Shown here piece after piece: positions 1 to 64,000 of a stretch of 64,000 bases of DNA. The DNA lies in assembly GCF_001457455.1 (NCBI RefSeq), contig NZ_LN831026.1, positions 2,356,001 through 2,420,000 of the forward strand, given 5' to 3'. Position 1 is the first letter of the stretch. Each line of letters begins with the position of its first letter. Below the pieces are notes generated by a model that was not told where the DNA came from, ran no database searches, and worked only from the letters and a program-made list of their open reading frames with translations. The translations under genes were made by a program, and so were the position numbers. Origin of the DNA: Corynebacterium diphtheriae (GTDB lineage: Bacteria > Actinomycetota > Actinomycetes > Mycobacteriales > Mycobacteriaceae).

Positions 1-1
1 T

Positions 2-1051
2 GCTTGTCCTTGTGCGCTGGGTCTTGCTACCCCTACCGCATTGTTGGTGGGTACGGGCCGTGGTGCTCAAATGGGTTTGGTCATCAAAGGCCCTGAGGTG
101 TTGGAGCAGGCACGAAACATCGACACGGTGGTGTTGGATAAAACTGGCACGATCACCACTGGCGATATGCAGGTTCGCAATGTTTATGGCCATTCTGGTT
201 GGCAAGAACAAGATGTGCTGCGCTTGGCGGGTGCTGTGGAGCAGGCTTCGGAGCACCCTATTGCTCGTGCGATCGCGGCGGCAGCTGTGGCTCAGACTCG
301 TACCGGCACGTTGCCTAAGGTGACAGACTTTAATAATCAGGCAGGTCATGGTGTTGCTGGCACCGTGGAGGATCACCGCGTGTGGGTAGGTCGCCCAGCC
401 GACGACGAGGCCACGCAGCAGGTCAAGACCGCGGAAAATGAGGGTGCTACGTGTGTGGTGGTGCGTATCGACGACCACCTCGCTGGTGTGATCAGCGTGC
501 GTGACACTGTGAAAGAGCACGCTCGACTCAGCGTAGAAAAACTCACCGCTATGGGGCTTACTCCGGTGCTGTTAACTGGCGATAACGCCGGTGCCGCCGC
601 CGCAGTTGCCCGCGAGGTGGGCATTCCTGCCGACCGTGTGATTTCCGGTGTGCTTCCAGAAAACAAAGTCCAAACGGTCGAACAGCTGCAACGCGAAGGC
701 CGCGTGGTTGCCATGGTTGGCGATGGCGTGAATGATGCAGCGGCCCTAACCCAAGCCGATTTGGGTCTTGCAATGGGTGCTGGAACCGACGTGGCCATCG
801 AGGCTTCCGACATCACCATCATGAACAATGATCCGCGTTCCATCGCCAATGCGATCAATCTCTCACGACGCAGTTTGCGCACCATCAAAGGCAACCTGTT
901 CTGGGCTTTTGCATATAACGTGATACTTATTCCAGTGGCTGCGTTAGGCCTGCTTAACCCTATGTTCGCAGGAGCTGCAATGGCGCTAAGTTCAGTGTTC
1001 GTGGTGACTAATTCGCTTCGTCTTCGCAGCGTACGCAGCGTATTTTCCTAG
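2..1051 (+). CDS. copA: Cu(I)-type P1B heavy-metal ATPase, C-terminal part (5' end outside window)
   Basis: The open frame enters from the left edge, so the N-terminal metal-binding and first membrane segments are missing. The first visible residues give the metal-site motif CPC followed by ALGLATPTAL. Next come the phosphorylation motif DKTGT about 35 residues later, the TGDN nucleotide loop and the hinge GDGVNDAAAL. The last two membrane segments carry a YN pair and an MALSS motif, which in this family mark Cu(I) rather than Zn transport. The protein would export copper across the cytoplasmic membrane using ATP. The ATPase call is certain; the copper specificity is inferred from the membrane motifs. 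Confidence 0.9.
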   Translation, partial: ACPCALGLATPTALLVGTGRGAQMGLVIKGPEVLEQARNIDTVVLDKTGTITTGDMQVRNVYGHSGWQEQDVLRLAGAVEQASEHPIARAIAAAAVAQTRTGTLPKVTDFNNQAGHGVAGTVEDHRVWVGRPADDEATQQVKTAENEGATCVVVRIDDHLAGVISVRDTVKEHARLSVEKLTAMGLTPVLLTGDNAGAAAAVAREVGIPADRVISGVLPENKVQTVEQLQREGRVVAMVGDGVNDAAALTQADLGLAMGAGTDVAIEASDITIMNNDPRSIANAINLSRRSLRTIKGNLFWAFAYNVILIPVAALGLLNPMFAGAAMALSSVFVVTNSLRLRSVRSVFS

Positions 1052-1148
1052 CAAAATCTATCCCCCATTATGACGTGGTAATTGCAAGAAACGTCACAAT
1101 CTGGTTTGTTTCTTGGAAACCTTAAACCACTCATTGTAGGGAGGCAGC

Positions 1149-2474
1149 GTGCTAGACGCTCAACAAAGTCCACCACTTACCCGCAACCAGCGCCTCGACC
1201 GGTTGCCACTGAATAGTCAACACAAACGCCTCCTCGTCGGGTCCGGCCTCGGCTGGGCCCTCGACGCCATGGACGTCGGCCTGATCTCCTTCGTCATGGC
1301 AGCCCTGATCAAACACTGGGGACTCACCCACGGCCAAACATCCGTACTAGCATCAGCAGGATTCGTCGGCATGGCCATCGGCGCCACCTTCGGCGGCCTC
1401 CTTGCAGACAAGTGGGGGCGTCGCAACGTATTCGCCCTCACCCTCCTCGTCTACGGACTTGCCACCGGCGCCTCCGCGCTAGCCGGTGGCCTCGCTGTAT
1501 TGATCGTGCTGCGATTCATCGTCGGACTTGGCCTCGGCGCCGAACTCCCCGTGGCCTCCACCCTCGTCTCCGAATTCGCACCACTGCGCCACCGCGGCCG
1601 CCTCGTCGTCATCCTCGAAGCCTTCTGGGCCGTCGGCTGGATCCTCGCCGCCATCATCGGCGCCTTCGTCGTCTCCGCCTCCGACTCCGGCTGGCGCTGG
1701 GCGCTCGTCCTAGGCTGTGTGCCCGCTCTCTACTCCGCCTACGTGCGCAGCTCACTACCCGAATCTGTACGCTTCCTCGAAGCCCGCGGCCGCCACGACG
1801 AAGCCGAAGCCGCCGTCCAACAATTCGAAAAAGCCAGCGCAACCATCCCCGACACCCCCGTCATCGCAACCGAAGACCCCGCCGACCAAGCAGACTCCAT
1901 CTTCGCCCCCAACATGCGCCGCCGCACCTTCGGCCTATGGACAGTCTGGTTCTGCATCAACCTGTCCTACTACGGGGCATTCATCTGGATCCCATCCCTG
2001 CTGGTTGCCGACGGCTTCTCCTTGGTCAAATCCTTCCAGTTCACGCTGATTATCACCCTGGCCCAATTCCCAGGCTACGCACTAGCCGCATGGCTCATCG
2101 AAATCTGGGGCCGCCGCACCACACTGGCAGTATTCCTCCTCGGCTCCGCCGGCTCCGCAGCCCTCTACGGATTTGCCGACACCACAGCCTTGATCATCGC
2201 CGCCGGTTGCTGTCTCTCCTTCTTCAACCTCGGCGCGTGGGGCGCGCTCTACGCCATCAGCCCAGAACTCTACCCCTCTCAAATCCGCGGCACCGGCACC
2301 GGATCAGCAGCAGGATTCGGCCGTATCGCGTCCATCATCGCACCGCTGATCGTTCCCCCCATCGTGGCCGCCGCAGGCACCCCAGCGCTCTTCGCACTCT
2401 TCGGGGCCGCCTTCCTTGCAGCAGCCATCGCCGCATTCACCCTGCCCGAACAACGCGGCAAGGCCCTCGTCTAG
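1149..2474 (+). CDS. MFS transporter, sugar/aromatic-acid/niacin porter type
   Basis: This 441-residue protein has about twelve membrane segments and the family loop motif ADKWGRRN after the second one, with a matching WGRRTT in the second half. A long hydrophilic loop sits between the two halves (roughly residues 205-255). The composition and the N-terminal GWALDAMDVGLISF segment resemble the NiaP/aromatic-acid porter branch, so a small organic acid or niacin is a plausible substrate, but the sequence does not settle it. It starts at GTG, preceded by a good GGGAGG site. Its stop lies 3 bases from the stop of dnaB, which converges on it. Confidence 0.8.
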   Translation: MLDAQQSPPLTRNQRLDRLPLNSQHKRLLVGSGLGWALDAMDVGLISFVMAALIKHWGLTHGQTSVLASAGFVGMAIGATFGGLLADKWGRRNVFALTLLVYGLATGASALAGGLAVLIVLRFIVGLGLGAELPVASTLVSEFAPLRHRGRLVVILEAFWAVGWILAAIIGAFVVSASDSGWRWALVLGCVPALYSAYVRSSLPESVRFLEARGRHDEAEAAVQQFEKASATIPDTPVIATEDPADQADSIFAPNMRRRTFGLWTVWFCINLSYYGAFIWIPSLLVADGFSLVKSFQFTLIITLAQFPGYALAAWLIEIWGRRTTLAVFLLGSAGSAALYGFADTTALIIAAGCCLSFFNLGAWGALYAISPELYPSQIRGTGTGSAAGFGRIASIIAPLIVPPIVAAAGTPALFALFGAAFLAAAIAAFTLPEQRGKALV

Positions 2475-2477
2475 GCT

Positions 2478-3998
2478 TTAGCCAGCGTGCGGCATATCCA
2501 CAAACCGCGAGTAGTGCAGCTGGTGAGCCACTTGGATGGTGTCGATAGGACCACCACGGTGCTTAGCCAAAATAATATCGGCCTCACCAGCGCGCTCATT
2601 CTCACGGTCTTGGGAGTCTGGACGGTATAGCAGCATAACCATGTCGGCATCCTGCTCCAACGAACCGGATTCACGCAGGTCGGCAAGCTGCGGGCGTTTA
2701 TCAGTACGCGACTCCGGACCACGGTTCAGCTGTGAAATCGCAATAAGCGGAACATCCAGTTCCTTAGCCAGCAGCTTAAGCTGACGCGAGAACTCCGACA
2801 CCTCTTGCTGACGCGACTCCACACGCTTACCCGAGCTCATCAGCTGCAGGTAGTCCACCACAATCATCTGCAGATCATGCTTCTGCTTCAAACGACGCGC
2901 CTTCGAGCGAATCTCCATCATCGTCAAATTCGCGGAGTCATCAATATAGATAGGCGCCTGTTCGATCTGTCCCACGCGCGTTGCTAGCTTCGCCCAGCCG
3001 GAATCGTCGAGACGCCCAGAGCGCATATCTGATAACTTCACCTCAGCCTCCGCCGACAACAAACGCATCACGATCTCACTCTTTGACATTTCCAAAGAGA
3101 AAATCACAGCAGCTTTGTCATGCTTAATCGCACACGAACGCACAAAATCCAACGCGATCGTCGACTTACCCACACCCGGACGGGCAGCCACAATAATCAT
3201 CTGGCCACCATGCAGACCATTGGTCAGGTTATCTAGATCCACAAAGCCCGTCGGCACGCCCTGCGCCAAGCCGCCATTCTCCGAGATCATATCGATCTCA
3301 TCCATTGTTGGACCCACGATGTCAGCTAACACCGCATAATCCTCAGCTTGGTTCTTCTTAGAAACCTTGAACACTTCCTGCTGAGCACGGTCAATAACCG
3401 ACTCAACCTCAGCGCCCTCAGTACCCTCATAGCCCAACTGCACCACACGAGTACCAGCGTTAACCAGCTGACGAAGCAACGACTTCTCAGCCACAATCTC
3501 CGCATAATAACGAGCATTCGCAGCAGTCGGCACCGAAGAGATCAGCGTGTGCAAATACGGTGCCCCGCCCACACGTTCCAGATCATTATTACGATCCAAA
3601 CGCGCAGCCACGATCACTGGGTCGATCTCCTTGTTATCGGAGAACAAACCCACGATCGCTTCAAAGATCAACTGATGCGCAGGGCGGTAAAAATCCTCCG
3701 CAACCAGCAACTCCACCGTATCGATCACCGTTTGCGGGCTTAGCAGCATCGCCCCCAACACGCCCTGCTCAGCCTCCGCGTCATGAGGAGGCTGACGGAA
3801 CTCGGTGCTCGCCATCGCCGCTTCACGACGCTTATAGCCCCTGCGCTCCCGCTGCACTGGCACATCCGAGGAAGCCGGCGGGGCCGGATCATACACCTCT
3901 GCCTCGGCGTACTCTGCCTCCGCATAATCTGCGGTATCGGAAGGAACATCCGCATCACCCGGTGGGACGTAATCGTCATCAAAACTGGGCGTGGTCAT
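2478..3998 (-). CDS. dnaB: Replicative DNA helicase DnaB
   Basis: The 506-residue hexameric helicase unwinds DNA at the replication fork. An acidic N-terminal extension of about 65 residues precedes the DnaB N-terminal domain (about 66-170). The RecA-like domain follows, with Walker A ARPGVGKST near residue 272, the Walker B region MIVVDYLQLM and the SQLNRGPE segment. No intein interrupts the P-loop or the later motifs, unlike in some mycobacterial DnaB proteins. The gene is separated from rplI by 573 bases holding a DnaA-box cluster and a hairpin, so it probably has its own promoter rather than being read only from the ribosomal operon. Confidence 0.97.
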   Translation of the reverse strand: MTTPSFDDDYVPPGDADVPSDTADYAEAEYAEAEVYDPAPPASSDVPVQRERRGYKRREAAMASTEFRQPPHDAEAEQGVLGAMLLSPQTVIDTVELLVAEDFYRPAHQLIFEAIVGLFSDNKEIDPVIVAARLDRNNDLERVGGAPYLHTLISSVPTAANARYYAEIVAEKSLLRQLVNAGTRVVQLGYEGTEGAEVESVIDRAQQEVFKVSKKNQAEDYAVLADIVGPTMDEIDMISENGGLAQGVPTGFVDLDNLTNGLHGGQMIIVAARPGVGKSTIALDFVRSCAIKHDKAAVIFSLEMSKSEIVMRLLSAEAEVKLSDMRSGRLDDSGWAKLATRVGQIEQAPIYIDDSANLTMMEIRSKARRLKQKHDLQMIVVDYLQLMSSGKRVESRQQEVSEFSRQLKLLAKELDVPLIAISQLNRGPESRTDKRPQLADLRESGSLEQDADMVMLLYRPDSQDRENERAGEADIILAKHRGGPIDTIQVAHQLHYSRFVDMPHAG

Positions 3999-4141
3999 TC
4001 CTACACATCCTCCATCGACACGGCCTTATCACTATTTCTTGTGGGATCTTTGTGCGCGTTCGTACTCATCTTCGTTCCAACACGCATTTTTACCCCAGAA
4101 ACACCGCGCTTATTCTACGTGATATTTCTTACCCCACAAAG

Positions 4142-4453
4142 TTATCCACAGGTTTATACACAGGGGTGTGATTTTCCTACAGAATCGCACGTCAACTATC
4201 CACAAGTTATCCACAATCTCTGTGGAAAATATGGGGAAAGTTGTGCGGTTCACGTTGCTTTCTTCCTATACATGCAGGTCAAACCGCGTATATAGCAACT
4301 GTGCACACTGTGGATAACTTTTAGCCGACTTTTCAACCAGCAAGTTTGACACCTTGACTCGAGACATTCCACTTCTCGGCGTGTCACCCCAAAGAATGTG
4401 AGAATTGGGGGTAACAGCACTTTTTACACGCTGCTAGAAGAAAGTTATCCCCA
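4142..4453. promoter_or_regulatory. Cluster of DnaA boxes upstream of dnaB
   Basis: Three perfect DnaA boxes are present: TTATCCACA at 4142-4150 and 4207-4215, and its reverse complement at 4309-4317. Four single-mismatch forms lie at 4154-4162, 4196-4204, 4221-4229 (reverse) and 4445-4453. All sit 144-455 bases upstream of the dnaB start, in the 573-base gap after rplI, which I read as non-coding. The site may let DnaA control dnaB transcription or may titrate DnaA. Use as a secondary origin is less likely, since dnaA itself is not here. Confidence 0.7.
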
Positions 4454-4474
4454 GGTAGTGCCACCCCGACATAG

Positions 4475-4522
4475 CCTTAAGGCCCCGACCCAGATCGTGT
4501 AGATCTAGGCGGGGCCTTAAGG
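4475..4522 (-). terminator. Hairpin after the rpsF-ssb-rplI operon
   Basis: Arms CCTTAAGGCCCCG and its near-complement (GGGGCCTTAAGG) flank a loop of about 20 bases, 50 bases beyond the rplI stop. There is no clear T-run on the minus strand, so it may be a weak terminator or an RNA-processing hairpin. Confidence 0.55.
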
Positions 4523-4571
4523 TTGCTGTTGTCGTTGGGCTACATCTCGTGTAGCCGTCGTCAGACGCTTG

Positions 4572-5024
4572 TTAAGCGGCTACGACCTCGAAGTTAACCG
4601 TTGCTGCGATGTCGGAGTGCAGCTTCACGTTCACTTTGTAAGCGCCGGTGGCCTTAACAAGGCTCTTTGGCAGCTCGATGGAACGCTTGTCCAGGTTCGG
4701 ACCGCCAGCCTTTTTAACGGCAGCGGCAACATCCTCGGCCTTAACAGAACCGAAGAGCTTACCCTTCTCAGAAGTGCGGACTGCAACAGAAACACCCTCA
4801 AGTGCTTCCAGCTGAGCCTTAACTTCGCGTGCGTGGTCCAGGTCGCGAATCTCGCGAGCTTCCTGGGCGCGCTTGATGCCCTCGATCTGCTTCTCTGCGC
4901 CGCGGGTGGCAACAATTGCCAATCCGCGAGGAAGCAGGAGGTTACGTCCGTAGCCGTTCTTAACCTCGACAATGTCGCCAGCGACACCGAGGTTTTCAAC
5001 GTCAGCGGTGAGGATCAGCTTCAT
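4572..5024 (-). CDS. rplI: 50S ribosomal protein L9
   Basis: The protein is 150 residues, the usual length. The L9 signature region is visible at the N-terminus ([13 protein letters not shown], then [21 protein letters not shown]). A charged linker helix and a C-terminal rRNA-binding domain ending in VNFEVVAA follow. It is the last ribosomal gene of the rpsF-ssb-rplI run. rpsR (S18), which often lies between ssb and rplI in other bacteria, is absent from this cluster. Confidence 0.97.
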
Positions 5025-5154
5025 GATCCCTGCCTTTCGTGGTACTAACCGAGACCCGATTTCTCATCACTTGTGTGGTGGGAACCGAAGCGGCTCGGTG
5101 AAGTTTGATTAAAAGTTGATATGTGGTGCAAAGAGATTCGCCGTTATAAGTGGC

Positions 5155-5736
5155 TTAGAACGGTGGGTCTTGCTCCGCACCGCCGAATCCACCTGCTTGC
5201 GGGGCACTGCTCCATGGATCGTTGGCTGGTGCAGCACTCTGGGAGTTCTGCGGGCCGCCTCCGAAGCCACCTTGAGGAGCGCCGAATCCGCCACCTGAGT
5301 TGCCTCCGGTGTTTCCGCCGAAACCACCCTGGGAGCCGCCGAAGTTTCCTCCGCCGTTTCCACCCTCGCGAGGGTTACGGTTCACGCTTGCTGCTGCGTA
5401 GCGTAGGGATGGGCCGACTTCGTCGACCTCAAGCTCCATGACGCTGCGCTTTTCGCCCTCACGGGTTTCGTAGGAGCGTTGACGCAAACGGCCAGTGACG
5501 ATCACGCGCATGCCCTTGGTCAGGGATTCTGCGACGTTTTCGGCAGCTTGGCGCCAAATGTTGCACTGCAGGAACAAGGCTTCGCCGTCTACCCACTGGT
5601 TCGTTTGAGAGTCGTAACGACGTGGGGTTGAGGCAATGCGGAAGTTTGCCACCGCTGCACCGCTAGGGGTGAAGCGAAGCTCCGGGTCAGCAACGAGGTT
5701 GCCGACAACGGTTATGTTGACATCTCCTTGTGCCAT
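5155..5736 (-). CDS. ssb: Single-stranded DNA-binding protein
   Basis: At 193 residues this has the SSB layout. An OB-fold (about residues 1-112) begins [14 protein letters not shown] and includes the [14 protein letters not shown] region. A long glycine/asparagine-rich disordered tail follows, ending in DPPF, the acidic tip that binds partner proteins. It lies between rpsF and rplI with gaps of 124-130 bases, as in most bacteria. It protects single-stranded DNA in replication and repair. Confidence 0.97.
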
Positions 5737-5860
5737 GTTCTGCCTTTCTGTACAACACCGAACTGGTTAAACGCGTTCAGTGTGATTGTGCGCGGTAAGC
5801 GAGGTTTCTTCGCTGTGCGCTAGTTTGATTCGTGCTGCGCGCTAAGTAATCCGTGACGGA

Positions 5861-6148
5861 TTACTTGTCGCCACGCAGAACCTTGGTGCGCATAACGCTG
5901 TCGTTCAGGTTCAACACGCGGTCGAGCTCTAGAACGGTTGCGGATTCGCAGGTCAGGTTAACGACGGCGTAAATGCCCTCTTCCTTCTTGGCGATCGGGT
6001 AAGCAAGACGGCGCTTGCCCCAGATATCAACCTTTTCCACGGTGCCGTTTTCCTTGCGGACGATCTCGAGGAACTTGTCCAGGGACGGGGCTACAGTGCG
6101 TTCATCCTGGGAAGGATCCAGAATAATCATTACTTCGTAGTGACGCAC
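5861..6148 (-). CDS. rpsF: 30S ribosomal protein S6
   Basis: The protein begins [12 protein letters not shown], the usual S6 start, and is 95 residues from the GTG at 6148. In-frame GTG and ATG codons at 6160 and 6157 lie inside the Shine-Dalgarno run GGAGGTGA. That run is 8 bases from the 6148 GTG, so I place the start there. S6 binds 16S rRNA together with S18; the S18 gene is not in this operon. Confidence 0.95.
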
Positions 6149-6188
6149 GGACCTCATCACCTCCTATGGTCTTGTATTTTTTGAATCG

Positions 6189-6211
6189 GCTACATCCCGG
6201 TTGGATGTAGC
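6189..6211 (-). promoter_or_regulatory. Hairpin in the rpsF leader
   Basis: A perfect 9-bp stem (GCTACATCC / GGATGTAGC) closes a 5-base loop about 40 bases upstream of the rpsF start. On the transcribed strand the loop reads AACCG. It lies in the likely 5' leader and could be a ribosomal-protein autoregulation site, or the terminator of the minus-strand gene upstream. There is no T-run. Confidence 0.35.
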
Positions 6212-6342
6212 AGGAGGGTCGTTGCGTCAGCAACCGTTCCAAGATACCCCATCGCCTGCGAAAAGTCGATAGGCACGACGGGAAAATTTATGACGGCAAC
6301 TTTAACAACGAGCCTGTTGGCTAGTTAAGCCAAGGCAACATC

Positions 6343-6522
6343 CTAGGCGATGATCAAGGCCAATGTCACAGGAATGACAGTGACAAAGAGGACCGCCAAG
6401 GCAAAAAGAGTCCACGTCAACACCTGCGGCTTCTTATAGGAATAGCTTGCAAATGCGCCCGTGAACAGGAAAAACCCCAAAAATACACTTCCGATCGTCG
6501 TCATCATCACTGGGCTTAACAT
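6343..6522 (-). CDS. Small membrane protein of unknown function
   Basis: The 59-residue protein begins MLSPVMMTTIG and has two predicted membrane helices separated by a short YSYKKPQV loop. The ATG at 6522 overlaps the stop of the upstream glycosyltransferase in the form TGATG and has an AGGAA site 9 bases before it, which indicates translational coupling. The frame is open further upstream, but that part overlaps the neighbour. I recognise no family. The coupling suggests that it works with the membrane glycosyltransferase. Confidence 0.7.
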   Translation of the reverse strand: MLSPVMMTTIGSVFLGFFLFTGAFASYSYKKPQVLTWTLFALAVLFVTVIPVTLALIIA

Positions 6523-7925
6523 CAGTTCACCGTTCCTATTCTGCGGGGCGATACCCACACATCATGATCCCCCAAGCTGCCGCTTAAAGGATCACATCCA
6601 TCGTTGTCCCTTCGCACTTTATCCTCATTTTTGCCCAACATCTGCCGCATAATGAGCACCGCAATACAAATAATGGCCACATCACGCCCCACAACGAACA
6701 GATCCAACAACCCCGCCGGCGCACCTTTGGCGTCACTTCCCATCATGTGCCATGTCAAAACCGGCCACGTGAGGGCGTCGATAAGCCCCCACCACAGCAC
6801 AAGCCGCCAACACGGCAACGCCAAAACCGCAAGAGGAACCAACCACAACGAATACTGCGGACTCCACACCTTATTCACCAACAAAAACGCCGCCACAATC
6901 AAAAACGCCAACTCCGCCACCCGCGGCCGCCGGCGCACACACAACCCAAACAACGCAATCCCCACACACGCCACAACAAAAAGCCCCAACGACACCCCAT
7001 TAAGCACATCAACAGGCAACGACCACCCCAACTCACGCGACATCACCGCATACACCGTGGTCCACTCCCACCCACGCTCAGAATTCAACCGCAAAAACTC
7101 ACCCCACGCCCGCGGAAACACCAACGCCACCGGAAGATTAACCACCAACCACACAACTATCGACGCCCCCACCGCCCGCAGCCACACCCGCAACGCACCA
7201 CTACGCACCGCCAACACCAAATACGCACCCAACAGAAAAAGCGGCCACAACTTAAACGCAGCACCAGCACCAATCAACGCACCAGCAAGCCCCGGCCGCC
7301 CACGCGACCACGCCCACAACGCCCCCACCGCAAAAGCAATCGACGCCACATCCCAGTTAGTCAACCCATGCGCAACCACCAACGGCGACACCGCCACCAC
7401 CATCGCATCCCACTGACGACGCCCCGCCAACACCACCAGCATCCGCAACACCAACAACCACACCACGGCCAGTACCACAGCAGTGACCGTGAAATAGACC
7501 GAAGCCTGTGGAACCACCGGCGCAAACCCCGACACCACCGGATAAGCAACATGCGTAGCCATCGCCATAAACCACTGAAACATCCCCGCCAACACCGGAT
7601 ACTCCATATAACGAGTACGCCCATCCTCCGACCACGAATAGGCATAAGGGAAACCACCTTGGTCGAGGCCACGCGCCTTATACAACGGCACGATGTCGTT
7701 ATAGCAAGCAGAGGTGTACTGGCGATTCCCGCTCCAATCCAACTGCGCCACACCGTTGACCAACACACCATGAAGGCAGTTTGCTTTGGCAAGATACGCC
7801 ATGCTGAAGGTAAACAGACCCATCAAAATGATGACGCGCAGTGGGCTCCACCAGCGGTGTGGAAGGGCAAAACGTCCGGCGGGGCCGCCGATGCGGGTAA
7901 TGATGTGGTTACTAGATGAGGTCAC
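6522..7925 (-). CDS. GT87-type (DUF2029) polyprenyl-phosphate-dependent membrane glycosyltransferase
   Basis: About 467 residues with roughly ten membrane helices. After the first helix a large outer loop carries LDWSGN and CYNDIVPLYKARGLDQ, acidic loop residues typical of GT-C enzymes that use polyprenyl-phosphate sugars (mannosyl or arabinosyl). The product is probably part of corynebacterial lipoglycan or arabinogalactan assembly on the outer face of the membrane. I use the GTG at 7925, which has a GGAAG site. The longer open frame to 8093 reads through a palindromic repeat and looks like chance. It is coupled to the small membrane gene behind it and lies downstream of the PBP gene. Confidence 0.75.
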   Translation of the reverse strand: MTSSSNHIITRIGGPAGRFALPHRWWSPLRVIILMGLFTFSMAYLAKANCLHGVLVNGVAQLDWSGNRQYTSACYNDIVPLYKARGLDQGGFPYAYSWSEDGRTRYMEYPVLAGMFQWFMAMATHVAYPVVSGFAPVVPQASVYFTVTAVVLAVVWLLVLRMLVVLAGRRQWDAMVVAVSPLVVAHGLTNWDVASIAFAVGALWAWSRGRPGLAGALIGAGAAFKLWPLFLLGAYLVLAVRSGALRVWLRAVGASIVVWLVVNLPVALVFPRAWGEFLRLNSERGWEWTTVYAVMSRELGWSLPVDVLNGVSLGLFVVACVGIALFGLCVRRRPRVAELAFLIVAAFLLVNKVWSPQYSLWLVPLAVLALPCWRLVLWWGLIDALTWPVLTWHMMGSDAKGAPAGLLDLFVVGRDVAIICIAVLIMRQMLGKNEDKVRRDNDGCDPLSGSLGDHDVWVSPRRIGTVN

Positions 7926-7979
7926 GAGGCTGATCTTCCGATGGTTGGCGCTACTGAGATTGCACTCTCGGGCAAGGTT

Positions 7980-8073
7980 CGTGACACATTTTTGTACCCT
8001 AAGCACGCGACCACAAATTGCGACCTGCGGAAACAGGGCTGCACATTTTCTTAGGGTACAAAAATTCGTCACG
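7980..8073. repeat. Palindromic intergenic element, related to the other hairpin repeats
   Basis: Arms of about 24 bases (7980-8003 and 8050-8073) contain TTTTTGTACCCTAAG and its complement, as in the 82-bp elements at 39.3-42.5 kb. The centre carries CGACCTGCGGAAA, the same core as in the elements at 15916 and 22197. It lies between the PBP stop and the glycosyltransferase start and may act as a terminator. Confidence 0.7.
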
Positions 8074-8137
8074 GGCTGGCGCATGGCATACAAAAAGTGC
8101 CCCCTGTAAGAATCAGGAGGCGCTTCAGGGAACTAGG

Positions 8138-10318
8138 TTATGGGACCGGCAGAACTACGCCTGGCAGAATCTCAATGCCTCCCGGAGCTGGCGCCGGCTC
8201 TGGGGCACTTGGTACTGGCGGTGCACCCGGTGTTCCAGATGCTGCAGGGCTGGTAGCCTCCGCCGAGCTGGTCGAGGTCTCAGTTTGAATCTTTTCAGTG
8301 GTCGCACGAGGAGCAGTTCCGTAGCCATATTTCGCCCAGCCAATATTTTGTGCGGGTTTGAATTGCTCCCAATCTTTACCTGAAAGAGCAGAGTCACTGA
8401 TATCCTTCCATAACTGTGCAGGGAGATTGGAGCCGTACATAGGCCCACCCCACGAATTCAGCAATGGCGAGTTATCGGCGGTACCCGCCCAGACCGCGGT
8501 TGCAAGTTGCGGGGTGGCACCGATCATCCAAGCATCTTTATTAGCGCCGGTATCGCCAAGCTGAGTCGTTCCGGTTTTGCTTGCCGATGGACGCCCACCT
8601 GCAAGACCGTTTCCACCGGACCATGCTGCAATAGGAGCCATCGCATCAAGAACGTTAGTGGCTACTTTCTCGGAAACACGCCGTTCACCTTGGGTACCTT
8701 CATGCTGGTAGAGCAGTTTACCTTCGGCAGTTTCAATCTTTTCTACAAAGTACTCTTGGTGCCAAACACCATAATTGGCCAAAGTGGCCATAGCATGAGC
8801 CATATCCAGCGGACGAGAAAGGTACTGGCCGAGAATGACGCCTTCATAGGGCTGCTGACCATTTTCGGTCAGGGTTTTTTCAATTCCGGGCAAGGAACGA
8901 GCAACACCAAGGGAGTGCGCCATGTCAGCTGTGTCTTGGCTGCCATGTTTCAGATCATCTTGCAGCCGCAGAAAACTGGTGTTGTAGGAATTTTTCAAAG
9001 CTTCTTTAAGAGAGCAAACGCCACAACCTTTATCAACGTTAGTAACAGTGATACCGCCACGAAGTTGGTAAGGATCAGAGCTGTAGTTAGTAGAAGTTGG
9101 AATGCCCTGTTGAACAGCTGCAGCAAGACCAAAGATCTTGAAAGTCGAACCGGTTTGCAGCGGTGCATTGGCAAAGTCGTAGCCGGTGGCATCGTCGCCG
9201 CCGTAGTAGGCACGTACGGCACCGGTCTTAGGGTCCACACTGACGGCGGCGACACGGGTGTTGGATTGCTCGTCGGCCATGTTGCGGTCGACGGCCTCCA
9301 CCATGGACTTCTGGGTGGCGTCGTCGATAGTGGTGGTGATGCGCAGGCCAAGGGTCTGCACATCGGACTCAGTGATACCTAGGGTGGTCAGCTCGTTCAT
9401 GACCTGGTTTTTAATCAGGCCGTTTGCACCTGTGGCTTCGGTGTAAGTCTGGTTCTGAGCAGGGTCAGTGACCTCGGGGAATACAACACCAGCGCGCTCA
9501 TTGGGATCGAGCCAGCCTTCGCCCACCATGCCGTCGAGCACATAGTTCCAACGTTGCTCTGCTTCGACGCGGTTGCTCCATGGGTCCAGCTGGCTGGGGC
9601 GCTGAATTGCGGCGGCCAACATAGCGGACTGTCCTACGTTGAGTTCGGAAGCTGGAACACCAAAGTAGGCATGGGCGGCAGCGTCGATACCGTAGGCATT
9701 GCGGCCAAAGTAAATGGTGTTGAGATATGCACCGAGAACTTCGTCTTTGGACCATTCATTGGCCATCTTGACGGAGTACACCAGTTCCTTTGCTTTACGC
9801 ATGTAGGAGTAGTCATTGCCCACCACCATGTTCTTCACATACTGCTGGGTAATTGTCGAACCACCACCGGCGGAAGCGTCGCCGGTGAGCTGGCCCAAGA
9901 TAGCACGACCAAAGCCAGTAAAGGAGAAACCGGAGTTGGTGTAGAACTCACGGTCTTCGGCTGCGAGGACTGCGTTGCGGGTAACCTCGGGGATCTTGTC
10001 GATAGGCACCTCGGTGCGGTTTCCGTCCGGTGGCACGATACGCGCCAGCTGCGTTTTACCGTCGGAGGCAAAAATCTGTGAAACCTGTTTGGTCACCAGC
10101 TCGCTAGGCTCGGGAACATCGGTCACAATATATGCGACCATGAACGCAAGGAAGGGGGCCAGTAGTACAGCAGCAATACTGCCGCCAATAACTGGCTTAA
10201 CCCACTTCTTTTTCGGGCGACGCGCCTGCGGTGCCCGTGCCGGACGACTTTTCGCGCTACTTTTGGCACTGGCCTTCTTCCGCTTGGGAGATGGCTTGCC
10301 TTTACCTGAATCTGCCAA
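8138..10318 (-). CDS. Class A penicillin-binding protein (transglycosylase/transpeptidase)
   Basis: This 726-residue bifunctional peptidoglycan synthase has a very basic cytoplasmic N-terminus (about 45 residues rich in K, R, P and A) and one membrane anchor. The GT51 domain shows AAEDREFYTNSGF and GGSTITQQYVKN. The transpeptidase domain shows the active-site STFK, an SYN triad and KTGTTQ. A Pro/Ala-rich tail follows, with an LPGVVLPVP end. The only in-frame start near the conserved part is a TTG at 10318, preceded by an AAGGAAG site 11 bases away. In the corynebacterial gene order it corresponds to mrcB/ponA next to malR. Confidence 0.93.
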   Translation of the reverse strand: MADSGKGKPSPKRKKASAKSSAKSRPARAPQARRPKKKWVKPVIGGSIAAVLLAPFLAFMVAYIVTDVPEPSELVTKQVSQIFASDGKTQLARIVPPDGNRTEVPIDKIPEVTRNAVLAAEDREFYTNSGFSFTGFGRAILGQLTGDASAGGGSTITQQYVKNMVVGNDYSYMRKAKELVYSVKMANEWSKDEVLGAYLNTIYFGRNAYGIDAAAHAYFGVPASELNVGQSAMLAAAIQRPSQLDPWSNRVEAEQRWNYVLDGMVGEGWLDPNERAGVVFPEVTDPAQNQTYTEATGANGLIKNQVMNELTTLGITESDVQTLGLRITTTIDDATQKSMVEAVDRNMADEQSNTRVAAVSVDPKTGAVRAYYGGDDATGYDFANAPLQTGSTFKIFGLAAAVQQGIPTSTNYSSDPYQLRGGITVTNVDKGCGVCSLKEALKNSYNTSFLRLQDDLKHGSQDTADMAHSLGVARSLPGIEKTLTENGQQPYEGVILGQYLSRPLDMAHAMATLANYGVWHQEYFVEKIETAEGKLLYQHEGTQGERRVSEKVATNVLDAMAPIAAWSGGNGLAGGRPSASKTGTTQLGDTGANKDAWMIGATPQLATAVWAGTADNSPLLNSWGGPMYGSNLPAQLWKDISDSALSGKDWEQFKPAQNIGWAKYGYGTAPRATTEKIQTETSTSSAEATSPAASGTPGAPPVPSAPEPAPAPGGIEILPGVVLPVP

Positions 10319-10405
10319 CTTTGTTCATGCTTCCTTGATTTGCGGTTGAGCTCAACACCCACACTTTACATACCAAAATAGTCCAGCGGGAGATGCACGC
10401 AGGCG

Positions 10406-10768
10406 TTACTGTGGCATAGCTGTCACCGAATTCAGCAGGTGATTCCATCGACAATCAGGACACACTTCGACCGTGTGCACCGTAAATTCCTTGCCGGATT
10501 GGGCAAAGGTTACAATTTCTTCCATCGTGCGGGCACTGCCGGAAGCTCTACCGAGGCTTTCGCCATAGACCCACAGGACATGGCGTAACTGGTCACTATC
10601 GCAGACTGGGCAGGGTGTTGGGACGCGATTTCCATGGAATTTGGAGGCGGTGACGAGTACGAAGTCGGCGTCGCAAAGCGAATCGCGGCTGAGCATACCT
10701 GCACGAAACTTCTGCAATGTATGCCTACGTGTCCACTGATGAGACACTTCGTTTCGAAATTCCACCAT
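10406..10768 (-). CDS. DUF5318 family protein with paired CxxC motifs
   Basis: The 120-residue protein carries CPVCDSDQ near residue 53 and CPDCRW near residue 105, which suggests a small zinc-ribbon fold. This matches the DUF5318 family found next to PBP genes in mycobacteria and corynebacteria. Its function is unknown. It shares the minus strand with the PBP, 87 bases upstream of it, and is divergent from the MarR gene. Start ATG at 10768. Confidence 0.75.
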   Translation of the reverse strand: MVEFRNEVSHQWTRRHTLQKFRAGMLSRDSLCDADFVLVTASKFHGNRVPTPCPVCDSDQLRHVLWVYGESLGRASGSARTMEEIVTFAQSGKEFTVHTVEVCPDCRWNHLLNSVTAMPQ

Positions 10769-10947
10769 CGCGACATTCTACCCCCTCAACATCAGGCACA
10801 GGGGGTAAGGCGATAAAATCCCCCAATCGCCCGATAATACGCAGCAAAAATACATTTCTTACACGAAACCGTTAGAATTACCTCTATGACGCCGTCACGT
10901 ACGTATCAACTAGCGGAAAAGTCCGCCCCGGATTAACACAGCTGTAT

Positions 10948-11337
10948 GTGTTGTACTTCCGTCTCGCGGCACAATCTGATCTCACTCAACCACAGTTGAC
11001 GATCATGAATCGCCTCAATCTAGAAGGCGCTGCGCGCATCAGCCACATCGCACAGGCCGAAGGCATTCGCATGCCTACCGCCTCAAATGCACTTCATCTG
11101 TTGGAGCAGCGCGGAATCATCGAGCGTATTCGGGATGAGTCCGATCGCCGTGGTGTGAAGGTACAGCTGACTGACTTTGGTCGTGAGGAATTGCAGCGTG
11201 TAAGCAAGGAGCGCACCAATAACCTTGCCAAGATGTTCGCCACATTGCCTGAGGAAAAGCTCGACGATCTGGAGAAAGTCATCGACATTATTAATGTTTT
11301 GGCAGCAGAGTACACTCCCGAAAAACTCGAGGACTAA
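10948..11337 (+). CDS. malR: MarR-family regulator (MalR-like), 5' end apparently frameshifted
   Basis: The frame from the GTG at 10948 codes for 129 residues of a winged-helix MarR regulator: dimer helix VLYFRLAAQSDL, recognition region MPTASNALHLLEQRG, and wing DRRGVKVQLTDFGRE. The first dimerisation helix is missing. A leaderless-type start, ATG at 10886 (7 bases after a TAGAAT -10 box), encodes MTPSRTYQLAEK and then runs out of frame into a TAA at 10934. One extra A in the run at 10917-10920 would restore MTPSRTYQLAEK-VRPGLTQLYV and join the two parts. The GTG at 10948 has no ribosome-binding site. Either the gene is disrupted here or one base is missing from the assembly. C. glutamicum MalR at the same position controls cell-envelope and malate genes. 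Confidence 0.75.
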   Translation: MLYFRLAAQSDLTQPQLTIMNRLNLEGAARISHIAQAEGIRMPTASNALHLLEQRGIIERIRDESDRRGVKVQLTDFGREELQRVSKERTNNLAKMFATLPEEKLDDLEKVIDIINVLAAEYTPEKLED

Positions 11338-11346
11338 TCGGAAACT

Positions 11347-12312
11347 ATGGCGAAGAAGTCCACCGGCTTCGATCATGATCCCGTCCGCGTATTGGTTGCA
11401 TGGAACCCCAGTTCCCATGGTGCTGAGGCCATCGAATGCGCTGCATGGTTAGCACGTACCACAAACGTCACCGTGCAGTGCGTCACAGCTTTTCTACGCC
11501 CGTGGCCGTCGAGCAGCGGCAACAAGCTGGGATCGAAATATAAAAAGTGGTTCAAAAAAGAAGCCTTTGCCTGCGAAGATGCCGTCAAGGCGGCATTTAG
11601 CCGCGCAGAGATCCCCACTGCCATGTGGGCGGACACCGTTTCCGTGTTCTGCGACGGTACCAATGAGGCAGCGTTGCTTTCCGAGGCCGCACATAAATTC
11701 GGTGCCGACATCGTCTTGCTCGGCTCGGAGGCCGCCGCCCCCAAGGGGCGCTTTCTAGCTGGGTCCACTGCCGACGCTCTCTTACACTCTTCCCCACAAC
11801 CGCTAGGACTTACGCCGCGCAAACCAAAGCTGTCTAAACGCGGGGTGACACGGGTGAACTTCGCCTACACCGGCGACGCAACCGATAACACCTCCTTGAT
11901 TCGCACGGCGCGTCTTGCTGCTGCTTGGGATGTGCCACTTCGTGTTCTTGCCCTATCCCCAGAAGGTTTTGGTGTTCCGCCGATTTCCGACACCCTTGAG
12001 CTGCCGGAGGATCTGGCTCTCGAGTGGCGCGAGAACACGTTCGCTGTTTTGGATCGCTCCCGCGACACCGTCCACAAGGCACACCCAGACGTGATCGTCG
12101 AAACGGAAATTGGTTCCGGAAATGGCTGGTCAGGGGCCATTGAGTCGTTGAAATGGAAAAAGGGCGACCTGCTTTGCTTCGGCTCTACCCCGCTGGGCGC
12201 TTTCGAACGAGTCTTCATCGGCTCCCAGGCCACCGAGATCCTCCCCTACGTCAGCGTGCCCGTGCTGATGATCCCCGCAACCACTAAGGTGGACAAAAAA
12301 TCCAAGAAGTAG
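11347..12312 (+). CDS. Universal stress protein with two Usp domains
   Basis: Of the 321 residues, the first half starts VRVLVAWNPSSHGAEAIE and contains ADIVLLGSEAAAPKGRFLAG. The second half repeats the layout from VNFAYTGDATDNTSLI to GDLLCFGSTPLGAFERVFIG followed by SVPVLMIP. Such tandem Usp proteins bind ATP or other nucleotides and act in stress or dormancy. It starts 9 bases after the MarR gene and ends 11 bases before the SDR gene, so the three are probably one operon. This adjacency supports the identification of the MarR gene as malR-like. Confidence 0.85.
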   Translation: MAKKSTGFDHDPVRVLVAWNPSSHGAEAIECAAWLARTTNVTVQCVTAFLRPWPSSSGNKLGSKYKKWFKKEAFACEDAVKAAFSRAEIPTAMWADTVSVFCDGTNEAALLSEAAHKFGADIVLLGSEAAAPKGRFLAGSTADALLHSSPQPLGLTPRKPKLSKRGVTRVNFAYTGDATDNTSLIRTARLAAAWDVPLRVLALSPEGFGVPPISDTLELPEDLALEWRENTFAVLDRSRDTVHKAHPDVIVETEIGSGNGWSGAIESLKWKKGDLLCFGSTPLGAFERVFIGSQATEILPYVSVPVLMIPATTKVDKKSKK

Positions 12313-12323
12313 AAGGGGAGCAC

Positions 12324-12995
12324 ATGGATCGCGTTGCAGTTGTCACTGGTGGAAGCAGGGGCGTGGGCCTCAGCGTGGTTCGCACCCTCCTCGAGGCTGG
12401 TTGGCACGTGCATGCCCACTATCGCACCCAGCCCGCCGACATCACCCACGATCGACTCACGTGGTGGCAGGCAGACTTCACTCAGGGCCTTCCCACGGCA
12501 CAGGCGAGTGGTTTTCCACAACTTCCGCGTATCGACGCCCTCATCCACTGCGCCGGCGTGGCCACTCTCGGCTCCTGCGCCAGTGTGGAGCGTGACGAAT
12601 GGGAGCGCCACATGTCCGTTAACCTTCATAGCCCAGTGCAGCTGACCCGTCAGCTTCTCCCCCAACTTCGGGCAAACCACGCTCACGTGGTGTACATCAA
12701 TTCTGGTGCCGGTAAGCGAGCTAACCCACAGTGGGGAGCTTATGCGGCAAGCAAATTCGCCGCCCGCGTATGGTGCGATGCGCTGCGCCAAGAAGAGCCA
12801 GAGATCACCGTGACCTCGATCTTCCCAGGCCGGATCGCCACTGACATGCAAAAAGCCATCGTTGAGTACGAAGGCAATAGCTACAACCCTAAGAACTTCA
12901 TTGCTCCCACCACTGTGGCTCACAGTGTTCTCCACAGCCTCAGCGTTGGTTCCGATGCCATCATCCCGGAGATTGTCATCCGACCGCGGATGTAA
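12324..12995 (+). CDS. Short-chain dehydrogenase/reductase
   Basis: The 223-residue Rossmann-fold oxidoreductase shows the cofactor motif TGGSRGVG at residues 9-16, HCAGVA as the NAG-type motif, YINSGAG for the catalytic serine, and the active site YAASK. It is slightly short for the family but has all catalytic elements. The substrate is unknown. An AAGGGGAG site precedes the ATG. Confidence 0.88.
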   Translation: MDRVAVVTGGSRGVGLSVVRTLLEAGWHVHAHYRTQPADITHDRLTWWQADFTQGLPTAQASGFPQLPRIDALIHCAGVATLGSCASVERDEWERHMSVNLHSPVQLTRQLLPQLRANHAHVVYINSGAGKRANPQWGAYAASKFAARVWCDALRQEEPEITVTSIFPGRIATDMQKAIVEYEGNSYNPKNFIAPTTVAHSVLHSLSVGSDAIIPEIVIRPRM

Positions 12996-13006
12996 AATCA
13001 GTCACT

Positions 13007-13480
13007 ATGCCCAAACATTTGGAGCACCCAGAAAACGACCTCCGCTCGGATGCTGACTCAGCGAACAGGTTGCGCCCGCTCCCGCAATCCTTCGATGACC
13101 TAGCCGATTATCCCGATCCGCTCGTCCAAGCCAAACGCAACCGCCAATCCACTAAGCAAGCCATCGCTTGGGCATTCGGCGTTCCTGTTGTTACCGGCAT
13201 TGTCGCTTTCCTTCTCGCCATTGTCTCCCGCTCTATCGGCGGACCCCTATGCGAAAGTGGCGACGCCACCTGGATTTGCAGCCGCTCAGCAGAAATCTGG
13301 TGGCCCCTGCTCACCAGCATTGTCCCCCTTGCCGGCGCAGTACTCTGCGGTGTGATCATGTGGCGAAAATACGTCACCTACACCCGCTGGCGGCCGTGGA
13401 TGGGAACCTTCTGGACGCTTATCCCGTGGATGATGCTTTGGATGGTTACTGTATTCCAGATGTCGATCGTAGGACACTAA
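13007..13480 (+). CDS. Conserved membrane protein of unknown function
   Basis: The 157-residue protein has a hydrophilic N-terminus of about 45 residues. Three membrane segments follow (about 52-72, 97-120 and 135-152), with a CESGDATWICS loop between the first two that could hold a disulfide. No SD is visible. TAAAAT lies 9 bases before the ATG, which suggests a leaderless transcript or simple read-through from the SDR gene. I recognise no family. Confidence 0.7.
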   Translation: MPKHLEHPENDLRSDADSANRLRPLPQSFDDLADYPDPLVQAKRNRQSTKQAIAWAFGVPVVTGIVAFLLAIVSRSIGGPLCESGDATWICSRSAEIWWPLLTSIVPLAGAVLCGVIMWRKYVTYTRWRPWMGTFWTLIPWMMLWMVTVFQMSIVGH

Positions 13481-13495
13481 CCACAACCAAGCGGT

Positions 13496-13610
13496 GAACT
13501 TAACACCCGACATAACACATGTGGGAAGTAGGTGTTATGTTGGGTGTTAAGTTATTTCCGCAGCTAGAAGACCACTTTTAGACTGGGGTGTTATGTTGGG
13601 TGTTATGTTC
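13496..13610. repeat. 115-bp repeat, copy 1 (right-hand partner at 13978)
   Basis: A near-perfect direct repeat of 13978-14092. The first 56 bases hold an inverted repeat with 20-base arms (13499-13518, 13532-13551) built on CTTAACACCC..CATAACAC. Two further GTGTTATG half-sites follow at the end. It flanks the AlbA_2 gene remnant. Confidence 0.85.
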
Positions 13611-13642
13611 GACGAAGCCGATACCGCTGGATCGGCGTGCGA

Positions 13643-13977
13643 CTAAAACCGCAAACTTCCCCGTTCTGTAATAAAACAAGGTTTTTCTCGCGGCAGTAGC
13701 TCTTCAACCTCGGCAACCACGACTGAAGAATCTTCAAATTCCACAATTTCAATAGTTGGCCTTACCGGAGGGGTAAGTTGACCACAAAACGAGACTAACT
13801 TGTCATGTGCCTTAGCTGCATCAAAATCCGGCACAGGAAGAAACCCTACTTCCTCAGAAATACCTACGATAATTATCCCGCCCGAGGTATTAGCAAAAGC
13901 ACTCAAAGACTCAACGACCGATTTACCTACGCCGCTTTTTACTTCCACAGATTGACGATCAGTGCCGACCTCCCATA
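13643..13977 (-). pseudogene. AlbA_2 (Schlafen-type) domain remnant
   Basis: The frame reads [16 protein letters not shown], then [19 protein letters not shown] and [13 protein letters not shown] before a stop. This is the start and middle of an AlbA_2 domain. Full AlbA_2-ATPase proteins, such as the two at 26-29.5 kb, are about 570 residues; only about 110 are left. Upstream the frame stays open as far as the 115-bp repeat, which has replaced the natural start. The helicase/ATPase and winged-helix parts are gone. It is most likely a relic left by recombination between the flanking repeats. Confidence 0.7.
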
Positions 13978-14092
13978 GAACTTAACACCCAACATAACAC
14001 ATGTGGGAAGTAGGTGTTATGTTGGGTGTTAAGTTATTTCCGCAGCTAGAAGGCCACTTTTAGACTGGGGTGTTAAGTAGGGTGTTATGTTC
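13978..14092. repeat. 115-bp repeat, copy 2
   Basis: In this copy the 20-base arms are perfectly complementary (13981-14000 and 14014-14033), with a 13-base spacer. It differs from copy 1 at only a few positions. It sits between the AlbA_2 remnant and the trhO stop. Confidence 0.85.
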
Positions 14093-14119
14093 CCACACAC
14101 CCCACAGGGTTGTGGGAAG

Positions 14120-15058
14120 CTACACCGCTGCCGCAGCAGCTGCCTCGGCGGCTACTTCTTTGCAGTGTTCCCGCCCACAGTTACGAGTTGCTGGGTTTTC
14201 GTAGCAATCTGGGCACATGAGAACGAGCTCACGGCACTCATCCTCATTGATGCAATGCTCGAACTTGTTGGTTGGGGCGCCACACTGCACACAGTGTCCC
14301 AGCTGGATAAAGCCTGGGTCTTGCACGCCATTGCCAAATTCCATGTGCATGCGGCGATCGAATACGTACAGCGAGCCCTCCCACAGGCCGTCGTTTCCGT
14401 ACTTTTCGCCGTAGCGAACAATGCCACCATCGATTTGGTAGATCTCTTTGAAGCCGCGGTTCTTCATCAGGGAGGAAAGGATCTCGCAGCGAATACCGCC
14501 AGTGCAGTAGGAAACAACTGGTTTGTCTTTCATCCAGTCATATTTGCCAGACTCAAGCTCACGGATGAAATCATGTGTGGTGCGCACATCGGGCACCACA
14601 GCATTTTTGAACTTACCGATCTGAGCTTCCATGGCGTTGCGACCATCAAAGAAGACAACGTCGTCGCCACGCTCTTCGACGAGCTTGTTCACTTCCTCGG
14701 GCTTCAAGTGAACGCCACCACCGATCACGCCCTTCTCGTCCACCTTCAACTCGCCCGGCGCGCCAAAAGCCACGATCTCATAGCGCACCTTCACGCTCAG
14801 CTTCGGGAAGTCCTCCGCGCCACCATCGGACCACTTGAATTCGGTGCCGCGGAAACCTGGGTACTCCCGCATCTTGCGCACATACCGCTTGCAGGCATCC
14901 ATGTCGCCGCCGACGGTTCCATTAATACCGTGTTCCGAAATAAGGATACGACCTTTAAGACCTAGCAGTTCGCACATATCGCGCTGCCACAACATCATCG
15001 CTTTCGGATCGGCAATGGGTGTGAACTTGTAATATAGAAGGATTTTGCTCTGAGCCAC
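14120..15058 (-). CDS. trhO: tRNA uridine-34 hydroxylase, rhodanese domain
   Basis: The 312-residue protein matches the YceA/TrhO family. An N-terminal acylphosphatase-like domain begins [14 protein letters not shown]. The rhodanese domain has the active-site loop CTGGIRCE, and a C-terminal zinc-binding cluster (CVQCGAP, CPDCYEN, CGREHC) follows. The enzyme hydroxylates U34 of certain tRNAs using O2 on the way to 5-methoxy/oxyacetic uridine. It starts at GTG 15058. A poly-alanine tail ends the protein. Confidence 0.9.
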
Positions 15059-15187
15059 GCCTAGTATGCTACCCCGCTACACCTGCTAGTTGAAACCCAC
15101 GTGACCTGCGATCACAGGGGTTTAACAGCTTTTTACGTGGCTTTAGCGAACAAAAGGGTTTAAAGTTTGGTAAGTCTGATACTTTTA

Positions 15188-15232
15188 GCGACCACCCCGC
15201 ACCCCACACAATGTGCGGAGGGTCGCCTTTTT
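15188..15232 (+). terminator. Terminator-like hairpin just upstream of dedA
   Basis: The stem GCGACC..CCGCA / TGCGG..GGTCGC is followed by CTTTTT. It ends 12 bases before the dedA GTG, with no gene on the plus strand upstream for more than 1.5 kb. It could be an attenuator in the dedA leader. Confidence 0.6.
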
Positions 15233-15244
15233 GAGAGGTTCCTC

Positions 15245-15883
15245 GTGACCGATTTCCTGCACATGCTGCACGACACCCAAGGTTTGCTCACCAGTGTTGG
15301 GCTCGTTGGCCTTGGCCTGATCGTCTTCGCTGAGACCGGCATCCTGATTGGATTCTTCCTGCCGGGAGATTCCCTACTATTTATGGCGGGCATGCTCGCC
15401 GCCGCTGAAAACCCCATCGCCCCATTGTGGCTGGTATGCCTCACCGTGGGCATTTGCGCCTTTGTGGGCAACGAGGTGGGCTACTTCTTGGGCAAAAAAG
15501 TAGGCCCTGCCATTATTAACAGCTGGGCGGGCCGCAAGATCGGTATTGAGCGAGTTCGCGCCGCCGAGGAATTCTTTGTTAAACACGGCGCATCGGCAGT
15601 ATTCTTGGGGCGCTTTATCCCAATCGTGCGCACCCTCGTCCCGGTGCTCGCAGGCATGAACAGCATGAACTACCGCAAGTTCTCCATCTATAACTTGGTG
15701 GGCGCTTTGGTCTGGGGCATGGGCGTGCCGGTTCTGGGCTATCTGCTTGGTGGTATCCCCTTCGTGCGCGACAACATCGAGGCAATTCTGATCGGTGTGA
15801 TCGTGGTGTCGGTTCTGCCGGTGGCGCTGCAGTTTGTAAAGAAGCAAAAGCCAGTACGCACTGTGGAGCAGGGAGAGCTTTAA
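15245..15883 (+). CDS. DedA/VTT-family membrane protein
   Basis: Counted from the GTG at 15245 (AGAGG site), the protein is 212 residues. The family pattern is clear: ETGILIGFFLPGDSLLF in the first re-entrant region, FVGNEVGYFLGKKVG, then the conserved FLGRFIPIVRTLVPVLAG and a final hydrophobic helix. DedA proteins act as lipid flippases, or maintain membrane potential and undecaprenyl-phosphate recycling. The frame stays open upstream to a TTG at 15167, but that part would run through the hairpin and lacks family features. Confidence 0.9.
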   Translation: MTDFLHMLHDTQGLLTSVGLVGLGLIVFAETGILIGFFLPGDSLLFMAGMLAAAENPIAPLWLVCLTVGICAFVGNEVGYFLGKKVGPAIINSWAGRKIGIERVRAAEEFFVKHGASAVFLGRFIPIVRTLVPVLAGMNSMNYRKFSIYNLVGALVWGMGVPVLGYLLGGIPFVRDNIEAILIGVIVVSVLPVALQFVKKQKPVRTVEQGEL

Positions 15884-15915
15884 TACCGACGAATACCTAC
15901 TGTTGACGCATCACT

Positions 15916-16007
15916 GTGAGTAGTTCGTGCCAAAACTTTTTCACCTCCACAGCGTTTCCGCAGGTCGGAGATATTAGAAAAGGTTTAATTTGGCACGAAC
16001 TACTCAC
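15916..16007. repeat. 92-bp palindromic element (inverted partner at 22197)
   Basis: Arms of about 18 bases, GTGAGTAGTTCGTGCCAAA and its complement, enclose the core CAGGTCGGAGATAT. It occupies the gap between the converging dedA and dps genes, where it could end transcription from both sides. It has no ORF and its MITE-like form suggests spread by transposition. Confidence 0.8.
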
Positions 16008-16018
16008 TTGGCGCTTTA

Positions 16019-16510
16019 TTAGAGGTTGCCATTATGGTCGACAATGTGCTCGCGGATAAACCACTGGAATTTCTCTAGTTCGGCTGCTTGTCCGATGTAA
16101 ATGTCCTCCGTGACGGAGTCGAGGTCGCCAGCGTTGGCCATGGATTCACGCACACCTTCTAGCACCTTGGTGTACACCTTGTTGAGTTCCTTGAGGTGAT
16201 CCTCGGTGGAGCCGGAGTTGACGTTGTACTCCAGTGGGGTGCGGTTTTCTACGTGGCCGACTGGGGTGCCGATTGGGGTGCCGCCGAGGGTGGCGATGCG
16301 TTCTGCTACTTCGTCGGCGTATCCGCGAACGAGATCAACTTGGGGGTCGATCATTTCGTGGACGGCGATAAAGTTGCGACCGTGCACGTTCCAGTGGGCG
16401 TGCTTCAAGATGAGGTGAAGGTCGTTGTAATCGGTAAGACGCTCTTGCAGGTGGTCGATGAGCTGCTTGGCGTCTGCTTCTTTGATTCCTGGGACTGTAA
16501 AGTTCTTCAT
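16019..16510 (-). CDS. dps: Dps-family DNA-protection ferritin
   Basis: The 163-residue protein carries the Dps ferroxidase residues in HAHWNVHGRNFIAVHEMID and DEVAERIATLGG. It would form a 12-subunit shell that stores iron, consumes H2O2 and may bind DNA in stationary phase or oxidative stress. It converges on dedA across a palindromic element. Confidence 0.93.
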   Translation of the reverse strand: MKNFTVPGIKEADAKQLIDHLQERLTDYNDLHLILKHAHWNVHGRNFIAVHEMIDPQVDLVRGYADEVAERIATLGGTPIGTPVGHVENRTPLEYNVNSGSTEDHLKELNKVYTKVLEGVRESMANAGDLDSVTEDIYIGQAAELEKFQWFIREHIVDHNGNL

Positions 16511-16597
16511 GCCCCCTATGATACGCCAATCCTTTAATTGTGCAACTATTGTTCACAATTACCTATTTATTCTTGGGGTGGCCTATCCTTAACAACC

Positions 16598-17452
16598 ATG
16601 CCCGAAGGTCACGTCATCCATCGCCTCGCAGACCAACTCAACCAGCATTTCGCCAGCACACAGGCAACACCGGACACACAACCCCGCCGCCCGCTACTGG
16701 TCACCTCCCCACAAGGTCGCTTTGCCACAGAGGCCGCCCAACTCAACGGTCATGCACTCGACCACGCCGAGGCATGGGGCAAACACCTTTTCCTGTGTTT
16801 TGATAACGATAATCCCGCCCACATCGTCCACATCCACCTCGGGCTTATCGGAAGCATGCGCTTAGAAGACCCAGCCGACGTGTGGGGTCAGATTCGATTC
16901 CGGATCGAAGACCCAAAACAACCCACCACCAGCGCGGTAGCAGCAAACCTGCGCGGCCCTCAGTGGTGCAGGTTGATTACGGAGGCAGAAATGACCACCG
17001 CCACCGCAAAGCTCGGCGCCGATCCGCTACGCGACGACGCCAACTTCCTAGCAATCAAAACAAAAGTGGCGCGCTCGCGTCGCAGTATCGGTTCCCTGCT
17101 GATGGATCAGAAACTCTTTGCCGGCGTGGGCAATATCTACCGTGCCGAAACACTCTTCCGCCTAGGCATTAGCCCCTTTATCCTCGGCAAAGATGTAGCA
17201 GAGCTCGATCTCATCTGGCAGGATCTACGTTTTCTCATGCGCGAGGGGGTGAACAGGGGTCGGATTGATACTGTTCGCCCAGAGCACACACCGGAGGCCA
17301 TGGGGCGGCCGCCACGCAAGGATGACCACGGTGGCGAGGTGTATGTGTATCGCCGCTATGGTCAGCCGTGTTATGTGTGCGGCACGCCGATCCTTGAGCG
17401 CACGATGGAGGGTCGTAATCTTTTTTGGTGTCCTACCTGCCAACCTGATTAG
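16598..17452 (+). CDS. Fpg/Nei-family DNA glycosylase/AP lyase
   Basis: The ATG at 16598 gives MPEGHVIHRLA, putting the catalytic Pro2 and Glu3 directly after the initiator, so this is the correct start although the frame is open 60 bases further up. The 284 residues include the H2TH segment (QKLFAGVGNIYRAE) and a C-terminal zinc finger with CYVCGTP and CPTCQPD. It removes oxidised bases and nicks the strand. The MPEGH start fits the actinobacterial Nei2 branch rather than classical MutM. Confidence 0.9.
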   Translation: MPEGHVIHRLADQLNQHFASTQATPDTQPRRPLLVTSPQGRFATEAAQLNGHALDHAEAWGKHLFLCFDNDNPAHIVHIHLGLIGSMRLEDPADVWGQIRFRIEDPKQPTTSAVAANLRGPQWCRLITEAEMTTATAKLGADPLRDDANFLAIKTKVARSRRSIGSLLMDQKLFAGVGNIYRAETLFRLGISPFILGKDVAELDLIWQDLRFLMREGVNRGRIDTVRPEHTPEAMGRPPRKDDHGGEVYVYRRYGQPCYVCGTPILERTMEGRNLFWCPTCQPD

Positions 17453-17473
17453 CAACTGGCTACGCTGGTGATC

Positions 17474-18982
17474 ATGTTCGCGTACAGCACTGAGGCGATT
17501 CGCCTGTCGGAAAACCCTATGATTGCGGCTGCGCAGCCGGATGCGTTGATGAAGCAGGCTGCCCAAGCGGTGGCGGAGACTGCTGTGTGTATGGTGCCGT
17601 CTGCGTCGGCTGCGATCACGGTTGTTGCTGGTACGGGCGGTAATGGTGGGGATGGTCTTTATGCGGGTGCGATTCTTGCCCAGTTGGGTTATCGGGTTCA
17701 TGCGGTGTTGACTGGGGAGTCTGCGCATGCGCCCGCGTTGGCGGCTTTTGTGCAGGCTGGTGGGTGCGTCGATAAGCGTGCGCCACGTGCTGATCTAGTG
17801 ATTGATGCGATTCTTGGCCTTGGGGGCACGCCGGGGCTTCGCGACGCCGCCTGGCAGATCTGGCAAGCGGCCACCGCGGGCGATCCGCTAGTTTTGGCTA
17901 TTGACGTCCCTTCTGGGATCGCTGCCGATACCGGCACCGCGGGCGAGCAGCATGTGGTTGCCGATGCCACCATCACTTTTGGTGCGGCCCGCATCGCCCA
18001 TGCGGTATCTGCCGAGTGTGGTGAGGTGCTTGTCGCTGATATTAATGTCCCAGAAGCGGGCGGCTCACTTGCAGAAACCATTGCTTCCCACACCCCTGAG
18101 CTGCAGCTTTATCATGCGATTGAAAGGGAGCGCTACCCGTGGCCCAAGCATTTCCGTCGCCCCGAGCAGCTACTTATCCACGAGTCGTTGGAGCCTGGCA
18201 CTTCTCACAATAAGTACTCCGGTGGTGTTGTTGGCATTGTCGCCGGCTCCGCGCACTATCCCGGCGCGGCGGTGCTGACCGCGACTGCGGCGGTGCGGGC
18301 TACGTCGTCAATGGTGCGTTATGCGGGGCCGTGCGCGAGGGAGGTTGTTCGCGCCTGCCCGGAGGTGGTGGCAACGGATACGCTTATCGACGCCGGCCGC
18401 GTTCAGGCGTGGGCGTATGGCCCAGGTGCCGGCGACACCGATGCGTTGGGCGATCTTTTAGAGCGGGAAGAACCGCTTGTTATCGACGCCGATGGCATTA
18501 CTCAGCTCGCTCAAGAACCAGCACTGCGCGAGCTTATGCACGCACGCAACAAGAGTGGCCGCAGCACACTTCTCACCCCGCACGAGGGCGAGTTTTGGCG
18601 GCTAGCCAGCTGTTATAGCGACGCTATCCCCGCCGATGATCGGGTGTCTGCGGTGCGTTACCTTGCCCGTGAAACCGGCTGCGCCATCTTACTTAAAGGG
18701 CGCATCACCACGATATGCGTGGGCGACACTGTAACGTGCGTGGATGCCCGTAATTCGTGGGCTGCAACCCCTGGTAGCGGTGACGTTCTCACCGGCCTAC
18801 TGGGCGCATGGATTGCGCGCAATGGTTTAGACAGCATCGCGCTGTGCGTCGCTGTGCATGCAACTGCCGCGTGGTTGTCGGCACATACGGAATACGGACT
18901 CGCCCCTACGTCCGCATTGCGCATTGCCAACACGATCCCCCAGGCCACGGCGTTGCTATCGCAGGATGTGAAGCTACGATAA
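17474..18982 (+). CDS. nnr: Bifunctional NAD(P)HX epimerase / ADP-dependent NAD(P)HX dehydratase
   Basis: This fused repair enzyme (about 502 residues) restores hydrated NADH/NADPH. The N-terminal YjeF epimerase half has GTGGNGGDGLYAG. The C-terminal ribokinase-like half has HEGEFWRL and the ATP-site loop ATPGSGDVLTGLLG. An in-frame GTG at 17468 is an alternative start two codons up; neither has a clear ribosome site. It follows the glycosylase gene by 21 bases. Confidence 0.92.
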   Translation: MFAYSTEAIRLSENPMIAAAQPDALMKQAAQAVAETAVCMVPSASAAITVVAGTGGNGGDGLYAGAILAQLGYRVHAVLTGESAHAPALAAFVQAGGCVDKRAPRADLVIDAILGLGGTPGLRDAAWQIWQAATAGDPLVLAIDVPSGIAADTGTAGEQHVVADATITFGAARIAHAVSAECGEVLVADINVPEAGGSLAETIASHTPELQLYHAIERERYPWPKHFRRPEQLLIHESLEPGTSHNKYSGGVVGIVAGSAHYPGAAVLTATAAVRATSSMVRYAGPCAREVVRACPEVVATDTLIDAGRVQAWAYGPGAGDTDALGDLLEREEPLVIDADGITQLAQEPALRELMHARNKSGRSTLLTPHEGEFWRLASCYSDAIPADDRVSAVRYLARETGCAILLKGRITTICVGDTVTCVDARNSWAATPGSGDVLTGLLGAWIARNGLDSIALCVAVHATAAWLSAHTEYGLAPTSALRIANTIPQATALLSQDVKLR

Positions 18983-18994
18983 CAGGAACTTTGT

Positions 18995-20122
18995 TTAGAT
19001 AAAGTTCTTCGCCAAGGCGACGAGCTGGTCGATGTCGATGTTCTGGTTTTGTGGCTCGCTTGATGTGGCAGCAAGGTGCTGGGCGTTGTCGAGCAGGATC
19101 ACGAGGTCGCCTACGGAGTAGTTTCCGGCTGCGAGGTCTTTGAGCTGGTCGATGGGGAGATTCCCGGAGTTGATGAGGTCTTGGACTACCTTGATCAGTT
19201 CTTCTGCGCCTTCGGTGCTCAAGCCTGCGTTTTCAGCTGCTTGTGCTACCTGTGGTGCTGCGGCTGCACCGGCTGCCAGCGCTGCAACTGCGCCGACAAG
19301 AGCCTGAGAGTCGCCGCCGAGGTCTGCGATACCGGGCAGTGAGATGGATGCAAACTTGCCGCCGGCGGAGGCATAGTTACCCGCCGCGAAGGCGTCGAGT
19401 TGTGCGTCGTCGCCGTTGAAGAGGTTGAGGTCTACGTCGCCGACGATGCCGCCGATACGTCCGCTTCCGGAGCGCTGCCAGAAGTCGATGGTGTCCCAAC
19501 CGCCAACTGGTTCTGGGGCTTGGGTTTGGTAGGCCGCCAGCCAGAGTGGGTATTCCGCGAACTGCTTGGTGTTGGCCATGTCGTGGATCCAGAAGTAGCG
19601 GTAGGTGTAGATCATTGGCTTGCGGCCGGATTGGGACTCAAATTCGTTGAGGAATGTTTTGGTCCAAGCTGCGAGCTGTTCTGGGGTTTTGCCTTCTGCG
19701 ACCTCGATGTCGAGTACGGGTGGCAGGGAGTGGTCGTTGATTTGGGCGACCTTGGCTGCGTAATGGCGTGCTTGGGTGCGGGCGTCTTTGGAGGGGCGCG
19801 CGTAGTGGTAGCTGCCTACTTTGAGGCCACTGTTGGCTGCCTGTTTGGCGTCTTGGGTGAAGTAGTCGTTGCTCCAGCCTTCACCTTCGGAGGCTTTGAC
19901 GAATGCGAAGCTTTGACCGTCACGTTGGACGCTCTTCCAGTCGATGGCGATTCCGCCTGGGTGTTGGTGGCCGGAGACGTCGATACCCGAGGACGCTCCG
20001 ATGGGGATGGGCAGCGGAAGGGCGTGCGCGGGTGCGATGGCCAGCATCGCGGACGTCAGCACTGCAACAGTTCCGCCGGTAATTCCGGATAGCAAATGGC
20101 TCTTTTTCTTCACGCCCCGCAC
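18995..20122 (-). CDS. Secreted GH25-family lysozyme
   Basis: A signal peptide (KKKSHLLSG, a hydrophobic core, then APAHA) leads to a GH25 muramidase domain. The catalytic pattern is visible: GIDVSGHQHPGGIAIDW at the start, PPVLDIEVAEG in the middle, and DLNLFNGD at the end. A tail of about 120 residues with alanine-rich and acidic helices follows and resembles no domain I know. The enzyme cuts the peptidoglycan glycan chain, in cell-wall turnover or against other bacteria. Starts TTG 20131, GTG 20122 and GTG 20113 are all possible; GTG 20122 has a GAAAG site 9 bases upstream. Confidence 0.88.
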   Translation of the reverse strand: MRGVKKKSHLLSGITGGTVAVLTSAMLAIAPAHALPLPIPIGASSGIDVSGHQHPGGIAIDWKSVQRDGQSFAFVKASEGEGWSNDYFTQDAKQAANSGLKVGSYHYARPSKDARTQARHYAAKVAQINDHSLPPVLDIEVAEGKTPEQLAAWTKTFLNEFESQSGRKPMIYTYRYFWIHDMANTKQFAEYPLWLAAYQTQAPEPVGGWDTIDFWQRSGSGRIGGIVGDVDLNLFNGDDAQLDAFAAGNYASAGGKFASISLPGIADLGGDSQALVGAVAALAAGAAAAPQVAQAAENAGLSTEGAEELIKVVQDLINSGNLPIDQLKDLAAGNYSVGDLVILLDNAQHLAATSSEPQNQNIDIDQLVALAKNFI

Positions 20123-20209
20123 AATACACAACTTTCACACAAGTCACAGAAGCAACACACCCAACTTCAACAACTTATGCCACTGTGGTGTCAGACACGG
20201 GCTTGCCCC

Positions 20210-20956
20210 TCACGCCGGCAACGCGCTCATTCCAAACACCGACAACACAATGACCGAGAGCACGGAAAACACCAGCACAGCACGGCCACTACCCGCCCAT
20301 GACGAACGCGACACCACCAACGCCCCCAACAGTCCGCCGAGCGAGTTGAACACTACGTCGTCAATGTCGGAATACCCCCGCGCAAAAATAAACTGCAATG
20401 TTTCAATACCGGCACTCAGGCTTATCGACGCCAGCGTCGCCACGACCACAGGCCACCGCAACCGCCACCCCAACAACGCCAACAGGTATCCCCACGGAAC
20501 AAACAGCGCCACATTGCCCAAAGAATCCACCCATGGCCGCCACCATTCTTGGTAACTCCACCCCCGAAACGGCTGCAGCTCCACCCTGCGCACCTGGTGT
20601 TGCGACGGCTCCCACAGTCCCGCCACCGAAAACTCACTCTTAAGCAGTGTCATCGACACCACCACCATCACCACAAGGGTGAGGGCGACCATAACTATCT
20701 GCTTCGATGCCATCTTCTCCAACATCCCCGCCACCCTATGGCTAGGAATGTACGATCGCAAGCGCCGCCTGAGCTCGTGGTGGGCGCTAGCAATGTCCGT
20801 TCCCATGGGCCCAGAGATTCCTTCCGCTAGCCCCATCATCCAACCGTGGTCCTCAGCAGCAGCAATCCGCAGGTTTTCCTTTATATATGCCTCGAGTGCG
20901 GCTTCTGGACTACTCGCCTCAGCGATGGCCTCGTTGGTTGCGGTTACACAGTCCAC
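20210..20956 (-). CDS. VanZ-family membrane protein with an in-frame non-VanZ N-terminal segment
   Basis: The last 160 residues form a VanZ-like unit: several membrane helices, the GYSDIDDVVFNSLGGLLGAL signature and SAGIETLQF. The first 80 residues (from VTATNEAIAEASSPEAALEAYI to SAHHELRRRL) are soluble and look like the C-terminal ligand domain of a TetR-type regulator. A 44-base stretch of this part (20837-20880) recurs at 25907-25950. The true VanZ start may be the ATG of MLEKMASKQIV, so the ORF may fuse a relic to an intact gene. VanZ proteins can give low-level teicoplanin resistance; the role here is unknown. Confidence 0.7.
   Translation of the reverse strand: MDCVTATNEAIAEASSPEAALEAYIKENLRIAAAEDHGWMMGLAEGISGPMGTDIASAHHELRRRLRSYIPSHRVAGMLEKMASKQIVMVALTLVVMVVVSMTLLKSEFSVAGLWEPSQHQVRRVELQPFRGWSYQEWWRPWVDSLGNVALFVPWGYLLALLGWRLRWPVVVATLASISLSAGIETLQFIFARGYSDIDDVVFNSLGGLLGALVVSRSSWAGSGRAVLVFSVLSVIVLSVFGMSALPA
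20837..20880. repeat. 44-bp duplicated coding fragment, copy 1
   Basis: 43 of 44 bases match 25907-25950. Read on the minus strand it encodes ENLRIAAAE-HGWM in both places. It lies inside the N-terminal part of the VanZ ORF, whereas copy 2 marks the left end of the restriction island. Confidence 0.8.
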
Positions 20957-21012
20957 CGCCTACCTTCGACACTAGTTGCCACCGGTATACCAGCCCCTAA
21001 GGCCGAGGCGCT

Positions 21013-22074
21013 TTACTCGTTCGGGAACAGCGCCTTATACACATTGGCAGCTACGGAGTTAATCTTCTCCGCATAAGCATTACGCTGATTAATCTGGGCG
21101 CCGCGCACGCCATCGGAGCTGGATAGCTCCATAATCGGGGCGTGGACATCTTGGGCGGTAGCCGGCATGGAATGCATGTGCGGCACGTGTCCCAGCAGGG
21201 TCGAGTGGGAATGCTTGCTCAAAGAGTTACTAATCCGCTCCGCCTCGGCCGCAAAACGACCACGGAAACGTTCAAAAGCACCAACTAGTTGCTCTTGCCC
21301 ATTAGCGCGACGCTTCACATATTCCAAGGTGGTGTAGCCGAGATACCGCAGCCCTTCCCCATCAAAACCACCCAAGCGCAGCGGACGTGTCTTTGCCTCA
21401 ACATCGGCGGAATACTTCTTCCATTCCGCCATGTTGCCCTCATGGATTTCCGCATACTGCGTTACCCACGCATCAAACCAGCGGGCGAGGTTGCCAAAAG
21501 CATGGAAGCTGAAAAGATCCGTGGCGGTTGGGGTGACAAAGGCATCGCAGCCGAGCAACACCGTGCGGTTAAAGGGGCCGAGGCTGGGACCAACATCGAA
21601 AAAGATTACGTCGTAACGGTCGTCGCGCTCCATTGCGTGGGCGAGCTGACCTGCCCAGTGTATGCGTCGAAACGGACCGGTTTGCCGGCCTAATGCCGAC
21701 TGCCACGAGTCACTCATCAGGTCCTCGATCTGCGACAACGCTGGGTGCCCAGGCAACACATCAACACCGAAACGCTCCGAGCGCATCGGAGTAATCTCAG
21801 CCGCAATCTGCGACTCCCCCTCACGCAGCGGAACAAAAATCGCATACACCGTTTTAGCCAGCGAGTTCCGCTCCGCAACCTCATCGTTGAGGCCATCGAG
21901 GTAGATACTTTCCGTTTGCTCCTCCGTGAGCATCAGCTGAGTGGCATTGCACTGCGGATCGCAATCCACATACAAAACCCGTTTTCCCTGCAGTGCAAAG
22001 TAATGGGCCACGTTAGTAGATAGCGTGGTTTTGCCTACGCCGCCCTTGTTGTTGAAGAAACTGATCGTGCGCAC
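21013..22074 (-). CDS. ParA/Soj-family ATPase, orphan
   Basis: Starting at the GTG at 22074, which has an AAGGGA site, the protein is 353 residues and begins VRTISFFNNKGGVGKTT, the deviant Walker A of ParA/MinD proteins. The A' motif YVDCDPQCNATQL and the B motif VIFFDVGPSLG follow. A longer frame to 22173 adds only unconserved residues. No ParB-type gene or centromere is adjacent, so it is probably not the chromosomal parA. Such orphans position protein machines or are plasmid relics. Confidence 0.85.
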   Translation of the reverse strand: MRTISFFNNKGGVGKTTLSTNVAHYFALQGKRVLYVDCDPQCNATQLMLTEEQTESIYLDGLNDEVAERNSLAKTVYAIFVPLREGESQIAAEITPMRSERFGVDVLPGHPALSQIEDLMSDSWQSALGRQTGPFRRIHWAGQLAHAMERDDRYDVIFFDVGPSLGPFNRTVLLGCDAFVTPTATDLFSFHAFGNLARWFDAWVTQYAEIHEGNMAEWKKYSADVEAKTRPLRLGGFDGEGLRYLGYTTLEYVKRRANGQEQLVGAFERFRGRFAAEAERISNSLSKHSHSTLLGHVPHMHSMPATAQDVHAPIMELSSSDGVRGAQINQRNAYAEKINSVAANVYKALFPNE

Positions 22075-22196
22075 TTCATATCCCTTATAGATCACCGTTT
22101 GTCGCTTAAAATCTAACAACATTGGCTGCAAAACAGCGACCGTGGCAGCGCAGCTCCTACCCCCGGGGTGCACGAGGGAACATTCTATGCGGGTCA

Positions 22197-22288
22197 GTGA
22201 GTAGTTCGTGCCAAATTAAAGATTTTCTTATATCTCCGACCTGCGGAAATGCTGCGGGCCCCAAAAAGTTTTGGCACGAACTACTCAC
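22197..22288. repeat. 92-bp palindromic element, inverted partner of 15916-16007
   Basis: It carries the same arms as the element at 15916, with the interior in reverse complement (core ATATCTCCGACCTGCGGAAA). It lies in the divergent gap between parA and the iron-transport operon. Confidence 0.8.
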
Positions 22289-22401
22289 TCGCACATTGTT
22301 CAACCGTGCTAATTTAATTGTTTGCTGGTATGCCATCTAGCAGCGATGCTGCCGCGCAAATCCAGCTTTCCATCGTTCGTTTCTCATGATTGGGATTAAT
22401 A

Positions 22402-23391
22402 ATGAAAAAGTGTGGGTTTGCCAGCTTGGCAGCGCTTGCCACTGCAGGACTGCTATCGGGCTGCGTCGGCGCACCGGAGTCGAACAAATCGACAGAGGCT
22501 GCCGGCGACTACCAGCCAGTGACCGTGACCAACTGTGGCGTAGAAACCACCTTCACCGCTGTACCGCAGCACGCTGTGACCACCAACCAAGGTGCAACCG
22601 AGATGATGCTGGGACTAGGCTTGGAAGACAAGATGGTGGGCACCGCCTACCTAGACGATCACGTCACCCCATCGCTGCAAAAAGCTTTTGACAAGGTCCC
22701 TGTGCTTTCCGACCAGAGCTACCCTTCCAAGGAGAAGTTCTTCGAGGTAGATCCTGATTTTGCTTACTCTGCTTATAGTTCTGCGTTTACAGAGAAGAAT
22801 TTGGGTAGCCGTGAGCAGTTGAAGGCAAGTGGCGTGAATACGCGCATTATTCCTTATGGCTGCCCTGAGAAGAAGGATCAGCCTAGTGGTGCCAGCATGG
22901 ATCCGGTGTGGGAAGAGGCGATGACTGTTGCCAAGATCTTTGATATCACCGAGCGTGGCGAGAAGGTAGTTCAGGAGCAGAAGGACCGTTTTGCAGCTCT
23001 TGAGAAGAAGGCTCCTGCGAAGGGCAAGAAGTTCGTGTGGTACGACTCCGGCGATAAGGATCCGTACATCGGTACTGGTGAGGGCGGCCCGCAGATGATT
23101 ATTAATGCGCTGGGCGGCAAGAATATTTTTGAGTCCGAGAAGGGTAACTGGGCTCATTTGTCGTGGGAGTCTGTGATTGAGGCGGATCCGGATTTCATTG
23201 TGGTGGCTGATCCTACGTGGGATACCGCTGCGAAGAAGATTGATTATATGAAGAATGATCCGGTGTTGAGCCAGTTGCGCGCGGTGAAAAATGATGCGTT
23301 TTTGAAGGTGAAGTTCTCGGAGTCAACACCTGGTTTGTCGTTGATTAATGGTGCTGAGAATTTGGCTGATCAGTTGGCTAAGTTGAACTAG
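22402..23391 (+). CDS. Iron-type ABC transporter substrate-binding lipoprotein
   Basis: The 329-residue protein starts MKKCGFASLAALATAGLL and has the lipobox LLSGC, so it is a membrane-anchored lipoprotein. The fold is the two-lobed PF01497 type (helical backbone binding protein): ATEMMLGLGLEDKMVGTAY, then FVWYDSGDKDPYIG, then WEEAMTVAKI. Members bind ferric siderophores, heme or cobalamin. The adjacent FecCD permease and ATPase complete the system. The exact ligand is not decidable here. I saw no convincing DtxR box upstream. Confidence 0.9.
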   Translation: MKKCGFASLAALATAGLLSGCVGAPESNKSTEAAGDYQPVTVTNCGVETTFTAVPQHAVTTNQGATEMMLGLGLEDKMVGTAYLDDHVTPSLQKAFDKVPVLSDQSYPSKEKFFEVDPDFAYSAYSSAFTEKNLGSREQLKASGVNTRIIPYGCPEKKDQPSGASMDPVWEEAMTVAKIFDITERGEKVVQEQKDRFAALEKKAPAKGKKFVWYDSGDKDPYIGTGEGGPQMIINALGGKNIFESEKGNWAHLSWESVIEADPDFIVVADPTWDTAAKKIDYMKNDPVLSQLRAVKNDAFLKVKFSESTPGLSLINGAENLADQLAKLN

Positions 23392-23395
23392 TTTT

Positions 23396-24442
23396 ATGTT
23401 GGTGCAGCGTAAGAGCCGTGCGGTTGTGCTCGGTATGGCTTTGTGTGTGCTGACGGTGGCGTTGGCGCTGGTGGCTTTGCATGTGGGGGCGGCATCGATT
23501 CCGGTGGAGCAGTCGTTGTCGGTGATTGGCCGCAGGCTTGGGCTTATCGACGGCTCCTCCGTCACTGTTTTTGAGGACCAGGTGGTGTGGCAGCTGCGGT
23601 TGCCGCGTGTGCTGGGTGCCCTTGCTGTGGGTTGTTGTTTGGCGATTTGTGGTGTGGTGCTTCAGGCGTTGACGAGCAATGAGTTGGCGGATCCGTATTT
23701 GCTGGGTATTTCTTCGGGTGCTTCGGTGGGTGCGGTGACGGTCATTGTGTTTGGTGTGTCGCTTCCTGCGGTGGCGTTGTATGCGGCGATTCCGACGGCG
23801 ACGTTTGTGGGTGCGATTGCGGCGACTGTGATTGTGCTGGTGTTGGCCCGAGGCAAGTCGGGCTATTTGCCCCCTGGGCGCACGATTTTGGCTGGTGTGG
23901 CCGTTGCACAGCTGTGTGGCGCTTATACGTCGTTGGCGATTTTGATGTTCGGTGAGCGTGGCACTGCTAATACGGTGTTGTCGTGGACGCTGGGTTCGTT
24001 GGCGGGTATTCGCTGGCCGCATGTGGCGTTGTTAGCAGCGGTGACTGTGGTTGCGTTGGTGGTGATGCTGGGGGCGTCGAGAGTCCTCGATGCGTTCTCT
24101 TTTGGTGAAGACGCCGCCGCTACCCTGGGCATTAACGTCAATCGTGCGCGGTGGATGTTGCTTATTGCCACCTCGTTGATTACCGCATGCACGGTGGCTA
24201 TTGCTGGACCGATTGGTTTTGTAGGTTTGACGGTTCCGCATGTGGTGCGCCTGATCGTAGGGCCGCGTCATGCCACATTGTTGCCGCTTAGTGCGCTTAC
24301 TGGCGCGTTTTTGATGGTGGGTGCTGATACGTTGGCGCGCACGTTGCGGGAAAATACTGAGATTCCTATTGGCGTGGTCACTGCTGTGGTGGGTGCCCCG
24401 TTGCTGATTTATTTGCTTCGGCGTCAGGCGGCGCAGTCATGA
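23396..24442 (+). CDS. FecCD-type ABC transporter permease
   Basis: This 348-residue membrane protein has about nine or ten helices and FecCD-family segments: LPRVLGALAVG near the start, LGISSGASVGAVTV, and GPIGFVGLTVPHVVRLIVG, the part that docks to the ATPase. It starts 5 bases after the binding-protein stop and overlaps the ATPase gene by 4 bases (ATGA), so the operon is tightly coupled. Confidence 0.92.
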   Translation: MLVQRKSRAVVLGMALCVLTVALALVALHVGAASIPVEQSLSVIGRRLGLIDGSSVTVFEDQVVWQLRLPRVLGALAVGCCLAICGVVLQALTSNELADPYLLGISSGASVGAVTVIVFGVSLPAVALYAAIPTATFVGAIAATVIVLVLARGKSGYLPPGRTILAGVAVAQLCGAYTSLAILMFGERGTANTVLSWTLGSLAGIRWPHVALLAAVTVVALVVMLGASRVLDAFSFGEDAAATLGINVNRARWMLLIATSLITACTVAIAGPIGFVGLTVPHVVRLIVGPRHATLLPLSALTGAFLMVGADTLARTLRENTEIPIGVVTAVVGAPLLIYLLRRQAAQS

Positions 24443-25200
24443 TTACTTTTAGTAACGCTGAGTGGGTCACTGATGGTGGCGACCGCATTGTTCACCCCAC
24501 GTCGTTGGAGTTGCCGAGTCGCGGGCTCACGGCGATCATTGGACCGAATGGTGCTGGTAAGACGTCCTTGCTGCGTATGGCTGCGGGCATTGTGCGGCCG
24601 TCGGCAGGCGAGGTGACGTTCCAAGGTCGTGCGTTGGGTTCGATCCCGGCGCGGGAGCGGGCGCAGCAGATTGCGCTTATGGAACAGCAGCCGGCAACGC
24701 AGCTTGATTTGTCGGTTCGCGATGTGGTGGAGCTGGGCCGGATTCCGTTTCGTAGTTCGTGGTCGTTTGGACAGGCGGCTGATGATCGCACGATTGTGGA
24801 ATCGGTGATGCAGCGGGTGAGCGTGGATACGCTTGCCGACCGCCGCTGGCTCACACTCTCCGGCGGCGAACGCCAACGCGTCCAACTCGCCCGCGCACTG
24901 GCACAGCAGCCTTCCTTTTTGCTTCTCGACGAGCCCATCAACCACCTCGACATCGCGCACCAGATTGCGTTCCTTGAGCTCGTGCAATCCCTTGACATCT
25001 GCACTACCGCCGTCATGCACGATCTTGATCTGGTGGCTGCCTTCTGCGACTACGTTGTGGTGGTGGCAGATGGACGCGTGATCGCTCACGGGGACATTGA
25101 CTCCACGTTGACCGAAGAGCTCATCCGCGACGTCTTCAATGTGACAGTCTCCGTAAGCAACACCGACCGCAGGCGGGTGACCTGGCACTTTGACCACTAG
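24439..25200 (+). CDS. Iron-type ABC transporter ATP-binding protein
   Basis: Of the 253 residues, Walker A is GPNGAGKTSLL, the signature LSGGERQRVQLARAL and Walker B FLLLDEPINHLD. This is a FepC/BtuD-type ATPase powering the FecCD permease. It is translationally coupled to the permease and overlaps the next gene by 11 bases. Confidence 0.93.
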   Translation: MITFSNAEWVTDGGDRIVHPTSLELPSRGLTAIIGPNGAGKTSLLRMAAGIVRPSAGEVTFQGRALGSIPARERAQQIALMEQQPATQLDLSVRDVVELGRIPFRSSWSFGQAADDRTIVESVMQRVSVDTLADRRWLTLSGGERQRVQLARALAQQPSFLLLDEPINHLDIAHQIAFLELVQSLDICTTAVMHDLDLVAAFCDYVVVVADGRVIAHGDIDSTLTEELIRDVFNVTVSVSNTDRRRVTWHFDH

Positions 25201-25846
25201 TCGTATCCTTGTCAGCATGTCGTGGGCCGACGCCACCATCGATTGGGCACCCCACGCCCACAGCCTCGACGCACACATAGCCCACCTCCAAGGAGGCGAC
25301 CCCAACCGTGGCCTCACCACCGTGCTGTCAGCCTGCGCACACAGCAACCGCATCATCTTGATCCCCTGCACCCACGACCACAGCGTGGGTGTCTCCTGGG
25401 TAAAGCGGGTAGCGCGCTGGTGGATGCACACCACCGACTGGGGTGGCGAACTCTACATCACAGGAGTGGGGTCTGATGTTTCTGAGTGCCGGCGTATTAC
25501 CTGCACAAACCCCGAAACCCTGACCAACCCCGCATGGCAAGATCCCCCACCGGTAGCCAAGCACATCATCGTCTGCCAGGGGGTGCGCTGCCTAGCCAAG
25601 GGTGCCGACGAAGCCCTGCGCGAACTGCATGACGCACTTGATGTTGCTGACCTCCTCGACACCCACGTACTGGTCACACGCTCCGCATGCCTCTACCCCT
25701 GCAACCGAGCACCAGTCATGTGCGTGCAACCAGACATGAAATGGGTAGGCCCCGTAACCTCCGACACCATCGACGATGTGATGCGGCTGGTAAGGGGCAC
25801 AGGTGGGCGTCGCAACGCCTGCGGCTACGAGCCAAGAAGAAGCTGA
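25190..25846 (+). CDS. Protein with a C-terminal thioredoxin-like 2Fe-2S ferredoxin domain
   Basis: The last 100 residues (from HIIVCQGVRCLAKGADEAL) carry four cysteines in the thioredoxin-like ferredoxin order (CQGVRC.., then CLYPC near NRAPVM). The first 115 residues are unfamiliar, with two more Cys and several His. The gene overlaps the ATPase gene, so it is part of the iron-uptake operon. It could reduce or release ferric iron from the imported chelate, an inference from context. Starts: TTG at 25190, or ATG at 25217. Confidence 0.7.
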   Translation: MTTSRILVSMSWADATIDWAPHAHSLDAHIAHLQGGDPNRGLTTVLSACAHSNRIILIPCTHDHSVGVSWVKRVARWWMHTTDWGGELYITGVGSDVSECRRITCTNPETLTNPAWQDPPPVAKHIIVCQGVRCLAKGADEALRELHDALDVADLLDTHVLVTRSACLYPCNRAPVMCVQPDMKWVGPVTSDTIDDVMRLVRGTGGRRNACGYEPRRS

Positions 25847-25906
25847 GTCAACGTGTCGTCAGGATCGGTGACACCCACGTACCACCACTGGCCGTTGTTC
25901 CACTAA

Positions 25907-25950
25907 CATCCAACCGTGGTTCTCAGCAGCAGCAATCCGCAGGTTTTCCT
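25907..25950. repeat. 44-bp duplicated coding fragment, copy 2, at the island edge
   Basis: This copy matches 20837-20880. To its left, on the minus strand, an open stretch ending at a TAG at 25831-25833 reads WNNGQWWYVGVTDPDDTLT, apparently the tail of a lost protein. These fragments sit at the junction between the iron operon and the AlbA_2/hsd island. Confidence 0.75.
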
Positions 25951-25953
25951 CCG

Positions 25954-27669
25954 TTAGGTTTGCACGCTCCAGTGGTAGGTGGTTCCGTGAACGCCCCAGC
26001 CTCCTTCGCGCACAACTAGCCCGACAGCTTGCAGTTTATCGAGCGCAAATCTCAGCTGCCCCTGGCTCAAACCTGTGGTGCGCAGCAGTTCTTCAAAGCT
26101 CTGTTGTGACTTGAGCTCTAATGCGCGGGCTACTGTTGGCGCATTCTTGGTGATCTTTGCCAGAGTTGTTTCCCCTTTTTCCACACGGGGCGCTTGATTC
26201 TCACTGTGTGCTCCTAGAGCGAAAGTCTTATTATCACTCTCAATGAAGCCACGCTTCTTCAAACCATGCATGAGTTTTTCCGCCTCGGCCACGGTTATGG
26301 GCGAAAACTCATTGAGGATCCTGGACAAATGCCAGCTTTCCCCTTTTCGTAGCCCCACTAGCAGGTGCTTTTCGACGGCAGTAAGGCCATCTCCTCCAAT
26401 GCTGCGCAGCCACTCCAACTCTGCTTCGCTGAAAACTGAGGCACCATAGAGGATCGCAGTGAACTGCACACCAGTATCAATGAGTTGAGGTTTTGCCAAC
26501 AGTGCCTGACGGGTTTGCCTCAATACTTCTTGGATACCAGCGCCTTCACCTTCGATGACACTGTAGTCGGCTTCGGTGCGAACTCGTTTAGCAATGTCAT
26601 AAAGGCGGGGATTTACTGCATTCTTGGAAAGAGTTGCACTCTCTAACTGTTTGACTGAGACTCCCCGAAGTCCACCCGGATTAGAGATGACGAGGCGATC
26701 GTCGCAAAGCCTAATCTCCACCCATTTTCCATCAGAATTGGGGCTTAGATCGCGGTGCACCAAGGCATTTGCGATCAGCTCGCGGACGGCAGGCAACGGG
26801 TAGACGCTCTCCTTGCGCATGTTTCCACTGGAGTCGTAAACATTCCGCGTCGGCGCATTCTGTCTTACCCACGTCAGTGCAGATTCGAGCAGGTCAGGAA
26901 GAGGGCCTTCAAAGTCCTGCATATTCCTGGTACGCACACTGCTGCCTTCGCGTGGCAATTGCACTGCCGCTGTAATGCGTAGCTGTGGAGCCTTACCCTG
27001 CGGATACTCGCCCAGGGCGTAGATTCCGGCCAGCGTGAGTTCACCTTTTACCGTCACGATATTGAGAGTTTCAAGCAGTTCTTGGTCATCAATTTTCTTG
27101 GACAAGATGCGGCTTCCCGCGCGCGCAGCCTCGAGGAAACTCTTTACCCGAACAGAGTCTAAGTCTCGGATTGAAGAGTTCAAGACTGGGACTACATCGA
27201 ACTGGAAGTTCTCAGAATGAGAAAGTTTCTGGATCTCAACGAGTGCGAGATCGGCATCGTTCATTTCGTAGTCTCCATCGGATTGCCGCAGGTAGGCAAC
27301 ACTTCGATAGTGCGCCGGACGGTTTTGCAACGGCACTGGATTGACCTGTGCCACAAGCACCTGCTTACCCTCTAGAGTGAAAGTCTCACACTCGATCATA
27401 GGGGCCGGTTTCACACTGTTACGAGTCTGACTAATGAGCGCTTCTTCAAGCGCTGCCGCATCCGCAACACCGACGACTTCAAAGTCACGGTTTTCATCCA
27501 CGCCTAGGATAATTGTGCCCCCACTAGGCATATTGGCAAACGCACATGTTGTTTCTGGCAGGTTTTCCGGCAATTCACTAGCGCGTTTGACTTCGATGTC
27601 TGTGGAGTCACGATGCAAACGCCGAAACTCAGCTAGCTGCTCAGTCAAACTGTCCAGAGTCCAATTCAT
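25954..27669 (-). CDS. AlbA_2 domain ATP-binding protein (Schlafen-like), defence island
   Basis: The 571-residue protein has an N-terminal AlbA_2 domain (DIEVKRASELPENL, then CAFANMPSGGTIILGVDE). A GHKL-type ATP-binding segment follows (VRELIANALVHRD with the N-box Asn, then ISNPGGL). The C-terminal part is winged-helix-like (from TGLSQGQLRFALDKLQAVGLV). Such proteins often sit beside type I restriction genes and are called putative regulators. A 33-bp palindrome lies 77 bases upstream, the same type as at the paralogue, which suggests autoregulation. Confidence 0.82.
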   Translation of the reverse strand: MNWTLDSLTEQLAEFRRLHRDSTDIEVKRASELPENLPETTCAFANMPSGGTIILGVDENRDFEVVGVADAAALEEALISQTRNSVKPAPMIECETFTLEGKQVLVAQVNPVPLQNRPAHYRSVAYLRQSDGDYEMNDADLALVEIQKLSHSENFQFDVVPVLNSSIRDLDSVRVKSFLEAARAGSRILSKKIDDQELLETLNIVTVKGELTLAGIYALGEYPQGKAPQLRITAAVQLPREGSSVRTRNMQDFEGPLPDLLESALTWVRQNAPTRNVYDSSGNMRKESVYPLPAVRELIANALVHRDLSPNSDGKWVEIRLCDDRLVISNPGGLRGVSVKQLESATLSKNAVNPRLYDIAKRVRTEADYSVIEGEGAGIQEVLRQTRQALLAKPQLIDTGVQFTAILYGASVFSEAELEWLRSIGGDGLTAVEKHLLVGLRKGESWHLSRILNEFSPITVAEAEKLMHGLKKRGFIESDNKTFALGAHSENQAPRVEKGETTLAKITKNAPTVARALELKSQQSFEELLRTTGLSQGQLRFALDKLQAVGLVVREGGWGVHGTTYHWSVQT

Positions 27670-27745
27670 ACTCTTGAGTGTAACAGTGAGACTTTAGAGT
27701 TGCACTATTATTTTCCCCTGAGGATTTTATTGGCGCGACCTGGGG

Positions 27746-27778
27746 ATTGTCAGAATAGAGGGGGTCTAATCTAACAAT
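27746..27778. promoter_or_regulatory. 33-bp imperfect palindrome upstream of the 571-residue AlbA_2 gene
   Basis: The ends ATTGTCAGAATAG and TCTAACAAT face each other. It matches the perfect palindrome at 29568-29600 at 25 of 33 positions with identical spacing, and it occupies the same place relative to a paralogous gene. It is probably an operator. Confidence 0.65.
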
Positions 27779-27820
27779 GAATCCCGCAATTGTGGAATCC
27801 TTGGTGGAATAGCAGGCGGC

Positions 27821-29548
27821 TTATTCCACCAGTCTGTAGCGCCGCGACCGGCCACCACCCACAGCGACAACTCGCTCCTCATCCACTAATCCATCAACAC
27901 ATGCCTTGGCTGTTCCCCGAGAAACTCCACACATCGCCATCAAGTCACTGGTAGCCAGGTCCCCAACTTCACTCAGCCACAGCATCGCCGCGTTGGTTAG
28001 TTCAGCTTGGTCTGTGGACAGATATCGAACTGGAGAAAACGGTGAAGGCTCGACCTTACGCAAAATCTCGCGACAAGCATTGCCGAGCAACCACACGCCA
28101 TCGTGCGCGATAATCAAGGGTGCTCCAGCAACCGTAGTTTGACGCGCCGCTTCCAACGCATTTCGCGCCACTTCTTTACCCGATTGCAGACCGCGCGCAA
28201 CTACGTCAATCGTTATGAACGGTCTCTGAAACAGAAGGTAAAGGACAATCGCGATCCGATAATCGTCCTGGCGCGCTTCCGGAACTATCGACGAAACCAA
28301 TTCCAACACCGGCAGCACCGGACGGCCACCTACTAGGGTCGTTTCTACAAACGGCCCTGCGATTTCCTCGATCGTTGGTGGGCGGTGACCGAGTGCGATC
28401 ATGGCTTGATACATGCGATCCACACCAACGCCTTGCTTGTCCACCAACCCCAGCGCACGATACAGGTCAGCGAGGGCGGGATAGCGAGCAGCACGGTTGC
28501 TCAGCACGTTTTCGCTGGTGATTGCAGCAGGGAAGCCACCTGGGCTACGAACGATCAACGTGCTATCGAGTTCAATCCAGCGCACATCAATTGGCTCGCT
28601 TCGATTCCAGTCGCGGTGAATCATAGCGTTGAGCATGGCTTCACGAACCGCCAGGCGCGGAATCTCAGGTACTGGTTTGTGGACGAAGCCTTCCACCACG
28701 GTGTTGTTCTTATTCACTACATTCAGCGCCTGTTCCAGATAATCCAGCTGTTCCAGGCAAGACTTCTCCGGTTCCGGCACCACTCTGTTCAGCACTTGGC
28801 CGCCGTGCACATCAAAAATGCTGAGCTCGATCGCAGTGCGGCCGAGGGAGGTGAAAAGCAGCTTTCCGGCCTGCGACAGGAATCCTTCGGCATCCAGCGC
28901 GCCAATTCCACGCAGAAGTTCTTCATCGGTGAGCTCTGCGAATGCGGGATCCCATTTTCGGGCCAGGGCAAGCGCAGCAGGGCGGGCGTCGCCCAGCGTA
29001 GCGGTGGTGACCTGCGCCATTGGGTCAAATCCGGATTGAGCTCGCTGGTATTCCCACCATTCCGCTCGATCAACAGGCCGGCAGGAGTCACCAACCCGCC
29101 ACCGCAGTCGATCCGAAGTGTCTTCTACTGGTTCCGCGGCGGCAGCCACATAGATGGCGAGAACCCGCTGGCCGAGCACACGCTTTTCGACGACATCAGG
29201 CGCCACATCAATTCGGGTGAAGATACCTTGACGCAGCCAATCGATGTCTAGCTCAGTGCCAATAATCTGACCTGTCTTGTCCTCTATTCCCACGATCAAC
29301 GCGCCACCGCCGGGTGTGTTTGCCATGCAGGCGACTTCGTCCGCCAACTTATCAGCAGCCTCAGGATTCTCTGGCTTGCCGGGCTCAATCTGCGGACCAT
29401 TGCGACGGCCGGCCTCTTCCTTGAAGTCAACCGACTGTGTCTCTTTGGTTTTCTGCACTCGCCCGTCGGCAGCCGAGGCCAAGATGGACTCAACTTGAGC
29501 AATAAGTTGCTCACGACGGTCTTCCATGTTCGGCAAGCTCAGAGTCAC
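27821..29548 (-). CDS. AlbA_2 domain ATP-binding protein, second paralogue
   Basis: The 575-residue protein has the same plan as its neighbour: AlbA_2 core VDFKEEAGRR, then CMANTPGGGALIVGIED; GHKL-like ATPase region LAVREAMLNAMIHRDWNRSE with VRSPGGFPAAIT; and a C-terminal winged-helix part with GDLATSDLMAMCGVSRGTA. Two starts are possible: GTG at 29548 or ATG at 29527 (MEDRREQL). It lies after hsdR on the same strand, with a perfect palindrome in between. Confidence 0.82.
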   Translation of the reverse strand: MTLSLPNMEDRREQLIAQVESILASAADGRVQKTKETQSVDFKEEAGRRNGPQIEPGKPENPEAADKLADEVACMANTPGGGALIVGIEDKTGQIIGTELDIDWLRQGIFTRIDVAPDVVEKRVLGQRVLAIYVAAAAEPVEDTSDRLRWRVGDSCRPVDRAEWWEYQRAQSGFDPMAQVTTATLGDARPAALALARKWDPAFAELTDEELLRGIGALDAEGFLSQAGKLLFTSLGRTAIELSIFDVHGGQVLNRVVPEPEKSCLEQLDYLEQALNVVNKNNTVVEGFVHKPVPEIPRLAVREAMLNAMIHRDWNRSEPIDVRWIELDSTLIVRSPGGFPAAITSENVLSNRAARYPALADLYRALGLVDKQGVGVDRMYQAMIALGHRPPTIEEIAGPFVETTLVGGRPVLPVLELVSSIVPEARQDDYRIAIVLYLLFQRPFITIDVVARGLQSGKEVARNALEAARQTTVAGAPLIIAHDGVWLLGNACREILRKVEPSPFSPVRYLSTDQAELTNAAMLWLSEVGDLATSDLMAMCGVSRGTAKACVDGLVDEERVVAVGGGRSRRYRLVE

Positions 29549-29567
29549 AACACACCACCACTTGGGA

Positions 29568-29600
29568 ATTGTTAGAATAGGGACCCCCTATTCTAACAAT
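29568..29600. promoter_or_regulatory. Perfect 33-bp palindrome upstream of the 575-residue AlbA_2 gene
   Basis: Arms ATTGTTAGAATAGGG (29568-29582) and CCCTATTCTAACAAT (29586-29600) are exact complements around a 3-base spacer. It sits 20 bases before the GTG start and 30 bases after the hsdR stop. No T-run makes it a terminator, so an operator is the better reading. Confidence 0.75.
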
Positions 29601-29630
29601 GAATTGGCGTTTTGCGGGTTTAGTGGTGGA

Positions 29631-32600
29631 TTAGGGCTTGACTCCTTCACTTCCAAGTTCACCCGCATACCTTGGCGCGAACTTTTCCATCTGTTCGTAA
29701 ACCAACTGGGTGGCTTCTTTTTGTCGGTCTGGTGGATACCCGTACTTGCGCAGCAGCAACTTGATGGTGCGGCGTAGCTTTGCTTTGACGTCGTCGCGGA
29801 CGGTCCAGTCGGTGCGGGTGTCACGACGCATGGTGGCAACCAGGTCACGGGCGATGTCGGCAAGGACGGAATCACCGAGCACATCGACGGCGGATTCGTT
29901 CTGCGACACCACATCGAAAAAGGTCAGCTCATCGTTGCTCAATGCAGGCGCGAACTTCTCGCCACGACGTGATTCCTCAACCACTTCCTTCGATAGCTTC
30001 ACTAGCTCAGCGATCACTTCAGCAGCAGTGAGCTGCTGGTTGGTGTATCGCGTCATTACCTCTCGGATACGCTCCGAAAATAGTTGGCTGCGTAGTTCGT
30101 TATTTCCGGTCGCGTCACGTACTCCCTGTTGGAGCTTCGCTCTCAGCGCCTCGATCGCAATTTCAATGTTGGACTTAACGTTCTTTTCGCTGAAACCTTG
30201 GCTAGCAAGCTCCTGCAGGTTGGGCACATCCTGTCCAATTTCCGCGTAGATGTCCAACACCTCACGGCTTTCAGCAGCATCGACGACGAGCTGGCCTAAG
30301 ATACGTCGCGCGGTATCGGAAATCGGTTCACCGCGACTTGCTCTGTCCGCCGCTTCTATCTTGATCAGCCACTGGCGGGCCTCAAGGTAGAACTCGACTT
30401 CCGATCGAATCTCATCAGCGCCGTCAGCGGTCACGGCAATCGCCCAAGATCGCGCAAGCGCGCTAGAAAGTTCTCGGAACTTCTTCGCCACCGGTCGCGC
30501 CATTGGGTCTTCTGGGTCAGTGTTCCCTAGTGTCTGCGGCGAACGTAGAAATCCCACCACCGTTGCCAGTGCCCCGCGCACGTCACCACTTTGCAGCTTT
30601 GCGCGCCAATCTACCGTCACCAGTTCGTGGATTTGCCCCAAGAACTGCTGCGCGATGGTCAGCGTCTCCGCGGCATGCTGGCCGATGACTTTCTCACCGG
30701 ATTTCTCTGCATCGACGGTGAACTCATCGAGCGCTTCCTTCAGGTTGTCGGTCAGGGGCGCGTATGCGATGAGCAGACCATCTTGCTTGCCTCGGAAGGT
30801 ACGGTTCACGCGCGCGAGAGTCTGCATGAGCAATGCACCGCGCAATGGTCGGTCAATGAACAACGTGTGCAGCGGTGGCGCGTCGAAGCCGGTGAGCATC
30901 ATGTCTTTCACGATGATGATTTCCAGCTCGTCGTCTGGATTCTTCACGCGTTCTTTGACAGCCTTAATAGCGCTCGGCCGACGCATATGCTTCTTGATCT
31001 CCGCGGTGTCCGAGGGATTCGCGGAGTACACAACTTTGATCTTGCCCTTATCGTCAGCATCGCTATGCCAATCAGGGTGCTTCGCGATGATCTTGTCGTA
31101 AATCTTCATTGCGATACTACGAGTAGATGTGACGATCATGGCTTTGCCTGGGCATCCGATGAAGTCCTGCATGACGGTCTTACGGTCTTCCCACCGCAGC
31201 AGTAGGTCGTCGACAAGCGTGTCCAAGCGATCGTCGGCACCATACATGGCTTCGAGAGCAGCAGTGGTGCGCTGGATTCGGGCGCGCTCGGACTCGCTGA
31301 GGCCTTCGAGTGCCTCATCGGCGGTGGCGTCGATGTACTCATCGGTGATGCCTTGGACCCGGGCCAGCGGGATTAGCCGTGGCTCGAAGTAAACGGGCAC
31401 GGTCGCACCGTCGTCGACTGCGCGCTGCAGGTCATACACGTCAATGTCATCGCCGAATACTTTCCTAGTGTCGCGGTCCAATTCAGAAATCGGCGTGCCG
31501 GTGAAGGCAATCATGGTCGCGTTGGGCAGCGCTGAGCGCAAGTGTGCGGCATATCCGTCACGGTTTGCCCCGAAGCCGTAGTGCGACCTGTGGGCTTCAT
31601 CAGCAATGACAATGATGTTGTGTCGCTGCGACAGCACCGGGTGCTTGGCGTAGGCATTACGCTCGTCCGCGGTTAGGCCGAACTTCTGCAAGGTGGTGAA
31701 ATAGATGCCGCCCGAGGTGCGTGTGGCCAATGCTGTTCGCAGGTCATCGCGGTCTTCAATCTGGCGGGGCTTTTCCGGCAGCAGGGTGCTGGCGAGGAAG
31801 GTGCTGTAGAGCTGGCCGTCGAGTTCCGTGCGGTCGTTAATAACGATGATGGTTGGGTTTTCCAGCTCCGGGGCGCGCATCACTTTGGCTGTGTACATTT
31901 CCATTTCCATGGACTTGCCTGAGCCCTGGGTGTGCCAGACCACGCCAGCCCTGCCGTCGCTTCGCACAGCCTGCATGGTGGTGCCGGCAGCCTTGGTCAC
32001 AGCAAAGTACTGGTGCGGCTTGGCGATGCGCATGTACAGACCGCGCTCGGTGTCATCAAACGCGGTGTATTCGCGCATGAGCTGCAGGAATCGGACTTGG
32101 TTGAATACACCCCAGATCACGTTTTCCAGCCCGAGCGGGATCTCACCGGAGCTGTCCGGCTGGTCCATCTTGATTGGCTTGCCGTCGTCATCCACGTTCC
32201 ACGGCGACATGTGGTTCAGCGGGGTAAACGGGGTGCCGTAGCGCGCGTCTATGCCATCGCTTGCCACCACGACGTTGGCAAAGCGGAATGCCATGGGGAA
32301 CTCGTGGACATAGGTCTGTAGCTGGTTGAATGCTTCTTCAGCAGTGGATTTGCCGGAGGGTTTCTTCAGCTCAAAGAATGCAACCGGCAGACCGTTGATG
32401 TAGGCCACTACGTCGAAACGACGCTCATATTCCACGTTGCGGATGATGACCTGGTTGACCACTTTATAGTCGTTTTTATCCACATTGGACGACACAAAAT
32501 AAATCGTCGGATTCTGACGCTGCCCGTCGAGGTCGTAGTACTCAATTCCCGAGTAGCCCTGCACCAGCATCTGATGCACGCGCAGGTTTTCCGCCACGGG

Positions 32601-32831
32601 ATCCTGGGACTTTGGCGTGAGCAGCTCGCCGATGGCGTGTTGTAGAAACTCCTCGGGTACTTCTGGGTTCAGCTTGGAGACAGCCTCATTCAGCGTTTGC
32701 CGGAGGACTATTTCTTTCCAGTTTTGGCGCTCACCAGAGCCCGGCGCGACTGCGGTGCCGTGGAGTGGCTGCCAGTCGTTATCACCCAGCTTTTCCAAAG
32801 CCAGTCGCTCTAGCATGTCTTCACTAAACAC
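29631..32831 (-). CDS. hsdR: Type I restriction enzyme, R (endonuclease/translocase) subunit
   Basis: The 1066-residue protein has the N-terminal nuclease motif FDVVAYINGLPVAFFELKK (the PD-(D/E)xK core). The helicase motor follows, with Walker A in TQGSGKSMEME, the DEAH box VIADEAHRSHYG, AFTGTPIS, and later GFDAPPLHTLF and QTLARVNR. The GTG at 32831 overlaps hsdS by 8 bases. Together with HsdM and HsdS it would cleave unmodified foreign DNA far from the recognition site. All motifs seen are intact. Confidence 0.95.
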   Translation of the reverse strand: MFSEDMLERLALEKLGDNDWQPLHGTAVAPGSGERQNWKEIVLRQTLNEAVSKLNPEVPEEFLQHAIGELLTPKSQDPVAENLRVHQMLVQGYSGIEYYDLDGQRQNPTIYFVSSNVDKNDYKVVNQVIIRNVEYERRFDVVAYINGLPVAFFELKKPSGKSTAEEAFNQLQTYVHEFPMAFRFANVVVASDGIDARYGTPFTPLNHMSPWNVDDDGKPIKMDQPDSSGEIPLGLENVIWGVFNQVRFLQLMREYTAFDDTERGLYMRIAKPHQYFAVTKAAGTTMQAVRSDGRAGVVWHTQGSGKSMEMEMYTAKVMRAPELENPTIIVINDRTELDGQLYSTFLASTLLPEKPRQIEDRDDLRTALATRTSGGIYFTTLQKFGLTADERNAYAKHPVLSQRHNIIVIADEAHRSHYGFGANRDGYAAHLRSALPNATMIAFTGTPISELDRDTRKVFGDDIDVYDLQRAVDDGATVPVYFEPRLIPLARVQGITDEYIDATADEALEGLSESERARIQRTTAALEAMYGADDRLDTLVDDLLLRWEDRKTVMQDFIGCPGKAMIVTSTRSIAMKIYDKIIAKHPDWHSDADDKGKIKVVYSANPSDTAEIKKHMRRPSAIKAVKERVKNPDDELEIIIVKDMMLTGFDAPPLHTLFIDRPLRGALLMQTLARVNRTFRGKQDGLLIAYAPLTDNLKEALDEFTVDAEKSGEKVIGQHAAETLTIAQQFLGQIHELVTVDWRAKLQSGDVRGALATVVGFLRSPQTLGNTDPEDPMARPVAKKFRELSSALARSWAIAVTADGADEIRSEVEFYLEARQWLIKIEAADRASRGEPISDTARRILGQLVVDAAESREVLDIYAEIGQDVPNLQELASQGFSEKNVKSNIEIAIEALRAKLQQGVRDATGNNELRSQLFSERIREVMTRYTNQQLTAAEVIAELVKLSKEVVEESRRGEKFAPALSNDELTFFDVVSQNESAVDVLGDSVLADIARDLVATMRRDTRTDWTVRDDVKAKLRRTIKLLLRKYGYPPDRQKEATQLVYEQMEKFAPRYAGELGSEGVKP

Positions 32832-34044
32832 TGCTGTCTCCTTCCTCCTGCTGGTTTTGCTTTACGACGCCCACGTCCCCGGCCGCTTCCTTCGCCTCGG
32901 CAACGGTAATCTTCCCGTTCATAAGCAGCGGCAATAGCTCGTCACGGGTAGCGGCGAGGACTTGGTTTTCCTTCACAGCCGAGATTGCTCTATCTTCTAG
33001 CATTCCAAGATGCGAATGCAGGTCGAAGTATTCTTCATGAAAAACGTTAGGAACAGTGCATTCGAGTATTGTTCCCTTGGTGATGGTAGAGAACACTGAT
33101 CCATAAGATTTGGACCTAAGTTCTTCCACAATTCCTTCTATTGCCAACCGGAGGGCAGCGCTTCGGTTTTCTGGTTCAGCAAACCCATATGCCGACTGAT
33201 TGAAGGATGTCGGAGACACTAGCGTTACGACTTTTCCAACAGTGCCACGTGCAGAAAGCAACACCGCACCGGCGGGGAGCGGAGCAAAACGCCTTGTCTT
33301 TGCACACTCGGTGCTAATCCCTTCTGCAGTGCTGAGTAGGTATTTTCCATTCGCTGCAGTCATGTCAGCAACAGAGCTCCAAGGAATCTCATTAGTCCAG
33401 TTCTCTTGAACCTTTCTGGCAGGAGTCCCTCCTAATTGAGGCAATGCAACTGATTCAACAGGAACACGTTCGACATCCTTTATCGCTCGATTCCAAATAG
33501 CTGATTGCAAATCGGTTATCGAATTAACTACCCGCTGATTCGCCGCAATCTTGTCGTCCAAGGCACCGAGGACATCGGCGATTGCTAACTGCCGTCTGAG
33601 CACAGCAGCAGGCACCAGGAGCTTTCCGAAATCCGTCTTATTTAAGATTGGAGAAGCTGATCCTCCCGCGATGTCTTTGAGCTGAGGAGCTCCATTCAAA
33701 ATCGCGTAGTAGAGGTATCGATCATGGGCCTTTCCTGGTGTTGCTGTAACGCTGTTGATCTGCTGGTTCGTCAACACCTGATTCTTTACAAAACCAGTTT
33801 TTCCAAGCGTAGACCCGATACACGTAACACACGTCGAATTTGCAGGAACTAGCCTGCTTCTGAGATTCTTCAAAGCCTCTACAGCTACGACACGATTCGT
33901 ACTGACGATTTGATCCTTGTGGGAAAAATCAGACGGGGTAACAAATGGGATGCCCTCACATTTTTCAGTCAGCTGAAGAAAACGAGTTGGCGTCGAACCG
34001 GTTCTAATCTCAGCAAGACTGGCAAGCTCTACAAAATTAACCAT
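32824..34044 (-). CDS. hsdS: Type I restriction-modification specificity subunit
   Basis: About 406 residues in two half-repeats, each with a target-recognition domain followed by a conserved helix. The first reads KDQIVSTNRVV..NKTDFGKLLVPAA and ends ALDDKIAANQRVVNSI. The second has TNEIPWSSVADMTAAN and ends KENQVLAATRDELLPLLMNGKI. It decides the bipartite DNA sequence that is methylated or cut. The start ATG overlaps the hsdM stop (TGATG). Specificity genes recombine often; the sequence recognised cannot be read from here. Confidence 0.93.
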   Translation of the reverse strand: MVNFVELASLAEIRTGSTPTRFLQLTEKCEGIPFVTPSDFSHKDQIVSTNRVVAVEALKNLRSRLVPANSTCVTCIGSTLGKTGFVKNQVLTNQQINSVTATPGKAHDRYLYYAILNGAPQLKDIAGGSASPILNKTDFGKLLVPAAVLRRQLAIADVLGALDDKIAANQRVVNSITDLQSAIWNRAIKDVERVPVESVALPQLGGTPARKVQENWTNEIPWSSVADMTAANGKYLLSTAEGISTECAKTRRFAPLPAGAVLLSARGTVGKVVTLVSPTSFNQSAYGFAEPENRSAALRLAIEGIVEELRSKSYGSVFSTITKGTILECTVPNVFHEEYFDLHSHLGMLEDRAISAVKENQVLAATRDELLPLLMNGKITVAEAKEAAGDVGVVKQNQQEEGDSSV

Positions 34045-35651
34045 CACTTCAACCTCCCCAGCTGCTCGCGAACGACAGCGTCCAACCGCACGGACTCGTC
34101 TAATGCAGCAGTCAATTCTGCGGTTAGACGTGCGATCTTTTCGTCGATAGGCTCATCATCTTCTTCGGCCTCAGGCATGCCCACATAGCGGCCAGGTGTT
34201 AGCGCGTAGCCAGCTTCGCGGATCTCCTCAATCGTCGCGGACTTACAGAAACCCGCCTCATCCTCGTACTCCCCCTCCGCGGACTTACGCCCACGCCAGG
34301 TTCGGAACGCATTAGCAATCTTGGCGATGTCCTCATCACTAAACGCCCGCTCCGTGCGGTCGATCATGTGGCCGAGCTGGCGGGCGTCGATAAGCAATAC
34401 CTCACCACGGCGATCAACACTGCCACCAGCACCCGCCGACTTATCCTTAGCAAAAAACCACACGCACACCGGAATGCCCGTGCCACGGAACAACTGCGCC
34501 GGCAGCGCAATCACACACGACACAACATCATCTTCCACCATTTTCTTGCGGATCTCGCCCTCACCAGAGCTTTGCGACGTCATTGTGCCATTCGCCATCA
34601 CCACACCAGCTTCGCCGTGATCCTTCAGCTTCGAAATGATGTGCTGCATCCACGCAAAGTTCGCATTCTTCGCCGGAGGCACACCGTACTTCCAACGGGC
34701 ATCCTCCTCGTTGCAAATCCAATCCTTAATGTTAAACGGCGGATTAGCCATGATGTAGTCCATCTTGGTGCCCGCATGAATATCGCGAGCAAACGTGTCA
34801 CCCCAGCGCTCACCCAAACCGGACGAACTGATGGCGTGAATAGCCAAGTTCATCTTCGCCATACGCCACGTACGCTCATTCAGCTCCTGACCATAAACCG
34901 CAATGTTGCTGCGGTCACGCTTCGTGGCCTCCAAGAACTTCTCCGCCTGCACAAACATGCCACCCGAACCACAACATGGGTCATACACACGCCCCTCAGT
35001 TGGCTCAAGGATTTCCACCAACGTCCGCACGACCGGCTGCGGCGTATAAAACTCGCCACCCCTCTTACCCTCAGCCTTGGCGAACTTGTCCAGAAAGTAC
35101 TCATAGACCTCCCCAAGTAGGTCGCGGGCCTTCTTATCCTTAGTGCTGGCAAAGTACGTAGAGCTAAACAGGTCCACTAATTCACCGAGACGGCGCTGGT
35201 CGATATTGTCCTTGCCATAAATCTGCGGCAGCGTGCCCAGTAGCGATTCGTTATCCGCCATGAGCTGCTGCATAGCCTCATCGATCAACTTGCCGATAGA
35301 CTTGTGTTTTCCTTCCAGATCCATGCCCTTGGAATACTTCTTTAGGAAGTCCCAACGGGCATTCGACGCCACCCAAAAAACATTCTCGCTGGTGTAAGCG
35401 TCAACATCGGCAAGATCTTCTAGGATGTATTCCTCATCAATGCCCTGGCCTTCTAGCTCCGCGCGGATTTCCTTCTGACGTTCCTCAAAGGAATCCGATA
35501 CATACTTTAGGAACACCAGCCCCAGAGCAACATCCTTGTACTGCGACGCATCCATAGAACCGCGAAGCTTATCCGCGGACTTCCACAATGTGTCCTTGAT
35601 TTCCTTAGAGGTGGAAGGGACCTGCGCCACTTCCTTCTTCTTCCGTACCAT
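34044..35651 (-). CDS. hsdM: Type I restriction-modification N6-adenine methylase subunit
   Basis: The 535-residue protein has an N-terminal HsdM helical domain (LWKSADKLRGSMDASQYKDV), the AdoMet-binding motif VYDPCCGSGGMFV and the catalytic motif ANPPFNIKDW. It methylates adenine at the site chosen by HsdS and protects the host. It is the first gene of the tightly coupled hsdM-hsdS-hsdR set. An 80-base gap separates it from the HTH/methylase-like gene upstream. Confidence 0.95.
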   Translation of the reverse strand: MVRKKKEVAQVPSTSKEIKDTLWKSADKLRGSMDASQYKDVALGLVFLKYVSDSFEERQKEIRAELEGQGIDEEYILEDLADVDAYTSENVFWVASNARWDFLKKYSKGMDLEGKHKSIGKLIDEAMQQLMADNESLLGTLPQIYGKDNIDQRRLGELVDLFSSTYFASTKDKKARDLLGEVYEYFLDKFAKAEGKRGGEFYTPQPVVRTLVEILEPTEGRVYDPCCGSGGMFVQAEKFLEATKRDRSNIAVYGQELNERTWRMAKMNLAIHAISSSGLGERWGDTFARDIHAGTKMDYIMANPPFNIKDWICNEEDARWKYGVPPAKNANFAWMQHIISKLKDHGEAGVVMANGTMTSQSSGEGEIRKKMVEDDVVSCVIALPAQLFRGTGIPVCVWFFAKDKSAGAGGSVDRRGEVLLIDARQLGHMIDRTERAFSDEDIAKIANAFRTWRGRKSAEGEYEDEAGFCKSATIEEIREAGYALTPGRYVGMPEAEEDDEPIDEKIARLTAELTAALDESVRLDAVVREQLGRLK

Positions 35652-35731
35652 TTTCTTTCCTCACTTCTCTTTGCTTTTCGCTATTTTCTAGTTTCGTTGA
35701 AGCACTGAGCTTCATGCAGTTATCGCGTGAG

Positions 35732-37684
35732 CTAACCAGGCGCCGCCCTAATAGCGCCGCTGACCAGTGCCTCTCCCAGCTCCAATTGAAAACTGTCGAG
35801 CCGATCTAGTTGAGTCTGAAGTTCCTGCCGCTTCGCATTGACCTCCACTAGAGCAGATTCAAAGGCAACCGCGTCCTCCCGATCCACAACCGGCACCAAC
35901 CACGATTCCTTCTTCTTCGCCTTCACCTTGCTAAGCTGCTGCGCCAACAAATGCGGAGATGTCACCCTCTTCAGAAGTTCTTTCGTCCTCCCCCGAGTCT
36001 GCCTGCACCGCAGAACCTGCACTGGCGCCTCCACAAGCGCGCCACCGGAAGAGTCCACAAACACATGCGGGCTGCCATCGAAAGCAAACAAAACATCGCC
36101 CGGCTCGGTCAAATGAGCATTCCGAAGCTTAAATTCCAACTCCAACAAATCAACTTTTCGCTCACCGACCTGTACAAACCCCAACAATTCACTTCGCCCA
36201 ATCACCGGCACAGTGCCATCAGGATTGGCTACATTAATATCGGCAAGCTTGAACCCCGACAACAACTTCACCACCGCTTCGGGCCCGTTCGTCGCCTGCG
36301 CCCAGTTGACCAGTTGCTTCCGTCGCGGAGCATACGGATTTCCCGCTTGAGCAAAAGGCGCGTTATTGAAAGGAGTAATGCCTATCGATGCCGCACTCTC
36401 ACGCAACTGTGTCATCGACACGGCTTGACTAATCGACACTTGCCGTTCCAATGTCGGCATCAAAGAATCACGCGTCCGCGCGATACGCTGCGGGATGACC
36501 TCAGCTTTATGGAAGGTATGCGACCTCGGATTTACCCGGTTATCTACAGCTGCTAATACATCTCGGACTAGATGACGAACTGAATCTGGGGCTAAATCCA
36601 TCACCGCATAATCCGCAAGAACAACCACATCATTAGTGGTTTCGGCATTGACACTATTCCGCAGAGCCCACAACGCAAGTTGCTTTTGCCCCAAATGCCG
36701 AGTCCACCCTTTAGGTAGCAGCGCGGCAAAACGAAGTGAAGTTTGCAAGCTGGTTCGACTCGGCCACAGGCAATTCTTTCGCTCGGTGTTTAGGTACTCC
36801 GATTGAGAAGAAATGAGCAAATCAGCCGGCCCCACTACCAATACGCATCCACGTTGGTCAATACCGGTCACAGCGAGATCCACCTGATTGAAAAACTCTT
36901 CAGAGTTATCGGCTGTAGCGGCCAACCATCGCATTAACACTACGGCGGAAGGATCCCATTCGTCAGTGTCCACCTCTACCGGAATGCCCAGCCCAATGCT
37001 CAAACACATTTCCGGGCTGAATCGGGAATACTGCAGAGCTAAACGGGAAGGTACAGGCATTGCGCCAGAAACTCGTTGAGCCCACGTATCACCGCCAGCA
37101 CCTAAGGCCACAATTTCTCGGCTGCCCTCGTCAATGCTTAACATCTGTGCAATTTCTGATCCCACGACATCGAGGCACAGCTCAGCACCAGTAATCATGC
37201 CTTCGGCAGATGCGTTACGACGATACTCGATTATCCTCTGCAAGACTTTGACCGCGGAGAAACCTGCCTCTGCCAATTCATTAGCGATAGCGACCGCTGG
37301 TTCCAAATCACTGTTGAGGACTGACTCCGGAACAAGCGCTTCTAAGAATAAACGATCATAAACAAGCTGCGGCGTTACTTCCTCCCCAGTTAAAGCATGC
37401 ACTGCCAATGCTGCCCACACCGCTGGGCTCTTCATGGCATCTAGGAACAGTTCACTATGGAAAGCGGCGTCCTCGACAGCTTCTGCATTATTACCGTGAT
37501 TCGTGTCAATAAGCCACCGCGCTACTTCACGAGCATCAAATTTCATCGAAGGATCTGTTTCTACAGGCTGCGGAAAAGGAGTCGCAGAGGTTGAAGGAAA
37601 ACGCGTCTGCCATTGCGTAACAGCCGGACGTTTTACCTCAGCTAAGTTCGCTATCCCTTGCATAGAGATCAACAGTGCGCTCAT
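35732..37684 (-). CDS. HTH / degenerate N6-methylase-like / HsdS-like fusion protein
   Basis: About 650 residues, with no named family that I am sure of. An N-terminal HTH reads ISMQGIANLAEVKRPAVTQW, then RFPSTSATPFPQPV and KFDAREVARWL. The middle resembles actinobacterial HTH-fused DNA methylases (RFAALLPKGWTRHLGQKQLA, ALWALR), but the glycine loop is only VALGAGGDTW and no NPPY/F catalytic motif is present. The last 200 residues look like a single HsdS target-recognition unit (EPGDVLFAFDG..APVQVLRCRQTRGR) with a coiled-coil end (ELQTQLDRLDSFQLELGEAL). It lies directly upstream of hsdM on the same strand. It may be a regulator or an extra DNA-recognition subunit. Start ATG 37684 or GTG 37690. 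Confidence 0.6.
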   Translation of the reverse strand: MSALLISMQGIANLAEVKRPAVTQWQTRFPSTSATPFPQPVETDPSMKFDAREVARWLIDTNHGNNAEAVEDAAFHSELFLDAMKSPAVWAALAVHALTGEEVTPQLVYDRLFLEALVPESVLNSDLEPAVAIANELAEAGFSAVKVLQRIIEYRRNASAEGMITGAELCLDVVGSEIAQMLSIDEGSREIVALGAGGDTWAQRVSGAMPVPSRLALQYSRFSPEMCLSIGLGIPVEVDTDEWDPSAVVLMRWLAATADNSEEFFNQVDLAVTGIDQRGCVLVVGPADLLISSQSEYLNTERKNCLWPSRTSLQTSLRFAALLPKGWTRHLGQKQLALWALRNSVNAETTNDVVVLADYAVMDLAPDSVRHLVRDVLAAVDNRVNPRSHTFHKAEVIPQRIARTRDSLMPTLERQVSISQAVSMTQLRESAASIGITPFNNAPFAQAGNPYAPRRKQLVNWAQATNGPEAVVKLLSGFKLADINVANPDGTVPVIGRSELLGFVQVGERKVDLLELEFKLRNAHLTEPGDVLFAFDGSPHVFVDSSGGALVEAPVQVLRCRQTRGRTKELLKRVTSPHLLAQQLSKVKAKKKESWLVPVVDREDAVAFESALVEVNAKRQELQTQLDRLDSFQLELGEALVSGAIRAAPG

Positions 37685-37690
37685 CTTCAC

Positions 37691-37953
37691 CTACCTCGCT
37701 TTCAACGCTCATGCCGTGATTGCTCCAACGATCAAATCTGATAATAGAGAACTTTAATCAGTGTTTTTTATATGTTTCTGTTAAGCACCCTTAACGAACA
37801 AGACTTAATGTGTAGCAGCCAACCTCTGCGGAGAAATACTCAGTGTGTGCGACGAGATCCACAGGCGTGGTTTCGTCGCTAAGCACAAACCTAACCGAGC
37901 GAGGCAGACCCAAGAGGCAAAACTGGTGGGTTGGGAACCGCGCGTCCTGATGG
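37691..37953. other. Gap with a possible 60-residue ORF fragment
   Basis: An AT-rich stretch (37727-37790) probably holds the promoter of the gene above. A minus-strand frame at 37791-37973 reads PVDLVAHTEYFSAEVGCYTL near its end and overlaps the fic stop. I recognise nothing in it; it may be a relic or chance. Confidence 0.3.
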
Positions 37954-39189
37954 CTACGCCAAGCGAGTATCAAACTGACTACTTGCTAGCTGGCGATCCG
38001 CATGAGTGATCAGGCTTAAGATGTCGTCGGCATAATAACCAGTCGTGCCTCGAGTACCGATAACTTTTCCGCGCAAAATGCCCGCAGCCTGCAAATCTTC
38101 AAGCGCTCGGCGTGCGTTGGACCAGGTCACACCGTACAACCGCTCTAGCGTCTTAGCTGTCACAATCGGATGCGCAGCAAGACCTGTGAGCAGTTTGAAA
38201 TCTATCGAATCTGCACGCAGCGCACGGGTTTTACCTTGGCTTTTCCGGTACTCGTCTAAGCGTTGTTCCCAATCCTGCTGGATCTCTAATAACTGGTCAG
38301 CTAGTAAATTCGCCTGTGTGACGGCTTCCTGCGCCGCATCAAAAAAGGTACCGAGCCAACGAGGAACATCACCTTGACGAAACGCCGTAAGCCCTTCGAC
38401 ATAGCGTTTGGACCACGTGCCCAAAATTAAACTAATGGGCAAGATTGTTTGATGTGTTAACCCACGACGCAATAGAGTCCCATGGATCAAGGCACGCCCA
38501 ACACGGCCGTTTCCATCCGCGAACGGATGAATAGTTTCAAACTGTGCATGAATAATCGCAGCCTGGGTCAAAGCTCCATGGGCGGCACCATTAAAGTACC
38601 GACAGAAATCGGCCATTAAGGCGGGAACTTCTTCAGGCGGTGGCGGAACAAATTCGGCCCCAATGGGTGTTCGACCAGATCCGCCAATCCAGTTTTGAAT
38701 CTTTCGTATCCCTACAGGAACCGTTGGATGCGCACCAAGAAGCTCAGATTGCAGCTGCCCAAGATGCTCTGGGGTAATTTCTGGTGTAGTAGCAAAGGAA
38801 TTTTCTACGGAACGAAGCACTTGTAGGTTTCTCGCCACGGCTTCAGCACTTTCCTTGAAGCCACGAACGTCTTCTTCTTGTGCCAATTCGGCAAGAACAA
38901 CCTTGTCAACGTTAGGCGCAATGCCTTCAATGCGTGACGACGAAATCGCTTCCGAGCGCATCAGCAGGCGCGCAATGCTTTCCAATTGCCCCGCACCATC
39001 TCGCCGCCCTAGAGCAATAATGCTTCTCTCGATTTCCGCAGCTTTTTGCGCCAATTCCACAGGAATAACGAGACTGGCATCAGAAAGCGTGTCGGGGATG
39101 TATGCCTCATAGCTGCCGCCTTGTCTATCTCTTCGAGAAATGCCACTACCGTCAGCCGGTATCCAATTACGCGTAACCCATTGAGGCAT
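37954..39189 (-). CDS. Fic-family protein (probable AMP-transferase) with C-terminal winged helix
   Basis: The Fic core is complete: HPFADGNGRVGRALIH, with the catalytic His and the phosphate-binding loop. An N-terminal Fic_N domain contains the SSRIEGI segment, the usual inhibitory glutamate helix. The C-terminal 70 residues form a winged helix (TAKTLERLYGVTWSNARRAL). ATG 39189 (MPQWVTRNW) has an AAAGG site 8 bases upstream; an earlier ATG at 39225 has none. Fic enzymes transfer AMP to proteins. The winged helix and the repeats upstream suggest autoregulation. Confidence 0.88.
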   Translation of the reverse strand: MPQWVTRNWIPADGSGISRRDRQGGSYEAYIPDTLSDASLVIPVELAQKAAEIERSIIALGRRDGAGQLESIARLLMRSEAISSSRIEGIAPNVDKVVLAELAQEEDVRGFKESAEAVARNLQVLRSVENSFATTPEITPEHLGQLQSELLGAHPTVPVGIRKIQNWIGGSGRTPIGAEFVPPPPEEVPALMADFCRYFNGAAHGALTQAAIIHAQFETIHPFADGNGRVGRALIHGTLLRRGLTHQTILPISLILGTWSKRYVEGLTAFRQGDVPRWLGTFFDAAQEAVTQANLLADQLLEIQQDWEQRLDEYRKSQGKTRALRADSIDFKLLTGLAAHPIVTAKTLERLYGVTWSNARRALEDLQAAGILRGKVIGTRGTTGYYADDILSLITHADRQLASSQFDTRLA

Positions 39190-39233
39190 GTTTAACGCCT
39201 TTCCATTCCCCAAAGCCTGTTTCATGATTGTTT

Positions 39234-39293
39234 AACAGTTATCCAAACATGAAATCAGGGTGAAAGCAACGGAAAACAGTTATCCAAACATGA
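39234..39293. promoter_or_regulatory. Two identical 19-bp direct repeats upstream of fic
   Basis: AACAGTTATCCAAACATGA occurs at 39234-39252 and 39275-39293, 41 bases apart (about four helical turns), same orientation. They lie in the fic promoter region and could be bound by the Fic protein's winged helix. Confidence 0.65.
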
Positions 39294-39317
39294 TCGCACG
39301 CCGGTTGCGCCGCCGCG

Positions 39318-39399
39318 GTGAGCAATTTTTGTACCCTAAGGTTGCAAAACCACAGGACGGCCCCTCAAAAACAGTGCTTAAGGTGCAAAAATTGCTCAC
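39318..39399. repeat. 82-bp palindromic element, copy 1 of 4
   Basis: Arms GTGAGCAATTTTTGTACCCT (39318-) and its complement ending at 39399 enclose GCAAAACCACAGGACGG. It lies upstream of fic and just after the ABC-class ATPase stop. Confidence 0.85.
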
Positions 39400-39406
39400 G
39401 CACCCC

Positions 39407-41095
39407 TCACGCACCAAGCGAACCAACAAGCGAAAGCCTGCGGTAGCGGTTGAGCGCCGCCATGACTTCCTGCGGCCGGGGCATGGCCACGCGCCCTGGG
39501 TGTCGCTCGGCGTGGGAGCCTGCGCGTTGCCCGCTAAGCGCTGCCCACCCGTGGGTTTGTATCTCCGCGAGTACGTCGTTGACCAGTGTGATCATGGGCG
39601 TGTGGCCGTCGGCACGCTTTTCTAGGGTTGCGATGATGCGGGCGATTGCTTGGGTTTGGGAACTGCAGGCGAGTTGGCTGATGGCGCGGAGGTCGATGTC
39701 GTCGCGACCGTGTTGGATGGTGTCGATTCCGCGGGCGCGCGGCAGCTTGGGGGTGCGTCCGCGCTGGTCACGCTGGGTGCGAACGCGCGCGGCCACCCGC
39801 GGGGCAGGCCATGTCATTGGTGTGAGGGCGGGCGCTGTTGGGGTGGTGTTGATAAGTTGTTGAGCTTGGGTGGTTGCATCGTGGGGTGTGTAGGCGTCCA
39901 TGGCGATGACGGTGTCGGCGATGTCGATAAAGGCGCCTGAGCCGCCGGCGACGACCACTGTGGAAATACCGTGGTCGCACCATAGTTCGCGGGCGCGGTC
40001 GACGAGCGGGGTGATGGGTTCGCGGTCGGCGGGAACGAGACGGCGCATGCGTTCGTCGCGAATCATGAAGTTGGTGGCAGAGGTGTCCTCATCAATGAGG
40101 AGTGTGTGCGCGCCCGCCTCGAGTGCCTCCATCAGGGCGGCGGACTGCGATGTGGAGCCTGAGGCGTTGGTGGTGGAAAAGGAGGTGGTGCGCTCCCCCG
40201 ACGGCAGACCGTTGATGAACGGCGAGATGTCCACACCCGTGATGGCACGACCGTCTTCAGCACGCAGGGCGACGGCGGTGGGGTCGGCGACCACTAGCTC
40301 GCGACCATCGCCGGCAACGTGATCATAAACACCTGTGACCAGCGCGGATAGCAGCGTGGACTTGCCGTGGTAGCCACCGCCAACGATGAGCGTCACCCCC
40401 TGCGGGATCCCCATGCCGCGCGCGGTCCGCCCCGATGGCAACGTGAACTCATGGGCTAGAGATTCTGGCGCCACGAACGGGATCGCATGGGACTTTGGCT
40501 CATCACTATTGCCCGCCTGACGAGGCAAAATGGAACCATCGGCAATAAACGCCACCAGCCCAGCACCTGCGAGCGCACCCCGCAGCGCAGTCTGATCGCG
40601 CCCCAGCGCCGCCGCCGCTTCCAACTCGGCCCGCAACGCATCCCCACCAGCGGTTATGCACAGCGCACGGTCCAGTGCCCGCGGCAAGGTGGTACACAGC
40701 AACTGGGCAGCCTCACGCCCGCGGATACGCCGCCCCCGCGCCGGCAGCTGCACCTCAAAACAAATCTGCAGCGCGTCGTCTAGCTGCGTCACCGCCGCCC
40801 GCGACAACACCTGCTGGCCGGGGCAATCAATGGCCAAACCGTGACAGAACTCCCCCGCGATTCGGCGATTAAGCAGGTCACGTTGGTGCGTCGATAAGCT
40901 CCCCGAAAATGGCAGCGCGGCCAGCGGAACCCGCACACGGCTTAACGACGCCGGCGCAAACGGATCCGACTGCACCTTGTCCAGAAACAGCTCCGCCCCG
41001 GGGACACCCTCCAAGGCGTGCCGACCCGCAATCGACTTGTACGCGCCATAACCCTTGCCATCTAAACTGCTCAACCGCTGAAATAAAGTGCCCAT
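39407..41095 (-). CDS. ABC-class ATPase (PF09818 type, MRB1590-like)
   Basis: About 562 residues with the unusual P-loop GGGYHGKSTLLSALVTGVYD. A LIDEDTSATNFMIRD Walker B region and a VVVAGGSGAFIDIAD segment follow, features of the predicted ABC-class ATPases related to the trypanosome RNA-editing protein MRB1590. The N-terminal part (RLSSLDGKGYGAYKSI to FCHGLAIDCPGQQVL) also fits the family. Its function in bacteria is unknown; nucleic-acid binding is suspected. An ATG at 41107 is an alternative start. The gene is bracketed by two copies of the 82-bp repeat. Confidence 0.85.
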   Translation of the reverse strand: MGTLFQRLSSLDGKGYGAYKSIAGRHALEGVPGAELFLDKVQSDPFAPASLSRVRVPLAALPFSGSLSTHQRDLLNRRIAGEFCHGLAIDCPGQQVLSRAAVTQLDDALQICFEVQLPARGRRIRGREAAQLLCTTLPRALDRALCITAGGDALRAELEAAAALGRDQTALRGALAGAGLVAFIADGSILPRQAGNSDEPKSHAIPFVAPESLAHEFTLPSGRTARGMGIPQGVTLIVGGGYHGKSTLLSALVTGVYDHVAGDGRELVVADPTAVALRAEDGRAITGVDISPFINGLPSGERTTSFSTTNASGSTSQSAALMEALEAGAHTLLIDEDTSATNFMIRDERMRRLVPADREPITPLVDRARELWCDHGISTVVVAGGSGAFIDIADTVIAMDAYTPHDATTQAQQLINTTPTAPALTPMTWPAPRVAARVRTQRDQRGRTPKLPRARGIDTIQHGRDDIDLRAISQLACSSQTQAIARIIATLEKRADGHTPMITLVNDVLAEIQTHGWAALSGQRAGSHAERHPGRVAMPRPQEVMAALNRYRRLSLVGSLGA

Positions 41096-41108
41096 AGAAC
41101 ACCGCATG

Positions 41109-41177
41109 CTACCCTAAGGCCGCAAACCCGCAGGACGCCCCCTCAAAAACAGTGCTTAAGGTACAAAAATTGCTCAC
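41109..41177. repeat. 82-bp palindromic element, copy 2, left arm truncated
   Basis: The first 13 or so bases of the left arm are missing; it begins at ACCCTAAGG, immediately upstream of the ABC-class ATPase start. The right arm is complete and ends 8 bases before the sodC stop. Confidence 0.8.
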
Positions 41178-41184
41178 ACGAGGC

Positions 41185-41838
41185 TTATTTTGCTTCGATC
41201 ACGCCGCATGCAAAGCGAGCGCCAGCGTCGCCAGTCTTCAACGTGTCCTGATCAGGGCCTTCTGGTGCATAGCGCTCAGGGATGTTGGCAAAGTTATCGC
41301 GGCCTTCGTGCACAATGAGGCTGGCGCCATCGGTGCCGAGAAGCAGCTCGGGGGTCAGGGCGTCGGTTGTAACCGTCAACTTTGCAGTGCCATCCTTTGC
41401 GGCCAAAAGTGAGGGCAAATCACCAGCGTGTGGATGGTATCCGCCAGAATGATCGGAGCCATGGGAATGATCTGGGCCGCTTAAATGACCTCCAGCGGAC
41501 TTGAAGTCACCTTCACATTTACCCTTATCGTGCACATGGAAACCATGGAACCCTGGCTCCAGCCCCTTTGCATCCACGTTGATTTCAGTTCCAGCCTGTG
41601 TGGTTGTAAAAGTAACCGTGCCGGCGTCTTCGCCCTTCTGCGTGACGAGCTTCGCAGTAGCAAATGGCGTTCCCATCTCGCCTGACGACGTCTCACTTGC
41701 CGATGCATTCATCGAGGCATTTTCAGTTTGCTCACCGCTGCCGCAAGCTGCGAGTGCGCTTGCTAGGGCAAATCCTACGCCCAGCATGGTGAGCTTTTTT
41801 GATCGTGGGGAAAGCGCAAAGACTGCACGAGTGTTCAT
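41185..41838 (-). CDS. sodC: Cu/Zn superoxide dismutase, secreted lipoprotein
   Basis: The 217-residue protein starts with an N-terminal signal and the lipobox ALAAC, then a Ser/Ala/Glu-rich linker. The SOD domain has the copper ligands in [11 protein letters not shown], a His-rich metal region ([20 protein letters not shown]) and [18 protein letters not shown] residues close the fold with the second Cys. It detoxifies extracellular superoxide, useful against phagocytes. The ATG has an AAAGG site. The gene lies between two 82-bp repeats. Confidence 0.95.
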
Positions 41839-42025
41839 TGTTGGCCTTTCATTGAGTCAGCTATCCCACCATGCCACTTGACAGTAATAGACTATTAAAT
41901 GGCAATTAAAGATAGTGTTTTTATATTGAAAAGCACTCTAGCATTGCCGAGATAATTTAGCTAGCCCCAATTTATCGAGTCAGATCGGGGTGACGCTCCA
42001 CAATTCCCCCCCTCCCAGCGCGCCC

Positions 42026-42107
42026 GTGAGCAATTTTTGTACCCTAAGGCTGCAAAATCGCAGGACGCCCCCTCAAAAATGGCGCTTAAGGTACAAAAAT
42101 TGCTCAC
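42026..42107. repeat. 82-bp palindromic element, copy 3
   Basis: Complete arms; the centre contains CGCAGGACGCCCCCTC as in copy 4. It directly follows the end of the NUDIX remnant. Confidence 0.85.
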
Positions 42108-42117
42108 GCTGGAGCTT

Positions 42118-42348
42118 TTAGGGCAGCAGGGCAGGGAAAAGCGCCTGCTCCAGCAGGGGAACAAGAGGTTTGGTGGGGTGACAGGGGTCGACCCAAACGC
42201 ATTCGGCAATTTCGGTAGCAACGGTAGGTTCGCGCAGGTGAGCGTCGATAAGCGTGAGGCCCCCTCCCGGCGCGCGGTCTGCCGCCGGGGAACATGAAGC
42301 GGCTGGTGTTTTTCTTACGGCGCTCACGCAGATGGCGGGGGAGTTCAT
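42118..42348 (-). pseudogene. Decayed NUDIX hydrolase gene
   Basis: The 5' part reads MNSPAICVSAV, and the next frame reads RFMFPGGRPRAGR, the usual FPGGK-type start of a NUDIX fold. The 3' part in the first frame reads TVATEIAECVWVDP and PLLEQALFPALLP, a typical NUDIX C-terminus. The NUDIX box itself (GX5EX7REUXEEXGU) is missing, and a frameshift lies in the A-run near 42312-42316. It is a deleted, frameshifted relic between two repeat copies. Confidence 0.65.
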
Positions 42349-42381
42349 GGGACCGATCCTACTGACCACCGCAGTCCCGAG

Positions 42382-42463
42382 GTGAGCAATTTTTGTACCC
42401 TAAGGCTGCAAAACCGCAGGACGCCCCCTCAAAAACGGCGCTTAAGGTACAAAAATTGCTCAC
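42382..42463. repeat. 82-bp palindromic element, copy 4
   Basis: Complete copy; 82 bases as in copies 1 and 3. It lies upstream of the NUDIX remnant and just beyond the leuS terminator. Confidence 0.85.
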
Positions 42464-42485
42464 GCCCCGGCACCCACTCACACAA

Positions 42486-42517
42486 AAATCGGCCCAGCGA
42501 TCTCGCCGGGCCGATTT
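42486..42517 (-). terminator. leuS terminator
   Basis: AAATCGGCCC / GGGCCGATTT with a 12-base loop. On the minus strand the second arm runs into TTTTTGTG, 13 bases after the leuS stop. Confidence 0.85.
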
Positions 42518-42529
42518 CTCGTGTTGTGG

Positions 42530-45406
42530 TTACTTGACCACTAGGTTGACCATGCGCCCTGGGACGACGATCTTCTTGACCACGTTCTTGCCTTCGATGT
42601 GTGTTGTCACGGCATCGGAGGCGAGTGCGATTTCGGAGATCTGTTCTTGGGTGGCGTCGGCAGGGACCATGATGCGGGCGCGGACCTTGCCGTTGATCTG
42701 GACTGGCATTTCTACTTCGTCGTCAACGAGCCACTTGTCTTCGTACTCGGGGAAGGGGACAAAGGTGATGGTGTCGTTGTGTCCGAGGCGCTTCCAGAGC
42801 TCTTCGGCGATGTGTGGTGCGACGGCTGCGACCATGATGACCAGTGGTTCGACGGCGGCGCGTGGTGCACCGGTGGAGCCGTATGCCTTGGTCAGGTAGT
42901 TGACGTATTCGATGGCTTTGGCTACCACGGTGTTGATGCGCAGGTTTTCGTAGTCGTCACGCATGCCGGCGATGGTGCGGTGTAGTTGCTTGAGGTCGTC
43001 GTCGGTGAGTGCTGCGTCGGTGACAACGATGGATCCGTCGTCTTCCGAGACCACGAGACGCCAGAGTCGCTGGAGAAAGCGGTGGGCACCGATGACGTCC
43101 TTGGTGGACCATGGGCGAGAGGTGTCCAGTGGTCCCATGGCCATTTCGTAGACGCGGAGGGTGTCGGCGCCGAAGTCGCGGCAGATGTCGTCAGGTGCGA
43201 CGGCGTTCTTGAGGGACTTGCCCATCTTGCCGTATTCCTGGTTGACTTCTTCGCCTTGGTAGTAGAATTTGCCGTCTTTTTCTTCTACTTCTTCGGCTGG
43301 GACGTACACGCCACGGGAGTCGGTGTAGGCAAATGCTTGGATGTAGCCTTGGTTGAAGAGGCGTCGGTAAGGTTCGCGGGAGGTAACAAAGCCGAGGTCG
43401 AAGAGGACTTTGTGCCAGAAGCGGGAGTACAAGAGGTGGAGCACGGCGTGCTCGACACCGCCGACGTAGAGGTCAACGCCGCCGGAGTCTTCTGCGCTAC
43501 GGGGGCCTGTCCAGTAGCGTTCGTTTTCGATGTCGCAGAAAGCTTCGCTGTTGGTGGGGTCGATGTAGCGCAGTTGGTACCAGGAGGAGCCGGCCCACTG
43601 TGGCATGACGTTGGTGTCGCGGGTGTACTTCTTCAGGCCGTCGCCGAGGTCGAGTTCTACTTGGGTCCACTCGGTGGCTTTGGCCAGTGGTGGGTGTGGT
43701 TCGGAGTCGGCGTCGTCTGGGTCGAAGGAGACTGGTTTGTAGTCTTCTACCTCGGGGAGTTCGACGGGCAGCATGGACTCGGGTAGTGCGTGGGCGAGGC
43801 CGTTTTCGTCGTAGACGACTGGGAATGGTTCGCCCCAGTAGCGCTGGCGGGCGAAGAGCCAGTCGCGCAGCTTGTACTGGATTTTTTCGGATCCCTTTTG
43901 CTTGTCGACGAGCCACTCAATAACCCGAGCAATCGCTTCCTGCTTGTCTAGGCCATTGATATCGAGGCCTTGGTCATTAGCGGAGTTCACGGCTGTGCCG
44001 GATTCGGTGTAGGCCGCTTCGGCAATGTTGCCGCCAGCGACAACCTCGCGAATGGGCAGGCCGAATTCGGTGGCGAACTCGTAATCGCGGGTGTCGTGTG
44101 CAGGCACAGCCATGATTGCGCCGGTGCCGTAACCGGTGAGCACATAGTCACCGATAAACACTGGGATGCTCTCACCGTTGACAGGGTTGACGGCGTTTAC
44201 GCCGAGGTAAACGCCTGTCTTTTCCTTGTTTTCTTGGCGCTCAAGGTCGCTCTTTGCGGCGATGGAAGCACGGTAGGCTTTGACTGCTTCCGCAGGGGTG
44301 GCTTGGCCGAAGGTCCAACGGGGGTCGATTCCTTCGTAGGAGTTCGTGCCGGCGGCGACGAGGGCGTCGACAAGCTCGTGCTCAGGGGCGAGAACCATGT
44401 AGGACGCGCCGAACAGTGTGTCTGGGCGGGTGGTGAACACGGTGATCGTGTGGCCGAGGGCATCAAAGTCCACCTCGGCGCCACGCGAACGACCAATCCA
44501 GTTACGCTGCATGCTCTTGACCTTGTCTGGCCAATCCAACAGGTCAAGGTCGTCGATAAGACGATCCGAATATGCAGTAATGCGCATCATCCACTGCGAC
44601 AACTTCTTGCGGAAAACTGGGAAGTTACCGCGCTCCGAACGACCATCCGCGGTGACCTCCTCGTTAGCCAACACAGTGCCCAAACCAGGGCACCAGTTCA
44701 CCATCGAGTGAGAGCGGTAAACCAAGCGGAATTCATCCACAACCTTTGCTTTTTCCACCGCATCCAACTCGGAGTACGAGTCAGCAGAGCCCTCGAAGCC
44801 CTCCGGCAATGCCACTTCACCCGACTCCAGAAGCGGAATTAGCTCAGAGATAGGGCGGGCCTTTTGCTGCTTGGTATCAAACCAAGCATTGAAAATCTGT
44901 AAGAAGATCCACTGCGTCCACTTGTAGAACTCCGGATCAGTGGTAGCCACGCTACGGCGAGGATCGTGCCCCAAGCCCAATGCACCCAACTGGCGCTGCA
45001 TGTTCGCAATGTTGGCCATGGTGGTCGTGCGTGGGTGTGTGCCCGTCTGGATCGCATACTGCTCAGCTGGCAGACCGAAGGCATCGTAGCCCAAGGTGTG
45101 CAGCACATTCTTGCCTAGCATGCGGTTAAAGCGAGCGAAAACATCCGTCGCAATGTATCCCAGTGGGTGGCCAACGTGCAGACCAGCACCCGATGGATAC
45201 GGGAACATATCCTGAACAAACAGCTTGTCTTCAGGGAGTTTGTCTCCAGAGACGGCTAAATCGCCCACGGGGTTGGGGGCGTTAAAAGTACCGTTATCAA
45301 TCCAGTACTGCTGCCATGAACGCTCGATCTCACCGGCCAGTTCGGCGGTATAACGAAACGCAGGACCTGCTGAAGTGTCAGGGGTGTTTCCGCTCGGATT
45401 AGTCAT
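42530..45406 (-). CDS. leuS: Leucyl-tRNA synthetase
   Basis: From the ATG at 45406 (MTNPSGNTP) the class I synthetase is 958 residues. It shows the HIGH-type motif in [14 protein letters not shown], a large CP1 editing domain ([19 protein letters not shown], then [15 protein letters not shown]) and the KMSKS-type loop [11 protein letters not shown]. No SD precedes the ATG, but TACACT lies 9 bases before it, which fits a leaderless transcript. An earlier in-frame start at 45427 is less likely. Confidence 0.96.
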
Positions 45407-45516
45407 GGTCAAATAGTGTAGTAGCAACCCATGACATTAACCGCATGAAGGTGTACAAAAACGAAGTGACCTGCTACCGTTCAAGGAAACTGACCCCTAG
45501 AAGTGAGGAGTTCCCC

Positions 45517-45612
45517 ATGGACTTCGGCGTTATTTCCGGTGCACTGTCCACCGCTTACCAGTTCATTGCACCAATCCTGAAGATCCTTTCCTTGATCAAG
45601 GCCTTCATCTAA
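45517..45612 (+). CDS. 31-residue hydrophobic/amphipathic peptide
   Basis: The ORF reads MDFGVISGALSTAYQFIAPI followed by LKILSLIKAFI. An AGTGAGGAG site lies 6 bases before the ATG, and a strong terminator follows 26 bases after the stop, so it has the frame of a real gene. The peptide would form one helix with Asp2 and two Lys (net about +1). Its size recalls the short porin peptides PorA and PorH of corynebacteria, or a cytolytic phenol-soluble-modulin-like peptide; I cannot assign it. It is divergent from leuS. Confidence 0.7.
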   Translation: MDFGVISGALSTAYQFIAPILKILSLIKAFI

Positions 45613-45637
45613 GGGATCTAAAGGGTTCACCTTCAAT

Positions 45638-45690
45638 AACCCCCTGTAGAAAGCAGCCACAACGAGCTGTTTCCTACAGGGGTTTGTTGT
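45638..45690 (+). terminator. Terminator after the 31-residue peptide gene
   Basis: Long stem AACCCCCTGTAG..AGCAGC / GCTG..CTACAGGGGTT with a TTGTTGTTTT run behind it. It ends 4 bases before the stop of the converging minus-strand gene and may serve both. Confidence 0.85.
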
Positions 45691-45693
45691 TTT

Positions 45694-46416
45694 CTACCAC
45701 GGTGTGGCGGTGAGGTATGCGACTGCGTTGGTGGCGTCGATAAGCTCTGCGAGTTGGAGTTGCAGTTCTTCTTGTTTGCTGGCCTCCACTAGAATCCAGC
45801 CAGTCCAAGCTGTTTTACCCATGGCATAAATTTGGTCGCCTACATTGCTCATAGTTCGCTGTGCGTCGCGCACCCACAATAGGCCGATGAGATTCGCTTG
45901 AGAAATGTCATCACATTCAGCAATGCTTGCAGCATAAGCTACTGGATCCGCGTTACTCACGAGCACCTCGTACAGCGATTGCAGCACCTCGGCATGCTCA
46001 GAGTGAGCCAAGAAAACAGGTGTCACAATGCAGAGCTCATCTGTGCAACGAGTGTCAACAGCCCCTAACTCTATATCGAGGCGATTAACGCTTGCAGAGT
46101 AGACGGTCGGTTCTGCGCAGTCTTCGAAAAAGAATTTTTCTATCAGGGAGTCGTCAGGGTCGGGAGTTTCCTCGTAGGTCACTAGGCTGCGAAGCTCATA
46201 GCACTGCATAAGTTCTGGGTGTGATTTTTGGGCGTATGCCGATTCGCAACGCAAGCTCCATTGTGCGTAGGCACTTCCTTTACTGGGAAGTGGTCGTGGG
46301 GAGCTACATACGATGTGAAGGAGCGCGTCTTGGATGCGTTGTTGATAGCGCGCATAGGCATCGGTGATATCACTGGGATGAGCTACGAATTCAGTGATCA
46401 ACACTTCACAGGTCAT
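45694..46416 (-). CDS. Protein of unknown function
   Basis: The 240-residue protein is acidic (DPDDSLIEKFFFEDCAEP) with no signal peptide or membrane helix; a helical C-terminal half contains TAWTGWILVEASKQEELQLQ. I recognise no family. It follows hrtA by 56 bases on the same strand and could be the third gene of the exporter operon. ATG at 46416. Confidence 0.7.
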   Translation of the reverse strand: MTCEVLITEFVAHPSDITDAYARYQQRIQDALLHIVCSSPRPLPSKGSAYAQWSLRCESAYAQKSHPELMQCYELRSLVTYEETPDPDDSLIEKFFFEDCAEPTVYSASVNRLDIELGAVDTRCTDELCIVTPVFLAHSEHAEVLQSLYEVLVSNADPVAYAASIAECDDISQANLIGLLWVRDAQRTMSNVGDQIYAMGKTAWTGWILVEASKQEELQLQLAELIDATNAVAYLTATPW

Positions 46417-46472
46417 GTCCGTGAGACTAGCACACCAAATTCCCCCTTGAACAGGGAAAATCGGCCTGAGGG

Positions 46473-47138
46473 TTATGCGGTTTGGAGGGCTTTTCCGTCG
46501 GCCATTTCTACGAAGCGGTCGGCGTAGGCCAGTTGGGAGCGGTCGTGGGTGACCATGAGAGTTGCGAGGGCGAATTCTTTGGTGACGTCGCGGAGTAGTT
46601 CGACGATTTCCTTGGAGAGCCGAGCGTCGAGGGCGGAGGTGGGTTCGTCGGCAAGCAGGAGTTGGGGGTTGCCCATGAGTGCGCGGGCAATATTAACGCG
46701 CTGACGTTGGCCGCCAGAGAGTTGGGCTACGCGTCGACCGCCGAGCCCTTTGAGTCCAACGCGGGCGAGTAGCTCGTCGGCGCGGTCTTTGCGGGGTTTG
46801 ATACCGCGCAGGTGGTCGGTGATGAGTAGTTGTTCGCGGGCGGTCAACGATCCGAGGAGGTTGGGTTGTTGGAAGACGAATCCGATGTGTTCACGGCGTG
46901 TCGACGTAGCATCCAGGCCTTCCGCACCGTGGAGTGTCACGGTTCCGGAGGTGGGTTCTTGGAGGAAGCCGGCGATGGAGAGCAGGGTTGATTTTCCGGA
47001 GCCGGATTCACCGACGATGGCTACGAGCTCGCCGGGGAATATTTCCACGTTGGCGGAGTCGAGGGCGGTGACTGTCGAGGTGCCGTCGGGGTAGACCACG
47101 CTGGCGTTGGTGATGGAGAGAACTGGTGCGGCGCTCAT
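46473..47138 (-). CDS. hrtA: Heme exporter ATP-binding protein (HrtA-like)
   Basis: The 221-residue MacB/LolD-type ABC ATPase begins MSAAPVLSITNASVVYP. Walker A is GESGSGKSTLLS, the signature LSGGQRQRVNIARAL and Walker B LLLADEPTSALDA. The upstream open frame (to 47438) is the permease gene read in another frame, so I start at 47138, where ATGA overlaps the permease stop. The pairing with an FtsX-type permease and the nearby two-component system supports HrtA, the ATPase of the heme exporter known in C. diphtheriae. Confidence 0.8.
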   Translation of the reverse strand: MSAAPVLSITNASVVYPDGTSTVTALDSANVEIFPGELVAIVGESGSGKSTLLSIAGFLQEPTSGTVTLHGAEGLDATSTRREHIGFVFQQPNLLGSLTAREQLLITDHLRGIKPRKDRADELLARVGLKGLGGRRVAQLSGGQRQRVNIARALMGNPQLLLADEPTSALDARLSKEIVELLRDVTKEFALATLMVTHDRSQLAYADRFVEMADGKALQTA

Positions 47139-48169
47139 GCTGTTGCTCCTAATGCAATCTGAGGATCGACTTTGGTGACGTTGCGGACGGCGATGGTGGC
47201 TCCGATGAGGCCGAGTAGCCAGATGCCTAGCGCTGGGCCGAGTACGGATACCCATCCGAGCGAGAATGGCACGCTGCCTGCTATGAACCATCCAAGGAGG
47301 GCGCCGATACCAGCACCGAGGGCTACGCCTGCGGCGAGGATGATGGCGGCCTGGCCGAGGGCGTCGATAAGCAGGTAGCGTTTCGACGCTCCCAACGCGG
47401 CAAGCACGGCAATGTCGCGGGTACGTTGCAGGGTCCATACAGTAAGGAAGGACACCGTGACCAATGCAGAAATAATGTATAAGAATGCCTGCATGCTTAC
47501 TAGGGAGGAGCGCTCCGACTTGTAGGCGGGCATTGCTTGGAATGCGCCTTTAAGGTCGGTGACTACCTCATTGTCTTGAGGCTGGATAGTTGGCTCTTGG
47601 TTGAGGAGCAGTACTGTCCCCACAGCCTTAGTGTGGCTGACCAGCTGCCAAGTAGCAGTGTCGACCCAAACCACGGGGGTATGGCTGTAGTTTTCGGTTT
47701 TTACGGTGCCGGCAACGGTGACGGTGGCACCACCAAGGGTGATGTGGTCACCTGCGCGTACGTGCAGAAAGTCAGCGAGCTCTGCGGGGAGCAGTGCACC
47801 TTGTTCAATGAAGCCGCCTACGGAGTCGGGGAGTGGAGTCCCCTCAGGTAGTCCCATCACGGCGGTGGTGTTGGCGTTTTGGTCCGATTCGATACGGGTT
47901 TGGGAAACACCAAGGGGAGTGGAGTCCTTCCAACGTTCTGCCTGCTGTTCGGAGATTTCCGAGGAAGTGAACTCTGGGGAAGAACCACCAGCAGTGGTAA
48001 ATACTACGCTGTGTGGTGCGAGCGCTTCGATGGCGGAAGTGTTTTGTTTACCTAAGCCTTGGGTGAGGCCGGTCAGCATAACGATCAACAGAGTAATCAA
48101 ACCAACAACCGATGCGATCAGGGCAAAACGCCCTGCTGCGGCACGAATGTCGCGGATTCCTAAAAACAT
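47135..48169 (-). CDS. hrtB: Heme exporter permease (HrtB-like, FtsX family)
   Basis: The 344-residue protein has one N-terminal helix (FALIASVVGLITLLIV), a large outer domain, then three helices (YIISALVTVSFLTVWTL, ALGQAAIILAAGVALG, GWVSVLGPALGIWLLG), the FtsX/MacB permease layout, and the usual HrtB length. It would pump excess heme out of the membrane. Translation is coupled to hrtA. Its ribosome site AAGGAGC lies inside one arm of an inverted repeat (48175-48214). Confidence 0.8.
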   Translation of the reverse strand: MFLGIRDIRAAAGRFALIASVVGLITLLIVMLTGLTQGLGKQNTSAIEALAPHSVVFTTAGGSSPEFTSSEISEQQAERWKDSTPLGVSQTRIESDQNANTTAVMGLPEGTPLPDSVGGFIEQGALLPAELADFLHVRAGDHITLGGATVTVAGTVKTENYSHTPVVWVDTATWQLVSHTKAVGTVLLLNQEPTIQPQDNEVVTDLKGAFQAMPAYKSERSSLVSMQAFLYIISALVTVSFLTVWTLQRTRDIAVLAALGASKRYLLIDALGQAAIILAAGVALGAGIGALLGWFIAGSVPFSLGWVSVLGPALGIWLLGLIGATIAVRNVTKVDPQIALGATA

Positions 48170-48174
48170 GATCT

Positions 48175-48214
48175 GCTCCTTATTTTCACTTCTATTGTTG
48201 TGAAAGTAAGGAGC
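48175..48214 (-). promoter_or_regulatory. Inverted repeat enclosing the hrtB ribosome-binding site
   Basis: Arms GCTCCTTATTTTCAC (48175-48189) and GTGAAAGTAAGGAGC (48200-48214) match at 14 of 15 positions with a 10-base loop. In the transcript the 3' arm carries the SD AAGGAGC 5 bases before the ATG. It could be a DNA operator for the heme-responsive regulator or an RNA hairpin hiding the SD. Confidence 0.65.
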
Positions 48215-48304
48215 TATTCCATCAGTTGGCGTGGTGAAACTCCCATCAACCGACTGGTTGATATGACATCAGTAGGCTAGATCGTGCGCTTTACTAAACA
48301 GCGC

Positions 48305-50905
48305 CTACTGGCGGCGCATCCTCACCAAGCCCAGTACCGCAAAACCGATACCAAAGAACGCCAATGCGGCCGGAAGCAGCAGGTCAGCGTAGGAACCCGT
48401 CTCCGCGAGTTTCTGCTTAATTGCAGACTTCTTCACGTTCGGATCTTCCTTCTTCGGTGACTTAGAGTCACCGCTCTTCCCAGCAGTCTTGGGCTCACTG
48501 GACTTTGCAACAGGGTGCACAGCTACTTTTTCTGCCTTCTTGCTTTCTTTTCCTGCTTTACCGGCTTTACCCGACACGTCTTCGCCTGTTGGCTGCTGCG
48601 CGGTGGCGTTATCGCCCACGAGGAACGTCACGGGCTGTGGTGCTGCGATTTCCTTGTCGCCACTTGTGGCCTTGAAATACAGGGTGTATTGCCCTGGTTT
48701 GTTAAAGGACCAGTTGCCGTGCAGGTGCAGCGGTTTGGTGGTGCTCAGTGTGCGCGTGTCCTCGTCACCGGTGTCGAGCATGCGCTTAACCTCGCCGGTT
48801 AGCGGATCAGCTTGGTAGAACACTGCACGCCCACCGTCTGGGGTTTCAGCATGATCCAAGGTGATGTCCACACCCTGCGGGTAGTGCTTGTAGTTCAGGT
48901 CCTCCGAGCTGAATCCTGGCCATGGCTTACCTGGTTCCTCGCTGCTAGGCAGAATGTAGAACTTCTCACCTACAGGGCCTAGGAAGTCCCACTTCTCGTC
49001 GCCAAGCTTGTTATCACGCTTCTGGCGTGCATTGTCACGTACTCGAATGATGGTGTCGTCGAGGGAACGCTGTACATGCTCATGATTCAGGTTAAAGCCC
49101 ACTTTACCGTTGTTCTTAGCAAGGCGGATGTCAATATGTCCCTCGGTCAGCTCATGTTTATGGGCAACGGTAGGTTCCTTGTGTTCCTCAGATGATTGCG
49201 ACGACGGTGATGATGGAGAAGACGGGTCAGTATCCTTGCCATTACCGTTTTTATTGGTTTCCGTGTCGTCACCGGTATCTTCGGTGTCTACACTCTCAGA
49301 GTCGTCGCTGTCATCAGTGTCAGCCTCGTCTTCGTGCTTCATCAGCGGGATGTTCTTCACGTCGTCGCCGCGTTTGAAGGAACCGAAGGTTTCTATCTGC
49401 TCGGGGGCTTTCTTCTCGTCCAGCTCCTCGAACTTGTAGTCTTTCTCTATGGACTTGCTTAAATCAATCTCTTCCGCTTTGGAGTCAATCGACTTCACAT
49501 CGATCAATGGATGAGGAATGACAGTAACATGCAGCCATGGTTTAAAATCCTCACACGCGGAGATATCCCATTCCTGTTCGATCTTTCCATTTTCGTCGAA
49601 GTGCCCCTCTGTACTACATGCCGGCGCACCAATTGTGGAATTTGAGGAAAACATTTTAATTGAGGCAAAACCTCGCAACTTCTTATCGCCTTGCAGCGTC
49701 AAGATGTGTTTTCCATCCTTGGGCTTTATAGACACCCTGACATTGGCATCTTCCAATGATATTGGTTGTGGATCCCACACACGCTCTTTATCAATTTCCT
49801 TCGGCTTTACCAGTTCGGAGCCTGTCTCTGAGATATTCTTGGAGTCCTTGCGATCGTAGGTGAAAGACTCGGAAAGCCATGCTGGCTTGGAGTAATCATC
49901 AGGAATGAACAGCGCTTGGTACTTAGAGGATCCCTCGCCAAGGAAAGTGGTGGACTTCGCGGTGCCACCGGTGACAGGGAGTTCGTCGAGGAAATGGCCA
50001 TCGATAAGCAAGACGAGGCGACCGTTGCCGGATCCCTTAAACGCGATCTCGGTGTTTTTGTTCTCACTAGGCTTAAGGGACAAGCTTGCCGATACCTCCC
50101 CCTTAGTAGCTTTCTCCCATGCCTGTGCTGGGTCGAGGATCTTTCCCTTGTCCGGCTGTTCGCCACCTACTTGCCATGCCAAATTCATAGGCATGGTCTT
50201 AATGGGCTCACCCTCGCTGTCATATGCGGTGGCTTGGTAGGTGAACACGTAGCGACCAGGCTTGGTAAAAGTGGTGTGGTAGTGCGAGTGACGCGGCTTA
50301 ATCAGTGAACGGAATGCCTTATCTTTGCTGGAGAAAATTCGAGTGGCACGCAACGCTGTCTGAGTGAAAACTTCTACGTCCCCTGGCCCTTCTACTTTCA
50401 AAAGGTCAAGAGAGTAGTTCTGATTTTGTAGCTCTTCATTATCAGCAGCTTTTTGAATGTGGGAGCCACTATTATAACCAAAGTAGATAGGTAACTGGCT
50501 AGCATCCACATTCTGTGGAGCCTGCCACACGGTATCACCTTGTTTTGCTACAAAGGGAGTTTGCTCAGTGGAGTTAAACCGATAGTAACCAGATCGCGGT
50601 AGCCACATAACAGCATTATCGGCTGGCAAGCCTTTATATTCGGCGGTTTCTTCATTTGCCTTTCTCAGACCTAGCACAACGCCAAGGCCAGTGATCTCCT
50701 TGCCACCATCCCCATCATCTTCGCCCTCCAAGTTATGGTTAGCACCAGTAACAGCAGCTTCAGGTGAGAGATCCATATGTGTGCCGTAAACGGTGTGTTT
50801 GTTCTGATCTGGGCCAGCTAGGGCGGTAGGGGGGAGTGAGGCAAGTCCAGTCACAAGGAAGCAAGTAGCCGCAGCTCCTACTAATCGACGGTGAGGGATT
50901 TTCAT
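48305..50905 (-). CDS. Large surface-anchored protein with LAETG sorting motif
   Basis: About 866 residues from ATG 50905 (GAAAG site; longer frame to 50944). A signal peptide (MKIPHRRLVGAAATCF to PTALA) is followed by two copies of the actinobacterial surface-anchored repeat: HSHYHTTFTKPGRYVFTYQA near residue 225, and HLHGNWSFNKPGQYTLYFKA near 745. A long acidic Asp/Ser/Thr linker (EDEADTDDSDDSESVDTED) separates them. The C-terminus has LAETG, a membrane helix and RMRRQ, a sortase signal. Beside hrtBA and a heme-type two-component system, it may bind hemoglobin or heme, as the C. diphtheriae HbpA/Hta proteins do; this is inference. Confidence 0.75.
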   Translation of the reverse strand: MKIPHRRLVGAAATCFLVTGLASLPPTALAGPDQNKHTVYGTHMDLSPEAAVTGANHNLEGEDDGDGGKEITGLGVVLGLRKANEETAEYKGLPADNAVMWLPRSGYYRFNSTEQTPFVAKQGDTVWQAPQNVDASQLPIYFGYNSGSHIQKAADNEELQNQNYSLDLLKVEGPGDVEVFTQTALRATRIFSSKDKAFRSLIKPRHSHYHTTFTKPGRYVFTYQATAYDSEGEPIKTMPMNLAWQVGGEQPDKGKILDPAQAWEKATKGEVSASLSLKPSENKNTEIAFKGSGNGRLVLLIDGHFLDELPVTGGTAKSTTFLGEGSSKYQALFIPDDYSKPAWLSESFTYDRKDSKNISETGSELVKPKEIDKERVWDPQPISLEDANVRVSIKPKDGKHILTLQGDKKLRGFASIKMFSSNSTIGAPACSTEGHFDENGKIEQEWDISACEDFKPWLHVTVIPHPLIDVKSIDSKAEEIDLSKSIEKDYKFEELDEKKAPEQIETFGSFKRGDDVKNIPLMKHEDEADTDDSDDSESVDTEDTGDDTETNKNGNGKDTDPSSPSSPSSQSSEEHKEPTVAHKHELTEGHIDIRLAKNNGKVGFNLNHEHVQRSLDDTIIRVRDNARQKRDNKLGDEKWDFLGPVGEKFYILPSSEEPGKPWPGFSSEDLNYKHYPQGVDITLDHAETPDGGRAVFYQADPLTGEVKRMLDTGDEDTRTLSTTKPLHLHGNWSFNKPGQYTLYFKATSGDKEIAAPQPVTFLVGDNATAQQPTGEDVSGKAGKAGKESKKAEKVAVHPVAKSSEPKTAGKSGDSKSPKKEDPNVKKSAIKQKLAETGSYADLLLPAALAFFGIGFAVLGLVRMRRQ

Positions 50906-51035
50906 CAAACACACTTTCATGAAATTATCGGTAATTATTTTCATTAAAAGGTATAGCCTAATTTGCCCCTATGCAACATAGGCTTCAATTAAGCGAACTT
51001 TCCTTCCAATCCATCACAGGCGCAGGAGATCTTTT

Positions 51036-52289
51036 ATGCTCGCTAGTGTGAAGCCTCATGTGATTCAAATTCTCACCGTCATGCGCGTCAGCCTGCATGT
51101 TATGTTTGCCGTCCTACTTCTTTTTGGCATCGCGCGCTACCTCATAGACAGGCCAGCCTCACCCAATAGCTGGTTTTATATCACCTTGGCCATAGCGGTG
51201 ATCCTCGGGGTGTTTTATATGATCGGCACCGCATGGGAAAACCGCTTTGCCCGTGGGGACGACATCCCAGATCCCACCGCATTTAGCCCCCTATGGCTCA
51301 TAGTCGTGGTCACTCTCTGGGCCTTGCTTGTAGGCACATCCAGCTATTTCTTGTGGCTCATGTTTCCGCTCATTTTTGTCATGTTGCACCTCAGGCACGG
51401 AATCCAGGGAATCCTAGGTGTTGCCTCACTACTTGCCATTGCCATCGCAATACCACTGGTTACACGCCCCGCTGACTGGGGCCCAGCTCAGGCCATGGGC
51501 CCAGCAATCGGTACCGCTTTTTCTATTGTGATCTTTTATGGCTATGCCACCCTACGCAATGACGCACAGCATTACCGCCAGTTAGCAGCAGAATTACTTG
51601 CTGCCCAGCAAGATTTAGCTACCTCTGAACATCAGGCAGGCCGGCTCGAAGAGCGAGAGCGGCTCTCTCGCGAGATCCATGACACAGTTGCTCAAGGATT
51701 GAGTTCCATCGTAATCTTGGCACGCGCCGCACACGGCCGCCTCGATAAAGGTGAAATTGAAGATGTGGCACAGCAACTCAGCGTGATCGAAACCCAAGCT
51801 TCAGACAGCCTTGCAGAGGCACGCCGCTTTGTGCGCGACCTAGCAGCCCCAGCACTGGGCGACTCGCTGCCTATCGCACTGACCAGTACCATTAATAATC
51901 TACGCACCAAACAGGATGCTCTCGGTGCGCCATTGGATGTTCATTTAGAGCTCGTGGGGGATACGTCGATAAGCCTGCCGGAGCCGGTATCGCGCACCGT
52001 AGTTCGCGTAACCCAAGAAGGGCTCAACAATGTGGTTAAACATGCTCATGCCACAAAAGCGGTGGTCACATTGGGCGTGTGGGAGGACGAGGTCAGCCTC
52101 GACGTGGTGGACAATGGGATCGGGTTCAACCCCGGTACCACCGAGCGTGGCACCAGCTCTGGCTTTGGCCTTGATGGCCTTCGCAAGCGCGTAGATACCG
52201 TTGGTGGCACACTCGTGATTGAATCAGATACATACGGCACCGCACTCGCTTGCCGCATTCCGCTTACCAGCCGCCGGGAGACTTCATGA
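51036..52289 (+). CDS. chrS: Histidine kinase, NarL-type partner (ChrS/HrrS-like)
   Basis: The 417-residue protein has six membrane helices in the first 190 residues with short loops and no sensor domain outside, as in ChrS, which senses heme within the membrane. The DHp segment has REIHDTVAQGLSSIVILARA with the phospho-acceptor His. The HATPase domain has TQEGLNNVVKHAHA (N-box), DNGIGF and GFGLDGLRKRV. It overlaps the response regulator by 4 bases (ATGA), and a CAGGAGA site lies 6 bases before the ATG. Confidence 0.75.
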   Translation: MLASVKPHVIQILTVMRVSLHVMFAVLLLFGIARYLIDRPASPNSWFYITLAIAVILGVFYMIGTAWENRFARGDDIPDPTAFSPLWLIVVVTLWALLVGTSSYFLWLMFPLIFVMLHLRHGIQGILGVASLLAIAIAIPLVTRPADWGPAQAMGPAIGTAFSIVIFYGYATLRNDAQHYRQLAAELLAAQQDLATSEHQAGRLEERERLSREIHDTVAQGLSSIVILARAAHGRLDKGEIEDVAQQLSVIETQASDSLAEARRFVRDLAAPALGDSLPIALTSTINNLRTKQDALGAPLDVHLELVGDTSISLPEPVSRTVVRVTQEGLNNVVKHAHATKAVVTLGVWEDEVSLDVVDNGIGFNPGTTERGTSSGFGLDGLRKRVDTVGGTLVIESDTYGTALACRIPLTSRRETS

Positions 52290-52885
52290 TCCGCGTCATG
52301 CTTATCGACGACCACCCCGTAGTCCGCGCCGGACTGCGCTCCATTTTGGACAGCTTCGATGACATCACCGTGGTCGCCGAAGCCAGCGACGGCAGCAATA
52401 TCAACACTAAAGGCATCGACGTTGTTGTCACCGACATCCAAATGCCAGGCACCGACGGCATCACCCTAACCCGCGCACTCGCCAACGCCGGCGGCCCTCC
52501 AGTGCTCATCCTGACTACCTACGACACCGAGGCAGACATCCTCGCAGCAGTCGAAGCAGGTGCTATGGGCTACCTGCTCAAAGACGCACCGGAATCGGCA
52601 CTACACGACGCAGTGGTCGCCACCTTTGAAGGCCGTCGCACCCTCGCCCCCGAGGTCGCCAACGCCCTCATGCAACGTGTAAGCAAACCCCGCCAGGCAC
52701 TCTCGGCTCGCGAAATCGAAATCCTCCAGAACTTGGAACAAGGACTTAGTAACCGCCAACTCGCAGCCAAACTATTTATTTCCGAGGCAACGGTAAAAAC
52801 TCACCTCGTGCACATCTACTCCAAGCTCGGCGTAGATAACCGCACCGCCGCCATCACGGCAGCACGCCAGCAACGCCTGATTTAA
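52286..52885 (+). CDS. chrA: LuxR/NarL-type response regulator (ChrA/HrrA-like)
   Basis: This 199-residue regulator has a receiver domain (MLIDDHPVVRAGL, phospho-Asp in VVVTDIQMPGTDG, Lys in LLKDAPE) and a C-terminal LuxR HTH (LSAREIEILQNLEQGLSNRQ, LAAKLFISEATVKTHLVHI). The start ATG at 52286 overlaps the kinase stop. In C. diphtheriae ChrA activates hmuO and hrtAB with heme. Assignment to Chr rather than Hrr rests on the nearby hrtBA. Confidence 0.78.
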   Translation: MIRVMLIDDHPVVRAGLRSILDSFDDITVVAEASDGSNINTKGIDVVVTDIQMPGTDGITLTRALANAGGPPVLILTTYDTEADILAAVEAGAMGYLLKDAPESALHDAVVATFEGRRTLAPEVANALMQRVSKPRQALSAREIEILQNLEQGLSNRQLAAKLFISEATVKTHLVHIYSKLGVDNRTAAITAARQQRLI

Positions 52886-53427
52886 CTCGGAGCGATACGC
52901 GAAGGATCACCCAACCGTTCCCCCAACCCCACAAGCACGGCGAACACCACGCCCAGCAGGATGGCGCAACCTGCCCACACGGGGAACATTTTGGGCCCGC
53001 AGATCTTCGCGATCACTGCACCTACCAAAGCGCCAAGCGCGTTGGTAATAACGTCATCAATATCGCTAAAGCCCAAAGAAAACGCGTACTGGCTTAGCTC
53101 GATAAGCACACTGACCACCGCGCCCAGCAGCACGCTGAGCGCCACCGCGGAACGCACCCGACCGTACAACAGCGCGTATATCAGCATCCCCAGTGGGATG
53201 AAGAACGCTATGTTGCCGCCGTAGCCAAACACGGGGATGAACCAGTTGGTGTCTGGGCCGAGGTTGCGGAGGTCGTCGAAAAGCACCCACGACACCCCGC
53301 TGCGGCGTTGACGAGCCGGATCCCACAAATAACCGATGCGATAGAAAGCCTTAAACATGGTTAATGCGAGCATCACCGCAGAATAGGCAACCAAACCACA
53401 CCACAAGGCCATGCGAGTACGTGCCAC
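52882..53427 (-). CDS. VanZ-family membrane protein
   Basis: Here the 181-residue protein is a whole VanZ unit: NIAFFIPLGMLIYALL, then LIELSQYAFSLGFSDIDDVITNALGALVGA. It is clearly paralogous to the VanZ part of the ORF at 20210, without the extra N-terminal segment. Its stop overlaps the stop of the response regulator, which converges on it. Role unknown; VanZ members can alter glycopeptide susceptibility. Confidence 0.85.
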   Translation of the reverse strand: MARTRMALWCGLVAYSAVMLALTMFKAFYRIGYLWDPARQRRSGVSWVLFDDLRNLGPDTNWFIPVFGYGGNIAFFIPLGMLIYALLYGRVRSAVALSVLLGAVVSVLIELSQYAFSLGFSDIDDVITNALGALVGAVIAKICGPKMFPVWAGCAILLGVVFAVLVGLGERLGDPSRIAPS

Positions 53428-53483
53428 TATGCGTCCTTTCCCAAAACGAGTAGTGGTTTCAGCCTACTTGTACGCATAGAAAA

Positions 53484-53510
53484 AGCCCGAGGCGGAGGAT
53501 CCTCGGGCTC
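53484..53510 (-). terminator. Terminator of the YhgE/Pip gene
   Basis: Minus strand: GAGCCCGAGG, loop, CCTCGGGCTTTTT. It ends in a T-run and starts 14 bases after the stop. Confidence 0.85.
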
Positions 53511-53523
53511 AATCACAACAACG

Positions 53524-55425
53524 CTACTGGTTGTTGAGTTTTCTTACGCGCGCCGCACGCACCATCAGCGTGACCGCCAGTGGCACCACAGTAAACAGGG
53601 CAAGCACCGCAATGGCCAGAACATAGCTAGCATCCAGTTCGCCTTGCGACGCCCCCATGAACGCCTCGCGGGCGTAGCTCATGGGGGACAGCGGGTGAAT
53701 CGCACGGAACACACCTGGAACCGTGGCCAGTGGCCACACGCCACCGAAGGAGAACATTCCGAAAGCGAAAACCGCAAGGATGGCAATGCCACCAACAAAA
53801 CGGCCAAACAGTGCGCGCAGCAACTGGTTTACCGCAGCCATCGCAGAGGCAGTGAGCAGGAAGCCCAGCGCGATGCCCGCCCACGAGCGCGGGTGCCAGC
53901 CGATGGTGGTGGCAAAACCAGCCAAGACGAACAGAGTCAGTACACCGATACCGAATAGGCCGGCAAAGGACTTCAACGTAGGGCCAACAAACGCGTTGCG
54001 ACGATCCGTACCAAACACATGCGGCAGCAAGATCGCAGCCAGGGCCATGAGCAAGAAACCAAAGACCATGACGATCAGCATGGAGGCACCACCGTTGAGC
54101 TTCTTAGCCGTTGGATCATTGCTGTCTACCACCGTCTGCACTGGGTTGGCGTTGTTTTCCTTGTACACAATTGGAACCGAAATCTGCTTGGCCGATGCCT
54201 CTGCGTTAGGAACCTTCGGGGCATTCTTTGCACCCTCATCAAGCTTGGTGGCCAAGGTATTAGCACCCTCGTTGAGGCGGCCGGCACCGTCATAAAGCTG
54301 CTGTGTGCCATTAGCCAACTGCGCAGTACCATCCGCAAGGCGGTGCGCACCATCGTTCAACCTCACCGCACCATCGTGGGCCTTAGCCACACCGTCGCTG
54401 AGTTTCAGCACACCACCGTAATATTCCGAAGAAGGATCGCTCAGCATATAACGCAAGGTAGCGGTACCATTTTTCAGCTTATTGAGCTTGTTCACCTGGT
54501 TGTCAGGGTTGTTAGCGTCAAACTTGGTGGCCAGCTCCTGAATACGATCAGCTTCCGCAACCATACCCACGGCGCGAAGTGCATCGGCAGCCTGCTGCAA
54601 CTGAGGGGCAGCGGCTTGGGCGGTCGTCAGCACTGGAATAAGGGTGTTCACCAGCGTGCCCACGCCGTCATCAATCTGAGCGGCACCATTGCCCAGCTTT
54701 GCGGTACCCGCAGCAAGACGGCTGGCACCGTCGGCAAGCTGACCTGTACCATCTGCCAACTTTGCGGTGCCCTCAGCGAGCTGGTGGGAGCCGTCGTTAA
54801 GCTTCTGCGAACCCGCAACGCCCTTGGCCAAGCCGTCTTTCAACTTGCCAGAGCCCTCCTCCAACTTTGCGGAACCGTCAGCAGCACGCTCCAAACCACC
54901 GCCGAGCTTATTCACACCGTTGACCAACTTGGTGGCATAGGCCTCCGAAATCGACGCCGACACCGCCTGCTGAATCTTAGGAACCAAACCGCCCGTTAAC
55001 ACCGAACCATTCGTGCCATTGAAGTCGTTATACGACAAAATGATCTCCGGCTTAGTAGGCTGATCCGCCAACAACGTATTCACGTTCTCAGAAAAATTCT
55101 TAGGGATCGTCACCGTAAACAAATAAGTGCCGTTATCCAAACCCCTAGCCGCTTCATCGGCGCTGACCTGCTTAAACGCCAGATAATCCTTATCCAGTAG
55201 ACCCTTTGCCACCTTGTCGCCATAACGATTGAACTCGCCATTGCGAGTAGCACCCTCATCCTCATTAACCACGGCCAAATCCACAGAACGCAGATTTTTT
55301 GTGGGATCCCACATAGCCCACATATAGACTACAGAGACAAGAACAGGGAACAGCAGGAACAGCACCGCACATAGGCGCTTCCAACTGAAATGACGGGTAT
55401 CCGCCAGGGTTGCAGAATCAGACAT
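53524..55425 (-). CDS. YhgE/Pip-family membrane protein (ABC-2-like)
   Basis: The 633-residue protein has one N-terminal helix (LCAVLFLLFPVLVSVVYMW) and a long outer region. About five C-terminal helices follow, with LRALFGRFVGGIAILAVFAF and AIHPLSPMSYAREAFM. The outer region has many 7-residue repeats of the form xxLxDGxx (KLADGTGQLADGASRLAAG and others), expected to form a long coiled coil. YhgE/Pip proteins include a phage receptor and T7SS-linked proteins. An SD GGAGGAAACG precedes the ATG, and an inverted repeat lies 17 bases upstream. Confidence 0.85.
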   Translation of the reverse strand: MSDSATLADTRHFSWKRLCAVLFLLFPVLVSVVYMWAMWDPTKNLRSVDLAVVNEDEGATRNGEFNRYGDKVAKGLLDKDYLAFKQVSADEAARGLDNGTYLFTVTIPKNFSENVNTLLADQPTKPEIILSYNDFNGTNGSVLTGGLVPKIQQAVSASISEAYATKLVNGVNKLGGGLERAADGSAKLEEGSGKLKDGLAKGVAGSQKLNDGSHQLAEGTAKLADGTGQLADGASRLAAGTAKLGNGAAQIDDGVGTLVNTLIPVLTTAQAAAPQLQQAADALRAVGMVAEADRIQELATKFDANNPDNQVNKLNKLKNGTATLRYMLSDPSSEYYGGVLKLSDGVAKAHDGAVRLNDGAHRLADGTAQLANGTQQLYDGAGRLNEGANTLATKLDEGAKNAPKVPNAEASAKQISVPIVYKENNANPVQTVVDSNDPTAKKLNGGASMLIVMVFGFLLMALAAILLPHVFGTDRRNAFVGPTLKSFAGLFGIGVLTLFVLAGFATTIGWHPRSWAGIALGFLLTASAMAAVNQLLRALFGRFVGGIAILAVFAFGMFSFGGVWPLATVPGVFRAIHPLSPMSYAREAFMGASQGELDASYVLAIAVLALFTVVPLAVTLMVRAARVRKLNNQ

Positions 55426-55441
55426 CGTTTCCTCCGGTGAA

Positions 55442-55462
55442 ATAATTAGACCGGATAATTAT
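55442..55462. promoter_or_regulatory. Inverted repeat upstream of the YhgE/Pip gene
   Basis: ATAATTA (55442-55448) and TAATTAT (55456-55462), spaced by 7 bases, look like a TetR/MarR-type operator in the promoter of the minus-strand gene. Confidence 0.45.
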
Positions 55463-55502
55463 CGTCGTTTTTCTTTGTAAAACAAAACCTAAAAGGATTG
55501 AG

Positions 55503-55589
55503 ATGCCCCACACCTCAAAAATCAATGGCAATGAGACTTTGCGGAAAGATAGTAAAACCATACGCAAACCAAGGGAGTCTCAACAATAG
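55503..55589 (+). CDS. Possible 28-residue peptide or small RNA (low confidence)
   Basis: An ATG with an AAAAGGATTGAG site opens a 28-codon frame (MPHTSKINGNETLRKDSKTI, then RKPRESQQ). It lies in the 451-base gap between yhgE and gabD. A strong plus-strand terminator at 55720 has no other gene in front of it. The transcript might be an sRNA rather than a coding RNA. The peptide has no recognisable domain. Confidence 0.3.
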   Translation: MPHTSKINGNETLRKDSKTIRKPRESQQ

Positions 55590-55719
55590 GAGGGGAGTAT
55601 CCCTTTCCCTTGCATATAGGGCAAAATAGGCCCCTAACTGACAAATTAGAAAATCATCTAAGCAACATAAGAACACTTAGACACCCATCAGATCGACCAC
55701 CCTCACCGCCATCGCCATT

Positions 55720-55764
55720 GGTCTGGTCCCTTTCAAAAAATGGAAAGGGACCAGACCTCTTTTT
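55720..55764 (+). terminator. Strong terminator without an obvious gene upstream
   Basis: Perfect 15-bp stem GGTCTGGTCCCTTTC / GAAAGGGACCAGACC, 8-base loop, then TCTTTTT. The next plus-strand gene starts 113 bases later, so this stops a transcript from within the gap. Confidence 0.85.
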
Positions 55765-55876
55765 GTGTGAGTTATTTGCCAACTAAAAGAGGTTGAGGGG
55801 GAATGCTACATGGGGGTAGCCTAGGCAAAAAGTTTATCGCTAGTGCGATGAACACCGCAGATGAGGAGGAGTTTTC

Positions 55877-57268
55877 ATGGCATACGCAACCACCAATCCT
55901 TACACCGGCGAAGTTGTGAAGGAATTCCCCACGGCAACCGCTCAAGAGGTCGAGCAGGCTATCACGCGGGCGCATGACACATTCACGCAGTGGAGTCGCA
56001 AACCGGTAGCAGAACGCGTGGAAGTTCTTGCCCGCGCCGCCGACATTTTAAAGACAAAGAAGCGCGAGTACGCGGAAATTATCACCCTTGAGATGGGCAA
56101 ACTCATTGCCGAGGCCGAAGCGGAAATCGACATTTGCGTCGACATGCTGCGCTACTACGTCGCCAACGGCGAGGCCCAGCTCGCCCCACGCTACCTGCCC
56201 GCAAAGGGCTTCGGCGAGCACGACGTCCAGCTCATCAACGAACCACTGGGTGTTCTCTACGCCGTCGAGCCATGGAATTTCCCCTACTACCAGGTCATTC
56301 GCATCGGCGCGCCGCAGTTCACCGCCGGCAACACGATCGTGCTCAAGCACGCCTCCAACGTGCCACAATCGGCGCTCAAAATGGTTGAGCTCTTCCGCGA
56401 GGCAGGCGCCCCCGAAGGCCTCCTAGTCAACATCTTCGCAGGTCACGACGCCACCGAGACAATCCTTTCCGATCCACGCGTGCGCGGCGTCGCTCTTACC
56501 GGATCCGAAGGGGCAGGAGCCACAGTTTCTGCAACCGCCTCCAAGTACCTTAAGAAATCCACCCTCGAACTCGGCGGCGCCGACGCCTTCATCGTCCTCA
56601 GCGACGCCGAACTCGACAAAGCCGTCGACTGGGCCGTCTTTGGACGCCATTGGAACGCAGGGCAGGTGTGCTGTTCGTCGAAACGCATCATCGTCGAAGA
56701 CTCGCTTTACGACGCTTTCCTCACCCAGTACACCCAAAAAGTTGCCGCCCTCACCGCCGGCGACCCCATGGACCCAAACACCCAACTAGCACCACTATCC
56801 TCCCAAACCGCAGCCGATGACCTCGGCAAACTCGTCGACAAAGCCCGTGCCGAAGGCGCCACCGTCACCGAAGTAGGCATCGACCTCCCCGAACATGGCG
56901 CCTTCTATCAGCCCACCATCCTCACCGACATCCCACTCGACTCCGACACCGCACACTCCGAATTCTTCGGCCCCGTCTCCCAGATCTACCGCGCCCGCGA
57001 CATCGACCACGCCGTAGAAATCGCCAACTCCTCCCCATTCGGACTCGGCGGCTCTGTATTTAGCCAAGACGAGGCCAAAGCCAAAGACATCGCACGTCGC
57101 CTCGATACCGGCATGGTGTACATCAACCAACCCACCGGTGTGAAAGCAGACATCCCATTCGGCGGCACAAAGCGCTCCGGATTCGGCCGCGAGCTCATCG
57201 ACCTCGGCCTCCACGAGTTCGTGAACCAGAAAGTCGTGGTAGTCACCGACATCGACGGCTCCTTCTAA
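55877..57268 (+). CDS. gabD: NAD(P)-dependent succinate-semialdehyde dehydrogenase family
   Basis: The 463-residue aldehyde dehydrogenase has PWNFPYYQVI, the glutamate motif LELGGADAFIV and the catalytic Cys in NAGQVCCSSKR. The C-terminal pattern PFGGTKRSGFGRELIDLGL is typical of the GabD/SSADH group. It oxidises succinate semialdehyde or a related aldehyde. An AGGAGG site precedes the ATG. A palindromic element follows directly after the stop. Confidence 0.85.
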   Translation: MAYATTNPYTGEVVKEFPTATAQEVEQAITRAHDTFTQWSRKPVAERVEVLARAADILKTKKREYAEIITLEMGKLIAEAEAEIDICVDMLRYYVANGEAQLAPRYLPAKGFGEHDVQLINEPLGVLYAVEPWNFPYYQVIRIGAPQFTAGNTIVLKHASNVPQSALKMVELFREAGAPEGLLVNIFAGHDATETILSDPRVRGVALTGSEGAGATVSATASKYLKKSTLELGGADAFIVLSDAELDKAVDWAVFGRHWNAGQVCCSSKRIIVEDSLYDAFLTQYTQKVAALTAGDPMDPNTQLAPLSSQTAADDLGKLVDKARAEGATVTEVGIDLPEHGAFYQPTILTDIPLDSDTAHSEFFGPVSQIYRARDIDHAVEIANSSPFGLGGSVFSQDEAKAKDIARRLDTGMVYINQPTGVKADIPFGGTKRSGFGRELIDLGLHEFVNQKVVVVTDIDGSF

Positions 57269-57372
57269 CACCATTCGGGGGTATTCCGAGGCATTTTGCA
57301 CAGAACTTCACACCAAATCGCTTCCAAACCGGCCGTTTGAGCAGATTTGGTGTGAAATAGTGCCCTGACGGG
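57269..57372. repeat. Palindromic element D, copy 1, after gabD
   Basis: Shares most of about 105 bases with 59806-59912. The hairpin arms CTTCACACCAAATC / GATTTGGTGTGAA flank GCTTCCAAACCGGCCGTTTG. It starts at the base after the gabD stop codon and may act as its terminator. Confidence 0.8.
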
Positions 57373-57435
57373 TGCAGTGTGCCCACCCCCGCCTATCCTC
57401 AGTAGTTGACACTAGTTATCACTGAGGAGGGATAT

Positions 57436-58230
57436 ATGAGTGCGCTCAATGAGCTTTTACACGATGATGCGATTGATCTGAACGCCCATGCCGAAACGTG
57501 GCAAGAGGCGATAGCGCAAGCAGGCGCATTGTTGGAAAAGACTGGTGCGATTACCAGCGCTTACACAGAGTCTATGATTTCCTCGGTGGAGGAGCAGGGC
57601 CCTTATATCGTTGTGGCCCCAGGGTTTGCGTTTGCGCATGCTCGCCCGTCAGAGGCGGTGAAACGTAGTGTGATTGCGTGGACTCGGTTAGATTCGCCGG
57701 TGGAGTTCCATCATTCGAGTAATGATCCAGTGACTTTGGTGGTGGCGTTAGCGGCGCAGGATGATCATGCGCATACGGCTGCGATGCGGGAGATCGCCCA
57801 GGTGTTAGGGTCGCGTCGGCGGGATCTGGATACGGTGGCGACTGTTGCTGAGTTGCGCGGTGTTTTGGAGGCGTCGAAACGCCGTAAGTCGCGTGGGGTT
57901 GCTGGGGGAGCGATGCATGTGACAGCCCAAGATTCGGTGGAGTCGAAGGGCAAGATTTTGACGGTGTGTGGCAACGGGCTGGGCACGTCGTTGTTCTTGA
58001 AGAACACTCTTGACCAAGTGTTGGATACGTGGGGTTGGGGGCCATTTGTGTCCACGGAGGCCACGGACACGATTTCTGCGAAGGGCCGCGCGAAGGAGGC
58101 GGACTTTCTGCTGACGTCTGAGGAGATCGCGCGCACGCTGGGCGATGTAGGTGTTCCGGTGTATGTGATCAGCAATTTCACGTCGGAGGACGAGATCGAC
58201 GCCGCCCTCCGCGAGCTTTACGACGTCTAA
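57436..58230 (+). CDS. PTS ascorbate-type IIA-IIB fusion (UlaC-UlaB order)
   Basis: From ATG 57436 (GAGGAGGGA site) the protein is 264 residues. The first half is a IIA domain with the phospho-His in FAFAHARPSEA. The second, after a basic linker (KRRKSRG), is a IIB domain with the phospho-Cys in VCGNGLGTSLFLKN. HPr passes phosphate to IIA, then IIB, then the sugar brought in by the IIC gene that follows 25 bases later. In E. coli these are separate UlaC and UlaB proteins. Confidence 0.88.
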   Translation: MSALNELLHDDAIDLNAHAETWQEAIAQAGALLEKTGAITSAYTESMISSVEEQGPYIVVAPGFAFAHARPSEAVKRSVIAWTRLDSPVEFHHSSNDPVTLVVALAAQDDHAHTAAMREIAQVLGSRRRDLDTVATVAELRGVLEASKRRKSRGVAGGAMHVTAQDSVESKGKILTVCGNGLGTSLFLKNTLDQVLDTWGWGPFVSTEATDTISAKGRAKEADFLLTSEEIARTLGDVGVPVYVISNFTSEDEIDAALRELYDV

Positions 58231-58255
58231 TCGCCCAGTTGAGGAGCTGTTTATT

Positions 58256-59878
58256 ATGAATGCACTCATTGCTATCCCAGAGTTTCTGGTTAATGAGATC
58301 TTGTCAGTGCCGGCGTTTTTGATCGGCATCATCACCGCTGTAGGACTTGGCGCCATGGGCAAAAAGACCGGCCAGGTTCTGGGCGGTGCTATCAAAGCTA
58401 CGTTGGGTTTCCTGCTCATCGGTGCGGGAGCGTCGCTAGTCGTAGCATCTTTGGAACCATTGGGCACAATGATTCAAGGTGCCACCGGCGCCCACGGTGT
58501 GGTCCCCACGAACGAAGCAATTGTTGGTATTGCGCAAAATCAATTCGGTGGCCAAGTCGCATGGTTGATGATCCTCGGATTCGCCATCTCTTTGGTCCTA
58601 GCCCGTATCACCCCGATGAGCTACGTGTTCCTAACCGGGCACCACGTACTATTCATGGCCACCATGCTGACGATGGTGCTCGCCACCGCCGGTTTTGGCC
58701 CCTGGGTTGTGGTCCCCGTCGGCGCACTACTGTTGGGCATCTTGATGGTGTCGCTGCCTGCAATCGCCCACCCATGGACGCGCCGCGTAACCGGTGACGA
58801 CTCCATCGCAATCGGCCACTTCGGTACGGCTGGATACGTGGCGGCTGGTGCCGTCGGCAAGCTCGTAGGCGGCAAAAAAGAATCAATGTCCGCCTCCACG
58901 GAAGAGCTCAAACTCCCCGAAGGCCTACGATTCCTTCGCGACTCCATGGTCGCCACCGCACTTTCCATGGCATTAATGTACGTCGTACTCGCCATCCTAT
59001 TCATACTGCGCGCCGGCCAAGACGAAGCCTTCACCGCATTCGCAAACGGTGCAACCAGCGTAGGCAACTACCTCATGCAATCCGTCACCCAAGGCCTACA
59101 ATTCGGCGTTGCAGTAGCAGTAATCCTGTTCGGTGTTCGCACCATCTTAGGCGAACTCGTCCCCGCGTTCCAAGGCATCGCCGCCAAAGTAGTACCCGGC
59201 GCAATCCCAGCTCTCGACGCCCCCATCGTATTCCCCTACGCACAAAACGCAGTGCTCATCGGCTTTATCATGTCCTTCGTGGGCGGCCTGATTGGCCTTA
59301 CAGTACTCTCCGTCTGGCTCAACCCAGCTTTCGGTGTAGCACTCATCCTGCCAGGACTCGTGCCGCACTTCTTCACTGGCGGCACAGCTGGCGTATACGG
59401 CAATGCGACCGGCGGCCGACGCGGTGCCGCACTAGGCGGCCTCACCAACGGTTTAATCATCACATTCCTGCCAGCATTCCCGCTGGGCGTTTTGGGCAAC
59501 TTTGGTGATACCAACACGACCTTCGGCGATGCCGACTTCGGATGGTTCGGCATGCTCGTAGGCGGCGGCGCTCGCGTAGGTGGTCCGCTCGGCATCGTCC
59601 TAGTGATCCTTGTTGGTCTTGCAGTCTTCACCTTGGGCTGGTTCTCGCAGGTCAAGCTGGTGCAGGGTAACTGGGATCCGACACCGTGGCGTGGCGGCTT
59701 TGCTACAGCGGGTGCTGCTGGTCCTGCTACTGGGGTTCCGGCCCAGGGTTTGACCCGTACATACCCGAAGGTCTTGCCACCGAAGGGCGCTCCGGTTCCA
59801 CCGAGCCACCATTCGGGGGTATTTCGAAGGATTTTTCTTGGCACTTCACACCAAATCGCTTCCAAACCGGCCGTTTGA
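58256..59878 (+). CDS. ulaA: PTS ascorbate-type IIC permease, C-terminus extended by repeat DNA
   Basis: This polytopic membrane protein of 540 residues follows the UlaA/SgaT pattern: FLVNEILSVPAFLIG near the start, TPMSYVFLTGHHVLFMATM, and FFTGGTAGVYGNATGGRRGA. UlaA is usually about 465 residues. The last 24 or so residues (from PPSHHSGVFRRIFLG) are encoded by element D (59806 on), which also supplies the stop codon. The substrate is probably L-ascorbate or a similar sugar acid. Confidence 0.85.
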   Translation: MNALIAIPEFLVNEILSVPAFLIGIITAVGLGAMGKKTGQVLGGAIKATLGFLLIGAGASLVVASLEPLGTMIQGATGAHGVVPTNEAIVGIAQNQFGGQVAWLMILGFAISLVLARITPMSYVFLTGHHVLFMATMLTMVLATAGFGPWVVVPVGALLLGILMVSLPAIAHPWTRRVTGDDSIAIGHFGTAGYVAAGAVGKLVGGKKESMSASTEELKLPEGLRFLRDSMVATALSMALMYVVLAILFILRAGQDEAFTAFANGATSVGNYLMQSVTQGLQFGVAVAVILFGVRTILGELVPAFQGIAAKVVPGAIPALDAPIVFPYAQNAVLIGFIMSFVGGLIGLTVLSVWLNPAFGVALILPGLVPHFFTGGTAGVYGNATGGRRGAALGGLTNGLIITFLPAFPLGVLGNFGDTNTTFGDADFGWFGMLVGGGARVGGPLGIVLVILVGLAVFTLGWFSQVKLVQGNWDPTPWRGGFATAGAAGPATGVPAQGLTRTYPKVLPPKGAPVPPSHHSGVFRRIFLGTSHQIASKPAV

Positions 59879-59912
59879 GCAGATTTGGTGTGAAGTGCCG
59901 TCTTTTCGGGGG
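59806..59912. repeat. Palindromic element D, copy 2, overlapping the ulaA 3' end
   Basis: Perfect 17-bp arms GCACTTCACACCAAATC (59841-59857) and GATTTGGTGTGAAGTGC (59882-59898). It starts inside the ulaA frame and runs past its stop at 59878. Confidence 0.85.
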
Positions 59913-60084
59913 TGAGCGGGGGTGGCGCGCCCACCAACGCCAGCCAATCCCAGCCAAGCCATGGTTGTGAAAAACGTCCCACTCCGCGTAGTTCCACGTT
60001 AGGTATAGTGGGCACCATCCAGAATGCTTGTGACGTATATTCGCAGGTTAAGCACCATTTTTAGGTGAAGGAGTGGTTGACAAA

Positions 60085-61080
60085 ATGAAGAAACTCATTA
60101 ATGATCCACATGATGTGGTCGCGGAAACCATTGCGGGTTTCGTGGCCGCACATAAGGATGTGGTGACCTCCGATGGCCAGTTTGTTGAGCGTGCTGAACC
60201 TAAGGCACAGGGCAAGGTCGGGATTATTTCGGGTGGTGGTTCTGGGCATGAGCCGCTGCATGCTGGGTTTGTTGGCTATGGCATGTTGGATGCCGCGGTG
60301 CCAGGGCCTGTGTTTACGTCTCCGACACCGGATCCGATTGTGGCTGCTACTAAGGCTGCGGATCATGGGGCGGGTGTGCTTTATATTGTGAAGAATTACA
60401 CCGGCGATGTGCTGAATTTTGATACGGCTGCGGAGCTTGCTGAGTTTGATGACATTGAGGTGTCGCAGGTGATTGTCAATGATGATGCTGCGGTAGAGGA
60501 TTCTCTTTATACTGCGGGTCGTCGTGGTGTTGCCGGCACGGTGTTGGTGGAGAAGATTGCGGGTGCTGCGGCGGAGCGGGGCGATAGTCTTGCGGAGGTT
60601 GCTGCGGTTGCTACTGAGGTGGTGAAGAATACGCGGTCGATGGGGGTTGCGCTGACGTCGTGCACGGTTCCGCATGTGGGTAAGCCGTCTTTTGATCTTG
60701 GTGATTCTGAGGTTGAGATTGGTATTGGTATTCATGGTGAGCCGGGTAGGCGTCGTGAGCCCATGAATTCTGCAGATACCATTACTGATCAGTTGTTGGA
60801 TCCTGTTGTGGAGGATCTGGGGCTTTGTGCGGGGGAGCGGGTTATCGCTTTGGTTAATGGTATGGGCGGTACGCCGTCGTCGGAGTTGTATATCGTGTAT
60901 CGCCGGGTGGCGGAGCGTCTTGGCCAGTTGGGCGTGGTTGTTGAGCGTTCGTTGGTGGGGAATTATGTGACGTCGTTGGATATGCAGGGGGCGTCGGTGA
61001 CGTTGATGCGGGTGTCTGATGAGTTGCTTGAGCTTTTCGACGCCCCGGTTAACACTGTGGCTTTGAGGAAGGGGATGTAG
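60085..61080 (+). CDS. dhaK: Dihydroxyacetone kinase, DhaK subunit
   Basis: About 331 residues from ATG 60085 (an in-frame GTG at 60073 is too close to the GAAGGAG site). It has [19 protein letters not shown], the substrate-covalent His in [12 protein letters not shown], and [12 protein letters not shown]. DhaK binds dihydroxyacetone through that His. The phosphoryl donor is DhaL-ADP recharged by DhaM, encoded in the next two genes. Confidence 0.95.
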
Positions 61081-61083
61081 ATC

Positions 61084-61725
61084 ATGGTTTTGGATACTCA
61101 ATGGGCTTTGGCGTGGGTTCGCGGTTGTGCGCGGTTGGCTTCTGAGCACCGTGAGGAGCTGATTGATTTGGATCGCGCGATTGGCGATGCTGATCATGGT
61201 GAAAACGTTGATCGCGGGTTTGCGGCGGTCGTCGCAAAGCTTGACGATCTGCCAGAAAGTGTCACCCCGGCGGATGTTTTGAGGGTGACCGCGCAGACGT
61301 TGATTTCTACTGTTGGCGGCGCGTCGGGCCCGTTGTTGGGCACAGCGTTTCTGCGTGCGTCTAAGGCGCTGACCGCGCCGACTATCGACGCCCCCACCGT
61401 CGCCGCTCTCATCGCCGCAGCCTTGGAGGGTATCCAGGCCCGCGGCAAGGCTAGCGAGGGGGAGAAAACGATGGTTGATGCGTGGGCACCGGCTGCGCAT
61501 GCGGCTGCTACCGCCGCCGACGAGGGGGCAAGCCCTGCGGATGTGTTGGCGCGCGCTGCGGCTGCCGCGTCTCAGGGTGCGGCTGATACGGAGCCCATGG
61601 TAGCCACCAAGGGGCGCGCTTCTTACCTTGGGGAGCGTTCTGTTGGCCACCGCGATCCGGGCGCTACGTCCTCTGCTTATTTCTTGCAGGCGGCTGCTGA
61701 CGCCGCTTCCGAGGGGACTGCATGA
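61084..61725 (+). CDS. dhaL: Dihydroxyacetone kinase, DhaL subunit
   Basis: The 213-residue ADP-binding subunit shows the metal/ADP site DRAIGDADHGENVDRGF, then GGASGPLLGTAFLRA and GEKTMVDAWAPA. The C-terminal GRASYLGERSVGHRDPGA loop is also family-typical. It starts 4 bases after dhaK and overlaps dhaM by 4 bases. Confidence 0.95.
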   Translation: MVLDTQWALAWVRGCARLASEHREELIDLDRAIGDADHGENVDRGFAAVVAKLDDLPESVTPADVLRVTAQTLISTVGGASGPLLGTAFLRASKALTAPTIDAPTVAALIAAALEGIQARGKASEGEKTMVDAWAPAAHAAATAADEGASPADVLARAAAAASQGAADTEPMVATKGRASYLGERSVGHRDPGATSSAYFLQAAADAASEGTA

Positions 61726-62390
61726 GCGCTGTAGGTTTGGTTTTGGTTTCTCATTCCCAGAAGCTTGCCGAGGGGTTAGCGGATTTGGCTGCCCAGATGG
61801 CTGGAGATATTCGCATTGTGTCTGCGGGCGGGCTTGACGACGGCGGCATCGGCACCTCCTATGACCGTATCGAGGCCGCCGTGACGGAGGTTCGTAATGG
61901 CGGCGAGGGAGTTGTCATCCTTACCGATTTAGGTTCGGCGACGATGACGGTGGAGATGGTCGTGGATATGGCCGATGATCCAGACGTGGTCTTTGTCGAT
62001 GCTCCCTTTGTGGAGGCCGCTATCGCCGCGGCTGTAGCCGCACAGCAGGGTGATTCCACTGCCGATGTGGCAGCAGCTGCCCGCGGGGCCATTGCCTCGT
62101 TTACCCAACCCGCGGTTCCTGCTAGCCCAGTGCCGGAAGGTGAGTATTCGCGGCAAGTCATAGTCGCCGACGCCTCTGGACTTCATGCTCGACCCGCAGC
62201 CGAAATTGCCACCATGGTGGCGGATGCCGACGACGATGTGACCATCAATGGCGCGGAAGCAGATTCTGCCCTCATGATCATGGGCCTAGGGATTGCCCAC
62301 GGGGATACCGTGACAGTTGCCGGCAGCCATGCAGATAGCAAAGTTATCGACCGCATTGCGGATGCCATAGCAGCCGGTTTGGATAAGTAA
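61722..62390 (+). CDS. dhaM: PTS-dependent DHA kinase phosphotransferase with HPr domain (DhaM)
   Basis: Of the 222 residues, the first 130 form a mannose-type EIIA domain with the phospho-His in LVLVSHSQKLAEG and LTDLGSATMTVEMV. The rest is an HPr domain with GLHARPAAEIA and SALMIMGLGIAHGD. It lacks the EI-like third domain of E. coli DhaM. It recharges ADP on DhaL with phosphate from phosphoenolpyruvate via EI/HPr. Confidence 0.93.
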   Translation: MSAVGLVLVSHSQKLAEGLADLAAQMAGDIRIVSAGGLDDGGIGTSYDRIEAAVTEVRNGGEGVVILTDLGSATMTVEMVVDMADDPDVVFVDAPFVEAAIAAAVAAQQGDSTADVAAAARGAIASFTQPAVPASPVPEGEYSRQVIVADASGLHARPAAEIATMVADADDDVTINGAEADSALMIMGLGIAHGDTVTVAGSHADSKVIDRIADAIAAGLDK

Positions 62391-62406
62391 CTCAAAGGGG
62401 CATGTA

Positions 62407-62443
62407 CCCCGCCTCGCTAGCGTGTGCCAGCGAGGCGGGGTTT
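62407..62443 (+). terminator. Terminator of dhaKLM
   Basis: CCCCGCCTCGCT / AGCGAGGCGGGG, 10-base loop, followed by TTTC, 17 bases after the dhaM stop. Confidence 0.8.
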
Positions 62444-62472
62444 CACAATGTTTCACATGAAACATTGTGAAA
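62441..62472. other. parS-like palindrome
   Basis: 15-bp perfect arms (62441-62455, 62458-62472) around a CA spacer. The centre, TGTTTCACATGAAACA at 62449-62464, differs at one base from the ParB-binding consensus TGTTTCACGTGAAACA. It lies between two plus-strand genes and overlaps the end of the terminator stem. Confidence 0.55.
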
Positions 62473-62575
62473 ATGATGTGGGAGTCATGGGCAGATTCGT
62501 GGGCAGATTAGGGTTTCCAGAAACTATTTGGCACAAAAACTGCAAAATATGGTCCGAAAATGATATTTTGGCCAA

Positions 62576-63895
62576 ATGTTACTCACGTTGTCGATCTGCA
62601 ATTTTCGATCTTTTGGAACTGAAGCGACCCTAGATCTTCAACGCAGGGGATTTCGTACTCAACACCCACGCAAAGACGAAACATGGCAAGAAAATACGTG
62701 GCACAGGGCCGCTATTTTCGGGGCAAATGCGGCAGGAAAATCTAATGTCTTACGCGCGCTTGGGCAACTCAAACTAGCAATCACACACTCTCTTACCAAC
62801 GAGCATTGGGTAAGAGAACTGCGAGATCCACACTCACTATGCACCGACGAGCCAACCTCTTTTGAGGTTGAATACGTTTTCGATGATGTTCGCTACCGGT
62901 GGGGTCTAACACTTAACCACAGTGGCGTTGTCGAAGAGTCCCTTGAAGCGAATCTATCTTCTCGTTGGCGTCGGATATTTGAACGCACCGGTAATTCACT
63001 GATCTTCGGCTCCAATACTGGTATCTCACACGCAGCAAAAGAAAATATCGAACGATTTATGCGGCCATGGGCTCTTGTTTTCTCAGCTTGGAACACTGTG
63101 AAGACACCAGGCCCATTTGCCGGTGCGCTTCAATGGTGGCAAACGCTGCTTCCTGTGATTATGTCCAATGAAGCAGATCATCACAATCGCCATCAATGGC
63201 TAGTTCAGCTTGCGCAAAAAGACCCAACATGGCTGAGCGTATTGCAAAATGTAGTTGCCGTTGCAGATGTGGGAATTAATAAGATCGGCATCGAGGAACA
63301 AGCACCGGATCTTGTAAAACAGATTGAACTGACAATTCAGCCCGATGGACAAGCAGAGATAACCGATCAATTCGATTCCGATGAGATCACGGAGTATCTC
63401 CGCTACCTCATGTTTGAGCATAGCGACGGTATTCACACTTTTTCCCTGCCAGAAACTCAAGAATCCCAGGGCACCAAAGCGTGGATGGATCTAGCAATTC
63501 CCGCACTGTTTGCACTATCCGTTGGCGGAGTATTATCCATCGACGAGATCGACGGTTCCTTACATCCACTTTTGGTCCGAGAACTCGTCTCATATTTCGA
63601 TAACTCCGAGCTCAACCCACTAGGAGCACAGCTCCTGTTTAGCACGCACGACCTTACGCTTCTAGGGAAATACCCAGCAGAGTCCCTTCATCGTGGAGAA
63701 GTTTGGCTAGTAGAAAAAGAGCGATCTTATTCCGAACTTATCGCCTTGGATGAGTTCCCAATCCGCGATGCCCACAATATCGAAAAGCGATATCTTCAAG
63801 GAACGTATGGCGCTGTGCCCATATCTAACACAACCGAGTTACTTCATACTCTCGAAGTATTACGAGAAAAATACACTAAAATGAAGCAACAGTAA
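62576..63895 (+). CDS. AAA family ATPase, RloA/OLD-like
   Basis: The 439-residue protein starts MLLTLSICNFRSFG. Walker A is IFGANAAGKSNVLRAL, the signature-like LSVGGVLSIDEIDGSLHP includes Walker B, and STHDLTLL the His switch, the pattern of the AAA_21/RloA-type ATPases used in anti-phage systems. No SD is visible. Its usual partner would be a small RloB-type nuclease gene just downstream, but only a short frame follows at the window edge. Confidence 0.8.
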   Translation: MLLTLSICNFRSFGTEATLDLQRRGFRTQHPRKDETWQENTWHRAAIFGANAAGKSNVLRALGQLKLAITHSLTNEHWVRELRDPHSLCTDEPTSFEVEYVFDDVRYRWGLTLNHSGVVEESLEANLSSRWRRIFERTGNSLIFGSNTGISHAAKENIERFMRPWALVFSAWNTVKTPGPFAGALQWWQTLLPVIMSNEADHHNRHQWLVQLAQKDPTWLSVLQNVVAVADVGINKIGIEEQAPDLVKQIELTIQPDGQAEITDQFDSDEITEYLRYLMFEHSDGIHTFSLPETQESQGTKAWMDLAIPALFALSVGGVLSIDEIDGSLHPLLVRELVSYFDNSELNPLGAQLLFSTHDLTLLGKYPAESLHRGEVWLVEKERSYSELIALDEFPIRDAHNIEKRYLQGTYGAVPISNTTELLHTLEVLREKYTKMKQQ

Positions 63896-63917
63896 CAACT
63901 ACATCGAGGGGGATCCG

Positions 63918-63974
63918 ATGAGCAGGAATCGATCGTCAAGCCCTAAGAAAAATCACCAACATTGTGCTCAGTAA
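63918..63974 (+). pseudogene. Possible truncated partner gene of the AAA ATPase
   Basis: An ATG behind a strong GAGGGGGAT site opens MSRNRSSSPKKNHQHCAQ and then a TAA. The basic start recalls RloB-type proteins, but the frame ends after 18 codons and the window stops 26 bases later. It may be a broken gene; the evidence is thin. Confidence 0.3.
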
Positions 63975-64000
63975 TAACCAGCAGAACGCTCCCTCAATAA

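Follow-up and report, generated by a model that had tools for sequence, protein, structure and literature searches.

Autoregulators embedded in restriction-modification (R-M) systems, and regulators in which a helix-turn-helix (HTH) is joined to a methylase, are already known kinds, as shown by RptR, the C proteins (including that of a mycoplasma type I locus) and M.SsoII. Most C proteins are small HTH proteins that stand on their own. In type II R-M systems they bind upstream of their own promoter and control both it and the R-M genes, and a C-family protein has been reported to repress the type I hsd locus of Mycoplasma gallisepticum (PMC12707154). RptR is a small alpha-helical gammaproteobacterial protein which represses type I R-M islands, is encoded by the first gene of the operon and binds a palindromic site in its own promoter that is conserved with the regulator, namely TAGCTA repeats overlapping the -10 element (PMC12255303). 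M.SsoII carries an HTH-like N-terminal region fused to an active C5 methylase, has a regulatory site in its own promoter and acts as a repressor competing with RNA polymerase (PMC3978073).

The window analysed here, a 64,000-nucleotide stretch of Corynebacterium diphtheriae DNA, carries on its minus strand a gene, termed HTHx (35732-37690), lying directly upstream of hsdM (34044-35651, with DPCCG and NPPF motifs present), hsdS (32824-34047, with two Methylase_S stretches) and hsdR (29631-32831). The HTHx product is 650 or 652 residues long depending on whether the ATG at 37684, the more likely start, or the GTG at 37690 is used. It comprises an N-terminal winged HTH (residues 8-63; 37502-37669, minus strand) with its recognition helix at residues 21-30 (37601-37630), an HsdM-like core without motif I and motif IV (residues 79-417; 36440-37456), a single HsdS-like unit (residues 459-603; 35882-36316) and, in the predicted structure, a long C-terminal helix (residues 604-643; 35762-35881) presumed to form a coiled coil. 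A sequence-only reading of the locus had proposed this anatomy, as well as a position directly upstream of hsdM and outside the classical hsdRMS make-up, and both were borne out, the coiled coil on the presumption drawn from the long helix. The protein gave no above-cut-off match in Pfam, NCBIfam or PADLOC; among the Pfam matches listed at E<=1, for 10 homologues as well as for the protein itself, there was no WYL domain of the BrxR/CapW type; and the protein, used singly as query against PDB sequences, returned nothing at E<=10.

On the evidence of the sequences, we consider it quite probable that HTHx is a pseudo-methylase transcription factor, an HTH dimer on an upstream palindrome that controls its own type I R-M operon. 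The protein would descend from an old fusion of HTH, methylase and recognition domain that turned transcription factor. A dimer, probably formed via the C-terminal coiled coil, would seat its pair of N-terminal HTHs on SWTAAS-N4-STTAWS, the palindrome upstream of the gene, the binder being presumably the HTHx protein itself, and occupancy of this site would control the operon that HTHx opens, with regulator, hsdM, hsdS and hsdR presumably forming one transcript. As a guess, the pseudo-M/S body might sense free HsdM or HsdS, the stoichiometry of the complex or an invader's DNA mimic, and so tune expression.

Like M.SsoII, HTHx has an HTH N-terminal to a methylase fold and a palindromic site, with a predicted operator role, at its own promoter. 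In contrast, however, its fold is of the N6-type, HsdM-like and devoid of catalytic motifs, it carries in addition an S-like unit, it belongs to a type I operon, and its palindrome lies upstream of the promoter. With RptR it shares the first position in a type I R-M operon and a conserved promoter palindrome, but RptR is without a methylase or HsdS part, while HTHx is a 652-residue protein with another palindrome in another position. C proteins likewise are without a methylase-derived body. In the open-licence PMC literature, in so far as its texts were available to us, no earlier report of the HTHx family or of such control was found.

Structure prediction and a fold search, which had been suggested as a check on the three-part architecture, recovered the HTH, the HsdM-like core and the single HsdS-like unit in the predicted models. 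One model was built from an alignment of 6 sequences and reached a mean pLDDT of 61.8, being poor outside the core; the other, built from 57 sequences of which 51 were motif-bearing sister-type proteins (see below), reached 84.5. As the alignment behind the second model contains methylase sequences, the match of the core fold is best judged jointly with that of the first model, for which type I HsdM already led the PDB matches. The core thus has the HsdM (PF02384), N6-methyltransferase fold, yet AdoMet motif I and the NPP[FY] motif IV are both absent from it. An intact AdoMet pocket or catalytic loop, which would have told against the sequence-only reading, is accordingly represented by neither motif, and HTHx as an active methylase was ruled out by the loss of the two. 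Two diversifying target recognition domains, as expected of HsdS (PF01420), are also lacking, since there is one unit only.

Relatives of HTHx (21-96% identity) were found upstream of hsdM in 29 of the 31 loci examined, and the hsd linkage on which the sequence-only reading had staked itself was therefore consistent. Within the genus, a single-protein search matched 17 of 242 genomes (10 over the length of the protein, the rest in the HTH only), and within the phylum 3 of 396, the source genome being counted in both. A search of the class with a family alignment matched 105 of 394 genomes, with at least 18 matches at E<1e-40 spanning at least 390 of 667 positions, and most of the other matches listed were to the HTH. 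Locus context was collected in one set of 18 loci, 11 of them of the HTHx family (12 with the window), and a further set of 16, 15 of them of the family, giving 27 including the window; a solitary HPPF-type locus (L169), an HTH fragment with stops (L038) and six loci of the sister family (L034-L037, L039 and L040) were left out of the family counts. hsdM lay downstream of HTHx in 25 of these 27 loci, after a 0.8 kb gap in L041, the two exceptions being L157, which has no hsd genes, and L168, where the contig ends. Four later loci, on three Arthrobacter/Paenarthrobacter plasmids (typed conjugative) and in one phage record, also have HTHx with hsdM. In two of the plasmids HTHx is annotated as 'hypothetical protein' and is followed by methyltransferase, subunit S and subunit R; in the third plasmid locus, L172, the HTHx gene and hsdM are each in pieces. 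The phage record (L173, MT835479.1), filed as a human-faecal bacteriophage, contains regulator-hsdM-hsdS-hsdR with a perfect operator-like palindrome, and may be either mis-binned bacterial DNA or a genuine mobile carrier.

Other neighbours are less constant. A Fic-family gene adjoins HTHx in the window (37954-39225) and also in L157, there on the opposite strand and with no hsd genes; in the close relative L025 fic is split into two ORFs. The survey of co-occurrence with fic and hsdRMS suggested by the sequence-only reading thus upheld the hsd half but not the fic half: beyond the window and L025, fic was near HTHx in 2 of 25 other loci tested (L157 and, by a weak match, L158), and fic upstream as a conserved toxin partner was ruled out because the linkage is not kept across loci. 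Two Schlafen-AlbA/HATPase_c_4 proteins come after hsdR in the window (25954-27669 and 27821-29548), with relatives near hsd also in L028, L030 and L032, and a DIP2311-like domain is present in a neighbour.

Upstream of HTHx in the window lies an operator-like palindrome, GTTAAG-GGTG-CTTAAC (37780-37795, minus strand). The palindrome was first spotted by eye in the upstream DNA of nine loci; the pattern was then widened to accept C at base 6 and afterwards tested unchanged on four held-out loci. SWTAAS-N4-STTAWS occurs upstream of HTHx in 30 of the 31 loci, perfectly in 23 and with one mismatched position in 7; L032, which belongs to the family and has hsdMSR, is without such a palindrome upstream. 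In the first 27 loci, 19 had a perfect palindrome within 250 bp upstream and seven more had one with a single mismatched position, against a mean of 0.0025 loci of 27 (maximum 1) in 400 trials with Markov-shuffled upstream regions. Across 512,282 bp there were 20 perfect sites, of which 19 fell within 250 bp upstream of HTHx. The held-out plasmid and phage loci, found by protein similarity alone, had a perfect site in four cases out of four, each the single one in 14-16 kb. In the 2.46-Mb host genome the form STTAAGN4CTTAAS has one site, that upstream of HTHx. SWTAAG-form sites numbered 12 in the 12 host genomes searched; 9 lay upstream of HTHx, and 4 of the genomes were without an exact site of this form. 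A reversed control pattern gave 17 sites in the same genomes; as such the pattern is thus no rarity, and it is the location that matters. In the sister family, which has a different HTH, none of 86 upstream regions (14 EPP-type and 72 others) carried the TAAG palindrome, which was thus ruled out as a general feature of hsd operons.

The identity of operator base 2 follows residue 23 of the recognition helix, which is Ala in the window protein. Among the 26 loci compared, with alignment columns having more than 8 gaps omitted, Ala was accompanied by T in 9 of 9, and Val (16) or Ser (1) by A (15) or mixed G/A (2) in 17 of 17. Residue 23 was the top co-varying protein column for this base, with a normalised mutual information of 0.74 against 0.45 for the next, and the four held-out loci all combined Val23 with A. 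For operator bases 1 and 6, columns outside the HTH show co-variation that is as good or better; these bases therefore follow phylogeny and were not used as evidence. On a tree from the rest of the protein the residue-23/base-2 label needs at least 3 changes and yields three independent pairs, all concordant (sign test p 0.25), but three switches are too few for significance. Of the roles that the sequence-only reading had offered, that of a regulator appears strongly supported by this conserved palindrome and its co-variation with the predicted recognition helix.

A -10-like element, TATTAT (37741-37746, minus strand), lies 33 nt downstream of the palindrome, which would place the latter at about -61 to -46. 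In 23 of 30 loci a TAnnnT follows the palindrome at a distance of 32-34 nt, other 3-nt windows counting at most 5, and 7 of the 30 have none at that distance. Since the palindrome is wholly upstream of the promoter at near-fixed spacing, an activator would fit better than a steric repressor, and HTHx probably acts as an activator, repression being possible. No sigma-70-like pair with a -35 element was found at 35600-38000 of the window. Actinobacterial promoters are frequently without a clear -35, which makes its absence a weaker argument for activation. A separate promoter for hsdM might lie in the 80-bp gap between HTHx and hsdM.

It could be envisaged that an unlinked regulator binds the palindrome and that HTHx is a structural or accessory type I subunit docking on DNA by its HTH. 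The body does resemble HsdM together with a portion of HsdS and might enter the complex, the structural match to 7eew (titled an intact MTase) spanning residues 72-650, albeit at an rmsd of 26.5, and the binding of HTHx to the palindrome is a prediction. However, a global regulator would have many sites rather than the one STTAAG-form site of the host genome, the operator variants track a residue in the HTH of HTHx, and none of the 14 type I-linked loci that begin with the sister protein has the site, three of these loci (L036, L037 and L039) having an HsdM 74-76% identical to that of the window. We thus regard this arrangement as improbable.

Still less probable is that HTHx pairs with HsdM or HsdR as an alternative specificity or methylation subunit and directs the complex to a second DNA sequence, for which its HsdM-like fold and one HsdS-like unit might qualify it. 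The neighbouring hsdS already has two recognition stretches, motifs I and IV are lost, and the S-like part (residues 441-652) does not diversify between pairs of loci with swapped hsdS. It is 97% identical between the window and L025 (hsdS 34%, hsdM 95%), 94% between L028 and L031 (hsdS 32%, hsdM 97%) and 94% between L162 and L164 (hsdS 29%, hsdM 94%). HTHx thus does not follow specificity swaps, and the alternative specificity subunit, another role put forward by the sequence-only reading, is disfavoured. Similarly slight odds attach to a decoy or guard against anti-restriction DNA mimics of the Ocr/ArdA type, a decoy being the third role on offer in the sequence-only reading; here the pseudo-methyltransferase cleft would take up the inhibitor, so that the real enzyme is released or increased. 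The structural matches do include type I enzymes bound to Ocr or ArdA, though it is the enzyme chain that is matched, and a pure decoy would not need an HTH and an operator. Capture of an inhibitor could instead be the signal input of HTHx acting as a regulator.

Profile comparison places HTHx in a broader actinobacterial HTH-N6MTase family whose catalytic motif drifts. The alignment of HTHx with the HTH-'N-6 DNA methylase' proteins (PF02384; for example P0058 and L036) gave an hhalign probability of 99.6 and E 1.1e-23 over 575 columns. The domain order of this sister family is the same, and its EPP-motif branch is likewise linked to type I hsd genes; in contrast to HTHx, which has neither motif, most of its members retain AdoMet motif I together with an xPP motif IV that drifts. 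Motif I was DPxxG in all 98 sequences compared, of which 92 were database proteins and 6 came from loci (a control HsdM being excluded), and was mostly kept in the 80 loci surveyed, some having DFTxG. Amino-methylases have [DNS]PP[YFW] as motif IV, with D, N or S as first residue. In the sister family this residue was E in 65 of 98 (EPPL, EPPF and others), the remaining forms being DPPY, DPPF, NPPF, NLPF, HPPF and APPF, with the same spread in the 80 loci. From the known motif, E, H or A at this position would imply inactivity, and many of the D/N members may be active. The series DPPY, EPPx, no motifs suggests a drift from methylase to regulator in graded steps, and among the actinobacterial proteins called 'N-6 DNA methylases' there may be some that work as regulators and not as enzymes.

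The upstream regions of the sister family showed no single clear palindrome, only enrichment of GTTCACA/TGTGAAC in the solitary family, where 37 of 72 regions had it (2.45 expected), and of ATTCACA in the EPP family, where it occurred in 9 of 14 (1.0 expected). Several of the genomes counted are close relatives, and the pairing of sites varies. These motifs are perhaps the sister families' own candidate operators.

For the Actinobacteria, HTHx supplies a defined candidate for the regulator, for its operator and for the geometry of the promoter. A broader conjecture, which we hold to be doubtful, is that of self-sensing R-M: actinobacterial type I operons would be run by a pseudoenzyme that mimics half of the operon's own methyltransferase (M fused to half of S) and relays complex state, subunit balance or capture by phage or plasmid DNA mimics to an operator-bound HTH pair, and the wider HTH-N6MTase family, including the solitary copies by Ser/Thr kinase genes, would amount to a large and so far unrecognised group of transcription factors derived from methylases.

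Several gene associations were seen around the sister proteins. In 13 of 14 loci (L034-L037, L039, L040 and L043-L049, four of the loci having provided queries; L050 is without it) the EPP-motif HTH-methylase has an NYN-like (PIN-like nuclease) gene immediately upstream. The Pfam NYN matches are weak, being above cut-off only in L034 of 4 tested; this gene is a possible effector partner that the HTHx family lacks. By a look at the sequences only, a Hanks-type Ser/Thr kinase-like gene stands beside the HTH-N6MTase in 6 of 15 solitary-family loci, downstream in L054, L059, L082, L095 and L099 and upstream in L061, the hosts being Nonomuraea, Actinomadura, Planotetraspora and Paractinoplanes. Finally, in L045-L048 (Microbacterium, Curtobacterium and Actinomycetota) the EPP protein is followed by two consecutive hsdM-like genes (499 and 502 residues), which recall solved two-M systems such as PacII M1M2S.
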